Of a stretch of 64,000 bases of DNA, positions 1-64,000 are shown one piece after another. This stretch comes from Smittium mucronatum. Taxonomy: Eukaryota > Kickxellomycota > Harpellomycetes > Harpellales > Legeriomycetaceae. The stretch is from assembly GCA_001953115.1 (NCBI GenBank), contig LSSL01000004.1, positions 62,001 through 126,000 of the forward strand, read 5' to 3'. Both the position numbers and the translations under genes were made by a program. Position 1 is the first letter of the stretch. Each line of letters opens with the position of its first letter. The notes beneath the pieces were generated by a model that did not search any database, had not been told where the DNA came from, and saw only the letters and a program-made list of their open reading frames with translations.

Positions 1-3000
1 TTATGATTTTAGATTCTTGCCTGATTTTATTGAAAAAAATTATTAAACTCAGTCTTCTTGACTTTTATTTATCCAGCTGATAAAGCAAATCCAAACCAAA
101 ATATATAGATTTGGTATATCCAACCATTCTGAAATTATAAAAAAGAATTTGTGTTTCATTGTGATATATTACTAATTACTATAACTTCATGATGGTAATT
201 ATTTCAGCCGATAAATAAACAAATCTTACGAATATCACCAAAATTATACCTCCACTGCAGCATAAATAAAAATAAAACTAATAGAAAAATAATGAAAAAA
301 TTGCTAAATCTTCCAAGTAATCAATATTCTTTTTACCAATAGTTATTTACTTGAATTTTTATTTTACTCGGCAGACCATGATATATTCAATAAATTTTAC
401 CGAAATTCTTCTGAATTTTTTCAAAAAACATCAGAATATATTATAAAAATAGGAATCACAAGATTAAAATCATAATAACTTTAAAAAATATCAATATAAA
501 ATTCTATCCAGAATGTAATTATAGATATAAATTCTACTTCTTTAAAAATTCTTGGTGTATAAAATGATTCAAAAATAATAACTTTATCAACAATTTTCGT
601 TGAAAACAATAAAATTGTTTTTAATCTAACTGAGTTTCTTTTTTCCATGAGATTTTTAATTAAATTTATCAAATAATAATAATAATAATTTAGCTTTATT
701 TTCATATTTAAGGGGACAAAAAATCACCGAAAATCTTAGTTCTCGATATTAAATATCTTCTGCACATCTTAAGATATATTTTTTAAAATACTGGTTAATA
801 GTGAATACATAAAAATAGCAATTAAAAATAATACATTAAATTTATGATATTTTTTCAAAAAATATTAATACCTAATCTATTATTTATCTTGATTTTATTG
901 GGTGTATTAAAAAAATATTAATATTTTATTGAAGGTTATTTTGCTTAAGGCAAAGATATATATGATTGATTTTTTTTTCTTCCAAAAGAACTATAACAGT
1001 TTCTGAATATATTTTCTATTCAGAAGCTGCTGTATTTAAATTGAAAAAACTATTAATGAAAAATATGTCTGTTTATAGATTGAAAGTTTTGAACTTTGGA
1101 GAATTAAGTACATATGAAATATTCGATAAATTTTCTCTATTCGGTCTCATTTTGTGAAAATAAAAGGGAAAAATTATCCTCTATTGCTGATATTAGTTTT
1201 AAAAAAACTTTTGTCACTCTGAAGATATATTTTCATAGTATTTTATTTCTCCGTAGTTATATATGCACTCTAAATCTACATATTTAATAATTACGATTGA
1301 TTCGTTTAAGATTATTTGTTTATTTTGGTGGTTTTACATAATTAGTATCGACCTTTAACAGCTTTATTATAACTCTAAAGCCCTTTTTTTATTTATTGTA
1401 TAAATATTTAACCCTTGAATATAATTTAGAATTTTTTTTTTTCAAACTTATAAACCTATATTTTAGAGTATATTGGATTTGATTCAGCTAAAAAATCAGT
1501 AAATATATAATTTTCTATAAATTTCCACAGATTTAAGAAATAATGGACAGAAATTGTAATCACCATTTATTTTCATCCGCAACTTTTGTGAATATTCGAC
1601 AAAAAAAAACAATTTAAAAAATTTTTTGTGGTTTTTTTTTTTTTTTTTTTTTTTTNNNNNNNNNNNNNNNNNNNNNNNNNNNNNNNNNNNNNNNNNNNNN
1701 NNNNNNNNNNNNNNNNNNNNNNNNNNNNNNNNNNNNNNNNNNNNNNNNNNNNNNNNNNNNNNNNNNNNNNNNNNNNNNNNNNNNNNNNNNNNNNNNNNNN
1801 NNNNNNNNNNNNNNNNNNNNNNNNNNNNNNNNNNNNNNNNNNNNNNNNNNNNNNNNNNNNNNNNNNNNNNNNNNNNNNNNNNNNNNNNNNNNNNNNNNNN
1901 NNNNNNNNNNNNNNNNNNNNNNNNNNNNNNNNNNNNNNNNNNNNNNNNNNNNNNNNNNNNNNNNNNNNNNNNNNNNNNNNNNNNNNNNNNNNNNNNNNNN
2001 NNNNNNNNNNNNNNNNNNNNNNNNNNNNNNNNNNNNNNNNNNNNNNNNNNNNNNNNNNNNNNNNNNNNNNNNNNNNNNNNNNNNNNNNNNNNNNNNNNNN
2101 NNNNNNNNNNNNNNNNNNNNNNNNNNNNNNNNNNNNNNNNNNNNNNNNNNNNNNNNNNNNNNNNNNNNNNNNNNNNNNNNNNNNNNNNNNNNNNNNNNNN
2201 NNNNNNNNNNNNNNNNNNNNNNNNNNNNNNNNNNNNNNNNNNNNNNNNNNNNNTTTTTTTTTTTTTTTTTTTTTTTTCCATTTATTGAATGTCTATAAAC
2301 CATAATATCCTGTAAATTTTTTTTCTGATTACATAATAAAACATCCGTCCTGATTTCCGACCTTTTTTGAATTTTTTTATATTTAACACTTCTCTTTTTG
2401 ATATAATTTGATCTTGAATTCTGATTTTTTATAAAAATAAATCAAAAGAATTAAATTTTATATATAAAATGCTGTGAAATATTTCTTTGAAAATATTGAT
2501 GATAGTTTAATGAAATCCAAATCGAATTATGATAATATATGGATTTTTTATTAGTTTTTAAAATTTATAAATCTTAAAAAAAACCATAATTGATGAAATT
2601 CTGTAATTTTTTTAAAACTAGTTAGACAAAACGTGGTATCATAATTCTAATATCTTTTCCCTAAAATGTTAAAAAGCAATAAAAAGTTTTCTGATTATTC
2701 CCTATAGAAATATAACACAATATCTAGTAAGATTATTTATTATATACAATTAGAAAAAAAAAATACAAAGTAGTAGTAAAGGAGGAAAATACAGAATTCT
2801 AATTCAAGATATAAAATAAGAACCTTTAATAACTTTATTTATCTTTAACTCAGCATATTTATTTTATTATTATTGGTATTATATCAATGCCATATGTAGT
2901 CAATAAACACACATGTCCTATATCCCATATAACATAAAACTTTCAAACACAAAAAATGATCATAGTATCTTAAATATCTAATGAAATGATATCAGAAAAA

Positions 3001-6000
3001 ATTATATTAGCTTTATTAAAATATAATAAATTTTGATCACTATCTTAGATTCAAATGATGAAATAATAATATTTTATCTTTTAAAGATATCACTTTTGGA
3101 TTGTGATTTATTAGTTAAAAATTGAAAACAATTGTATAAAAAAGTTAATAAATCAATATATATATTTCGAAAAAAAAAATTTTTATGTAAGACAAGTTTA
3201 TATTTTTTAAAATAGTTTTAATATTAAGTAAAATTGGTATTTATTTTCCTAAACATCTAATTGGCATTTGCTAAGGATTAAAAAAAAAATTGTATAAAAT
3301 TTGTAGAGACTCTAATTGAAAATCGAGCCAAATTTTTAGCCAACTCGGTTAAAATATTAGTAATAATTTTAAAGAAAATTTTATTGAACTTATTTGCTTT
3401 CATAAGATTTTATAACTTATTTCCGAATGAAAAATTAATCCCGATTATGTTAGATTTCTGCATATAATTACAGTTAAGATTTATCTAGATTTAAAAGGTT
3501 TTTTTATCACAAAATTTTGGACTTAAATACAAGAGAAGTATTTTAATAATAAGGTTGAATTTTTTTTATTAATTTCATTATTGAAACTTTATTTACAAAA
3601 AATTTTCACTAAAATATTTCTCCAACTAGATAATAATTTATAAGGATTTAAAAAAAATAATAATAGAAAACTATTAAATAAACTTGTCTAATAAAATTTA
3701 AAAAAATCAGTAGTTAATTCACAAAAAATGCAGATGAAAATTGCCGTCAATTGCAATTTCTATCCTATATTTCTAAATTTGAGAAATTTCCAGATCATTA
3801 TATTTTTTTCAAGATTTTTTCTAGAAAAAAAATTAATAATATATGTTTCCATGACATAATTCATACTAAAATTTTGTCTAATTTTTACAAATATTATTTC
3901 ACATAATTAAGAATTTTTTAGGATATAAATACTGGTTATTTTTTAAAATTGTGTATTGAAAAAATTAAATTATAATATTTATTTATCTATTAGTCAAAAA
4001 ATACACGGAATTTAAGGTATGTCAATTGGTATTAAGCCAATAGTCCTGAAACCACATATACAACATATAATATATCTTAATAAAAAGAGACAAAATTTCT
4101 TCATCTAAAATATTTATTAAAATAATCAAAATAATTAACTTCAGCTAATTCTAATTAATAATTATATTTTTGTATTTTTGTATTTTTTTTCGTTATTTAG
4201 GGACGTTATTTTTGAAAAAAATTGAATATTTTATTTATAACTGCTTTGAGATATAATAAATTTTCAGTTTAATTTTCAAATTAAACTTGTGTCAAATATA
4301 AGGAACTATATAGTTTTTTTTATCTCAAATATTTAAAAAGTAAAAATTATTACAGCTTAGAACATTTTTGATTTTTTGTTGGCTTTATTGAAATTTTGGT
4401 TATCAATGAAGATAATGATAACTTATGGCTCTTAAACTTATTAGTTTTTTTAAAAAAAAAAAATTAAATTTTTTTATAATTAACATAATAAAAATGTTTT
4501 TTTATAAAAACCAAGAGTTTGATGAGTTTTTTTTTTGGATAATTAAACAATTTTTTAGTATAAATTTACAAAAAAATCGATATTTCTCAATACTTTTGGG
4601 AACTTTTTTTTTGATAAAACATAAGCCCTAATCAATAAAAATTTAATTAAATATATGCCAATTTTATCTTGTAATAACAAAGTTAATTCAAAAATAGCTT
4701 TTTTATAGAATAAATTTTTCTCTTATTTGCAAAATAAAAACAATTTTTATTACAGAATATTTTTTTACGGATGAAAAACTTTGCGTATTTTATATAAACT
4801 ATCGAAATAGCTTCTCGAAAAAAAGGGAATTTTGTACAATTACAAGTGAAAAAGATATAGTATATATCTATATAGTAATATAAAAAATAATCAATTAAGT
4901 GATAGAAAAACCTCCAATTTTTTTAAAACTATAATTAAAATAATTTTAATGCCTTAAAAAATTGTTATTATGAAAAACCCTCATATACATATTTATAATT
5001 CATGATTTATGTAAAGTATTTTAAAAAAGGACCTGATATTCGTGTTTCATGATTCATTCTTGTGAAAATCTGGAAAATTTACATCAAAATACATTAAAAA
5101 GGGGATTTTTTTTTGAAACTCGAACTCTATTTTTTTTTTTTGCTTAAAAATGTATGCGCGCCTAAATAAACGAGGTTAAAGTTATTTTTATCTGTATATT
5201 AAATAAAAAAAATTATAATATTTGAAATCTTCTGCCGATCAGACTTTAAGCAAAAATAATTTTCTATTGATCCTTTAATTTCGATAAAACAAATAATTAA
5301 AAAAATAAGAAATTTACAGGTTTATATATTTAGCGGAAAAATAAAAGTTGAAATTAAAACTAAGTAAAAACGCTGTAAAAATATCAAAATATCATTCAAG
5401 ACTGGATGCTTAATGATCAAATTTCAATCAAATTTACCATTCAATAAAAAATTCAACAAATCGATAATAAAAATTATTTTGAAGCACTGATACATGGTAA
5501 TTACATAATAAATTAATTTTTAGATATTTATCCATTATAGGCTGTGTTTAAAACTAGGTGATTAATCAGTTTTAAAGATTGGAATATTAACGATTAAATT
5601 TTAAAAAAATTAATACGATTGAACTTTTATGGCAATATTATTTTTTATTGGATAATAATTCAGGTAATCTTACAATGAATTTTCCTAAATATGATAATTT
5701 TCATTTTTTATATTTTTTTTATCATTTTGATATTGGTTAAAAAATATATGAATTCCATTTGGTGATAAAAAAATTCCTAAAAATTTGTGCAATGATTATT
5801 TTTATATCTATTTACAAAATATAGCAAACCACAGCTATTTTTTTGGATTTATATTTTTCAAGGTCCAACAATTTTATTTTAATCATATTTTGAAAAGATG
5901 AAGCGTGATATTTTTTATTATAAAACTTCATTCCCAAAAAATCGTCCAATATTACTTTTAATTGGTTAACAAAAAAAAAGATCAATAAATCTAAAAATAT

Positions 6001-7753
6001 TTTAGTTTGATTAACCAGTAAATCAAATAAATTTCCTAACTCTGGCTGTGTTAGAAGAAGGATTTATTGATAAAAAATTGATTATTCATTATAATAAAAA
6101 TTTTGAAAATTTTAGAATCCAAATTGTTTAAACAGGGGAATTCTAAAAATTTATAAATCTTTGATAATCCTCATATAATTTTTTTTTAAATTTTAATTTC
6201 AGAATTTAATTTTAAAAAGTTATAAAAATCAACCGAATTAATCAGTTTCCGAAATTCATTTTCATTTTTTTTCAAAAAAATATTTATAAATCAATGAGTA
6301 ATAATAAATAATTATATTTCAAAAATATATTTTTGAAAATAATAAAATGATTATTTCCATAAGTATCTTATAAGAATTTGAATACTATTATGATTGTGAA
6401 TATATTATAATACATTAAAAACCTAAAATTAAAATAATCTTTTTTCAGAATAAATTATTAATATTCTGAACTCTTAAAAACTAGTTGTATTTTTTGTAAA
6501 AAATCATTTTTAATAATATTTACTTGGTTAACTTTTTTATCTTTCAAAAAAAAATTTAGCTTAAATATACATATTTATCTTATGGAGCCAGGTAAAATAT
6601 TCATTATTTGCGCTTATATACAAAAAATAGTCATTTTTCGTTTAAAAATTAGTACTTTTATATAAACACTTATAAATCAATTAATAATTTTTACACAAAA
6701 ATATCATTTAATTTAAAATTAATAATTTTCTTTGCTTAAATATTTCCCAATAGTTAGTTTGCATTCATAATTTAAGAGTTTTAATAAATAATTCTTCATA
6801 ATAAGATTTGGTATTTTTTTGATAGAGATAATTCTATATCACTTGATATATATATCTGATAAAAATTTTCTGATTTAATTTATAAATTTTAGATTTATTA
6901 AAGCGTTGATTAAAAAAGGATAGATTAAAACTAAAAATAATTAGATGGTAACATGAAAAACCTTAGTATATTGATTCACATAATTTTTTAGATATTATCC
7001 ATGTAAGTTTTAAACTTTTAAATTGAGAGGCAGGAAAACAAGAATTTTTCCGATGTTTCGGAGAAATTAGCTCTTTTATTAAGAAAAGTGAAATAAAAAA
7101 ATATCCGAATGATAGATTTTTCATACAATAATCAATTAATTTAAAATAATATTAACCCAAATATATATTTTTTGGATTTTTTTTATATAAATCATTTTCT
7201 ATCATAAGATGGAAAATTAACTTTGATAGAGTTTATTAATATAAAAACTGGTCTGATATATACAACGAAAATTAAAATTATCTTTATAAAAATATAAAGC
7301 ATGAATATCATTTAGAGGATATATTATTTTTTGAAAATTCTAGAAACTTTGTTATTTATGCACATATAAGAAAATGTGTTAAATAATTCAGATAATTGTA
7401 CCATAAGTGAAAATATTTGTTGATTTTTATTAAAAATATAACTAAATATTATAATTATAATTTGATAATTTCAATATTTTTTGAAGATTTAGAATGGTGT
7501 TTAGCTTATTTAAAAAAATTATATTTAAATTAGAAAAATAAACGATTCATATTAGAAAATAACCAGCACTCTATACTGAAAAATATAAAAGAAATAAAGA
7601 TAAAGATTATTTGAATTTCTTTAATTAAAACTATCGCTTATTTAGTATATTTTTATTTGAAAATTTTGATATTTAAACTAAAATTTAAGAAAATATATTT
7701 TTTTTTATGTATTTTTTTTATTTTATTTTCTTTCGCTTAAAAAATTAATAAAG
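1..7753. other. AT-rich gene-free region
   Basis: No reading frame here looks like a gene. Frames are short, made of AAA, TTT, ATA and TTA codons, and lack recognisable motifs. Base composition is roughly 80% A+T by eye with many A and T runs. It contains one N gap (1656-2253). Very decayed elements cannot be excluded. Confidence 0.7.
1656..2253. other. Assembly gap (598 N) inside a T run
   Basis: The run of N is flanked on both sides by long T tracts. Reading frames that cross it are artefacts of the poly-T flanks. Confidence 0.99.
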
Positions 7754-8089
7754 ATTTTTTTTTGAGTTTTTTTACGGGAAATTTATTTTAAAGTTAATAA
7801 AAAGTTATAAAACTAATTTAAAAAAATTAAAAAAAGTGAAATTTTTTCAAAAAATTTGTCACCCAACTCCTCTCTGCCGCTCTAGCAGCTCCATATCTCG
7901 AGGGCATTGGTTCAAGGGGGCTGGTGAATCGCTTAAACTCTGGAGCTTAAGTGTTCGTGGCACGCGGATGCTAATCAGAAATTTGGCTGTTTCCAGTACA
8001 AATTTATGATCGGCAGTGGCAGCTTGTAGCTGACTTAAAGTTATTTTAGACCCCCCCCCAGGAGTTTTCCAACTATCCCCAACCGGGAT

Positions 8090-8260
8090 TAATTGAAATT
8101 ATAAAGTTGGAATTTTATTTCTGAGTGGATCGGTGCAGGTATGCGCCGGCCGATCGTCTCATTTCTCCGTATGTACCATCGAGAGCAATTTAATAAGATG
8201 TGGTCTACAGTTTCAAGCACACCGATTTTGCAGAAGGGTCAATTTTTTTTGAATTTTTCA
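8090..8260 (-). pseudogene. LINE ORF2 C-terminal Cys/His motif
   Basis: The minus-strand frame reads CKIGVLETVDHILLNCSRW and ends at a stop about 45 codons later. The pattern C-x-x-G-x-x-E-T-x-x-H-x-L-x-x-C is the zinc-knuckle-like motif near the C-terminus of many LINE ORF2 proteins. It lies downstream of the reverse transcriptase fragment on the same strand, in the expected order. The frame between the two is broken. Confidence 0.75.
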
Positions 8261-8754
8261 TCTAAAAATTTCATATTTGATAGTCGCTGGACGGTCCAGA
8301 AGGTCCCCATTCTTATTTTCCCGATGTCTTAGAGGCCAAGTTTCAGTTCAGGATACAGCAGCTAATGATTCATCCAGTTTCCTTTTCCGCTGATTTTTCG
8401 GTCCACCGTCCACTGGTGGATTTTAGATCGGTTGTTTTTATTTTTCCTGTCGACTATGGTGATGGTTGTTTCACCTTTTGAATTTTTAACACATATTTTT
8501 TTTATCCATCTTGCACTGCCGGTCACCCAGGTGGCCATTCTGGCCTTGATGGGCGATTTAATGAGGCCGGTTATCCAAGTTTTTAAGCTTGGCCATTTGT
8601 GATATGCTCGCTCTCGAGTAGTGCTTGTTTTTAAGGATACAGATTTTATCCCCAGCTCGGCTCAGACCCGTGTGTCGATAATATAAAAAAATAGTAATAG
8701 AAATAAACTTTTTTTGATAATGGAGCTCAGAAATTTTATTGGCTAATTCAATTA

Positions 8755-9040
8755 AAAAGATCTAAAGTAGAGAGAGAGTTTAATGCAACTTGCATATCGG
8801 CCTCTGATTCTGCCAATAACACGGCATCATCGGTAAAGAGCAGCCCAGGTATCCTAGAAGTGAGTCCAGGGACATATACACCTTGAATGCCCCCGAAAAG
8901 ATCGTTAATATAAAAATATAATAGTATTGGTGAGGCTGGGCAGTCTTGTCGCAGTCCACATAGGTAGTCAGTGGGTTTGGATACACCATCTTCAATCCTA
9001 ACAGCTATTTTCAGTGGCTTGTACAGGCCCCATATAGCGC
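8755..9040 (-). pseudogene. LINE reverse transcriptase fragment
   Basis: Read on the minus strand from about 9040, the frame gives LRQDCPASPILLYFYINDLF and then GLLFTDDAVLLAES. These are the central reverse transcriptase blocks of LINE ORF2. The family consensus is LRQGCPxSPxLF for the first and FADD for the catalytic box. The Gly after LRQ is replaced by Asp and the FADD box reads FTDD, although both catalytic Asp residues remain. Fingers and upstream endonuclease are missing. After the box, the frame runs through an alpha-helical stretch (DMQVALNSLSTLD) and then decays. This is a non-functional relic. Confidence 0.85.
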
Positions 9041-9045
9041 TGAGT

Positions 9046-12002
9046 AATTAATAAAGATGTTAATTATATTTTTAAATCTGAATATTCACTAAAAAATAAT
9101 TAATGGGAATGAATTTGCTATTAAAATATATTTAAGTACGCCTAAAAAAATTCATTAATTTTTTTTTTTTGGTATTAAAATTAAGAAAAAATAGGTAAAA
9201 GCGATTTTATACTTGTTTTTTCAAGTGAAGATGTGGTTTATTACTATTAAACCCTAAAAATGTTAAATTTATATATAGGTTCATAAAATTTCAAAGTCTA
9301 TTCTAAAAAGCAATATGCTTTTGTAGTTAAATTGACTTGAAAAAATTTGTGATTTTTTTAAAATCAAATGAACAAGATTTCAGCATGCTATAGATATTTT
9401 TATATTAGAATTTCATAAGAATACTTGATTTTTTATTTTAACTTTACCGATATCGAATGAGTTTTCATAAAACTTTATATTATATTAACCTTTTTCACAA
9501 AGTCTATTTATTCGAAAAAAAAAAATCAAGAAAATTTACCATGTCAATTGAGATTACAAAAAAATATTGTAGTGCAAATTTTCGAAAAATAAAAACAAGT
9601 AAAAATCTATAATTTGAATCAAATCCGGCAAGACTCTTACCGAAGAAAGATTTATCTCAAAATCAAAATAAAAACATTAATATAAGACATTGAAATAACT
9701 ATTTTTACAATTTTTGGGCAGCTATTATACGGCTTGGGCTAAATTTAACCTTTAAAAAAAGTTAAAAAAATCTGAATCTGAAAACCAATGTAACCGATAT
9801 CCATTTAAATCCATGCTTTTATATTTGGTGTTATATTTTCAAGTAATTGAAATATTAGTTTACAAAGCAATAAAAAAATGTAATAATATTTAAATGATGA
9901 ACGAGAGATTCGAAGATATCAAATAGAGATCGCATTTACTAAAATTACAAGAAAAAAAATCAAAAAATCAAATTTATTTAGTAAATCTAAAAAGATAAAT
10001 GATAATAGGAATCAATACGTACATTTTAGAATCGCAAAAATGTTTTAGAAGATATGAATCCCTATGAAGCATTTGTGTCCTATCTAGATTTTAACAAAAT
10101 GTTGAAATATCATATAATGGATTTTTTTAAAAAAAAATCCTACCACTTAAATCAAGGAATAATTCTAACTTCATAATAATTAAAATTTTCATTTATGGGA
10201 AGTCATCAGAATTCTTTAGATATATGTTGTTTTTAGATGCATATAAATAAGCTCAAAATAAACCTACACATATAGATGTATTCATCACTGGAAAACATAT
10301 TATTTGTGTAATAAAGCAAAGATAAAGAATTTTTTTTCTATAGAACTTTTTTCTATAGCGCCATTATCATCCGAAGATGTAGATTTGTTTTATATCAGTG
10401 AATATCCAATAATATAAACGATAAAAGTGAATTAAATGAACGAGAAAGTCGTAGTGAAACATCCGATCAGTTTTTTTGGGCCCCAAACTTGTTTCGAGCT
10501 TCTATTTGATAATAAAACATTGATCCAATAAATAAAAAAACTCTGTATATTAAATTTAGGCGCGAAGAAAATATTTCATTCATTATTGATATCACATTTT
10601 TTTAAATGATAAATTATAGTGAACCTGTTTTGACATTTCTTAAATAGTATAATATATTATATAATGATTTGAGAAATTATTTAGGTGGAAAAGGTAATCG
10701 TAGTTCAAATTACGAAACAGTTAACTATGAGTGTACCGGATCTCTGTTTGCGAAGAGCTTGAGTTTTAGCCAGAGCTTAATTAATACAGATGACCTTTCT
10801 AAGAAATTTCTGTCATATCTTACCCAAAATAAAAAAATTTGGACTTGACAATTAGAAAAGGAAATGTGTTTTGGGAATCCCGAATCGTCATTCTGATAAG
10901 TTATCTTTGCTTTTTTAAACAAAAGCGAATTAATAATTGATATTTAGATACAAACATCTTTAGTAGCTCATAGCCTATGCACGTAGAGATATTAGATTTA
11001 TCCTAAACTAACACTCCATCGGGTTTTAGAGATCTTTTTAAGTCGTGTTTATTGAGAATAATTTTATAACATCATCATCATCGTTTTATCTACTAACATG
11101 CAATATATATATCACATTACTAAGAAAATTTCTTTACTTTTATTTTATCCTTAAAATTTTTGAGTAACTACTCATTATTTTTTCTTAAACTATGAGAAAA
11201 AACTTGTAATGTGTACGAATGATTATCAGGCGGACAAGAGGCTATTTTTTCGACTCCTTCATTGGTATTTTTTCATAATATAGGCTAATTGGCTCAGAAA
11301 TATGAAAAATTACCCAGAGTTAGAGGATGATTTCGTATTTATTGGTATATAATAAAAACATGACAATTCTTTACCCCGATTTAATAAACCTCAAATAAGA
11401 AATAAAAATTAGACAAAGTAAGGCGCCCCTTTAATCAAATACTTTACCAAGCAGAGTATTCAAAGTTAGGGGGTAGAAATAAAAAACTGCAATAAAAATT
11501 AATTTTAATATTTATAAATAATGATATACTATCGCATTGATTACTAGAGTTAAATCCACTCATGTGCATACTAAGTTGAATATAATAATAATATTTTTTT
11601 AATTCAACGACAGCTTAATTCTTGGCTCATTGGTGATGCAAAAGTGTTGGTTACACGAACCTGGTTCCATGACAAAGTTTTAAAACATTATTATCACTAT
11701 AATATGTGGATAATAGATCCTAGAATGCTATAATTTCTAGCATCGATTGGACATAAATAATTTTATCCAATGAATATTATCTTAACTCATTACTAATCAC
11801 CCGTATAATTGATAATAAAAATAATTATTTTCATATTTAGTGACTTTTCCCCATCTCGTTTAGACTGAAAAAAAAAATTCCTATTAGCTGAGTCTAACGT
11901 CACTTATTCGATAATGGCTACAATTGGTCCAATCGCAAAAATTTATTTTTAATAAAACGTTCCATTGACCGAAAAATGAACACAATTTTTTTACTGAGCG
12001 TT
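9046..12002. other. Gene-free AT-rich region
   Basis: Short frames only. The base composition becomes slightly less extreme toward 10.4-12 kb. No motif was recognised. Confidence 0.65.
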
Positions 12003-12173
12003 TTAACCCTTTCAGGGCAGATGGTACAAAAATGGCTTTCGTTTTAAGATCAATGTTATCATTAGACCAATAATTATAGCATATTATTGGATACATCTAA
12101 ATTTTATCCCAATTGTGATTGTTAATATACACAAGTAGGAGTAAGGCAAGAACTTGGGCCCGGAAAGGGTTAA
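12003..12173. mobile_element. MITE with piggyBac-like ends
   Basis: The left end reads TTAACCCTTTCAGGGC and the right end is its near-perfect reverse complement, GCCCGGAAAGGGTTAA. Both lie at TTAA, the target site used by piggyBac-type transposons. The termini differ at one position. The 171-bp interior has no coding capacity, so this looks like a non-autonomous miniature element. Autonomous piggyBac sequence was not seen in the window. Confidence 0.7.
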
Positions 12174-13255
12174 AAGATTGAATGAAAACAATGCCAACAG
12201 AATTGGGTGATCAATTAAGTTTGAATCTAGAATTTATGCTTTCATGCAGGTGCAAATTAATGTTTTCAGGACCCATATGCATACGAGGTTCCGATTTGTT
12301 ATAAATAATCTTATATTAGTCGAACAAAATGTCGAATACCCAATAATTAATAAGATTTCGGAATAAAACATCATTATTAATTTCCACTGAAATTAAATAA
12401 TCGATCAGTTTTACGTCTTTGGCCCTGGATGGATTTATGCAGGCGGAATTGGCCCTTTCTGAATCGATTGCATAAGAACCCTTTATACAAAATTAATAAA
12501 ATCCAAAACATGCATTAAACCCCGGTTTTAAATAATTAATTGGCTATAAATTTAGAATTATTATGCTCAAACTCCAATTATAGCAAATGAAAATTGCCAA
12601 ATTTTAGGGCTCTAAAAAATCTTTAGTTTCCTAATTTTGGATGCCCAGTAATTTATTGTGTTTCAATTTATAATCCAATAGAAAAATGAATCATTGGGAA
12701 ATATTTGATAGCACCAATGAATATATGTGATAAATGATTGGACTAAAGATTCCAATCAATGCACTGAAACAAATTGTATAGGTCATTAGTATATTTTCAT
12801 CAAAAATAATAAATAATACCACAGTGATAATTTGTATAATAGCAATAAAATACCAATTTATTTGTGATTTCATGTTGTGATTATAACATAAGAATAAAAT
12901 TCTATTCGATAAAGAATTAAGATTCCAGAAAAATGTGACTTTTGTGTTACTAATAGATATATATTGTGATAGATAAAACTCTGAAGACCCACTATCCCAT
13001 TTCACTTATTTTTAGTGCAGTTTCTAATAACGTTATCTTGCTATAGTATTTCGTGATGTAGGAAAAAAACAACCTCATATTCACTTTTGCAAATAGTGTT
13101 TTTTTATTACCTGATTATCCCTAATAACACTCATTTGCTGATTGGGACAGTCGAAATATGTATAAAACCATAGCATTTGACCGAACACCTGGCCACATAT
13201 TTTAATAAAAGAATCTGCAGTTATTTTAAGGTGTATTATCTCTTATATCTTCAAG
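12174..13255. other. Upstream flank of MET2 copy 1
   Basis: No gene is recognised. A minus-strand open frame at 12691-13005 encodes a hydrophobic C-terminal half, but its only ATG leaves 59 codons and it has no recognisable motif, so it is not called. The 3' part of this stretch presumably contains the promoter of MET2 copy 1. Confidence 0.5.
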
Positions 13256-13263
13256 TATAAATA
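13256..13263 (+). promoter_or_regulatory. TATA box of MET2 copy 1
   Basis: A perfect TATAAATA lies 125-132 bp before the ATG at 13388. It is followed by a pyrimidine-rich leader, a common layout for well-expressed fungal genes. No transcript evidence is available. Confidence 0.55.
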
Positions 13264-13387
13264 GAAGACGGTTTCTCAATCTTTATTTTAATCAATTATC
13301 TTTGACGTTCAATTGCAATTATTTCTCATATAACTTATTTATTTTATTTGTCTTGGGCTAGTGATTAATTATCTTTCTACATTAAAA

Positions 13388-14812
13388 ATGGTCCCTTCTG
13401 CTAACACTCATCGTGATCCAAAGGTGGATCTATTGTACAAATTCAATCATTTAGTCGATATTATACAAGATCAAAACACCGTAGTTTTCCCCGAATTCAA
13501 GCTTGAGAGTGGAGTTGTTCTAAAGGAGGTTCCTGTTGCCTACAAAACATGGGGAACGCTTAACGAAACTCGCGATAATGTCATGGTAATATGCCATGCT
13601 TTCACTGGATCTGCAGATGTTTCAGACTGGTGGGGCCCTCTTCTGGGCGCTGGCAGATCATTTGATAGCTCAAAATTTTTTATAATCTGTTGCAATGTCC
13701 TTGGAAGCCCATATGGAACCGCGTCTCCCTTAACTACAAATGTCGAGACTGGAAGGCCATACGGTCCTGATTTTCCAATAACAACTATCCGTGACGATGT
13801 AGCTTTACATAGAAAAGTTTTGGATCTTCTTCAAATTAGACAAGTCGCTATCGTTATTGGTGGTTCTTTGGGCGGTATGCACGTGTTAGAATGGTCTGAG
13901 TTTGGTACCGATTATGTTCGTACAATCATTCCAATTGCGACTTCTGGTCGTCATAGTGCTTGGGGTATCAGTTGGGGTGAGGCTCAGAGGCAGACCATAT
14001 ACTCAGATCCTAACTATCATGGTGGTTATTATACACAAGACCATAGACCTGATGTTGGACTGAGTGTAGCTCGTATGTCCGCTCTTCTAACTTATCGCTC
14101 TAGAGATTCTTTTGAAGCCAAATTTGGTCGAAAAGGAATGCTTGTAAGTAGGTTGGACTCAAAGCAAACTCTGAAACTCACTTCTAAGGGTGGTATTCAA
14201 TCGGTCAAATACTCACAAGGAAGTAGTTCCGAAGATTCTGATTCAGACTCAACCCCTGAAGTCCCCCAAAATGGTAATAAAGGTTCCTATATCCCAATTG
14301 GTGACCACAGTGGTATTAGTATCGATGCTGCACGACAAAACGATGACAGGTCAGCATCAAGAATATTTTCTGCACAAAGCTATCTTCGATATCAAGGCGA
14401 GAAGTTCACTAAGAGGTTCGATGCTAATTGCTACATAGCTCTATCAAAAAAAATGGATACTCATGATATTGCCCGAAACAGGGGTAAAAGTTTCGATGAG
14501 TGCTTAAGTGATATCAAGCAACCGGCTATGGTTGTTGGTATAGAAACTGATGGTTTGTTCACATTTAGCGAGCAAACTGAACTCGCTACATACATGCCTA
14601 ATGCTACTCTTTCTAAAATTGAATCATATGATGGTCATGATGGGTTTTTGTTGGAATTTGAGCAGCTCAATGTGCTAATACGTAATTTTATCAAGAACAA
14701 TCTTCCAAAACTTTATAACCCTATCCACGCCGATGTTGGAACTTTGTCTGAACATGTCAAATTACTTGGTTCGATCGTCAGTGAAGTGGAACCCAAATTA
14801 TCTAAATGGTAA
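13388..14812 (+). CDS. MET2: Homoserine O-acetyltransferase, copy 1
   Basis: Transfers acetyl from acetyl-CoA to L-homoserine, the committing step toward homocysteine and methionine in fungi; presumably cytosolic. The 474-residue product is an alpha/beta-hydrolase of the MetX/Met2 family, close to the usual fungal length of about 480-490. Visible signatures are the N-terminal GVVLKEVPVAYKTWG block, SADVSDWWGPLLGAGR, SPYGTASPL and YGPDFPITTIRDDV. The nucleophile elbow GGSLGGMHVLEW carries Ser160; the remaining triad residues are Asp388 (in GIETDGLF) and His417 (in YDGHDGFLLEF). A Ser/Asp-rich linker near residues 275-320 matches the variable insert of fungal enzymes. The frame is open further upstream to a GTG at 13361, but the first ATG (AAAATGG context) is chosen. 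No intron is needed. Codon use is less AT-biased than in copy 2, suggesting this is the main, well-expressed copy. A serine O-acetyltransferase activity, known for some relatives, cannot be excluded. Confidence 0.93.
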   Translation: MVPSANTHRDPKVDLLYKFNHLVDIIQDQNTVVFPEFKLESGVVLKEVPVAYKTWGTLNETRDNVMVICHAFTGSADVSDWWGPLLGAGRSFDSSKFFIICCNVLGSPYGTASPLTTNVETGRPYGPDFPITTIRDDVALHRKVLDLLQIRQVAIVIGGSLGGMHVLEWSEFGTDYVRTIIPIATSGRHSAWGISWGEAQRQTIYSDPNYHGGYYTQDHRPDVGLSVARMSALLTYRSRDSFEAKFGRKGMLVSRLDSKQTLKLTSKGGIQSVKYSQGSSSEDSDSDSTPEVPQNGNKGSYIPIGDHSGISIDAARQNDDRSASRIFSAQSYLRYQGEKFTKRFDANCYIALSKKMDTHDIARNRGKSFDECLSDIKQPAMVVGIETDGLFTFSEQTELATYMPNATLSKIESYDGHDGFLLEFEQLNVLIRNFIKNNLPKLYNPIHADVGTLSEHVKLLGSIVSEVEPKLSKW

Positions 14813-14898
14813 TTTTGAATTACGAACTCCTTCAATCGCATAGAAATTCATCAGCATGTATTTATCGAATTTTTTTATTTCGTTTTTTCTTAACCTTC

Positions 14899-14920
14899 CC
14901 CCTTATCTATATATAAGGGG
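14899..14920 (+). other. Perfect hairpin in the MET2 copy 1 3' flank
   Basis: CCCCTTAT and ATAAGGGG form an 8-bp perfect stem with a 6-nt loop, 87 bp after the stop codon. A role in mRNA 3' end formation or stability is possible but unproven. Confidence 0.4.
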
Positions 14921-15277
14921 TTTGTAATATTACTTCATTTAATCTTTTATTTCCTTTAATTTTAATTTGCTGTCTATTAAATATCTAATTTTGAGTCTAT
15001 TTGTTTATCATTGTTTTCGGTATAATATAGTGTTTTATTTGAAATTATTCCTCGTTTTTATATTTTATAGTGATGGGATCAAACTTATGATTTATATAAA
15101 CGATGTTAAACTTAACCACATTATACAGATGAATCTGTTTCTATACTTTTTATTGGGTCTAATTAGAAAAATGGTAATCGTTACTTATTAATACTAACGT
15201 TTTTAGTAAGATATGCATAGCATGCTTAGTTTTTTATATTTTCGAATAGAAAATTGGATATTTTAAACATAGCTTGT
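14921..15277. other. 3' flank, no gene seen
   Basis: T-rich sequence. The open frame at 14967-15191 shows no motif and has the composition of non-coding DNA. Confidence 0.6.
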
Positions 15278-15456
15278 GATTCACCAGCCCCCTTGAACCA
15301 ATGCCCTCTAGACATGGGGCTGCTAGAGCGGCAGAGGGGATTAGGGTGACAAATTTTTATAAAAATTTTCACATTTTTTAAATTTTTTTAAATTAGTTTT
15401 TATAACTTTTTATTAACTTTAAAATAAATTTCCCGTAAAAAAAAAAAAAAAAAAAA
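15278..15456 (+). mobile_element. LINE 3' end, 5'-truncated copy A
   Basis: Starts GATTCACCAGCCCCCTTGAA and runs through the same 3' UTR as the LINE at 7754-9045 (reverse complement), ending AAATTTCCCGT followed by an A tract of about 20 bases (15437-15456). This is a 5'-truncated retrotransposed copy containing only the 3' end. Confidence 0.85.
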
Positions 15457-15612
15457 CCAATTCCCTCAAGTTATGGAGCGGCTGATGCAGCATAGGGGAG
15501 TTTGATGATGAAAAATTTATAAAAATTTCGCTTTTTTTTAATTTTTTTTTATTAGTTTTTATAACTTTATAAACTTTAAAATAAATTTCCCGAAAAAAAA
15601 AAAAAAAAAAAA
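15457..15612 (+). mobile_element. LINE 3' end, copy B, joined to copy A
   Basis: A second, more diverged copy of the same 3' UTR begins directly after the A tract of copy A and ends AAATTTCCCG plus an A tract (15593-15612). The head-to-tail pair suggests insertion into the A-rich tail of the earlier copy, or tandem duplication. Confidence 0.8.
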
Positions 15613-16682
15613 TCTAAATATAATTCTAATTCATTTTTGGGTTGTGAAAGGACTACTTGCAGATAGCTCCTACAAAAAAATAAAGATTTCATATAAAGAA
15701 AGAATTTTCAGAAAGAATTTATTTCAAAAACGACCATTTTTCCCTTAAAAAGAAAAGAAAAAAAACTTTCGTGTTGGGACAAGAGATTCAAACCCCTATA
15801 TTTCACGTTGTATTCTGTAAAATAAACACCAGTCCAAGATCTGGCTCACAAACGGTTCTTTATTGAAGTGGGATGGGGGATATGACTAATATCATCTATA
15901 TGTGTCTCGAAGGAACCAATATATTTATGAACCTGCTTTGTGAAAATATTAACGCGGATCTTAATTTTTTCATGCTATTTATGGTTGCTATTAATAAATC
16001 GAATTCATAACCTAAGATAATATTTGGCAATCATGCTTATATGAAAAAATACCAAGCACAAATGTATCAAGTTTATATCACTTGAAATCAACTCCTTAAT
16101 TAACGATTGTTAAACCAGTAGAATAATTTGTTTTACACTAGAAAATTGATACCTTTTTAAATAACAGTTATTATTTAACCTTTTTTTCTGATAAATATCT
16201 TAATGATGTTATTTGAAAACAAGCATCCGCAACAATCCAGAAAAATTGCGAAAAATAGTCGTAATATAGCGTTATTGTGAACTATAGAAAAAAAAATGTG
16301 CAGAAGCTTTTTTATCACTAATTTTGAACTCCCTTTTCTAAATAAAGACTGAATGCATCTAGTAAAACACATAATTACCAACTGAAGAAATTACCATCTA
16401 TTCCGCTATCAATCATACGTAGTTTATGATTGGCCGCTGTAGACAACTGGGTATTATTTTGATGAGTATTGACCGATTTATTTATTTTGATGAATATTTA
16501 CAATTCACTTACTTTTTAACCACTCAACGCGAGATCAATTGTAAGTCTAAACTAGAATAGTTTGAGGAAATAAATTGTTTCTAATTGTGAAAAAATAGTG
16601 AATTTGAGCAAGAATTAGGTGACAGATAGGAGAAATTTGCAATGAATTAATAGCCTTGACACCATTTTGTTTTTGCTTTCGC
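15613..16682. other. Gene-free region with a tRNA-like relic
   Basis: No coding frame is credible. Around 15775-15845 the minus strand has a T-arm-like hairpin with loop TTTGAAT, but an anticodon arm and a good acceptor stem are lacking, so no tRNA is called. Confidence 0.5.
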
Positions 16683-17050
16683 TTTTATTTTCAATACAAC
16701 GTAATTTTATCGTAATATAACGAGATTAAAAACCATTCTAAGGAATTTCATAAAAGGAGAAATTGGAATGAGATGCTATTTTTCTAAATTATATAAGTCC
16801 CTCTACTGAGTTACCAGTTGCGTACCTATAGAAAAGGTGTACAATATACCAACTGAGAGACCACCCCTGATATTGCTTCAAGTAAGCTGTATGACTGTGG
16901 CCATATAGTTTCATGAGCTAAAAATTTAGAAACTATATTTAAAAGGATTAATAAAAAATACTATCTGCAATAAATATGAGGTCTGATCCACATGGCCCTC
17001 CTACAATAACCTATTGAGCGCTGAGATCCACCTGGCTATCTAACTCTGGA
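16683..17050 (-). repeat. Dispersed retroposon family R, copy 1
   Basis: The most diverged of three copies (others at 18360-18756 and 46719-47150). Shared blocks include TGCGTACCTA, TATTGCTTCAAGTA and GCTGAGATCCACCTG. Orientation is set by the T-rich left end, which corresponds to a poly(A) end on the minus strand. Confidence 0.75.
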
Positions 17051-18359
17051 TTTATGTATAGAAAGTGTCCCAGAATGCAAAGAGCTGATTGGATACCCCT
17101 GTTTATTTACGAACCTTCTCATAAATCTCTAATCTTCGTATCTTTGCTAGATGTCTCCTATTCCCATACAAAATAAGGCAATGCCGTATAAAGTTTGTAA
17201 TTGTGTACTAAGAAAAGTGGCCTACTTATGCCACTAAACATCGATAAAGCATTTCAAACTTGAGGTTTCTTTTTTTATATACAAATCAAACCTGGAAACC
17301 TCCCCAAGCCTTGGGGAAAGTAGATGATATTTCCTTTTTCCTAAATTATTTTCTCTCAAAAATTTTCCTAAAAAACCACACATAGTTATAAATTTGGACT
17401 ATTAACCAGTTTTATTACAAAATTAATAAGGAAAATTGAATTTTATTTATCTAAAGCCTCAATAATACGATCCCCTTTATTCTCTAAGTTTGGAATACCT
17501 TTTGGTGATTTAGGATCTAAAGAAGTGCAAATAAATAGGTGTGTTCATACTTTTATTCTGCAGATTTACTCACTAGCTTATTTAAGAGGTACATTTAAAA
17601 CCTTGAAAATATTCTAAAGGGAAAGTGTTTTTTCGGAGGAATTGGTTCTGAATCAGTGCATCCTAGCTAATATCAGCAACAAAAATTTATAATCTTTCAG
17701 AAAAATAGCGTTGCATCTTATAGAAAAATATTTTATGAAGTAAAAGCAAACTTTTCTATATATATATATTTTTTTAACATGTGTTCACATCATATTAATA
17801 CTGCCTGAAAACCCTTTAAATAAATTAACTCCTTACCGATTTGTTTATTTTTATTAACTAGATCTTGATTTTCCAATTAATATGTTATCGGGTAGACTGT
17901 TTTATTGATTCAATGCCATGTGATGTAAATCTTAGTATAGTTATTTATATGATTTTCTTCGGATATAAGTAAATATACAGTAATAAGTTATTTGTGCTTA
18001 TGGTAAGATTTTTATATTTTATTAATTATTTTTACTGATTTTCTTCAGTAATCACCCTATTTGCATTAAATTAAAAAAAGGCCTAACTAAAATAGAAAAA
18101 TAAATTACCGAATTGGAGATAAAGTTCATTTTCCTAAAAATAAACACCTCTGAAGATTGTAGATAAACTGATTGCCCGTTTTAAACTATTGGATTTCTGG
18201 CTTTTAAATCTATCCATATAATCAGTATTGAATACTTGGATAACAGGCAGTACACGATGAGCCGAAAAAATTATATTAAAAGTCCAAAAGATAAAACCTC
18301 CATCATTATAGTCGATAATTAAAATTAAAGTTAAAGATAAAAAAGTTAAATGCGTCTAT
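17051..18359. other. Gene-free region between repeat copies
   Basis: No gene is recognised. A short near-perfect palindrome, TCCCCAAGCCTTGGGGA (8-bp arms, 1-nt centre), lies at 17301-17317. Confidence 0.55.
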
Positions 18360-18756
18360 TTTTTTTTTTTTGTATCACGGAATTTTATTGTAAGATAACG
18401 TCATTAAAAACTATACTAAAAAAATTTGAAAAAAAGAAAAAGACGTAAAGAAAAGACTATTATCCTAACTACAATAAGATCCTCTGCTGGACTACCGGCT
18501 GCGTACCTACGAGAAAAGGGTTCAATCTACCAACCGAAAGACCCCCCCTGGCATTGCTTCAAGTAGGCTGGATGACTGAGGTTACGTGCAGTCAAGAATT
18601 AAGCTCTTTTTCAACGAACAATAGTTCATTGAATCCACTGAGCTCATAGTCAGAGTCTACTTCTAACAGGATTAATAAATTTAGGCTCCTAACCAAACGT
18701 GGGTTTTATATACATGGCTTTCCAACAAATAGCTGTTAGACGCTGAGATCCTTCAA
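18360..18756 (-). repeat. Dispersed retroposon family R, copy 2
   Basis: Begins with a 12-T tract (a poly(A) end on the minus strand) and aligns along about 390 bp with the copy at 46719-47150. Shared blocks include CATTAAAAACT, AAGACTATTATCCTAA, CTGCGTACCTA, CAATCTACCAACCGAAA, CATTGCTTCAAGTAG and GCTGAGATCC. On the minus strand the block TTTCGGTTGGTAGATTG resembles a tRNA D arm, hinting at a SINE. A matching B box was not found. Confidence 0.8.
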
Positions 18757-19661
18757 TGTTATTTTAAAAGGAAATTTTCACAGTGAGAATTTATCTTTTT
18801 ATATCGTTTTTTATTGGGGGCTATACAGGATCATTTTAATGCAGTAAATCTATGTAAAATTTACTGATTTGAAGTGGGGGTAAAAATTACAAATACAATT
18901 TTGAATAGACTTGATATAAAAATTAAAAAGGTTGTAAACAGATGATTAAAACTCAATTTTAATTGGCATTTAATAATATGTGGTGATTAAAGTTTGCATA
19001 AAAATGTTTTCAGTATTATGCAGCCAGTTTGATTCGATTTAGACTTTCCTAACAAATATTAAAAGTATTATGCAACCTTCGACTTGAATAGACGTTGGAT
19101 TACATTTTTAACAGTAAAAAGAAGTTTTTAAAAAGCTTACTCCTGGTTAGACAATGTTTATCAGGAAATTTACTATTATCTTTTCTTTTTTATTTTGCCG
19201 ATACTTTGGATACCTCATTCCATTTATTTTTCAAGTCCAGGCACTTTTGTAGATCATGTTATATTTAGCTAAATATATTTATTCTGAAAAATTTAACCAA
19301 TAAATTTTTTATGCACCAAATGATAAATCATATCCAGGTTTACAAGAATGTCATTATAAAGAGCATTTTGATAAAACTTGCTTAAACTTTCGAGATATTA
19401 TTTGTTGATTTTTTTTTAATTTGATTGCAACAGAGGCCTAGGTTTTATAAACAATATTATAAAGTTATTTTGTTTATAAAACTTATTAATATATACCTTT
19501 TTCTCTATTAATTGCTAACATCAGACATAATTATATAATTTTTTGGTTTCATTTTATATTGAAAAAAATAATTAGATTCAGGGATTATTTAATAAAACTC
19601 TAATTATAAACACCAGCATTTATATATATATGATAAATCTAAAAAACTTTTAATTTTCAGT
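18757..19661. other. Upstream flank of MET2 copy 2
   Basis: AT-rich, no gene seen. The last bases before the ATG, TTTTAATTTTCAG, have the form of a 3' splice site, so a 5' UTR intron is possible. A TATATATATATA stretch lies about 40 bp before the start codon. Confidence 0.5.
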
Positions 19662-20990
19662 ATGGATATTGAAGATTTATTTATAAAAGACAAAATAGAT
19701 TTATTGAACCGCGAAAACCACCTGATAGATGATATACCTGGTCAAAAATTCATAGTTATATCCGAATTTACACTTCAAAGTGGCGTGATATTGAAAGATG
19801 TACCAGTGGCATACATGACATGGGGAGAGTTAAACGAGGAGAAAAGCAATGTTATTTTAGTATGCCACATTTTTTCATCCTCAGCAGATGTTTCAGACTG
19901 GTGGGGTCCACTTCTAGGGGCTGGTAGGGCATTAGATAGTTCCAAGTTTTTTATTATATGTTTCAATGTCTTAGGAAGTCCATACGGTACAGCATCCCCA
20001 CTAACTGTTAATCTAGAAACCGGCGAGCCTTATGGACCAGACTTCCCAATAACTACAATTCGAGATGACGTTTATTTACACAGAAAAGTTTTAGATTTAC
20101 TAAAAATTAATACAATAGCTTTGGTAGTTGGAGGATCTCTTGGAGGTATGCACGCGTTGGAATGGGCTATGTTAGGGTCTAACACTGTTCGAAATATAAT
20201 TTCAATTTCATCTTCTGGCAGACACAGCGCTTGGGGAATAAGTTGTGGAGAAGTTCAAAGACAAATTATATATTTGGATCACAGATATAATGGGGGACAT
20301 TATGCAAAGGATTGCAGCCCAGAAGTGGGATTATGTGTAGCTCGAATGTCAGCCTTTTTGACGTACCGGTCACATGACTCCTTTGTATCTAAGTTTGGCA
20401 GAAGAAGTAATTCTGTTTGTGGAACAAAGTCTAGAATATCATTTGAACTAACCTCGAGGGATGGATTTCAATCTTGTAACTATTCCAGCGAAGATGGATA
20501 CGACTCTGATTCTACTTTAGATACCTTTATAATTGGGAAAAAAGACATTCTTGCATCTATTGGTTACCATTCTGGAGTTGCTATCGGTTCTTCTAGGAAA
20601 ATTGATGGATCTGGGTCAATGGTTTTTTCGGCACAAAGTTATTTAAGACACCAGGGGGAAAAATTCGCAAAGAATTTCGATGCCAATTGTTACATATGTA
20701 TATCCAAAAAAATGGATACTCATGATATAGCGCATTTAAGAAATTCTAGTCATGAAAAATGCTTAAATAGTATAGAACAACCTACCATGATCGTAGGAAT
20801 AGAATCGGATGCTCTATTCACCATTTGTGAGCAAGAGGAGCTTGCCACTCATATCCCAAACGCATCTTTTTATAAAATAGATTCATATGATGGTCACTCT
20901 GGATTCCTTATTGAGTTTGATCAGCTCAACTTAATGATAGGGGAATTCATCAAAAATAATCTTTCTGAGTTCACATCTACAACAAATTAA
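19662..20990 (+). CDS. Homoserine O-acetyltransferase-like, diverged copy 2
   Basis: A 442-residue intact paralogue of the upstream MET2 gene, same strand, about 4.8 kb downstream. By eye roughly two thirds of the core residues are identical. The catalytic triad is kept: Ser159 in GGSLGGMHALEW, Asp383 in GIESDALF and His412 in YDGHSGFLIEF. Changes fall at otherwise conserved family positions: CHAFTGSADVSD of copy 1 is CHIFSSSADVSD here, HSAWGISWGEAQRQ is HSAWGISCGEVQRQ, and GHDGFL is GHSGFL. The C-terminal tail of about 30 residues is missing. Codon use is more AT-rich (AGA, TTA, ATA) than in copy 1, consistent with lower expression or relaxed selection. An open frame with an intact triad argues against a pseudogene. 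A changed acyl donor or acceptor, for example serine, is possible. A 3' splice-like TTTTCAG directly before the ATG leaves some doubt about the true 5' end. Confidence 0.85.
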   Translation: MDIEDLFIKDKIDLLNRENHLIDDIPGQKFIVISEFTLQSGVILKDVPVAYMTWGELNEEKSNVILVCHIFSSSADVSDWWGPLLGAGRALDSSKFFIICFNVLGSPYGTASPLTVNLETGEPYGPDFPITTIRDDVYLHRKVLDLLKINTIALVVGGSLGGMHALEWAMLGSNTVRNIISISSSGRHSAWGISCGEVQRQIIYLDHRYNGGHYAKDCSPEVGLCVARMSAFLTYRSHDSFVSKFGRRSNSVCGTKSRISFELTSRDGFQSCNYSSEDGYDSDSTLDTFIIGKKDILASIGYHSGVAIGSSRKIDGSGSMVFSAQSYLRHQGEKFAKNFDANCYICISKKMDTHDIAHLRNSSHEKCLNSIEQPTMIVGIESDALFTICEQEELATHIPNASFYKIDSYDGHSGFLIEFDQLNLMIGEFIKNNLSEFTSTTN

Positions 20991-23357
20991 GGGATTATGA
21001 TTTTTTATTTTTTTCAAGAAATTTTCTGATTTTATCCCCCAATAAAAAAAACAGACTTATACTGGAAATTCAAATTAAACGACCCTTTGAGACAATAAAA
21101 AAGAGATAACCAAGGAAGGGAAAAACTTACTAATTATTTTTTTGACCTGCATCACATTTTTAATTGTAAAAATTCATATATGTAATCATGTTTTTTGTTT
21201 TTTCTATCCATAACTGTTATAAATACCAAAAAATATGTTCTTTGTATTGTGTTTATTGATTAATAAGTTTAAACATCCTTTTTTTTACTCAAGTTTAAAC
21301 CACGCATTAATATACAATTTAATTTAAATTTATTAATTCCAGAAAAATTAAGGATTTTCTATCTATTTATTGAAATATATTTTCTTATTTTGGTAAATTT
21401 GGGTAAATAAAATTTTCTTTTAATGTGAAATATGCTATATAAAGTCGTATTATATCTTTGAATATGGAAATTTGATTATTAAAAAACACTAGTGCTAAAG
21501 TTTTCTACATTCCAATCAACGTTTTACAAACGATATTTTATAGATTTTTATTAGATTTTATTATTATTAATTTTTTATTGATTAAATTCAATTCAAAGAA
21601 ATCATCTTTTATTAAACAGATTTGGGAAAAATTATTTACAAACAAGGCTAATTTACGTTAAAAACACAAAAATAATGTAAAATTTCTTGAAATATTGGAA
21701 CTTTTTGGGATCGCGTGAGCAAAATTAGAAAGATTATGTTAAAAATGAATATGGCCGATGTATCAACTGCTTTATCCAGAATCTTTTATATATCGTACTA
21801 TTAAGTTAATGAAATGGATTTATATCCAGAATCTTGGATGAACCCCCCCCCCCCACTTTTCTCTCCCAAAAGTGAAAATTATATAAAAAATTATTGCTGT
21901 ACTTGAGATTATGATATCTTTTTTTATGATAAAAATGACTTTTCTATAAAGTGAACTTCAATTGAGTTATCTCTTTATAGTATAAAATAGTTGAATGGAT
22001 TTAAAACATTAATTAAAATATCTATCTTTGTGCGCCATGTTAGACCATGTTATATCATCTTTTACCTTCCTTCATGCTTTTTATAAATTTAGTGATTTTT
22101 TAGACTTTAAGGGTTTTATTATAGTAATCAACATATATATATATATAATGAACATATAAATTTTTGTAGCTTGTTGATATAGGTTTTTCATTAAATTTGT
22201 ACAGCTTTATACTTTCAATAGCGATGAAACTAAGTTTCAATTTATTTGGTTTTATGAACACTGCCTCTAATTTACATAATATCAGCTACATTAAATCATG
22301 GAGTGTATAATATTTGTGATGGGTGATGGATTTACACGCTTCTAAATTTTATTTTCATGATCACTTCTAAACTTCTGGAATAAAACCATATACCAAACCC
22401 ATTTTTTCTTGATATGTTTTGACTATAAACCCGATTTCCTTAGCTAAATATTGTAATTCTAATAACGGAATTCTATTGTAATATATAATTAATCAGTATT
22501 TCCCCTCCAATTAGATAGAACAAAAATAGCCAAGTTGCTAGAGTTCATTTGAAACCAAGTTTTTTTGTTGATGGAAAACCGAATACCATTTTTGTGCCAC
22601 AAGACTTTTAGGGGTTAAATTGTGGCATTACCGATCAAATTCTGAAACATTTAGATTAACCTAGAGGTTGAATACAACCAATGGTATTCAAACAACACCT
22701 TTTATTCACATTATGCCAAAATTATTCGATGCACTATTTCCTGTTTGTCTTGGCTCCTTCTTCGCTGGTATTTCCATTGTGTTCTGATTTACTGGGGCTA
22801 TATAGAATTCATTTGAAAATTACACATTTGTGACTGATATAATTAAAATGTCCTCGATTGAAATCAAAGTACACCAACTTAGCGCAATAAACGACGGCAT
22901 AGGTTCCAAATAAATTCAGCGTATAAATGAAATTATAAATAAAAGAGGGCGATTTAGTCTGCCAGCGTCGAAAGATGTTTGCGGAAATACCTCTTTTTGG
23001 TAAAAGCTTGATTTAATTTGGATCTGGAGGTGCTAAAATGAGACGATATTTAGATAAAAATGCATTCAGATCTAACACGATTATTGGCAGGATTTTTAAA
23101 AGAATCCAGTTGCTATTGTTGAAATGAGCAAATGGGAACTCAGAATGGACTCAACTCCACGAAGATCAGTTTCTCCAATGGCTTTCAGGGGTCCAGGGAA
23201 TGTGATAGGGATTTATCGAAAAATAAGGAATGTATAGATATAAGATAGTTAATTGTAAAATATTAGAATGTTTACAAAATTTTGTATATCTAACCTTATC
23301 TACTTCTCTGTATTAATTTGTGTTTGAAGTACACTATTCCCCACTGATAACCGCAAA
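20991..23357. other. Intergenic region before the GT15 gene
   Basis: AT-rich to about 22.5 kb, with a 12-C homopolymer at 21843-21854. From about 22.5 to 23.24 kb the composition is visibly less AT-rich, without a frame I can identify on either strand. Confidence 0.5.
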
Positions 23358-25061
23358 ATGAACCTAAGCTTACCCATTTCCTCTACAAAGATATTGTCTA
23401 TATCATTAATTATATATACGATTCTGTTTTCTCTAAAGAAAACAGTGTTAGACACTATAATATTAGAAAGATATTACACCTTACCCTGTTTATTAAATCG
23501 TGATTGTTATACTTCAAAAAAAGCCAAATTAGATCGAATTTCCTCTCGGATCTCTCACGGAACGAAATTTCCCTCATACTACAAATCTTTATTGGAAAAG
23601 CAAAAAGAATTGGCCGGAAAAGATGAAAGATACAGCCACGAAAGAATAATATCAGTCAAAAAAGCTTTTTTACATCCGATTGGCTTTTCTAATGAAGAAT
23701 ATTTGGAAAATATAAAGCAAGACGAGATTTCTAGTATGTTAAGCATCGACTTAGACTCCTTTTCTTTAAACTATACTAGAGTACCTGGCTGGCCTACAGA
23801 ATTCCCAATAAATTTGTCCGACTACACGAATTTAGTCAAAAATTCCTCTCATTTATCTAAAATAGAAAAGTGGAAATATGAAATTGCACCTTGGGTATGG
23901 CATTATCAGGGCTCTGCAATGCCTGATCCTAGTATTAACCTTGAAAAGGCCGTTATTCTCGTTTTGGTAAGAAACTCGGAGCTTGTGGACATAATGAATT
24001 CAGTAAAGCAACTAGAAAATCGCTATAATCATAAATACCACTATCCCTACATTTTTTTGAATGACGTTCCTTTCGCCAAAGATTTTATGGACCAGATCAC
24101 CCTTGCCACAGATAGCAATATAACTTTTTCGCTTATTCCAAGTGAACATTGGTCTATTCCTCAGTCTGTTGATATTAATCAAGCGAAAATAGGCCAGGAA
24201 ATTCTTAACGCCAAAGGAATTTCCTACGCTAAATCTATGAGTTATCGAAAAATGTGTAGATTCAACTCTGGTTTTTTTTACAAACATCCTCTTCTTTCTG
24301 AACTGGATTTTTATTGGCGGCTTGAGCCAAATGTCGACTTTTTCTGTGACCTGACATACGATCCCTTCAAATTAATGAAACAACAAGACAAAAAATATTC
24401 ATTTGTGATTATTTTAAAGGAATTGATCCAAACAATTCCTACTTTGTGGGATCATACACTAAACTTTATCAAAATGAATAATATCCCAATTTCTGGCAAG
24501 TTGCTCAATATGTTGGTTGACAGTCAAGGAAAATACAATTTATGTCATTTTTGGTCAAATTTCGAAATTGCTTCTTTGAAATGGTTCCAGTCGAAAGAAT
24601 ATAATGAATATTTTGATTATCTCGACTCAACCGGAAATTTCTTCTACGAAAGATGGGGCGATGCTCCAATCCACACCCTTGCTGCTGGTCTCTTTTTACA
24701 AAAAAAAGATATTCTGTTCATGAACGATATCGGTTACAGACACGACAATTTCGCTCGATGGCCTGCCACCAATTCCAGCCTTAAACACAACCCAAAATGC
24801 CAAATCCCTAATTTAATTAACAATGCTAATAACCGCAAGAACCCAAACGAAAAAATTAAACTAAAAAACTTTGATTTCAATAAATATAGCTGCTTGAATG
24901 TGTGGAACACTTTTGAGCACGATCCATTGGATTGGAAGTATGAGGCCGCCGGTGATCCCTTTAAGCTACTTGATTTCTTTGGTATTTCCAAACGAAATCT
25001 TAATGAATTTGATCACGTCCGGGAACAAAAGCGTTATCTAGGGCTCTTGAATGGCCCTTAA
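23358..25061 (+). CDS. GT15 alpha-1,2-mannosyltransferase (Kre2/Mnt1/Ktr family)
   Basis: Type II Golgi glycosyltransferase that adds alpha-1,2-linked mannose from GDP-mannose to O- and N-linked glycans of cell-wall and secreted proteins. The 567-residue frame is intron-less. A short cytoplasmic end is followed by one membrane anchor (about residues 9-28), a stem, and the GT15 catalytic domain. Family blocks are PYIFLNDVPF, YRKMCRFNSGFFYKHPLL (from residue 296), FYWRLEPNVDFFCDLTYDPF, FWSNFEIASL with Glu403 at the conserved family position, GNFFYERWGDAPIHTLA, FMNDIGYRHDNF and the closing Phe-Asp-x-x-x-Tyr-Ser-Cys. A tail of about 40 residues follows the usual end of the domain. The start is the first ATG in frame and gives the expected anchor. 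The exact paralogue (KRE2, KTR, YUR1) cannot be assigned by eye. Confidence 0.93.
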   Translation: MNLSLPISSTKILSISLIIYTILFSLKKTVLDTIILERYYTLPCLLNRDCYTSKKAKLDRISSRISHGTKFPSYYKSLLEKQKELAGKDERYSHERIISVKKAFLHPIGFSNEEYLENIKQDEISSMLSIDLDSFSLNYTRVPGWPTEFPINLSDYTNLVKNSSHLSKIEKWKYEIAPWVWHYQGSAMPDPSINLEKAVILVLVRNSELVDIMNSVKQLENRYNHKYHYPYIFLNDVPFAKDFMDQITLATDSNITFSLIPSEHWSIPQSVDINQAKIGQEILNAKGISYAKSMSYRKMCRFNSGFFYKHPLLSELDFYWRLEPNVDFFCDLTYDPFKLMKQQDKKYSFVIILKELIQTIPTLWDHTLNFIKMNNIPISGKLLNMLVDSQGKYNLCHFWSNFEIASLKWFQSKEYNEYFDYLDSTGNFFYERWGDAPIHTLAAGLFLQKKDILFMNDIGYRHDNFARWPATNSSLKHNPKCQIPNLINNANNRKNPNEKIKLKNFDFNKYSCLNVWNTFEHDPLDWKYEAAGDPFKLLDFFGISKRNLNEFDHVREQKRYLGLLNGP

Positions 25062-26492
25062 ACCATTTCTTCTTCATTAATAGACTTTTTTTTATTTTTA
25101 AAATTCATTACTTTTATTATCCTTATTAATTTTACATAATAATAAACCCCTTTTCTGTTTACGCCTCCACTCTCTTCCCACCAAATTCGCATCTATTTCG
25201 GTTTTTTATATAATACCTAAAATATTATCCCATTAACTCTTTAACAGCTAATTATGCTAAATTCAGCCATCAATACTAGCCATTATTTACAGCACTTTAT
25301 TTATTCATCCAACGATGAGTTGACACTATATCGGTTACGTCGTATCATCTGCCGTATGGATTTATTAAATTTGTTCATACCATTGCATACAGAGTAAACA
25401 TGGCCATTAATTCGTTTTTGTTAAAAAATAAAACCAATTCTGTTCCATATATAAATGATTCTTTGGGATAATATAAAAAAATCAAAAAAAAAATCCCTCC
25501 CTTCAAATTAAAGTATGTTGGTACTGTTACATAAATCAATTGATTAATAATTAAAAGTTTTTTTTTTTTTTTTCCAGATCTGTAATTAATAATCCCACTT
25601 TAAATTTGCTGGAAATTGTTTTTGAGTAATCAATCGACCTACTAACTGGGTAATAAATTGAATGCTGCAAAATGAAGAACTGAAACTTTTTAAAAAAAAA
25701 AAAAAAAAAAAAAAANNNNNNNNNNNNNNNNNNNNNNNNNNNNNNNNNNNNNNNNNNNNNNNNNNNNNNNNNNNNNNNNNNNNNNNNNNNNNNNNNNNNN
25801 NNNNNNNNNNNNNNNNNNNNNNNNNNNNNNNNNNNNNNNNNNNNNNNNNNNNNNNNNNNNNNNNNNNNNNNNNNNNNNNNNNNNNNNNNNNNNNNNNNNN
25901 NNNNNNNNNNNNNNNNNNNNNNNNNNNNNNNNNNNNNNNNNNNNNNNNNNNNNNNNNNNNNNNNNNNNNNNNNNNNNNNNNNNNNNNNNNNNNNNNNNNN
26001 NNNNNNNNNNNNNNNNNNNNNNNNNNNNNNNNNNNNNNNNNNNNNNNNNNNNNNNNNNNNNNNNNNNNNNNNNNNNNNNNNNNNNNNNNNNNNNNNNNNN
26101 NNNNNNNNNNNNNNNNNNNNNNNNNNNNNNNNNNNNNNNNNNNNNNNNNNNNNNNNNNNNNNNNNNNNNNNNNNNNNNNNNNNNAAAAAAAAAAAAAAAA
26201 AAAAAAAACTATAAAGAATGCTAAAGAATCGCCCACGCGAATAAAACAGAAAGTGTATTTGTTAAAACAAGAATGCAAAAAAAAAAAAAAAATCAACAAG
26301 TACAATTAAATTATTTATCAGTTGAAAAAGTGTAACTCTATTATAAATAAATAAAAAAATCAATTCCCTCAAAAGACATGAAAAATGAAAACAAAAAACG
26401 GGGGAAAGGGTGCAAGCTGGAAAGATTAGAATGGAGATATGAAACGGTGTACTAGACTAACTTGCAATAAAAAAATAAAGAAAATAGAACGT
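25062..26492. other. Intergenic region with gap
   Basis: Between the convergent GT15 (+) and DBP7 (-) genes. It contains an N gap and both 3' flanks, and no gene is seen. Confidence 0.6.
25716..26184. other. Assembly gap (469 N) inside an A run
   Basis: The N run is flanked by A tracts on both sides, as the gap at 1656-2253 is by T tracts. Frames that cross it are artefacts. Confidence 0.99.
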
Positions 26493-29183
26493 TTATTTAT
26501 GTTTTTTTGTCCGGGGACCCATCATTGATTCAATAGTTCCAACAGAGAATTCACTAATCTGGCTGATTTTTGGTTTAGTGGGTCGAGTATAATTACCATC
26601 ATTTGAATTCTTATTTTCGTTTTGTTGTTTTTTGTTACTAGTGCTGTGAACTTTGTTCCCAACACTGATAGTTTTTGGAGCTTCCCGTAACCCAAAAGAT
26701 TTGGCATAATGTCCAAGATGTAAGTTTTTAATATGGAAAATCCGCTTTTGAGATGGCGAGTGGGTGGCATATGCTCGAACCGATGAAGTAAATGCTGATT
26801 TGCTTAATTGTGTTGCCTCATTGCTCGATAGAACAAATTTTTCAAAAGCCAATTGAAGTTCAGTTGCTGAATCCATCCATTTGCTTGCCTTTCCTCCTTG
26901 AACAACAGAATATACTTTAAGAAGAATCTCTAGTTCGTTTGATCCTGTGACACTATTAGTTACTTTTGAGGATCTTGCTACACTTGACAAAAATTTAGAA
27001 TCGGGAGATTCAGGATTTATATAGTTTTTGAAATTAATTCTTTTGATTGAAATATTTTTTTCAGTTAGTAATTTCAAGTAATCAATCTCGGAGGGCATGA
27101 GGAAAAGGACGGCCTTTCCAAGTTGTCCAAGACGAGCAGTTCGCCCAATTCTATGAACATACCCTGATATATCGGTTGGTGCATCGTATTGGACGATGTG
27201 TGATACGAGAGGTAAATCGAGACCGCGAGATGCAACATCAGTACAAAATAAAATTTTTGCATTAGTGGGATCACCGGGCTTTGGAGAAGATGTGAAATTT
27301 GATATGGTAGCTGATCTTATTGGCTGGGACAGACTACCATGTAGTCTGTAAACGCTAGTATTTGCAAGAAATTTGGAGATTTTCGAAACTTCAATTTTTA
27401 AAGATTTCTTTGTAGAATCTTCTGTTTTTTGGTCGGTTTCAGGTAATGTTTTGGTATCATTAGGTTCTTCAGATTCAACATCATCTTCATTGTCGCTATT
27501 TTCGGAATCAGAGGCGGAAGGAGGTGTAGTAATATTTTGGGATGTATTAGTTTGTTCACCATGCAACCAAGCATTACTGAACAAATCATAATAAAAGTTA
27601 ACACTATCTCTGCAAGACAAAAAAACGATTATTTTAGAGTTTTTAGATTGGTTAGTGATTAGATTCAATAACGAAGCAAGAGCGACTAGCTTTAATTTCG
27701 GGGGGACAACCAAAAAATCTTGTTCCAGTTGATCGGGGATATCGAAATCTACATCCATAGACTTTTGGGAGGTCGATTCATTTTTAGAATCATCAGAAAA
27801 AACGACAACCTTATTTCCAGAACTGTCTAAAATAGTATCGGGTTGAAGTTTGTGACTATTAAAAAATATAGGGTTGTTTAAAGAGACTTGAGCCAATTTT
27901 TTAACGTCGCCTTTTAGAGTTGCCGAACATAGTATATTGATTCTGGATTTGGGAATATGAGGCGAAGATAAAAAGGAGTTTTTCACAGATAATTCACCGT
28001 TAAAAGGAGATTTTTCAGAGAGCAATTGGATGATCTCATTGAGAGTATCCTGAAAACCTAGTTCGAGTAGCTGGTCAGCTTCATCCAACACAAGCCATTT
28101 CAGGTTGAAAGTATTAAAGGAAGAAGTTGTCTTTAAATGATCTAGTAATCTACCAGGGGTACAGGCTAAAATAGTGACACCTTTTCTTAGACGGGCCTTT
28201 TCAGACTGCTTTTTGTCACCACCAATAGCGACACCTGTAACTATCCAATGAGATCTGATGCTATCAGCAGAACTGGGATTTGAGACATCAGTATCTTTAT
28301 CTTTTTCTTGACTATAACTGGATCTGGATATGTTTACAAGTTTTGAAGCAGTTTCATAAACCTGTTTTGCTAGCTCTCTGGTAGGAGTGAGAATGATAGC
28401 CATAGTACCTAATTTTCTAGTTGGGAAATCCGATGTTTTTGGGGTTGTATTTGATTGAGAAGAGACTCGAGAGCAATCTTGAGTAGCTAACAGTAGTCTG
28501 TTTATAATGGGCAGTAAGTAAGATAGAGTTTTTCCGGAACCAGTTTCAGCGCGAATAAAACAATCTCTATTACTATATGTTGAGGATTTGGAGGAGATTG
28601 TATTAGGGGATAAAGAATTAGACAAAACGAGTCTTTGGATTTCAGTTGGTTTTTCGATTGATAATTTTTCTTGCAAATGGGAAGAGAAAAAAGGAAGTAG
28701 CCCTAATTCGACAAATCCAGACTCTGAATTTATTACATTATTACTACTTACTTTAAGGAAGTTATCGCCTCTTGTTTCAATGGAATCAGTTTCTAGTGTT
28801 TGAGTTTGGGTGGCTGGAACTATACTTGTAAAAAGAGAAGTGGATTTAGTCTTGTAGTTTATTACTTCTTGCTTTTGAGGTTCTTTGGAGGGAGCAATTT
28901 CATCGTCTGAATCAACTTTTTCTTGCCTGGTTAAGGCTCTCTTTTTGGGATTCTGGGGGAGTTCTTTATATTCACCTTCAGAATCGATTTCATCGTTGTG
29001 TATATCTTGAACTTCTAGATTTGTAGAAGCTTGTACTTTGGCCTGATAGATCTTTTTATGTTTCCGCTTCAGATCTTTTTCGACTTTGCGGCGCTGTTTC
29101 CAATTTCCTTTTGATTTTATAGTTTCCCTGAATGCAGGAATCTGATCAGAGTTTGAATCAATGTTCAATATAAAATCAGACAT
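26493..29183 (-). CDS. DBP7: DEAD-box ATP-dependent RNA helicase, Dbp7/DDX31 type
   Basis: Nucleolar helicase needed for early assembly of the large ribosomal subunit. The 896-residue frame has a basic, charged N-terminus with a Lys/Arg-rich segment (around residues 25-50), fitting nucleolar targeting. The motifs run in order: Q motif (GLLPFF then EKPTEIQRL), I AETGSGKT (212-219), Ia PTRELAKQ, DEAD (367-370), SAT (420-422), IV IIVFLSCRDS, V TDVASRGLDLP and VI HRIGRTARLGQLGKA (about 675). The block IGGDKKQSEKARLRKG is diagnostic for the Dbp7 group, and a DUF4217-like C-terminal region follows motif VI. A long acidic Ser/Asp/Glu insert sits between motifs IV and V, longer than is usual. The C-terminal end is basic. 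Some Dbp7 proteins have DEGD in motif II, while this one has DEAD. The start is the first ATG. It converges with the GT15 gene. Confidence 0.93.
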   Translation of the reverse strand: MSDFILNIDSNSDQIPAFRETIKSKGNWKQRRKVEKDLKRKHKKIYQAKVQASTNLEVQDIHNDEIDSEGEYKELPQNPKKRALTRQEKVDSDDEIAPSKEPQKQEVINYKTKSTSLFTSIVPATQTQTLETDSIETRGDNFLKVSSNNVINSESGFVELGLLPFFSSHLQEKLSIEKPTEIQRLVLSNSLSPNTISSKSSTYSNRDCFIRAETGSGKTLSYLLPIINRLLLATQDCSRVSSQSNTTPKTSDFPTRKLGTMAIILTPTRELAKQVYETASKLVNISRSSYSQEKDKDTDVSNPSSADSIRSHWIVTGVAIGGDKKQSEKARLRKGVTILACTPGRLLDHLKTTSSFNTFNLKWLVLDEADQLLELGFQDTLNEIIQLLSEKSPFNGELSVKNSFLSSPHIPKSRINILCSATLKGDVKKLAQVSLNNPIFFNSHKLQPDTILDSSGNKVVVFSDDSKNESTSQKSMDVDFDIPDQLEQDFLVVPPKLKLVALASLLNLITNQSKNSKIIVFLSCRDSVNFYYDLFSNAWLHGEQTNTSQNITTPPSASDSENSDNEDDVESEEPNDTKTLPETDQKTEDSTKKSLKIEVSKISKFLANTSVYRLHGSLSQPIRSATISNFTSSPKPGDPTNAKILFCTDVASRGLDLPLVSHIVQYDAPTDISGYVHRIGRTARLGQLGKAVLFLMPSEIDYLKLLTEKNISIKRINFKNYINPESPDSKFLSSVARSSKVTNSVTGSNELEILLKVYSVVQGGKASKWMDSATELQLAFEKFVLSSNEATQLSKSAFTSSVRAYATHSPSQKRIFHIKNLHLGHYAKSFGLREAPKTISVGNKVHSTSNKKQQNENKNSNDGNYTRPTKPKISQISEFSVGTIESMMGPRTKKHK

Positions 29184-31742
29184 CTTTGCAATTCGTTTCG
29201 AATATTTAAAAGACTAACATGTGTAGAATACAGTAATAAGGTTTGGACAACTAGCTATAGTATAAAATATTTTGTATCAACTTTTTTTACTTGCTAAGAA
29301 AAACGGCCAAAAATATTTTAATTGGCCAATGGCAATATATATTCTTATTTTCAACCAATAGAAAGTTTAAACAGAAAAAAAATGGTAAAAAACCAAATTC
29401 GGAATCGCTGGCTAAAAATTACAGCAACTTTATAACCAATGGAATAGAAGCTTATTTTTTTAGAATTGGGGGGTTTTTTTAAACCCCTGATTATTCGCTC
29501 CTAGACGCAGAATATTAGCGATTAGTTCAGTGCATTTAGTCGTGAACTTTTGAGGCAAATGCCTAATATGGGGCGTTTGCTAGTGTTTGGAAATAATTGA
29601 ATTAGAGACATTTGTTTAGAGGGTTTCGATTATGGAGTAAGTCTGATTCTGACATGAAGAAACCCAGTCAGTTAGCTAGCTAGATAGGCGTTACTCTTGT
29701 TACATATGTATGAGTTTCAGAAATAGATGGCCGCACAGGCTCCTTTGCTTACAAATTTAGTCAAGGAGGCCCAATTTTCAGAGGATGGCGTTTAATGTGT
29801 AAATATCAGCAAAAGCTGGCTGTTGGCAAGGAACTCAATCCATCTTATAAAAGTTCTTTAGTAGTTGAATAAATGGAAATTCTCAAGGCTGCTAGCAGCC
29901 CCATTCATCATTTAAAACTATAAATATATCTAGGAGATATCCTTAGTATTGGTAGATATTTACCATATCTTCTTAGTTGCCGCATTAATATTCTGGTGGA
30001 GAACCCAGATAATAAAATATCCAGAATTTTCAGTAGGGTTTCTAATTCTATTTAATCATAAACGTATTTTTATAAAAATAACCTTTGAAAGAATTACTTT
30101 TTAATAAAATTGCTTTATCCATAATACAGATAGTGTTGAAACAAGGTATACTATATCAGTAGTTTAGAACTTTTCCATTATTTTTTTTAAAAAAAATTAG
30201 GGGCAAGAGTAAATGTGGCAATATTGCTGCTGAAGATTGGAAGAATATATCAGAAACTAACATTTATAACTCTGATAAATGAATTTTGTCAGATAGAAAA
30301 AGCAAAATCAATTGATTAAATTTAAGGGTTTTATGGTATGGATCTCTATTTACAAATCATTTATTTCATTTTTTTAAGGATTTTTTTTTCTATTCTGGAG
30401 ACTTGTAAACAACTAAATTTAAAAAAAAAACAACAACAACATTCTAGGCTGAAATAAAAACTGTGCAACGCACTTTATATCATAAAATTTAACAAAGTGG
30501 TAAATTTGTTCAAATAGTAATTGGCCATTTTCAGTTTCAAGTAAGAACCAATTTGTATAAATAACGAAAATAGTCTCGTAGTTTTGGGGATCATTAAACC
30601 ACTTCATTTGGGAGCACCCTTTCTAATATTTAGGCTCAAATTTTTTTTTTTTTATCTAGATGAAGAATATTGGGATTATCAGAAATATTTCGTTTTAACT
30701 AGCTAGATAATAACTCCATGCAAGTTAGAGAAATAAATAAATCCAAATCCAAATTTTTTATAGAGTGAAATTTTGATCAGAGTGATAAGGACATGGATTA
30801 GGATCTAGGAATCCAATTTATATAGGATCAGTGTTGTTGTTTTAGCTGATATTTGCGCCCTTGTCATCATCAATATCTTTGACTGCGGATTAGCCGATTG
30901 AGTTTATTTTAAAAGAATTCAAAATATGGAAAATGCTGTTATAACTAAAACTGACACTTATTAATAGCCATTTATCCCGCCCAATGCAGTACTTGAGAGG
31001 CCGGCCCCACCATTAGAACTGTATATCATTCTCACCTACAACTATATACTGACTGTATTGATAGAGATAAGTGTGGCTTAGAATTGATTTTTCAAGAGAT
31101 TTTTGTATTTTTAGGGTGGTTTCCAGCTACACATTTTAGCGATTTGCCTCAAATACAAGATTTAGATATTTAACAAAAAAAAAACTTACGAAAAACATAG
31201 ATTGTAAATCTTGAGATTCAGAGAGAAATATAATTTTTACCAAGGACAAGTGACATTCCTTTCCTCAACCACACATTTACTGTTTGAAATGCAATCTTTG
31301 GTTACAATTCCAGTTTTTTTACTATTTTATAGTAGAGATAAGCATTTTTGCCTCAAATCGGTCATAAAGTTTACTTGATTGGCAAACTTCTAGGTTTAGT
31401 TTTGTCTTGGCAGCAGCAAATAATTTCAAGAAGGGGAAAAATATGCAAGTCTGGATATTCGAAATAATCATTCTTATTGGCGGTTCCTCAATCTTTGCCA
31501 AATAGAAGCTAGTTGGTCGGAACAAATCATCAACTAATAAAATGGCAAATCGAGAATTCGAGTAAATTATAGGAAATAATTTATCGAAAAATCACCGATT
31601 GCCCTAAAAACTTTTTTCTTTAAAAATCCTGCTATAAACTAATATTGAGTTCAATATTAATTTTCTTCTATATAAACTATATTCCATTTGTGCGAAAAAA
31701 AAAAAAAAAAGAAAAGAAAAGAAAGAAAACAGAAAATAGAAA
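29184..31742. other. Intergenic region between DBP7 and the heme lyase gene
   Basis: Holds the divergent promoters of DBP7 (-) and the heme lyase gene (+). From about 29.5 to 30.05 kb the sequence is less AT-rich. A short frame from ATG 29728 (MAAQAPLLTNLVKEAQFSED) and a frame at about 29937-30055 look protein-like, but both are interrupted and I do not recognise them. An A tract with G interruptions precedes the heme lyase ATG. Confidence 0.45.
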
Positions 31743-32544
31743 ATGTCCGATCCGGCCCCCAAATGTCCTGTTGAAAACCACAGTTCGAGCCCAAAACCTA
31801 GCAAGAGCGAAAAAACGGGCTCCTCTAGCGGAACATGTCCAGTAGATCACAATGAACTGAATCCCTTAAATTTGATGCCAAAACTGTCGCAAGAACCTTC
31901 AGAAAATCAAAAAGAGTACTTGTCAACAGAGAGAGAACTGTCTTCCATTCCCAGAGTTGCCAGCAACAATAAAGAACCAGATGTGTGGGAGTACCCTTCC
32001 CCTCAGCAGTTTTATAATGCTTTGGAGAGGAAAGGTATGGGTGTTGAAGAGGAAGACGTTGAAATCATGGTCCAAATTCATAACTTTTTGAACGAAGGCG
32101 CTTGGGAAGAAGTCTTGAAATGGGAAAAGCTTCAAGCACATAAATGCGATATGATCAAGTTGACTCGTTTACAAGGACGTCCAAATGATCTAAGCCCAAA
32201 AGCTAGGATTCTGGGCTGGTTCAAGTAAGTTTTTTCTTATTCTTAACTTCAAGTTCCTTGGAAATGGTGAATATTTATACACCCTTCCCCTTATTTCCTA
32301 TAAAAAATAATAATAAATTAACACATTGATATCTTTTTTGTTGTTTTTTATTAGTGGGATACGACCGTTTGATCGTCATGACTGGTACGTAGATCGTTGC
32401 GGGAAACAAGTAAGATACATTATTGATTATTACGAGGCTCCCAGTGAGGATGGGAGCCCTGCTTTCAATCTGGACGTTCGACCCGCCCTCGATTCTTTAG
32501 ATAGCGTATTCTCTCGTTTCAAAATGCTTTTCCATAAAGATTAA
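31743..32544 (+). CDS. CYC3: Cytochrome c heme lyase (holocytochrome c synthase)
   Basis: Attaches heme covalently to apocytochrome c in the mitochondrial intermembrane space. Two exons, 31743-32224 and 32355-32544, give 223 residues. The 130-nt intron has a GTAAGT donor and a TTAG acceptor and restores the frame at Phe-Asn-Gly. Exon 1 carries two heme-regulatory Cys-Pro motifs (Cys8-Pro9 and Cys32-Pro33), the Asn-Pro-Leu-Asn block after the second one, the conserved [14 protein letters not shown], and [17 protein letters not shown] with His113 at the position of the heme-ligating His of human HCCS. Exon 2 carries [16 protein letters not shown] and ends [10 protein letters not shown]. Length is in the range for the family. 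The related cytochrome c1 lyase (CYT2) cannot be fully excluded. It converges with the WBP2-like gene. Confidence 0.92.
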
Positions 32545-32740
32545 ATTTTATAAATTAGATTTAAAAATTAAACCATTTCATTTAAATTTAAATTTAATTT
32601 TAGCATTTATTAGAAAAAATAAGTTAACATATTATAGAACAACAATACAAATGAAACATCACTCCCTTATACCCAATACAACTTCCGAAATATCTTTGTA
32701 TTTATATTGAGAGATTAAAGTGTATGGTCAAAGGGAATAA

Positions 32741-33465
32741 TCATCTCTTTTCATCGGGATTAAAATTCGAAGGAGGAAAGTCGTACACTGGCAAATTGTT
32801 CTGGTCGGTAGATTGCAGGTTGTTGGCTGGTTGGGTATTTTGTTCTCCAACAACTTCAGAGTACGAAGGCAGAACCTCGTTATGGCTAGGTATTTCGCCA
32901 GTTTCTCGTATTCTGTCCAACATTTGCATAAATATAGTATAAAAGTCAAATCCGCCGGCCTCTTTGAATATTAATTTTAATTTTCCGTTTGATGGAAGAC
33001 CACCCTCTGGAACCGGTTCGAAATCAAGATGTAAGTAATTAGCTCCAAAGATAGGCTGTTGGAACTTGGGATTTAAAATGTAGGTGTGGGGTACTGAAAA
33101 GGTCATGAATCTTCTTGGGCCCTGAGATGAGCCATGTTCATTAGCCAGAGCTGGCGTATTGACGTTCACATAAACTATCCTTTTATTCGTGACGTATCCA
33201 GTCCCCGATGCAGATTTGAAAGCGACAGTATTTCCTGGATATCCACTTTTTTTATATATATATATTCAAAGTGCATATTTGTTAGTCATTCTGAATAGAA
33301 AGAACGACTATGGACTACCCCTTAACAGAATAAAAAACAAAAATCCACTTACTCTCCACACATCAAGTCCAGTGATATTTTCGAAACCTGGTAGAGAAAG
33401 TTCTCGCCCGGGAGCGGTATAGGAGTGAGGTAGTCAGAATCCAACATCACGCAGTTTACAGCCAT
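32741..33465 (-). CDS. WBP2-like GRAM-domain protein with PY motifs
   Basis: Two exons on the minus strand, 33465-33353 and 33245-32741, joined give 205 residues starting MAVNCVMLDSDYLTPIPLPG. The 107-nt intron (33352-33246) has a GTAAGT donor and a TGACTAAC branch site at about 33282-33289. Its acceptor is an unusual A-rich AAG. Splicing there yields DGYPGNTVAFKSASGTGYVT, matching the Tyr-Pro-Gly and Thr-Asn-Lys-Arg positions of fungal homologues. The GRAM-like domain continues through QQPIFGANYLHLDFEPVPEG to FYTIFMQMLDRI. LPSY (163-166) and LPVY (189-192) near the C-terminus are PY-type motifs that bind WW domains, for example of Rsp5/Nedd4 ubiquitin ligases. The function is inferred to be an adaptor, with no enzymatic motif. 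The stop codon lies 196 bp from that of the heme lyase gene. Confidence 0.85.
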
Positions 33466-33609
33466 TATTTAATCCCTAAATTAATGCTTGGGGTCTTGAT
33501 AGTTTACAAAAATATTGTTTGTCTGCAAGTATACAAAATGCTTTAAATAAAGAGGCTACTCTTTCAAATTTCGTTCCCCAATTCCCCATTTATGCATAAA
33601 TCAGCTCTT

Positions 33610-33810
33610 TTAGCCTTCCACCTCCGCTGTCACTGCACTTAATTTGCCAATTTCAAGACCACTCCTTTCCCCCTTTCGATTTTTGATTTGCAGTTTGGCA
33701 CATGGCTCATCCAAAACAATATTATAATTGGGTTCCCCAACCCACAAAGGCATGGAATTTACACAACTTTTATCATTTGCCCCGATGGATTCACTGAGCG
33801 AGTCTCTCAT
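33610..33810 (-). CDS. Unidentified small ORF upstream of the WBP2-like gene
   Basis: A 66-codon ATG frame starting MRDSLSESIGAND. The frame stays open upstream for about 30 more codons (RIGNYELVAG before the Met) until a stop at about 33918, with no earlier ATG. The stretch is visibly richer in G+C than its flanks and has a mixed, protein-like composition with several Trp and Gly. A polypurine run (GGGAGGGGGAGGGGG) is part of the upstream frame. I do not recognise the sequence. It may be a real exon whose 5' part is spliced in from further upstream, or chance. Confidence 0.25.
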   Translation of the reverse strand: MRDSLSESIGANDKSCVNSMPLWVGEPNYNIVLDEPCAKLQIKNRKGERSGLEIGKLSAVTAEVEG

Positions 33811-33918
33811 ACCTGCCACTAATTCATAATTTCCAATTCGCTGGAACCCATCTGCCCCCTCCCCCTCCCAGCCCCAAAATATATATGAAGCTCTCCCATT
33901 CGTTTACCTTTAATCGTC

Positions 33919-35496
33919 AATATTTGAACCCAATTGCCAATACCCAATCAGCTATCTTTATTTCATACACATCATTTTCTCTAGGCTATTTAACTAATCT
34001 TTTTTCAAAACAGGATAATGGCATTGGATTATAAGTTGGCGATAGTTTTTTTTTCTTATAGTTTGATAGGCTTTTGATTCCAGACTCGTGACCTCAAAGA
34101 TCAATTCACAATCAATAAAAGAAGGGTTAAACAATCAAATCAGAATATTTATTTATTCAGAAGATTTAATAGTCGCCTTAAAGCCAGCTTATTAATCTTC
34201 AAGACGCTTTAGAGAAATTCAAGCCCGCTATTTCTTTTTGAAAGGAAATTTATTTTAAATTTTATAAAAATTATAAACCCTACTTACAAAAACAATTTAA
34301 AAAAAAAAAAAAAATCAAATAGATTCACCCAACTACCCTCTGCCACTCTAGTTGCTATACATCAAGACATTGATTCAAGAAAATCCAAGTCTGTTTTAAT
34401 CATTTCGCCTAAACCACGAGCTTCTTTCTAATTAATTCCAATCATTTTAGACAATGATTTTTTTAAATTAATTTATTGGCACGCTTTTTCATTACTCTTA
34501 TTTAATCTTAAAAAATCTTAGAATCTACATCAACTTTAAAACTTTTACTCCAAAAAAAAAAAAACAAACCATGATTATTCATGTCTTTTTTTAAAATTTT
34601 CTTTACAATAAATAAAGGAAAAGAAAGAATACATAGTAAGTTTGTTAATTCGTATTTACCATTCACATAGCAAACATGCAATGAATTTTATCGAGTATAT
34701 ATAACTATGAAGTAAAAAAATCATTCTTTTGATATCATCTCTCTTAGTTTTAAATTATAAGAACATTGAATAAACCAATTAAAATATGTATCAATTATGC
34801 TGAAAAACTCCATAATTCCGAGTATACCAGAAAAATATATATTTTGAGGGTTTAATATACTAAAAGTTTAGATGGTGATAAATATAATGCTTCCAAATGA
34901 AAAAACAGAGCTGCTTTAGACTTTTTATGCGATTTAAAATAGTAAAAGCATGTTTAAATGAAATCAAAACCTATTCATCTTTTGATTATTTAGAAAAATG
35001 CTTCATTAAAGAAATTAAACTAGAGAAAGATAAAAGGTCGATCTTTTATGTACTTTAATGTAAAAAGAAAATAACAAAGCGTGTTTCGATTCAGAGGGGT
35101 CAGACCAAATAATAAAAAATATTACACAACCTTCAAAAACTTTGTGATTTTTACAAAGAATCTTGAAATATTTTTCAACAAACTTATAGAAAATCACAAA
35201 GGAAAGTGTTTCGTTTAAATTGGCTTTTTTTTAAAATATATGCAGTTTTATCCAAAAAAATGAATTTAGAAAATAATTACGTGAGTTTCATCCTATAAAT
35301 GCGGAATTGATTTAACTCTGCTAAAATCAAAGGAGGATTTAGGTAAGGTCCAAGAAAAAAAACCCAAAAAAGAAAATACAATTGTAAACAACGATTAAAT
35401 TTGTAAAAAAAACGGCGAATTATATTGTTAATATAAAAACACATAATGATAAATAGCTGAATAAATGACACTGATGTTGTAATTAAATAGAAAAAT
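33919..35496. other. Gene-free region with a LINE tail
   Basis: No gene is seen. Contains the LINE 3' end relic at 34244-34385. Confidence 0.6.
34244..34385 (-). mobile_element. LINE 3' end relic, copy C
   Basis: A diverged copy in the same orientation as the LINE at 7754-9045: GGAAATTTATTTTAAA, then an A/T stretch, then CACCCAACTACCCTCTGCCA, CTCTAG and CATTGATTCAAG. It matches the 3' UTR of that element with many substitutions. Confidence 0.7.
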
Positions 35497-37040
35497 TTGA
35501 AAACTTATCAAGATTATACTCTGTATAACACCTTTTTATTTAACCAGAAAACTATTTTTAGTAGTAATTTTAAAATTATTGAGTGGAGTTCGGTCGGAAA
35601 TGAGGTATATGAAAATCAAAAACTATTTTTTATAGTTGAATATTCAAAAAAATCAAAAAATACTAGTCATTTGTTTACCATTGCTAAAAATTTAAAGTTA
35701 TTAAGTGCGTTTTCAAAGCGGGAGTTGATGGGTTTGATGACGGAAGAATTAAAACTTTCATTGTAAATGAATATCACCATTACTGCCATAGAGATTCTAA
35801 TTCTGGTTACAAAAAAGATATTTTGGATCTTTAAAGTCTTGGTGTAAAATCTAGTATGTTTAAAGGAAAGCTAGAAAGTGATAGGATAATGCTGGGAATA
35901 ACCAAAATATACAATATAGTGAATAACAATAAATTAAATTCAGTTAATGCGAGCTTAGTTACAGCTGGAATTTTTGAAAAAACTGAAAAAAATACTGCGG
36001 GGGGTTGGGTTCTGAATTTCCATATGCTGCTGACTAATTTAGCTATTTATAAAGTACAAGAGCTATAATAACTTCAAAAAATCTAGTAATTTTTTTATCG
36101 AAGTCCTATATTCTACTTATATAATTTAATTCAAAATTGTCTATGGAGTTTATTTTTTATTATTACAAGAGTTACAGACATAAACCAAAAATTCATCCCC
36201 ATATCAATATCAATTGTCAGTAGATATGATAGGGACTCATTTTTATGAAAACTTCAAACTTTAAAAATTCAATTGGAAAGCTATAATTTACGGTGGTGTA
36301 TAAAAAACTTAGTATCGGACTCTTTTAAATAAATGACAAATGGATTTGAGAAATTATGTATAATTAATCAAAAAACATATTGTTGGTTCCATGTTGCTAA
36401 AATTTTTAGGAAAATGATTGGAAAAAAAAGGGGGGAGTCGGTTTAAAAGAGTTTTGTATAATGATTTATGTGGAATGCCGCTTTTACCAACCCAATAAAT
36501 GGGATATTCTATCTGAGAGCGGACACTTTTCTACTATATTTTTACTACTTTCCTAATTTGGAAATATGGTGCTAAGACAAAAAATAGAGTTATTGGGTAA
36601 TTCAAAATATGAATTTTAGAAGCTAGTTTTCTATTGATAAAATGTTGAAAATTTATTAGAGCCAGTATGCTTTTCCATTTTTATTGGTCTATTTTTAAAT
36701 AAATCCAAGAGTAGCCAATGGTTTACACAGTAAAAAAAAGTCTGGTCTTGAAAAGAATCTCCCAAATATTCAATAAGGCCAAGGATTTATTTTGTTAAAT
36801 TGAGGCACTTGGTTATTTTTAGTGACATGATAGACAAAATCGAAGATTTATACTTCAAATCAAATTCAAATTGGTATGAGGGTTATTCTATATTTGGCCC
36901 TTCCACCAAAAATCGTCTTAAAAGATTTAATAGAACAATAAATGCAAAATATCAATCTTGGAAATGATAAGGCGCGCTCGATTTTTTGGATAAATCAATT
37001 AAAATAATCAATGATATCGATATATTTCCTTATTATCTAC
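35497..37040 (+). pseudogene. MULE-type transposase relic, copy 1
   Basis: A chain of broken frames on the plus strand that reads like a Mutator-like (MULE) transposase in the correct order. Two open pieces come first (35497-35766 and 35856-36068). Then a block around 36190-36240 reads INQKFIPISISIVSRYDRDS, like the conserved strand before the second catalytic Asp. Next is VSDSFK, stop, MTNGFEKL (about 36313-36360), followed at once by CWFHVAKIFRKMIG (from 36381), the MULE C-x-x-H block. About 500 bp later comes NWYEGYSIFGPSTKNRLKRF (from about 36869), equivalent to the W-x-x-G-x-x-x-P-S-T-N-N block. Several stops and frameshifts make it inactive. Terminal inverted repeats were not located. 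The match is by motif from memory. Confidence 0.6.
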
Positions 37041-37749
37041 CCAAAAAAATGTTGTTATAACAAAATTCCATCATCAATTTTACAAAAATTTTATTTAAAA
37101 TACGTTTCAACTTGTTTTAATAAAATAAATTGCAATAAATACAAAAGAGGTTGGATCAGATAATTTAAAAGTCTTAAAAAAACATTCGATGGGTTAAATT
37201 TTAATTCATTTAACAGCATCATAATAATATTCTCTGAAAATACATTTTTATTTGTTAATGATACTGTATTGCACTGGACAGATTTTTTTTGCAGCTGCTA
37301 AAATTTTCTGTAAAGAAAAAATTGTGCGCATTTATATTAGTATTTTAAACAATAAAAATTTCAAAGGCTGATGTTTATTACATTTACACATTAGAGAAAG
37401 TCAGTAGGAAGAAAATTTTTTTTTAGAAAAAACCACAGTTTAAGATTTGAATTGTTCTAAGATCAATGGATATCAAAAAATCACTCAAAATAACTTCTAT
37501 TTCATTTTTTTTAATAAAATTAATTAGTTTTCAAACAAATTTTTTTTTTGATTAATATCATTTGTTAATAGGATTTTGGATTTTTACACATAAAATTTAA
37601 AAAAAAAATCACCCTGATAAAGCAAAAACCTCATAAAAATATGAGTATAAATCAATATATTTATTGAAAAGACTTGTAAATAAATCATTTAATGAAAATG
37701 TTCTTATTAAATTATTAATATAAAAAATAAGCAACCAAATTTAAAATAA

Positions 37750-37779
37750 AAGACAAAGACAAAGACAAAGACAAAGAGA
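37750..37779. repeat. Tandem hexamer (ACAAAG)n
   Basis: About five uninterrupted copies of the unit ACAAAG. Confidence 0.9.
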
Positions 37780-37907
37780 TAAACAATGCGACAACAAGAG
37801 TCGAAAAATCAACACAAATAGCCCCAAAAACTCTTACAACTAATATTCATAAAAATCAGCACTTTAAACCTCCCAGCCATAAAACCATCAATACATAAAT
37901 ACATAAA

Positions 37908-37966
37908 TACATCAACACATCAACACACCAACACATCAACACATCAACACATCAACACATCAATTT
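37908..37966. repeat. Tandem octamer (ACACATCA)n
   Basis: About seven copies of ACACATCA, one with a T-to-C change, preceded by three ATACATAA units. It has no spacers, so it is not a CRISPR array. Confidence 0.9.
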
Positions 37967-39779
37967 CCATCCATCAAATTAACAAATCATCCATCGTCAT
38001 ACCCATTCATCAAAAAATCTTCATTCCAATACTATATCACTCTTTCAATAAATCGTTTCATTATTCAATCACTTTATTTTTCATTACTACTTCAGCCATT
38101 TTCATATATATCACGAATTTATACAGTCTCTTAATCGAGTTTATTTATTTTCATATTTATATATTGGTTTCTATATACATATATAAGTTTTCGTTTCCAA
38201 TATTATTTTAGCTTTTACTTTTTTTATTTATGATTTTTCGGAATATTAATACAGACACAAATCGTAATTTTTTAATTTTTTAATAAATTTCTTATATCGC
38301 TCTAAATTTAACTATACCATTTAATAAACCGAATTTAATTAATAAAAATATATTAATTTAGAAGATCATGATTCTTATTTTATAAAAATGTGAAAATAAA
38401 TCAATGTTTTATTAACTTATAAAAATTGTGCATCATATTCCATTAAAATAATATTAAAATAATATTAAAATAACGCGATTTATTTTCTTTGAGTTTGTTT
38501 GAGACTTGAGATAAAATTAGAAGTTCGTAATTTAAAATAATTTTGATGATATCATAACTTAGCTATCAACATTTTTCTTATTTTAAATTCAAAGTATTCT
38601 TTTTTATTAATGTTTCTATAGTTTACTAATCATCTTTCAATATTTATTAGTCGAATATTGATTTGAAGAGATATTAAATATCCATAAAATTAATAGTTAT
38701 TAAAAAAATTGAAAATATAGAGATCAAAATTTAATTTATAAAAGATAATCAAGCTTTTATATGTAGTTTTAAAATTATGATTTAGATTTTAAATAATATA
38801 ATATTTCGATGATTCATCGTATAAATTTGAAATTTAAGACCATCCAATTGAGAATTGTTTTTAATTTTAGAAATTTAGATGAGTCTCTTGTGTGTTAATA
38901 AAAATCTCTAGTATTTTTATTATAAATTGCCTAAAATGATCATAAAATAATAAAAAAGACTTCACTTGGTTAAAAGGGACCTTTAATCGAATAAAAACGC
39001 TTAATTGTTAATAATATGAAGTGACGTTGTTGTATATAATTTTATACTAGCTAGTTTTTTTACTTTTATATTAGTCTGCCAACAAAATTTATATGTTTTT
39101 ATGATCTTTATTCATGACGCTTTTTCTACAACGACTGTTTAGGCCTTTTATACTTTTTTAGAACCTTTGAACTTTAGGATTTCAAAGGATATGTCGAAAG
39201 TATGTAAACTATATAAAAATAAAATAGATATGGATAAACTTAACATTATTTACTCATTTCACCATTGATAAACCTTGTTTCTCTCTTTTTTTTGATCTTG
39301 TAATACTTAAATTTTGCGTTTGCTAATTCTTTTCAATCAAAATTATCTCATTTGCCAGTATAGTTAAATAATAAACTTATATAAAATAATTATAAACTAA
39401 AAAGTAACTTCCAAGCTAACAGTAGGATGTAAAAACCTCGTAGGTATAAAATTCTCTTACTGGCGGGTTCATATCTGTTACTTTACCACAATATCAATAG
39501 TTAACTAATCACAAAATTTCGGAGCATATATAGCGGAATATTGGTTAGAAATTGACAAGTTTGAGTAAATCATAACATCTAAAAAGATTGTTTAATTATC
39601 TTCAAAATCCAAAAATATACACGTAGACTCGACTTTTAGATTAACAAAATGAGGCTATTATATCATAGTTGCTAAATTTAAGGGCATAAATCAAAAAATT
39701 GTACAATTAGCAATAATTTTTACTAAAAACGGCAATTATAAGTTCTAATCATAGATATTTAACACCTCGAAAAAAGAGC

Positions 39780-40200
39780 TTAATAATGGTAGATAAAACT
39801 GGAATTAAAAGGTTTTAATTGCAGAATCAGCCGAATCAATTTCTAAAGACAACAAAAAATTTGGTTATACCATGAGCAGAACTATTTTCATGTGTTTTGA
39901 ATCCAAAAAATATCCAACATTCTTGATAATGACAAGAAAAAATACATTAAAATGATTTTCATAGGATGCAACTTATTCCCACACATTTTTTTTTTTGATC
40001 TTTCAAAAATTTTTCCAGATTTAAATGGTCTCAAATGTTTGGATAAGTGGTATCATTGAAAAATTTGATTATAATCACTTTTCATAGTATCCAAACTGGA
40101 ATTTAAGACTCGATTTATTTTCACCTTCGACAAATAATGCAATAAAGAGGTCTAAAACTATTAAAGAAAAATATACTGATGGAATAAAGTCTCCTTAAAT
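39780..40200 (+). pseudogene. MULE-type transposase relic, copy 2
   Basis: A second, more decayed copy in the same orientation, about 3.2 kb after copy 1. The frame around 39825-39880 reads AESAESISKDNKKFGYTMSR, corresponding to the region after the second catalytic Asp. A frameshifted piece follows that reads KNIQHS. From 40094 the block reads NWNLRLDLFSPSTNNAIKRS and continues TIKEKYTDG, the C-terminal MULE block, which aligns with the same block of copy 1. Stops and indels make it inactive. Confidence 0.55.
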
Positions 40201-42551
40201 AATTTATTTATAATACTAAAAATAAAATTAATGAATCTTCAGAAATTTAAATCCCTAAATTATACAAGATTGACTATAATAAATTATCCGAAAAAAAGAA
40301 GCGAAATTAATATTTTTTTTCATTTTTCGGTTTATTGTAAAAAGAATGTATATTTGGTATCGGAAAATTTTTTAGAAGATAGAATTTGAACTCTTTAATG
40401 GATGTATTACCATCATTCTTTTTCAAGCTTAAAATCGATGGTGGGAATATATAATGACTTTTATATTATTTTTTCAAACAAAAATATAATAAGTACAACA
40501 GTTTTCATTGTTCTTGCTTCACTTATTTGAAAAAAAAAAATTAACAAATTTATGATTTTATCCTGAAAGTCGGAAAAGTAGAATAGTTAAATATTACGCT
40601 GATAATAGGGGTAAAAAACCCAGGAAGACCAAAAAAAACAATGTAAAACACCAGTTCAGTTGATTTTTATGAATAAATCTGTAAAATTTTAACATTTTAA
40701 ATCTGTATAAAAAATAAATATATTTGAATATCTAAATATCTAAATATTTGTGCATATCTGGTATGCTTTAAGGTATTAAGTTTTCCTTATAATAAATAAA
40801 AATCGAATTCTCAGTTTAATCAAAAAATAAAACAATCAAATAAATTTAATAGTGGTTGCAGGGTATAAAAAAAGCATTCAATCAATGTACAATTTAATAT
40901 TTCATAGCGAATTGTTAAATGGTTTTATTTTTTATTAAATATGATGGGCTGGTCATATAACTCACTATTATATGTAAAATGTTTTAACACGGATTTTATA
41001 TTATATATATCGTTATAAAACAATAAAAAAAGACTTCTCTTAACAAAAAAAGTAAAAGCGAATTTAAATCTTAAGCTTTAATGGTTAATACTACTGATAT
41101 ATATGTATATAAGTCCTGTATTTATATAAAATTAAAAAAATTTATTGAACAAATATCCATTAAAATTTTACATTCATAATTCAGCGAAATCATTTAAATG
41201 TTTAAATAAATAAGAGGATAGGATATAGAACTTAAAAGTTAATATTTATCGATATTCGTTCCAAAGAAAATTGCTACCTATTCTGAATACTCGAGAATTT
41301 CTTTTCAACAAACTTTTCTAATCAACGACTATAAAATATTCTAGCAGAGGCGATATTAGAAAATTTCTTTTGATAGATTCAAAAATATTTTGGACTCTAA
41401 AGCTCTTTCTATAAACATAAGAGAATTTTGAAAAAAAAACTTTTCATCTTTCGAAATTTTTTGTAGTTTCAATAATAGAATTTTTCTAATTTTTTTTTTT
41501 AGCTTTGAATTAGTGATAAAATATGTTATATTAGGTTTTTTAAACTGAATAACACAATTTTTCCATTTTAAAATCATTATTGTATAAAAAAAAAATTTTT
41601 TTGACAGATATTTGGTCAAAATTTATAAATCTTGTGAAATTTTACATTTTATAAGATTAAATAGATAAATGAAAAAGTGAGCCAATAAACTAATTTAAAA
41701 AAATCTTTAAAAAAAAACTTATGGTTAGTTAAAAAAAAAGTCTGAGAGTTAAGTTTAAATGATTAAAAAAATCTTGAATTCCCCTAAATCGTCTACTGGA
41801 TTAATAAATCGGCTTTATGGTGATCATTAAATCTTCTGGATCAATTGAATGTCTTATTTTTAATATAAAAATAAAAAAATTTCTCCAATTTATACATGAT
41901 GCCGCAAAAAATATTTTTCCTATACGATAAATCATCTAGAGTTTAGATTTAATGTAACTTTGTTTTTTATTAGATTAATTAATTTCACAAAGTTTTGGTT
42001 ATTCTTGATGGGTATATAGTATTGTTTTTTTGAAAATTTTAATATAATCAGAGAATAAGAAGTATTTTATAATAAAATATTGATATTTTAAACAGATAAT
42101 CTAAAAATTTATATTTATCAGGATATTAAAAGTTGATTAATAGATTTAAGGCTAAACCTTTTTCTTCACAGAGATATATAACTATCAATCCAAAATATCT
42201 TACTGACCATTCTATTTTTTTTTCAATCGCCAAAATATATTCTCAGCGACATTTTAAATCACGGAAAATTTCATCGAATAAACATTTATAAACATTTATA
42301 AACATTTTTTTTAAATATTTTTATCAATAAATTGATATTTATTAAAATTTTAAGCTACAAAATTTTCTAAAAACACATTTTTTGGATATAATATTCATAT
42401 TAAATCATAAATATAACCACTTAATTTTAAATATTACATATAAGATCCCCATATCATATTCTAAATATACTTTTAACTTACATTTTTTCCAAAATTTTAT
42501 CTGCTAAAATTATAATCTAGGGCATCCATGTATTGATTCCTGAGACAAATC
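40201..42551. other. AT-rich gene-free region
   Basis: No gene is seen. The open frame at 41356-41619 on the minus strand is Lys/Phe/Ile-rich, as expected by chance in this composition. Confidence 0.6.
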
Positions 42552-43064
42552 TTAAATATTTTCCGATGCGGATTCCCTATAACAGTTAAACCGGTACATG
42601 TCGTCACTTCTAAACCGTTGTTGTGCAGCTAAAAGAGAAGCAACGCTGAGTGCACCATTGATAGCACACTCTGAGCCCTTACCCAGCAGAGAATTTAGAG
42701 CAGGTATTTCATCCTTGCTCCACCTATCTAAACTTCGCTCATTGCTCCCTACACTGACAACACTAAGTGTTTTTACAGCCCACATGGTAGGAACAATAGG
42801 CGAGAACCTTACCGGGGGGTTGGAACCGGAACTTAATGAAAGTCCCAATAAAGAAGATACAAGATCTTACATAACTGTTTCTCCCGCCAAATCTACAGAT
42901 GGGTCTAAGTCTCTGCTTAGTTCAAGGGCATCAATAGAGATGAATGCCGAAGCATCACTATCCCTATCTTCTGCGATCATTCTCCAAGCCTCGACCTCCG
43001 GGGAAAACCAATAAGGGTAAGTGCCGGACTCGACCAACTCATGGTTTCGCATAACCATGCCCAT
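42552..43064 (-). pseudogene. GC-rich island with interrupted ORF of unknown origin
   Basis: About 0.5 kb with near-balanced base composition inside DNA that is about 80% A+T. On the minus strand one frame starts at ATG 43064 (MGMVMRNHELVESG), stops at 42867 (TAA), then continues in the same frame to a stop at 42552. The joined length would be about 170 codons. The translation has a normal mix of residues including Trp, for example YPYWFSPEVEAWRMIAED. A fully open plus-strand frame (42598-43014) is Ser/Leu-rich and looks like the antisense shadow, although it cannot be excluded. I do not recognise the product. Retroelement gag, an endogenised RNA-virus capsid fragment, or a transferred gene are all possible. 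None is shown. Confidence 0.4.
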
Positions 43065-43345
43065 AGCAAGATTATTCTAATGCCTCAAATAAATGACTAC
43101 AAACAATTTAACTATCAACGGAATTACGGTTAATCAGCCCAGTCCACGAAATTAACAATTCAATATAAATTTTGACCGGAACTAATAAACAAATACGAAC
43201 AATATAAAATAATTATATTCCGGAAAAAGGGGAAAAACTAACTATACTATAAAAATCGACTATAAAGTGAACTAAAAAAATCCTCAAGCGTGCTAAGAAT
43301 CTCAGAATATAAGGGTGTGTAGCTTCACCTAAGACGAAAAAAGTG
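43065..43345. other. Intermediate-GC flank of the GC-rich island
   Basis: Upstream of the minus-strand frame, the composition stays above the local background until about 43345, then drops to the AT-rich state. It may belong to the same inserted sequence as a leader or UTR. No frame is seen. Confidence 0.35.
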
Positions 43346-44640
43346 CGTCATACCATTTTAATATATAAAAGATTGAATATTTCTAGAGTTCCAAATTTCG
43401 ATAAAGATGATAGCATATTCACGCCAATATATTTCAATCTTCTTAAATGAAATATTAAATTTAAAATTATTCACCATCACAACTATATATATATATATAT
43501 GTATATAAATATATATGTATATAAATATATTGGCGATTTGATTCTAAAATTACATTTAATGCCACAAATATTATAAAATGTTATTTTATTATAACATTAA
43601 AAGTGATTTTTTTTATTACTAAAAAATTCAAAATAATCTTTCTTTTTTTACTAATCCACCATATTCATTTAATTTCAATGTCTTCTTTCTAATATTGAAT
43701 CTTTAATCTGCACTTTTTTTTTTAAAAAAAAATTCCAGATTGGCAATTTCCAGTATTAAAATCTTAATAAGAAATTTTACTGAGGATTGGAAGTTAAAAA
43801 GAAAGAAAAAATTGATTATACACATCATATCATATTTTTAATGTGCAATAAATTTTTACAAATGCTGTAATTAATTTTAAAAAGTTGAAAAAGGTAGTTT
43901 TTACAGAGAAATATAGAATAAAAACTCATAGTATTATAAAAAGAACTTCTCTAACTTGGTGGAAAATTTCCAACTTACTTCCACTGATAAAGAAATTTAC
44001 GAAAATAAATCAGGAAAAATGTGCCAAATAATGAGATTATTGTAGGAATCGGGAGTTTCTAGCATAAATAAACCAATTTATTCTTTATAAGTCAAGTAAA
44101 AATGTCAGTAAATAATTTTATAAAAAAGCGAATTTCAACGAGAAGAAAAATAATGCACTAAATAATCTAAAGCACTTGGGTGAATTTTCTGGGTATGTAT
44201 TCAAATCGAAATAAATAATGATAATTTATAGTCATTTATTATATCGAAAAAGATATATATTAAGTTATAAGAGATGGGAAAGATCTAAATCGACATTTTA
44301 TGCAAGTTTCTGGGTAAAATATTCGTTTCTGCGATAGTGTTTAGAAAATTTTCAAGAATATCTATTACTATCATTATAGGGATTGTTAAGGATGAAAAAA
44401 TTGTTATCTTAGATTCTATTTTAAATGTGATTAATTTTTTTTGTAAAAAAATGACTCTTGGTGAGGAGTTAATTACCTAATCTCTGATCATTCCCAAAAA
44501 TAACTTCATCACTTAGAAAATTTAGTCTGGGAACCAAGAGAATTTTTTTTTTGGAGGCATAAATCGAATAATACAAACTTTCTGGTGAAGAACTCTCATA
44601 TAACCTTGATAAAAAGGATAAGATCAAAATATACTTTATT
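43346..44640. other. AT-rich gene-free region
   Basis: Contains an (AT)n microsatellite near 43480-43530. No gene is seen. It may contain unrecognised remains of a MULE copy. Confidence 0.5.
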
Positions 44641-45060
44641 CAAATCGATTCACCGAAGAAATTATTAATATTTTTTAAAAAAATGGGGAGAATTTTCGGA
44701 GTTTAGAATCGTACGAAATAATCTAAATAAAACCGATTATTTAAACTATTGGAATTGGCTCGAAGGTTATGATAAATTTTTTGCTATTTTAAATATTTAA
44801 TTTTAAATGTTTAATAGAAAAAATGAATCAAGATACACTGAATCTAGAAAGAAAAATATAATAAACTTGATGAAATTTATTTTTTAAAATTGGTAAAACG
44901 GAAATTCCAGACTCCATAAAAATAAAATATAAAAACAATTTGAGTTATGAAAATAAAGACTATAAGCGAGCTAAAATGAGTGAAAATGATATTTAAATTT
45001 GTTTTGCTTACTATAAAAATGTCTTTGGGATGAGTTATACTTTTCTATCAAAAAAAAAAA
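44641..45060 (+). pseudogene. Possible MULE transposase relic, copy 3
   Basis: From about 44748 the plus strand reads WNWLEGYDKFFAIL and, after a stop, FNRKNESRYTESRKK. The spacing and residues resemble the W-x-E-G-Y and N-R-x-I-x-x-x-Y-T blocks of the MULE relics at 36.9 and 40.1 kb. No upstream MULE block was found with confidence. Confidence 0.3.
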
Positions 45061-46718
45061 ACTTTGAATTATCCAACTTCGATGAAGTGGAACAAAAATT
45101 ATCAAATGTTCACACAGTAATATTAAAAATAATGGCACAATCTTATTATGGTGTTACATTATCATATTGTGAATCTAATAAAAAATGAAATTTTTATCAT
45201 GTTTATCTACACCTTAAAGAAAAAGGATTATTAGGAATAATTTACACTTACATCGAAACATAAAAAGTAGAAAAGGTAGACTGAGAAGAATATGAAAAAA
45301 ATTCTAGATGACTTCCATCAATACTTTATCTGCTTTCTATAGTTTATATGGTTTAAAAATATTATTTCAACAAATAAGTATTATATTTTTTGACTGCAAA
45401 TAATAATCGCTTTGCGTTCATTTAAAATTGATTTAATAAAATATAAAATTAAAGAAGTCAAAGCATGATAAGTTTTCAATATATTGAAAGCCCAAAATAA
45501 TTGTGAAAAATGATGATAAAAAAAAGAAATTTTGGCTATATGCGAAAATTGAACCAAGATCAAGTCTTTTTTTTATTTTAAACAATGAATAATAACTATA
45601 TGAGCTATATTAAATACCCATTTTGATGTTTAAAAAAAGAGATTTTTTTGAAATTATCGCTTTTAAATTTTTACTGATTCAAGATTTTTTTTTTTGAAGA
45701 ATAAGCGCAGAAGATCGAAAAAACTCATAAGTATATATTAATATCAAAAAAGAAGACTGATTTTTAGCATTTAAAAATTTTAATATAAAAAGATCAAAAT
45801 AGGAAATTTAAGGGTCAAATTTAAAAACAAATTATCCGTTTATATATGTCTTTTCTGATTTTCATTGTGTTTGTAGATAGCTGTAAATTATATTTTGAGT
45901 ATACAATATATTTATTTTTAGTGGCTGATCCTATATTATGGAAGTACTATTTATATAATCTTAGCAATGAGTTTATATTTGAAGTTATATCTCGGATCCA
46001 GCATTCTTCATTATTATTGCAGTTCAATACAGGTTTTATATTGAAAACATTTGGGTTATTTTTATCTTGATGACGCTTTTATTATGCGGGGAATATGTTG
46101 GGAAAATAATTTAGTTTAATTTTTTTTCTTTGATTTTTGTTGAAAAATACAATAAATTCTGATTTATGTAGCTCGCTTATCTGCCGATATTTTAACAGCT
46201 TATATATAGTCTATCCGGTTCATCTTTATGTTTTTTTGTAGCTATCAATTATACTTAATAGAAATTAATATCAGGAAATGAAAGTTCCAGTTTTTTTTGC
46301 ATTTTGAAGCACTATTTTTTTTTCATTTTTCATAGCCTTTAAATATTCTTTTAAACGCAAGTTTTTAAATTGTTTTAATATGCCTTTTTTTTACTTTTAA
46401 ATTGCCGCATTTCGCTGTACTTTCACTAAAAAATATCATAACCTCCCTTTCTTATACTAAAAAAATAATATATTATCCAAATATACAATTTTATGGATGC
46501 TTAGGGTTTTTTGGTGCATATTTAGTCCCAATAAGACCTTGAAACAATGCCAAATGGGTACGGAACCGTTTGAGCTACATATGGAAGTGGATTGAGATTA
46601 TATAATCATTTTTCCTTTTATTGTGTTATACTTTTAGTTTTTTTTAGTATTTAAATATATAAATAAATTCCCTTTAAAAAAAAAATTAAGAAAGATAATC
46701 GTTATAAATTCCAATATA
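45061..46718. other. AT-rich gene-free region
   Basis: No gene is called. A 74-codon hydrophobic frame at 45846-46070 has no recognisable motif. Confidence 0.5.
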
Positions 46719-47150
46719 TTTATTTTTTTGTATCAATGAATTATATTAATAGATAACTTCATTAAAAACTGTACTAGAAAAATATCAAAAAAAGAAAAAT
46801 GCGTATAAAAAAGACTATTATCCTAATTACAATAAGCTCCTCTGTCGGGCTACCACTGCGTACCTATAGGAAAAGGGTGCAATCTACCAACCGAAAAACC
46901 TCCCCTGGTATTGCTTCAAGTAGATGTATGACTGAAGTTACATGCAATCAAGAATTAATCTCTTTTTCAATGAACAACAGTCCATTGAAGATATTGAGCT
47001 CCTAGTCAGAGCCTACTTCCAACAGGATTAATAAAATTAAGGCTCCTACCCAAAAGTGTTATTGATCAACATTGCTTTCCTACAAATTACTGTTGGAAGC
47101 TGAGATCCGTCTGACTGTCGAACGCTGAACTTGTGCACTAGACTATGTCT
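46719..47150 (-). repeat. Dispersed retroposon family R, copy 3
   Basis: Aligns with 18360-18756 over its length: T-rich left end, CATTAAAAACTGTACTA, AAGACTATTATCCTAATTAC, CTGCGTACCTA, CAATCTACCAACCGAAAAAC, TATTGCTTCAAGTAG, GCTGAGATCC. GC-richer sequence continues to about 47260 and may be the 5' part of the element. The poly(A) end is on the left, so the element lies on the minus strand. Confidence 0.8.
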
Positions 47151-47310
47151 CAACTGTGCTAAACGATCGGTTCCTCTTGTTTCGAGATGGTCCTCCTCTG
47201 GAATCGCTGTCCTTCTAATTGCTGTGCGCTGCCTCCACTACTACCAACCAATAATATTACAATGCTGTGTGGAATTTTAGTTTAGTTTACTTCGAAAAGT
47301 ACACCATTAA

Positions 47311-47348
47311 ACCCCTAAACCATGGCGAGGTATTTCGCTTTTAGGGGT
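47311..47348. repeat. Hairpin ACCCCTAAA / TTTAGGGGT
   Basis: Nine-base perfect inverted repeat with a 20-nt spacer, about 430 bp past the last recognisable DIRS-like coding fragment. It could be part of that element's end, which is speculative. Confidence 0.4.
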
Positions 47349-48559
47349 AAATGTCGTTAATTATGGTCGTTCTTGATTAATGGATTCTGAAAATTTCTCT
47401 GGCTTGCAAAGATAAACATAATAACTTTAGCCAGCGAAATTCCTTAGTTTCCCATCGTTAAATTTGCCGATTTCACCCCATTGTTTGAATCCTGAAACAA
47501 TTGGAATAGTGTCGATCTCTCAGTTTAAAAAAGATCTCTTCTATTTACTCTATTACTATGAGAAATTCTTTTATGTAATTAGAAAATTTTCGCAATTTTT
47601 GGGTCTATGCCAAGGTCCATAATTGAGTATTTTTATGATTTAATTTTATTCATAAACTATTTTTTGGTTCTGAAAATTTACGATATATAGTCCAGTGTTT
47701 CTAGATATTATTGCTAAGGGCTGGCTATTGACAAGATTCAGTTCTATTTTTTTCTGTGTATAATATCGTCAGGATCAGAATTAAACTGTTATTTTGCTTA
47801 AAAATATAAATTGATGGAATTCTACGATAGATTTTGTGCTTGAAGATTCTCTAATGACTCTGTATTCCAAAGGATAAAGTTTTTTTTACTCGAAAGCAGA
47901 ATTTTTTCGCTTTTTGGGTCCATTATAAACGTTATAACTTGCAAAAGTAATGTTTAGACAACTGAGTTTTTCATAAGATCCAGATAAAATATTTCTTTCT
48001 TCTACAATAGTATTATTAGAGTGATATTTAAGAGATTTCTACAAACTTTGAGTATTACTTGGACAACAGATTCCATGGAGAGGTGAGGGAAGCATATTTT
48101 TTGGTCAATTCTGAATAATCTAAAATAGAAGTTCTGACCCAACAACATCTTTTATGGAAACAAGATGTTATATCTAAGTTAATTTTTCGTTTTTGATGAA
48201 AAAAGTTCTAAATATTGCATTCCGTATAGCTCCAATATCTTTCAAAATGCTTCATTTAATATGGATCATTCATTCTGTAGAATAAATAGGATTGAAGCAC
48301 TATATGGGTTTAATACAGATGGTACGTTTGTAACATGAAAATTAGTATCCATATTTAAGCTATGGTTTCATATTATAAATATATTTATAGTATTTTATAA
48401 GAAATTACTCCTATAAAAAATTTAAATTAGAATAGATAGTTTTATTTTCTGAAGATATCAGTATATCAGATAAAGAAAATTTCAGATTCTGAGATTTTAA
48501 GGTATTTTCAAGATATCTTTGGGTTGATATGTATCAAATTCACCGAGCGAGAACGCGAT

Positions 48560-48700
48560 ACGGAGTAAAATTGAGGTTCCAAAAATATCTTCATGTGGTG
48601 ATACTTACATCTGTGAAAATTTCCATTTCTGAAAATTCGGGGAATAATCATAGAAAATTCCAGCCCTTCAATTTGCACTTACAAAAAATAAAATTATTCA
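48560..48700 (-). pseudogene. DIRS-like RNase H fragment
   Basis: The minus-strand frame reads KLKGWNFL, stop, LFPEFSEMEIFTDVSITTHE. This resembles the W-N-G-x-S-F and P-E-x-E-I-F-T-D-A-S start of the DIRS RNase H domain, with its first catalytic Asp kept. It follows the reverse transcriptase fragment at the expected distance. Confidence 0.45.
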
Positions 48701-48802
48701 GATTATCTTTCAATTTCCATGTAATGTTAGCTGTTAGCTGATAAGAATATTTTATTTGGTTCGTGTAAACCTATATGCAAGAATACACTAGGTAGAAAAC
48801 TA

Positions 48803-48991
48803 TCAAATTACTTGGAATTTCCCAATCGAGTATGCTAAAAATATAAGTCTTTTTTCTTTACTGACTTTTTTTTCTGCTAAGATCCCAAATTTGGGAGGGG
48901 GAGGGGGTGTGCAGTCGAGTTCCATGATTTTGGAGTTGATAAAAATTCCATTACGTGTTATATTTTGTGATGATATTACCATGGGCTCCAC
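48803..48991 (-). pseudogene. DIRS-like reverse transcriptase, C-terminal fragment
   Basis: Reads NGIFINSKIMELDC, a proline run, then KFGILAEKKVSKEKRLIFLA and YSIGKFQVI. In DIRS elements the usual form is LGFxINSKxM, then a helical stretch, then LASFIGKxQ. The YLDD catalytic region expected between this fragment and the N-terminal one is not recognisable, so it is deleted or too decayed. Confidence 0.5.
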
Positions 48992-49199
48992 TGATTTAAT
49001 GCTCTAGTCTATTTCTGTTAGCTTGTAGAAAAATAATTTCATCTTATCTTGTTATATATCTTTTAACTTGAATTATTAAGATATTGTAAAATTAAGCAGA
49101 TATTATGATCTTGTGTGCTCTCGCCTATGTGGGTGCCTGTCGAAACACCTTGGTATATTTTTGTGTTCTGAGTCAAATAAAAACTAAGCACTGAGTCAT

Positions 49200-49593
49200 T
49201 ATTCTAGGTCATTCCAAATATAATCGGGGGCATTTCTTGCGATATTTTTCAGCCAAAATTTTCGTAATCGTATCTTCTAAATCTAAAGATGCAGTAAAAT
49301 CTTTTTTATTTATTATTCCGATTATTAAGGGGAGGAAAATTTCTTTAATTTTCTCTCTTCAACATGTTTTTTCAGCTTTCTCAGAACCGAACAGAACTGA
49401 CTCTATCTGTATTTTTAGACATTAAGAGAAGTTTTCTGTAAAACACTTTGATCCCAGTTTTAACCTCTTTTATAGAATTATTCACAAGTAAATAAGAAAC
49501 CTCGTCTGATAGAAAGTTATTGGCTTCCAATAAGAGTTCTCTTTCAGCGTGATAATGTGAATTGTTAAATTTCATGGCTCTATCACAATCCAC
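49200..49593 (-). pseudogene. DIRS-like reverse transcriptase, N-terminal fragment
   Basis: The frame 49593-49381 reads VSYLLVNNSIKEV, then VFYRKLLLMSKNTDRVSSVRF. This corresponds to the start of retroelement reverse transcriptases (usual form: I-x-x-V-x-x-x-x-x-G-F-Y-S-x-L-F-x-V-x-K-x-x-G-G-x-R-P-V). After a stop and a frameshift, LKKHVEERKLK and then PLIIGIINKKDFTASLDLED follow. The last block matches the first catalytic Asp motif (usual form S-I-D-L-x-D-A-F). The interruptions make it non-functional. Confidence 0.6.
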
Positions 49594-50262
49594 TTTCGTA
49601 TCTGATTCTTCGTTTAACCTTTCAAGGTTTTTTTTTGTAGCACGGAAAAATCTTGAAAACAGAATACCTTACAGGCAGCATAAAAATACAAAAAAACTCG
49701 TTATTTTTCCTCTAAAACTTTATTTTAAGGTTTCTTTTTTTTGAACGGGGTCTGAAACTCTTTATAAAAGATAATAAGGACCCCCCCCCCGTTTTTTTCC
49801 CATGCTATTCTAAAAAATGAATGGTTTCTAGCATAAGGGGAGAAATATATTGAACTTATCGGTACCTCCTTCGGCGGCTTCGCTTCCTTCCGTAAAAATT
49901 TGATCCTGTGAGCTGTTTTCATGAAATTACAGTAACAAATAAAATATTTCTGATTTGTTTTGTAACAGGTTTGCTATTGTCAAAGTGCTGTGAAATAGCC
50001 TTTTTATACTCTTATAGAGGGTTTAATGATTTTGGATCTCTTCACAGACACTTTTCTTGTAATATTAATATTGAGTTTTTAATAATACATTAGGGTTTTA
50101 GCTTTGAATTCAAAAAATTTCCCGTTTTTACGGGAAGATAAATTATCTTGTATATATTATTCGCTATCCCTAGAATAAATATTGCCCTTGTATTTAAATT
50201 CAGTGCCATTATTTTGATAGAAAAGAGGTTATCTAAATTAACCTTAGTTATATCTGGGGACT

Positions 50263-50548
50263 ACTGGATAAAAATTTGATAAAAATATAGCTTTCTGAAG
50301 GAGTGAGCTAATGTGGTTTAAATGCGGTGTAAAGTGGATTCTAATTTTTTTATCACTACATAAGCTAAATTTTTGAGCATTGGCAGGCTAAAGTTCATTG
50401 CGATAATTTTTGGGCACGGGTAAATATTAAACCTAAGTCCTTTATCTGTCAACGGGGTGCCTAAGATATCCTCTTCGATTAAGGGGAGAGCCTTGAAAAT
50501 TTCAGTGTAGACCAAAAAATCAGTACCTGTGGCTCTTATATTCACCAA
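50263..50548 (-). pseudogene. DIRS-like gag-type ORF fragment
   Basis: The open part reads VNIRATGTDFLVYTEIFKAL, then PLIEEDILGTPLTDKG and KLESTLHRI. After one stop the frame continues TTLAHSFRKLY. This resembles a gag-like protein repeated in Harpellales genomes, with motifs of the form LPSIEEDFFRxPL and ALYGIQxxLAxATRPxDY, as I recall them. The assignment depends on memory of that family and should be checked by a search. Confidence 0.5.
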
Positions 50549-50560
50549 TTGAACTTAAGT

Positions 50561-51796
50561 ATTCCGAAATTTAGCTCTTTTGAGAAGAATTTGGTCTAAA
50601 TTCTCAGAGATTGTTTAAGAAAATGTAATACTTTTAACCTCACGACTTTTTTTTGAAAATATTCTATTAATTCTTACATGTTTAGAACATTAAAAAAAAA
50701 AAATTCAAGTAGATAGAGTAACTCAGCGAAAGAAAAGATAATGGGGATATAATTATACCGTAATTTCAGTTTTATAAAATAAAATAGATTAGATTTTTAT
50801 ATTTATTTGAGTACTAAAATATGATTGTTTTTTGCAATTCAATCTTTTTAAAAAAACAAGTATTTAATAACTTAATATGACCACATCTTGAATTTTAATT
50901 TCAAAAAAATTCCTTATATAAGGTTTTTGTACCTTATTGGAAAAAAAATAAATTTCTATTTTCGAAATATGAAACGAAGTGTAGCTAGTGTAAAATAATA
51001 ATCAAGTAATAAAACTGACATAATTAAATTTTTACGTATTTCAGTTATCACTATAATAAGTATGAGTGTTGATGTTGATGTTGAATAAACCCCTTTTACT
51101 TTGAATTTTTTGAATTTTACTTCATCGATTATTTAAAAAAAACATCAATACTATAAATCATTCTAACACCAACCAAATAATTTGAATTGAATACTGAATT
51201 GTATCTATAACATTATTGTCTAGTAAAAATTATGGAAAAAAATCCTATAAATATTAGTCATATTCTTACAGTAAGAACTGAATTAATACTAATTTTTTTC
51301 GCAATTATTATACTTTTTTATGGATTTTGGATATTATTAAGCTATAAAATAATCATTAAAGAAAAAAAAATATGTAGTATTAAAAAGAAATGATATAAAT
51401 TTATTTTAAAAAATCCGTCTATGTAAAAAAATATTCTTCCGTTCTATTTAAATAGAAAACTTTTAAAATCTTCGATAAAACGAAATTATATTCTGAAATA
51501 TTGACAATTATGTTATATTGAACTAATTTTATATAATTATCCAAAATTTTATTCTTCAACATATAAATTATGTTATAAAAGTATTTAAGCTGTAAAATAA
51601 GTTAAATATTAAATTTAAAAAATAGAAATTTGTATTAAAAATAAGTGTTATTAATTACGCGATTATTGGCTATAATAAGTAAGATCTGCATATTTCTAAT
51701 AAATGTGGTTTTTGAATAACAATTCCTCCGTCTAAGAAAAAAATTCTGCGTATTTAAGGGATAATTTCATAAAATATTCAAAGTTTTCAAAAGAAA
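50561..51796. other. AT-rich gene-free region
   Basis: No gene is seen. Composition returns to about 80% A+T immediately after the DIRS-like block. Confidence 0.6.
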
Positions 51797-52445
51797 TTAA
51801 GGTAATATCCAAAAATAATTTAAAATTTAAAAAATATTATAACTGAGTTTTTTGATTTGGTGAATAGAAATTGGTTCATCGGTTGCCAATAGAAATAAAA
51901 TTGCTATTCAAAAAAATATTGTTAATTTAAATTTATTTTAGAACACGTAGACTTTCATAATATGAAAAACAGTCATTTTAAATAAAAAACTGAAATAATA
52001 ATGGAAATATTTATCAAAAACCCATAGTGATCATGGTACACAATTTCGATTTTTATTTCAGCAAAATTATTTTTTAGGCTAAATAGATAAATATAATGCC
52101 TTTTTTTTTGCTACGTTGGATAATTAAAAAACCCTGCATATATAAAATAGAGAAGAAATTTGTTCTTCGAATTTTGTGAGATTCATTCGAAATAAAATTT
52201 AAAAAATCATTTTAAATTGATTACCCCCCCCCCCGCTAAAAAGAAATTTTTGCTTTATTTAAAAACTTATATCGCAAGAGTCAGAATATTTTTGTTGATT
52301 TTATTTTCTATTTGGGTCTTATGGCACAGATTCAGAATTCATTAATTTCAGTGATAGAATACTCCAGGAGATAAAATTTTTTGCAATAACTTTTGTCTAG
52401 ATTAAAAAGGCTTCTGTTAAAAATAAAAAGTAATTATCAATACTT
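51797..52445 (+). repeat. Left arm of the long inverted repeat
   Basis: Matches the reverse complement of 54664-55308. Similarity decays gradually at the inner edge (after AATTATCAATACTT) and ends sharply at the outer edge. Confidence 0.9.
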
Positions 52446-54663
52446 GTAGCGTTCTTTAAATATTTTTTTTCTATCGGTTTTAAGGATTTTTTTTTAATAT
52501 AAAATCAAGAGACAATAAAGAAGCATTTATTTCTTAAAGTATCATTTATGTTTTCATTGAAGATTCAAATATTAAAACTTTTCATAATTTTTTTTTTATT
52601 ATTTTCTTACCCAAATTGAAATAATTACGAATCGATTAATGCACTCAAAGAAATAGAACGGGAATATTTTTTTTAATCCATTCAGGAATATAATTTTAAT
52701 TTCTATTTGAAAAAAGATGTGATTTTCTATCTTATAAGTTGAATATCATTAGTATTTTTTTAATATTCCCATATTGGTTGCAAAAATGGCTAAAGATGTA
52801 TCCTAGAAGATTTTGGAAATATTTATTAATTTGAGACCAGTGATAGAAAAAAAAACCGCATTGATTATATATAAGTTGAAATTATGTTATTTTATACAAA
52901 TAAAGATCTTTATTCTTTTTAAAAAAATGTGTCTGCATAGAGCGAGGAACATAAAATTGGAAAAACTAATTTTATCTTGTTTAAAAAAATTCATATTTAA
53001 ATATTGGGACTAGTTTTTATTTAATGAAACGTGAAATTTTGTTTATTTTAGTATAATTTTCCCCAAATTTAATTCTTTAGATGCTAATTTTTTTAAAAAA
53101 AAAACTCTGGACGAGATTTATTTAAAATAAAAGTAACAGATGTAATTTTATGTCATCTGAAAATTGAGAAACTGAAAGTTTTATCCAAAATAATTTGATT
53201 TTAATAAATAGAAAGAACTATATTCTTAATTTTTTTCTAAAAAAATCAACTCTTTTTTAAAAACTAAAGTTGTAATGATGATTTTTTGGTCGGAGTATAT
53301 AAAGTTATATTTCTGAAAAAAAATCTCTTCTTTAGCTCATATAAATAAAATAATAAGATGATACCTCTGTGAAAAGATAAATATAGATATTTGGGATTAC
53401 GAAAACGGTTTTTTCTGAAACCATTTTTTTAGAAAAGAACGGATGATGCAAAAAAAAAATTGGCATCAGAGTTTATTTACATCCTATAGAACATTATATG
53501 AAATACTAGTGTATTATATTTTTATTCCGATTTATTGCATCTTTTCGTCTAATATATTCGAAGTCGAAAGTAGTTGGATCACTAAATATGGGGTAATTTC
53601 ATAATTCTGCCTATTAAACTATTTAATTCTCAAATTTGACATAAATAGTTGCTAATGCGTATTAAAAGTCAAAAAATCATAAGGATGAGTTTAAATAGTA
53701 GGCGTGGAAAAAAAATGAAGAGATTCGACGATAGTTTAAATGCAATGAAAAGAAAAACAGTATGCTAAGATATACAAATATTAATAATAAAAATTTCGCA
53801 TTCCATATAAAAATAGATGAAATCTTTTATTCTTGACTACAAAAAAAGCTCTCTGTTTTATGAAGCTAAAACACTAAGATTTTGTGGGACATATTTTCAT
53901 TTTTGAAAATATGTTATAAAAAATTTGATGCTACTTGAGCTTTTTTAAATATCATAAAATGTAGCAACTATTAAAATAATCTCTATAAAATGTATTTATA
54001 ATTATTGCCTGGATTTCGTGGAGTCAAGATCACAATCAATAATAGAATGAAAAAATAACTGAAATGTGGGGAACAAAAAAATAAAAAATGGTGATTTGAT
54101 CCTTATAAATAAACTCACATACTCTATATTCCTAAAATAATGAAAAAAAATATTAATTAAAAACTATGAATATTAATATTAATATAAATTTGATTGAATT
54201 AGGAATCGCATTAATTGAAAATTGTTAATATATTCTCTCGTATTTATTATAGAAACAACATTATGTTTCATTGAATTTTTTTTAGTAAAATAATAATCAT
54301 ACTCATTCAAAAAATGTAAAATTTGAAGATAAAGAATTTTTTAGTAATTTTTATTAGTGAAAAAAGTGTTAGTAAATTTTATTGCTTAATTTATTAGGGT
54401 TTTAATAATAACAGTTAAATTTATGTTTATTGTAAGAGATGGTAATTCCGCATCTAAAACTGGAATAAATTTCAGTAGTGTGCTACTTTAATAAGATAAA
54501 AAGTTATATATATAAATAATACAACTTAAATGATTTCAAAAAAAAAAAAAACTTTTACGAGAATAGATCCACAAAAATCATTAATATTAGGATAACTTTT
54601 CCTCTTCAACATAAAATTTTGTCTAAATTTTTCTTAAAAAAATCTAGGTTTAAATAAGACTGT

Positions 54664-55308
54664 AAGTATTGATAATTACTTTTTATTTTTAACAGAAGCC
54701 TTTTTAATCTAGACAAAAGTTATTGCAAAAATTTTTATCTCCTGGAGTATTCTATCATTGAAATTAATGAATTCTGAATCTGTGCCATAAGACCCAAATA
54801 GAAAATAAAATCAACAAAAATATTCTGACTCTTGCGATATAAGTTTTTAAATAAAGCAAAAATTTCTTTTTAGCGGGGGGGGGGTAATCAATTTAAAATG
54901 ATTTTTTAAATTTTATTTCGAATGAATCTCACAAAATTCGAAGAACAAATTTCTTCTCTATTTTATACATGCAGGGTTTTTTAATTATCCAACGTAGCAA
55001 AAAAAAAGGCATTATATTTATCTATTTAGCCTAAAAAATAATTTTGCTGAAATAAAAATCGAAATTGTGTACCATGATCACTATGGGTTTTTGATAAATA
55101 TTTCCATTGTTATTTCAGTTTTTTATTTAAAATGACTGTTTTTCATATTATGAAAGTCTACGTGTTCTAAAATAAATTTAAATTAACAATATTTTTTTGA
55201 ATAGCAATTTTATTTCTATTGGCAACCGATGAACCAATTTCTATTCACCAAATCAAAAAACTCAGTTATAATATTTTTTAAATTTTAAATTATTTTAAAT
55301 TACCTTAA
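54664..55308 (-). repeat. Right arm of the long inverted repeat
   Basis: Reverse complement of the left arm. Outer end ATTACCTTAA, inner end AAGTATTGATAATTACT. Confidence 0.9.
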
Positions 55309-56323
55309 CATTTGCTTGATTATCTTTAATTCCAATCTATCAGTTCTGGTTTGTTTATGTATTTCATTTTACGAACAATTTCAGTATAAAAAAATTTTAA
55401 GCTTACCTTAAATTATTGTAAATTCATTATTTCTTTTGTTCCAACTATCAGTAGTATTTAATATTTTTTTAAATTTTATAATTACTTTTTATCATCTCAT
55501 AGTCTAATTTTTACCCTATATATTAATTTTTTTATAATTTTATCTAAAAGTGAATTTTTTACTTTAATAACGTTAAATTTTTTAGTGTCTTATATTAACT
55601 TTTATAATGATTAAGTAATAATATTTTAATATAAAAATTATTAATTTTTTTTATATAGGATACTTTTTTATTGGAATATTTTATCTCAGAAAAATATTAT
55701 TTCTTAAATTGAAAATATAACTTAACTCCACAGCTAATAATTCTAAAATTTTAAGCTTTTTTAAATCATTTCAATAATAGATATCTTTTTAACAGCTTAA
55801 ATAAAAATTTCTCTAACCAATCGGCTATTATCAGTTTTTTTTTATTCCTTTGTATCAATTTTACAGTTTATAGCTATACTAATTCATTTTTTGTTGCGAG
55901 TATATCACTTTATTAAAATATCATAAACCCCTAAATAGAACATCCCAATAGTTTAAGCATCATATTTCCGTACTAATATTCAACTATAATACCTTAGTTA
56001 TTTTTAAAAAAATTAGAATAAGTTGTTTTACTTTTTAATTTAGAATGCTTTCATATTTATTCGGTAATCCATTTGAGAGTGACATAAAGTAATAAATATA
56101 ACACATGATTTGTATAATTTTTTTTAAAAAATCTAGAAAAGAAAAAAAATAAAAATCGAAAATTTTGGCTTTTATGAAAAATGATTCAATGAGAAAATCT
56201 GCAAATAAATAACTCTTGGTATCAAATCTTTTTTATATGACTTAATTTATCTGCCTAATTCTGATTTTGTTTTAATAAAAAAGTGTAAGGATAAGGTTTA
56301 ATGGGATAATTTTAATAATAAAA
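55309..56323. other. AT-rich gene-free region
   Basis: T-rich, no gene seen. Confidence 0.6.
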
Positions 56324-56331
56324 TATAAAAG
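56324..56331 (+). promoter_or_regulatory. TATA box before a candidate small ORF
   Basis: TATAAAAG lies 43-50 bp before the ATG at 56374, followed by an A/G-rich leader. In such AT-rich DNA a chance match is quite possible. Confidence 0.3.
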
Positions 56332-56373
56332 GATATACTAGTTAAAAACATAAAACATAGAGAAAGAGACAAG

Positions 56374-56583
56374 ATGAAAAGATTAGCCATTCCAAAATGT
56401 CTAAGCTTCTTTATTTATACCATTTCCTATTTTCTAAAAGTCAATTTTGCTTATGGGAAGATTTCTTCATTGGATGAAATATTCAATGCGTGTACTGAAT
56501 CTATTGGCTCATTGCAAAAAGTCACAAGAAAATTGAGACTAATATCAGTAAATATTAACGGAATTTTTTTTCTGTACTTTTAA
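56374..56583 (+). CDS. Candidate small secreted protein (exon 1?)
   Basis: A 69-codon frame starting MKRLAIPKCLSFF with a hydrophobic stretch up to about residue 24 and a small residue before KISSLDEIFNACTES. This has the form of a signal peptide plus a short mature part. Composition is less AT-rich than the surroundings. A GTAAAT at 56548, after 58 complete codons, could be a donor. An acceptor TTTTATAG near 56698 would add only seven residues and a stop. The function is unknown, and chance cannot be ruled out. Confidence 0.3.
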   Translation: MKRLAIPKCLSFFIYTISYFLKVNFAYGKISSLDEIFNACTESIGSLQKVTRKLRLISVNINGIFFLYF

Positions 56584-59500
56584 ATTTTTTGTTTAAAAAA
56601 GTTGAATTATTTTTAAAAATTTGAATATTAAATTTATTCGAAATACAAGCATTACTCTCTATTTAATCCTATTTCAAAAGAAACTTCTTGTTTTATAGAA
56701 GTATAAAGACAAAGAAAAATAAATCTATGTATCTTTTTGAATTTTTCTTTTTAACTATAATACACATATTTTTTCTAAATTTATAATAGTGGTTTAAATC
56801 ATGCGAGAAGATGCTAAAAATTAAAGCCAAACTGCAGTATTTATAAACTGAAAATACGAAATTTATTATGGATTCTTAAATTTCTCCCTTTTATTCAATC
56901 ATTGAATACAAAAATTCATATTTTTTTTATAAATATTTGGTTACAAAAAATTAGAGTTTTTAGATAATAATATCTTTGTCCAGTAAAAATTTGAAAAAAT
57001 ATAAACTAGTACTCCGGTTTATTTTTCTTGACCTAATACTTTATATAATCCTGGAACAGGTTTATCAAAAAAGATATGTGTGAAATTATTCCTAATAAGT
57101 AATTTTATAGATTTTTAAAATCTTTTTATTCTTCGATAAATGCTTAAGGATACAATTAGTGCGCGCTCAGCTGAATCTTTGATCCTTTAAAAATATTAAA
57201 AAAATTTCTTTTTCAAACTCCTTAATCATAATTTATAAAATTCCTTTTTTAATATTTCCTAAAGATGATATACTTATTTCTTTTTATCATCAATTAATTT
57301 TTCTACCCTCTGCTAAAATGAGAATAAATTATCATTTTTCAAATTCGGCTGAAAATTCTATTTTAGTTGCTCTGGATTTTTCTATCTCATTATATTTGAT
57401 CCTTTAAAACCCATTTTTTCCGGAGAAATTATAATTTTATAAAACAACTCAATGTCATTCAATAATATAATATATTTAGTGTTTTAAATTTAGAATTTAT
57501 TAGTTTGATTTTTCGTTGAAGCATCCATTCAGTTATTATTAATAATGAGAAATAAACTATAACCTTCATATCAGATGTAAATCATTACGAAAAAAAATTT
57601 CTTTCCAATTTTTTATTATTTTTATAATCTCGCTATGTTTTCCTCATTTCCAAAAAAAATAATTTTTGGAATTTTTGAGTAAAATGTGTTGATTTTTAAA
57701 GCTGATTTTTTTTCAGTAAAGCGTTCTCTTTTTTTTCAATACTATACTAATACCTTTAAGAAGCTTCAATTTTTTTTGGTTATATAGTGCCAGTTGAGAA
57801 CTTTTTAGTTGTGCTGAAATTATATTTGTAATTTTGAATACACTTATCCAAATATTACGTCCTTTCTTATGTTCTAATCCAAACCAATTATTTAATTTTA
57901 ACCTTTAATCATTGTTAATACAATGAATATGGGGGTTTTTGTATTAAATCTAAAGATATAAATCGCAGATTTATAAAAAAAATTTACTCATTGAGATATT
58001 TTTGTAATTTTTACAGATTAATTAATATTAGAAACTTAAATTTTGGTCTAAGCGTGTATTTTTTACAATTAAAATTTAATTTAATTGACCTTTTTTCAAA
58101 ATAGTAGTATCTAAAATTTTACATAATGGATAGATATGACTCTTCATGTAGTACTTAATACAAATGATTTGGCTTTGAAAATTAATTCATATTTTTTGGA
58201 GTCATATGGTGTTTTGATTTTTTTGTATTACTTTTTTTTGCACCTTTCCTTATTATATTATAGGCTATTAATAATTAGAATTTTATTTGGATTCTTTAGT
58301 AATATAATTTGAATAATTCATATTTTATGGTCATCTGTTTTAAAAACAATGATTTTTCTCCTATTTCTGTTTACTCATTTCTATCAAAAATTTCAAAATT
58401 TCTTGTTTTTAAATTCAAAAAAATCACCATCTTAAAATTCCAGCATTTTCAGAGATTCTTCTAAGCTAATTTTATCACTTTTAGAAAGTAAAATAAAATT
58501 TAATTACATTTATATTTTCAATTTTGGATTAATATATTCCCTAAAACAACTAATAATAAAAAATTCACTATTTAGAATTTAATCCTATCATTTTCAAGCT
58601 TTTTCTGGGGAAATTTTTTTACATAAATTATCATAATATTTTTTTATGTATTTAGATAATGTATGAAATTTAGGCTTTAAATATTTAATAATATAATCCT
58701 ATTATATTATATATTTATAGTATTATATAATATTTTATCGTATTATTGATTTAGTTATTTTGTTTTAATTATAAATCTATACATACATCACACGTATTAG
58801 AAATCCAAAAAAAATCGCTAAAAGGTAGAATTTTATAAATTAAAAATTATAAGAGGGTAGTATTATTAAGATAAAAAAATTTCAAATTAAATTCTGGATA
58901 TTTAGTTTATAAATGACAGATTTTTATTATATATTGGTTCAATTTAATATTTTTCTGATAAATTGATAACATGTAATCCGAATTGTAAGCTATTACCATG
59001 ACTTTACCGATAACGATTAATCTACCCAATATTAATTCAGATCTACAGTAAAATAATCTTTAACTGATAATAAAGTCATAAAATATAACGATTTATAATA
59101 TTTTTTTTAATTAAATTTCTTATTTAGCATAGAATAAAAAATATAAATAATTATCCAAGCTTAGGAGTTATTAGAAATTATGTTTATTGGTGATTTGATA
59201 TCTAATGATTTGTGTTAACTTCAAAATCTCCCAAATTTGTTTTAAGTTATTTTTATCTTTTTTATAAATTTTAAGCTAATATAACACAACTTAAAATTAT
59301 GGCATAAATAATAATTTTATGTATGATAAGTAAATGAAAAATGTCTATATCTTATTTTGAAAACTCAAATTTTGACAAAATAATAAGTCTAAAGTAATTT
59401 TTTTCGATGAAATATATGTTAAAAAGTATTTAATAGTAGTGGATATGAGACAGATTTATTGCACACCGCAATAAATTAAATCGTATATACTAAAATTCTA

Positions 59501-62500
59501 AGAAATTGATAAATAAAATTCGGAAATAAAATTTTTTGAAAAAAATTTTGCATTTAGGAGACATGGAACCAAAAAAAAAACTTATCAATTAAATGATAAA
59601 GCTCAAGTCCAAAGTTTTTTTAACTGAGAAGTAGCCATTATTAGAATGGAAAGTTATCTATCTTTTAATAAGAAAATAAAAAAAAAGGCTTTTTTTGAAA
59701 CTAAAGACCTGTAAATTGATTTATATATTTCTCTTTGATTCACTACGGATTTTTTCATAACTGTGAATATCTGGGGGATATATAGCATAGAAAATATAGT
59801 TTTAATTCAAATAAAAAATATAAATACTTGGGTTTTAAAAACTTTTTTTTTTATTATCACAATAAATTCGAAATGCATTGATAATATTTACAAATTATGG
59901 AATTTCGATATTAATATATTTTAGACATGCCTGAAGCCAGCGAAAATAATTTCAAAGTTTTTATAAGTGAAACTTTAATATGAAACCAATAAAAAAATGT
60001 TATGGAAGTTTCTATTTATCCAAAGTACATCAAATTCTGTTATAATTTTTTTTAATAGACTTTTTTTGGATTTTTTATAGAAAATTTTTTTCAAGAAAAA
60101 AATTATCCGGAATCTCATTAAAAATTTGAAAACTTTTCAAAATCTTGATTTACTATAATTACGTTTTATAATATCCAGATAATAAAAAGCACATATCCCG
60201 TTTTGTGGATTTTTTTAAATTAATTACAGTTTATCCCAATAAAATAGGGTTTTATTGAATAAAAAAACTTAAAAACTATCTCTAAATAAGCCATAATTCC
60301 ACTAATAATTTATATTTTCATTTAAATAAATTCTATTTTATATTCTTATGTATTTTTAATAAAAAAAATACAATTACAAAAGATTAAAGCTCTTAAAGTT
60401 AATAATATCCATAAAACGAAAGATTAATTTTTTAATTAATATATTAAAAGAAATAAACGAAACATTTTTCATTTTTTCAAAATTATATTGAAAAAAGGTA
60501 TTTTTTGGAAAATAGAAAAATATAATTAATTTTTATTATTTTTTTTAACTAAAATAATGAAAATATAAATATGATATTTTCAGCTCACACATTAGTAAAA
60601 AAACGGGAGTAAACAGATTTTTTATAAATTTTAAAAAGATTTCATTTTTTAGATAACTCAATTGGATTTTTAAGTTTAAAATTATATATTTTAGTAATTA
60701 ATCGACCCTGAAAAAATAATTTTATAAAAAATATTCTATAATATTTTAGCCAATTCCATTTTAACAAAATTAAATTCAAACAGCTTTTACAAAAATGACG
60801 AAATTAAACTAGTATCATTATCATAATTACACAATTGGTGAGGCTTATTTTGTTTTGGAAAAGGGATATGTGATTTAATTGAGTTAAATTTCAACATTAT
60901 TATATATCTCAGAACTGATCCATGTGTAAATATATAATAATAATAACAATAACAATAATAACATTAAAAAAATTATACTTTATATAAAATCATTATACTT
61001 ATGAAAGGTGTTTTTTTTAAATTAACTAAATTTTTCTAAATTTTAGAAAACTTATTATGATACAAAAACTTATAAATTAATTTAGTAAATGAAATAGTTC
61101 TCTAAATATCATTTATCTGATTTCAAAATCAACTTATTGAATAATTCAATTTTTATGGAAATTCTTGTATAAATTTATTTTACGTCAATTTTTTATGATA
61201 TATTTTATAGGCACATATTATAATCAAAAACCCAAATAAAATATAGATTTTAATTATCGTACTTACCCATTTAATATTTTGTTATTTTAGAGCAAATCTT
61301 AACTTTCTTTAGTTTGAATTAAAACTAAAAATAATTATGAGTTATTACTTGAATATAGGGGAAAATAAATTATTTAAATTGTTTTAAATTAATTTAAAAA
61401 TTAGGAAAACCACTTTAAAGATTTGTAAAAGTTATAATTGTTTTTATTAAATGATATTTTTTCATTTGAAACTATCTTAAAGTATATCATTTTTAATTTA
61501 ACAATTAATATATAATTAATAAATTTCATAATGAAAATCTCAAAAAAAAAGCACCTCTTTATAACGATAAGTCTTATATTTTAAAATAATAATAAACTTT
61601 TTATAACTTTATTTGTAATTTATATTTTGAGAGCTAATATTTATTAAATTAGCTCATGCAAAATTTAAATTCATTTAATAAATATTTACTCCTGATTTAA
61701 ATTTTATAAATATATAGTTATTAGAAGGTATTTTCTTTACAAAATAAAGTTTTATTTTTTAACTTGATTTAGAAATAAATAATTCACACTTTTTCTAATT
61801 CCAATAAAAAATACGTCTTGAAATTTTCAAATAAGCCAAAATAAATAAATAAAATATTATGATTTTTATGTGTATTAACCCATGAAAATTGCTACCATAG
61901 ACTGTGTAAATATATTTATGGTTTAAATTTTGATCTTTAAATAATAATAATAATCCCCATATATGCATAATTTCTTTTTTTAATTTTAAAAATAATAATC
62001 TCACAAAATATATTAATTAATAAAAATTCAAATACAACTTTAAATTAAACAAAGATCGAACTAGGAAGCCTCAAAATTTCAGCAACTTTATTATTTAATT
62101 AAAAATAATTTAAAAATGATGATTTTGAGTGTTATGTATTATATGAGATCATTTAAAAAATTAATTTCAGATCTGAATTTGGTATTTATAAAGATAAAAT
62201 TTTTTTTAAACATTTTTTATTTTGCAAATAAAAAACTTTAAAGTACAAACCGATTTAATTTATAAATAAAAATCATTAAAAATGAAATCATTAATTTATA
62301 AAATCATCACATAGAAGAGATTTAAACATTATTTTTTTTAAATATTGATATTCGAATATTTATGTCATTTATGTAGTAATATTGTAAAGATTACAAAATT
62401 AAGCAAATAAAAATAACTACTAATAAGAAAATCACATTGAAATTTAAAATATTAGTAGATTGGAATTAATAATTTTTAATAATTGTTATAATTTAGAATA

Positions 62501-64000
62501 AAAAACTAATTTTAAAATCTTTCAATTAATTTTTTGGATTGAATAATTATTATTCAAACATTATATATATTTTTCATGATAGAAAAAATCTGATTTCAAA
62601 ATAAGTAAAAATTATCTAAAACTAGATAAATGGAAAGATCTGATATAATTTTACTCTTTTAGTACAGATATAAATTTCTTAGAATAAAATTATCTAAATT
62701 ATACAATATATTATGAATATTATTTATAAAGATTTCAAATAATATTAATTAAATGATCCATGATAGTTTAAATTTTATCGAATAAAAAAATAAAATAAAA
62801 AATATTTATTTCTTTATCTCTAGCTAAATGTAAAAATTGAAATTTTTAAAGAACTTTTTCATTTTTTCCTGAAAACTTTGATTCAAAATGCCATCAATTT
62901 TTTTAAAGAAATATTTTAATAGTTTTAAACTTGTAAATAGCCTATTTATTTGTAGTATTATGTAAAAATGAAAAATTTGTATTCCTTTTGATTTTTTTAT
63001 TAAAAATTTAAAAGCAAATTTATTATTTTTGATCCATAATAGGGATCTGATATTTCAGAATAAAGAATATATGGATAATATATCAAAAAAAATTTGAATA
63101 AAGATAGTCAAAAACAATTATGGTATGGGGGGGGGGGGGTTTATTAACCAAATAATTAATTTAAGATAAGTCCTAGAATAAAAACTAATTCATTTAAATT
63201 ATTTAAAGCTTCGTTATTTTTTTTACAAACTATTAATAGAAACTAATATAGAGCTTTATTTTGTATATAAAGATAGATATCTTGAATAAAAAGTTGATAA
63301 ATTAATAAAAAAACTCCAAATAATCAACTCAAAAAACGAAACTAATTACATTCGTCTCACAGGTTTATTCCAATAATTTTTTGATTGTTTTAATTACCTA
63401 TTATTAATAAATTCAAAAAAATCAATACATGGGGTTTTAAGGGAAAAAATGATGAATTTTTAAAAGAGTTCAGATTCACTTTTAATATTGAAGAAAATCA
63501 TATATATATATATAACTTTATTATTTACAATCTAAATACTTTAGTCTAGTTTTTCAATAATTTATTATTAAATTTAAGCAATTTATTACAAGAATAAATT
63601 CAATTATCGATTATATAATACTTAATCTTATAACAAATTACTTTATTTAACGGTGATTTTAGAGATTATTAAGTCGATTTTAAATGATTCTAATTGAAAT
63701 TTCGACTTATATATAACTGGATAAATAAATGATTTAAGCATTCAAAAAAGATAGATAAGTTTAAAAAAATTATAGCTTTTTTTTAATCTGATGAATTTTT
63801 TTTTTGTTGTAAACTTAAGTAAACCCTCTTTTTTTAATAAAAACTTAAAATTAATAGAATATTTAGTTAAAATGTTTTAAAATTCAAAATTCAAAATTCA
63901 AAATTCAAAATTCAAAACTTGTAAGCCTTTAAATCCTGCAATTATTTTAATTTTCAACTAGACTTAAATTATGATAATATCTAAAATACCATAACCAATT
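56584..64000. other. AT-rich gene-free region
   Basis: About 7.4 kb without a credible coding frame on either strand. Contains a 13-G run at 63127-63139 and short tandem repeats. No element was recognised. Confidence 0.65.
63881..63917. repeat. Tandem heptamer (TTCAAAA)n
   Basis: About five copies of TTCAAAA in a row. Confidence 0.9.

Follow-up and report, generated by a model that had tools for sequence, protein, structure and literature searches.

Foldback transposons, such as Galileo and Tetris, have long inverted arms around a centre and form families with many copies. The terminal repeats of piggyBac transposons usually begin with CC next to TTAA. In Drosophila subobscura, the breakpoints of O4, O8, and other inversions that arose from staggered breaks carry inverted duplications (PMC5080602). 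The centromeres of Candida tropicalis have a core and inverted repeats of 2 to 5 kb each, with repeats that are alike among chromosomes (PMC4741521).

The inverted repeat described here (hereafter the element) is 3.5 kb long and lies in Smittium mucronatum, in a 64,000-nucleotide stretch of DNA (hereafter the window) from a contig of 169,922 bp (C4). The element resembles foldback transposons in having long inverted arms that enclose a centre. However, it is found at one locus, has no tandem array, and has no target-site duplication beyond the possible TTAA. With piggyBac-type elements it shares TTAA at both tips, and this genome is rich in the corresponding transposase domain. The differences are that GG rather than CC follows the TTAA, that one locus was found in the searched assembly, that no transposase was found inside, and that the arms are longer than the usual piggyBac repeats. 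As at the D. subobscura breakpoints, which have an inverted duplicated fragment at both segment ends and no transposon (PMC5080602), the two copies here bound a segment; however, those inversions are large chromosomal ones, whereas the putative inverted segment here would be about 2 kb. Similar to the C. tropicalis centromeres (PMC4741521), the element has a unique core between near-identical inverted arms, but it is smaller and has no copies on other contigs of the searched assembly.

Structure of the Inverted Repeat

The left arm (positions 51797–52445, forward strand) aligns to the reverse complement of the right arm (54664–55308, reverse strand) with 640 matches, 5 mismatches, and 4 gap columns (about 99% identity). 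This alignment bears out the near-identical inverted arms of about 645 bp that the initial annotation had placed here. By blastn, the arm pair extends over 664 columns with 97.9% identity. The centre between the arms (52446–54663; 2,218 bp) is single-copy and lacks a long reading frame; its GC content is 22%, compared to 24% in the left arm. Both outer tips consist of TTAA (51797–51800 on the left and 55305–55308 on the right). The outermost TTAAGGTAAT is common to both arms and is followed by a differing block at 51807–51811, which contains one mismatch (51807) and a gap of 3 bp (51809–51811). Four further positions (51999, 52140, 52351, and 52377) each carry a substitution, and the arms also differ by one base in a C run. 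The whole element is free of N; both N runs of the window lie more than 25 kb from it, the second ending at 26,184.

The similarity between the arms ends sharply on both sides, outer and inner. Comparisons of the two outer and the two inner ends, each at 40 and 150 bp, all (4/4) fell within the random-pair distribution of the region, and the fraction of random pairs that scored as high ranged from 0.21 to 0.94 (n = 4). Likewise, all 12 pairwise scores among the four 150-bp flanks were 27 or lower, compared to a 95% point of 31 for random pairs.

The inverted repeat is beyond chance and is by far the best inverted pair on the 170-kb contig. A self-comparison of this contig listed 23 inverted alignments of at least 100 columns, including the pair in the element; the other 22 have identities of 64.6 to 91.6%, and several of these pair members of multi-copy repeats. 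The rest of the contig yielded no second near-identical inverted pair, and neither did 35 other sequence sets (145,054 bases in total, partly overlapping). These sets comprise 34 loci of about 3 to 4 kb that were brought in by other searches, which are too short to contain a whole pair spaced as widely as that of the element, and 30 kb of contig C141. The survey of these sets returned four inverted alignments of at least 100 columns, all in C141, of which the longest has 236 columns with 72% identity and none exceeds 76%. The contig and the survey together represent about 0.4% of the genome, which is too little for estimating the rate or commonness of such events.

Copy Number in the Genome Assembly

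The searched assembly contains 73.8 Mb in 2,957 contigs. The 27 contigs with listed lengths are all longer than 10 kb (smallest, 10,247 bp), and copies on short contigs may be missed. The DNA search also skips words of very high frequency, a relevant limit for a genome so rich in A and T. With this scope, the left arm matched two places in the 73.8-Mb assembly, and these are the two arms of the element itself (all candidates scored, 2/2; the right arm is one of the two matches). Thus, the search for further arm copies proposed in the initial annotation returned only the arms that were already known. The centre (52470–54636) matched only itself in the same assembly (1/1 candidates scored), and a pattern of the 50-base tip with up to three mismatches was found in the assembly only at the locus of the element.

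In addition to its own locus and the arm pair, a 5.9-kb query that included the flanks found a dispersed repeat, beginning near 56,270, in at least 38 copies, as well as ten weak matches; 40 of the 323 candidates were scored in this search, and the flanks were also searched separately. The right flank (55309–56250) matched one place in the assembly. The left flank (50600–51796) matched its own place, 20 relatives of the segment 50684–50915, one relative of the segment 51072–51166, and three weak matches. The 20 relatives have 68–78% identity with E-values of 1e-6 or better, which characterizes 50684–50915 as an old dispersed repeat, whereas the single relative of 51072–51166 spans 95 bases with 74% identity (E = 5e-7). 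The suggestion that the neighbouring DNA is highly decayed holds in part, namely for this old repeat in the left flank. Because the left-flank relatives were detected at 68–78% identity, any arm copies of moderate divergence would probably have been detected too.

No second place in the assembly covers the left-flank bases that adjoin the element, and neither an empty site nor a second allele was found in the 73.8 Mb searched. The search for empty sites with a single TTAA that was proposed in the initial annotation thus returned none from this assembly. A larger segmental duplication, which had been raised there as the case against a discrete element, was not seen and is ruled out, as the similarity stops at the arm ends.

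Several candidate relatives were considered and rejected. The ten weak matches (E-values of 0.37 to 8.4), which are located on the flanks, arms, or centre, were taken as chance rather than as copies. The left tip accounts for four of these ten (E-values of 1.3 to 4.5), three of which were inspected. Two of them, located at places that resemble each other, share GAAATTAAG-TAAT with the left tip; because this match extends into the flank beyond the TTAA, both were attributed to chance. Similarly, a tip relative at locus L010 (55 columns, 85% identity, E = 4e-8) was judged to be an AT-rich chance match, since the reversed element scores equally and the 50-base tip pattern finds only the locus of the element. 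When compared with the fetched loci, the element produced eight matches at an E-value of 1e-3, and the element read backwards produced nine, with an equal best score of 53.6 bits.

Coding and RNA Content

The longest stop-to-stop frame inside the 3.5-kb element is 68 aa, in agreement with the non-coding centre recorded in the initial annotation. With no frame above this length, no transposase was found inside the element. For Pfam families, the two longest frames in the centre had no match at an E-value of 0.1, and none of seven frames, two inside the element and the others in its vicinity, had a match above the curated cut-off. Three sub-threshold Pfam matches (E-values of 0.018 to 0.08) are all located outside the element. 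No Rfam match at the gathering score and no tRNA was found within the window. Tandem Repeats Finder listed no tandem array between 44.8 and 60.9 kb, and thus none inside the element.

The surroundings are also poor in open reading frames (ORFs). The region C4:95,265–159,480 (about 64 kb), which includes positions 33265–64000 of the window, has one ORF of at least 150 aa, and a second ORF-poor stretch of about 36 kb is located on the same contig. Genes with short exons may be hidden in the 64-kb region.

For the components of RNA silencing, the genome encodes an Argonaute with Piwi, PAZ, N, Mid, and linker domains. In addition, an open frame of 2,549 aa has two RNase III matches and is probably Dicer-like, judging from these domain matches. 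A Pfam scan of a 1,061-aa part around one of the two matches found RNase III families only. A search for RNA-dependent RNA polymerase (RdRP) found no match in the genome; the same search also had no match in its 14 control genomes, and this result is hence no sign of absence.

TTAA Ends and piggyBac-Domain Sequences

The initial annotation described a foldback-like element whose arm identity ends outwards at TTAA; it likened these ends to piggyBac-type targeting but considered the family unclear because of the GG next to them. The first observation stands in that TTAA is present at both outer tips, with GGTAAT adjoining it on the inside. However, the tip is not clean, given the mismatch and gap that begin 10 bases into the left arm, and the TTAA pair amounts to one coincidence. 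Because TTAA is its own reverse complement, its presence on one arm tip forces TTAA at the other end, such that the left and right motifs are not independent. TTAA also starts at 2% of the positions in the local 7 kb, and 14% of the positions are within three bases of one. Given the palindrome and this frequency, the argument for TTAA targeting loses most of its force. Furthermore, no longer target-site duplication is present, as the bases outside the two TTAA motifs do not repeat each other. The proposed foldback element with TTAA targeting is accordingly not upheld, in view of a palindromic and locally frequent motif, the lack of other arm copies, and the lack of an empty site in the assembly. 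As a more general caution, where A and T make up nearly 80% of the DNA, TTAA tips on an inverted repeat are a weak sign of transposition, since the motif is its own reverse complement.

Matches to the piggyBac transposase domain occur in 95 stretches of the genome, and one of these is in an open frame of 593 aa. Four of the piggyBac-domain loci have about 3 to 5.4 kb of common sequence, and no TTAA-flanked tips of these resident repeats could be placed at the four loci. The piggyBac-domain stretches at L026 (contig C2800), L027 (C2509), and L031 (C151) are in repeat units that are alike over up to 5.4 kb. At L026, repeated sequence is present on one side of the piggyBac-domain stretch. The ends of these units were not found.

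Origin of the Inverted Repeat

A recent local inverted duplication that resulted from DNA-break repair, rather than from transposition, is the most likely explanation for the element, and we regard it as somewhat better than an even bet. A local inverted duplication predicts two inverted copies close to each other and none elsewhere, as seen in the searched assembly. The arms differ at 5 of 645 aligned bases (0.8%) and at two gap sites. This divergence is close to the SNP ratios of 0.41 to 0.75% given for eight of nine Harpellales assemblies (0.06% in the other one), and the authors judged these eight to be possibly diploid (PMC5954228). That the similarity breaks off sharply, with none left outside or inside, fits one recent event. 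The initial annotation had offered recent origin or ongoing gene conversion as the reason for the high arm identity, and the identity observed supports this pair of options. Gene conversion between older arms would equally keep the arms alike, and the data do not separate it from a recent event.

For the mechanism, a micro-inversion with staggered breaks is the favoured candidate route. If one break had a long stagger and each of its sides was filled in, a 0.65-kb stretch would be retained at both ends of the turned-over segment. A close alternative is a template switch during replication or repair that may have pasted an inverted copy 2.2 kb away, which would produce the same anatomy when no outgroup is at hand. 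Once present, the arms could recombine with each other, and this would turn the centre around or maintain the arm identity through gene conversion. A function is not needed to explain the inverted repeat, and probably nothing has been selected.

The main rival to a local inverted duplication is a single-copy foldback or other non-autonomous DNA transposon with terminal inverted repeats of 0.65 kb, whose insertion at TTAA would have relied on a transposase from elsewhere in the genome (e.g., one of the piggyBac type). The arms do end at TTAA on both tips, and the plentiful piggyBac-type stretches, including the one in the 593-aa frame, indicate that TTAA-using enzymes may exist here, for which reason we retain this origin as a minority prospect. 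It is nevertheless unlikely given that neither the arms nor the centre have another copy in the searched assembly, that the TTAA pair is a single palindromic coincidence at a motif so frequent locally (2% exact and 14% within three bases), that GG occupies the place of the usual CC, and that the element has no longer target-site duplication and no tandem array inside. We place rather less weight on an assembly artefact, in which two alleles or mis-joined reads would have given a false inverted pair. The fragmentation into 2,957 contigs would be compatible with such an error, as would an arm difference that approximates the SNP ratios of these fungi, eight of nine of which are possibly diploid (PMC5954228). 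However, the four arm flanks are mutually unrelated, unlike the case of two alleles of one plain locus, and the element contains no N, with the N runs of the window more than 25 kb away.

Two further explanations assign a role to the element. If the element were transcribed, a long hairpin would form, and a role in hairpin RNA is possible. A functional locus of this kind, in which transcription through both arms would give a long double strand that is cut by Dicer into small RNAs, appears improbable. Pairing between the arms could extend over about 0.65 kb, and the genome has both an Argonaute with all its domains and the 2,549-aa frame with two RNase III matches. However, the loop would be 2.2 kb, and no locus resembling the arms, and hence no target in trans, was evident in the assembly at the search sensitivity used. 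Still more remote is the prospect that the element is part of a regional centromere similar to those of C. tropicalis, that is, a small inverted-repeat core of a Harpellales chromosome with a unique AT-rich centre and arms homogenized by gene conversion. The unique core between near-identical inverted arms and the location in the ORF-poor region of about 64 kb are in line with this idea. On the other hand, the arms of 0.65 kb and the core of 2.2 kb are small relative to the 2 to 5 kb of each in C. tropicalis, the repeats are alike among chromosomes in that species (PMC4741521) whereas no other copy was found here, and the same contig has another ORF-poor stretch. With these alternatives weighed, the reading as a TTAA foldback element gives way to that of a recent local inverted duplication, which we favour with fair but not strong confidence. 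On this view, an early-diverging fungus carries an inverted duplication that is both recent and datable.

Other Features of the Window

The two N runs of the window (positions 1656–2253 and 25716–26184) have poly-A or poly-T borders. Two frames for homoserine O-acetyltransferase (positions 13334–14812 and 19596–20990) lie in the same orientation at a distance of about 6 kb. The second frame is probably P0006 (64% identical over 91%), and the two are probably products of an old tandem duplication. The closest named protein to the homoserine O-acetyltransferase in the window is from Smittium culicis, with 74% identity.

Dispersed repeats are also present. Positions 46723–47345 (C4:108723–109345) contain a member of a repeat with several copies on the contig, which have 64.6–87.2% identity among the matches listed. 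At about 56270–56500, a copy of a dispersed repeat has at least 38 other places in the assembly, with 89–94% identity. Elsewhere on the contig, C4:44444–44667 and C4:45004–45227 form a direct pair of 224 bp with 100% identity inside a dispersed repeat, which represents another recent local duplication and is in line with such an origin for the element.
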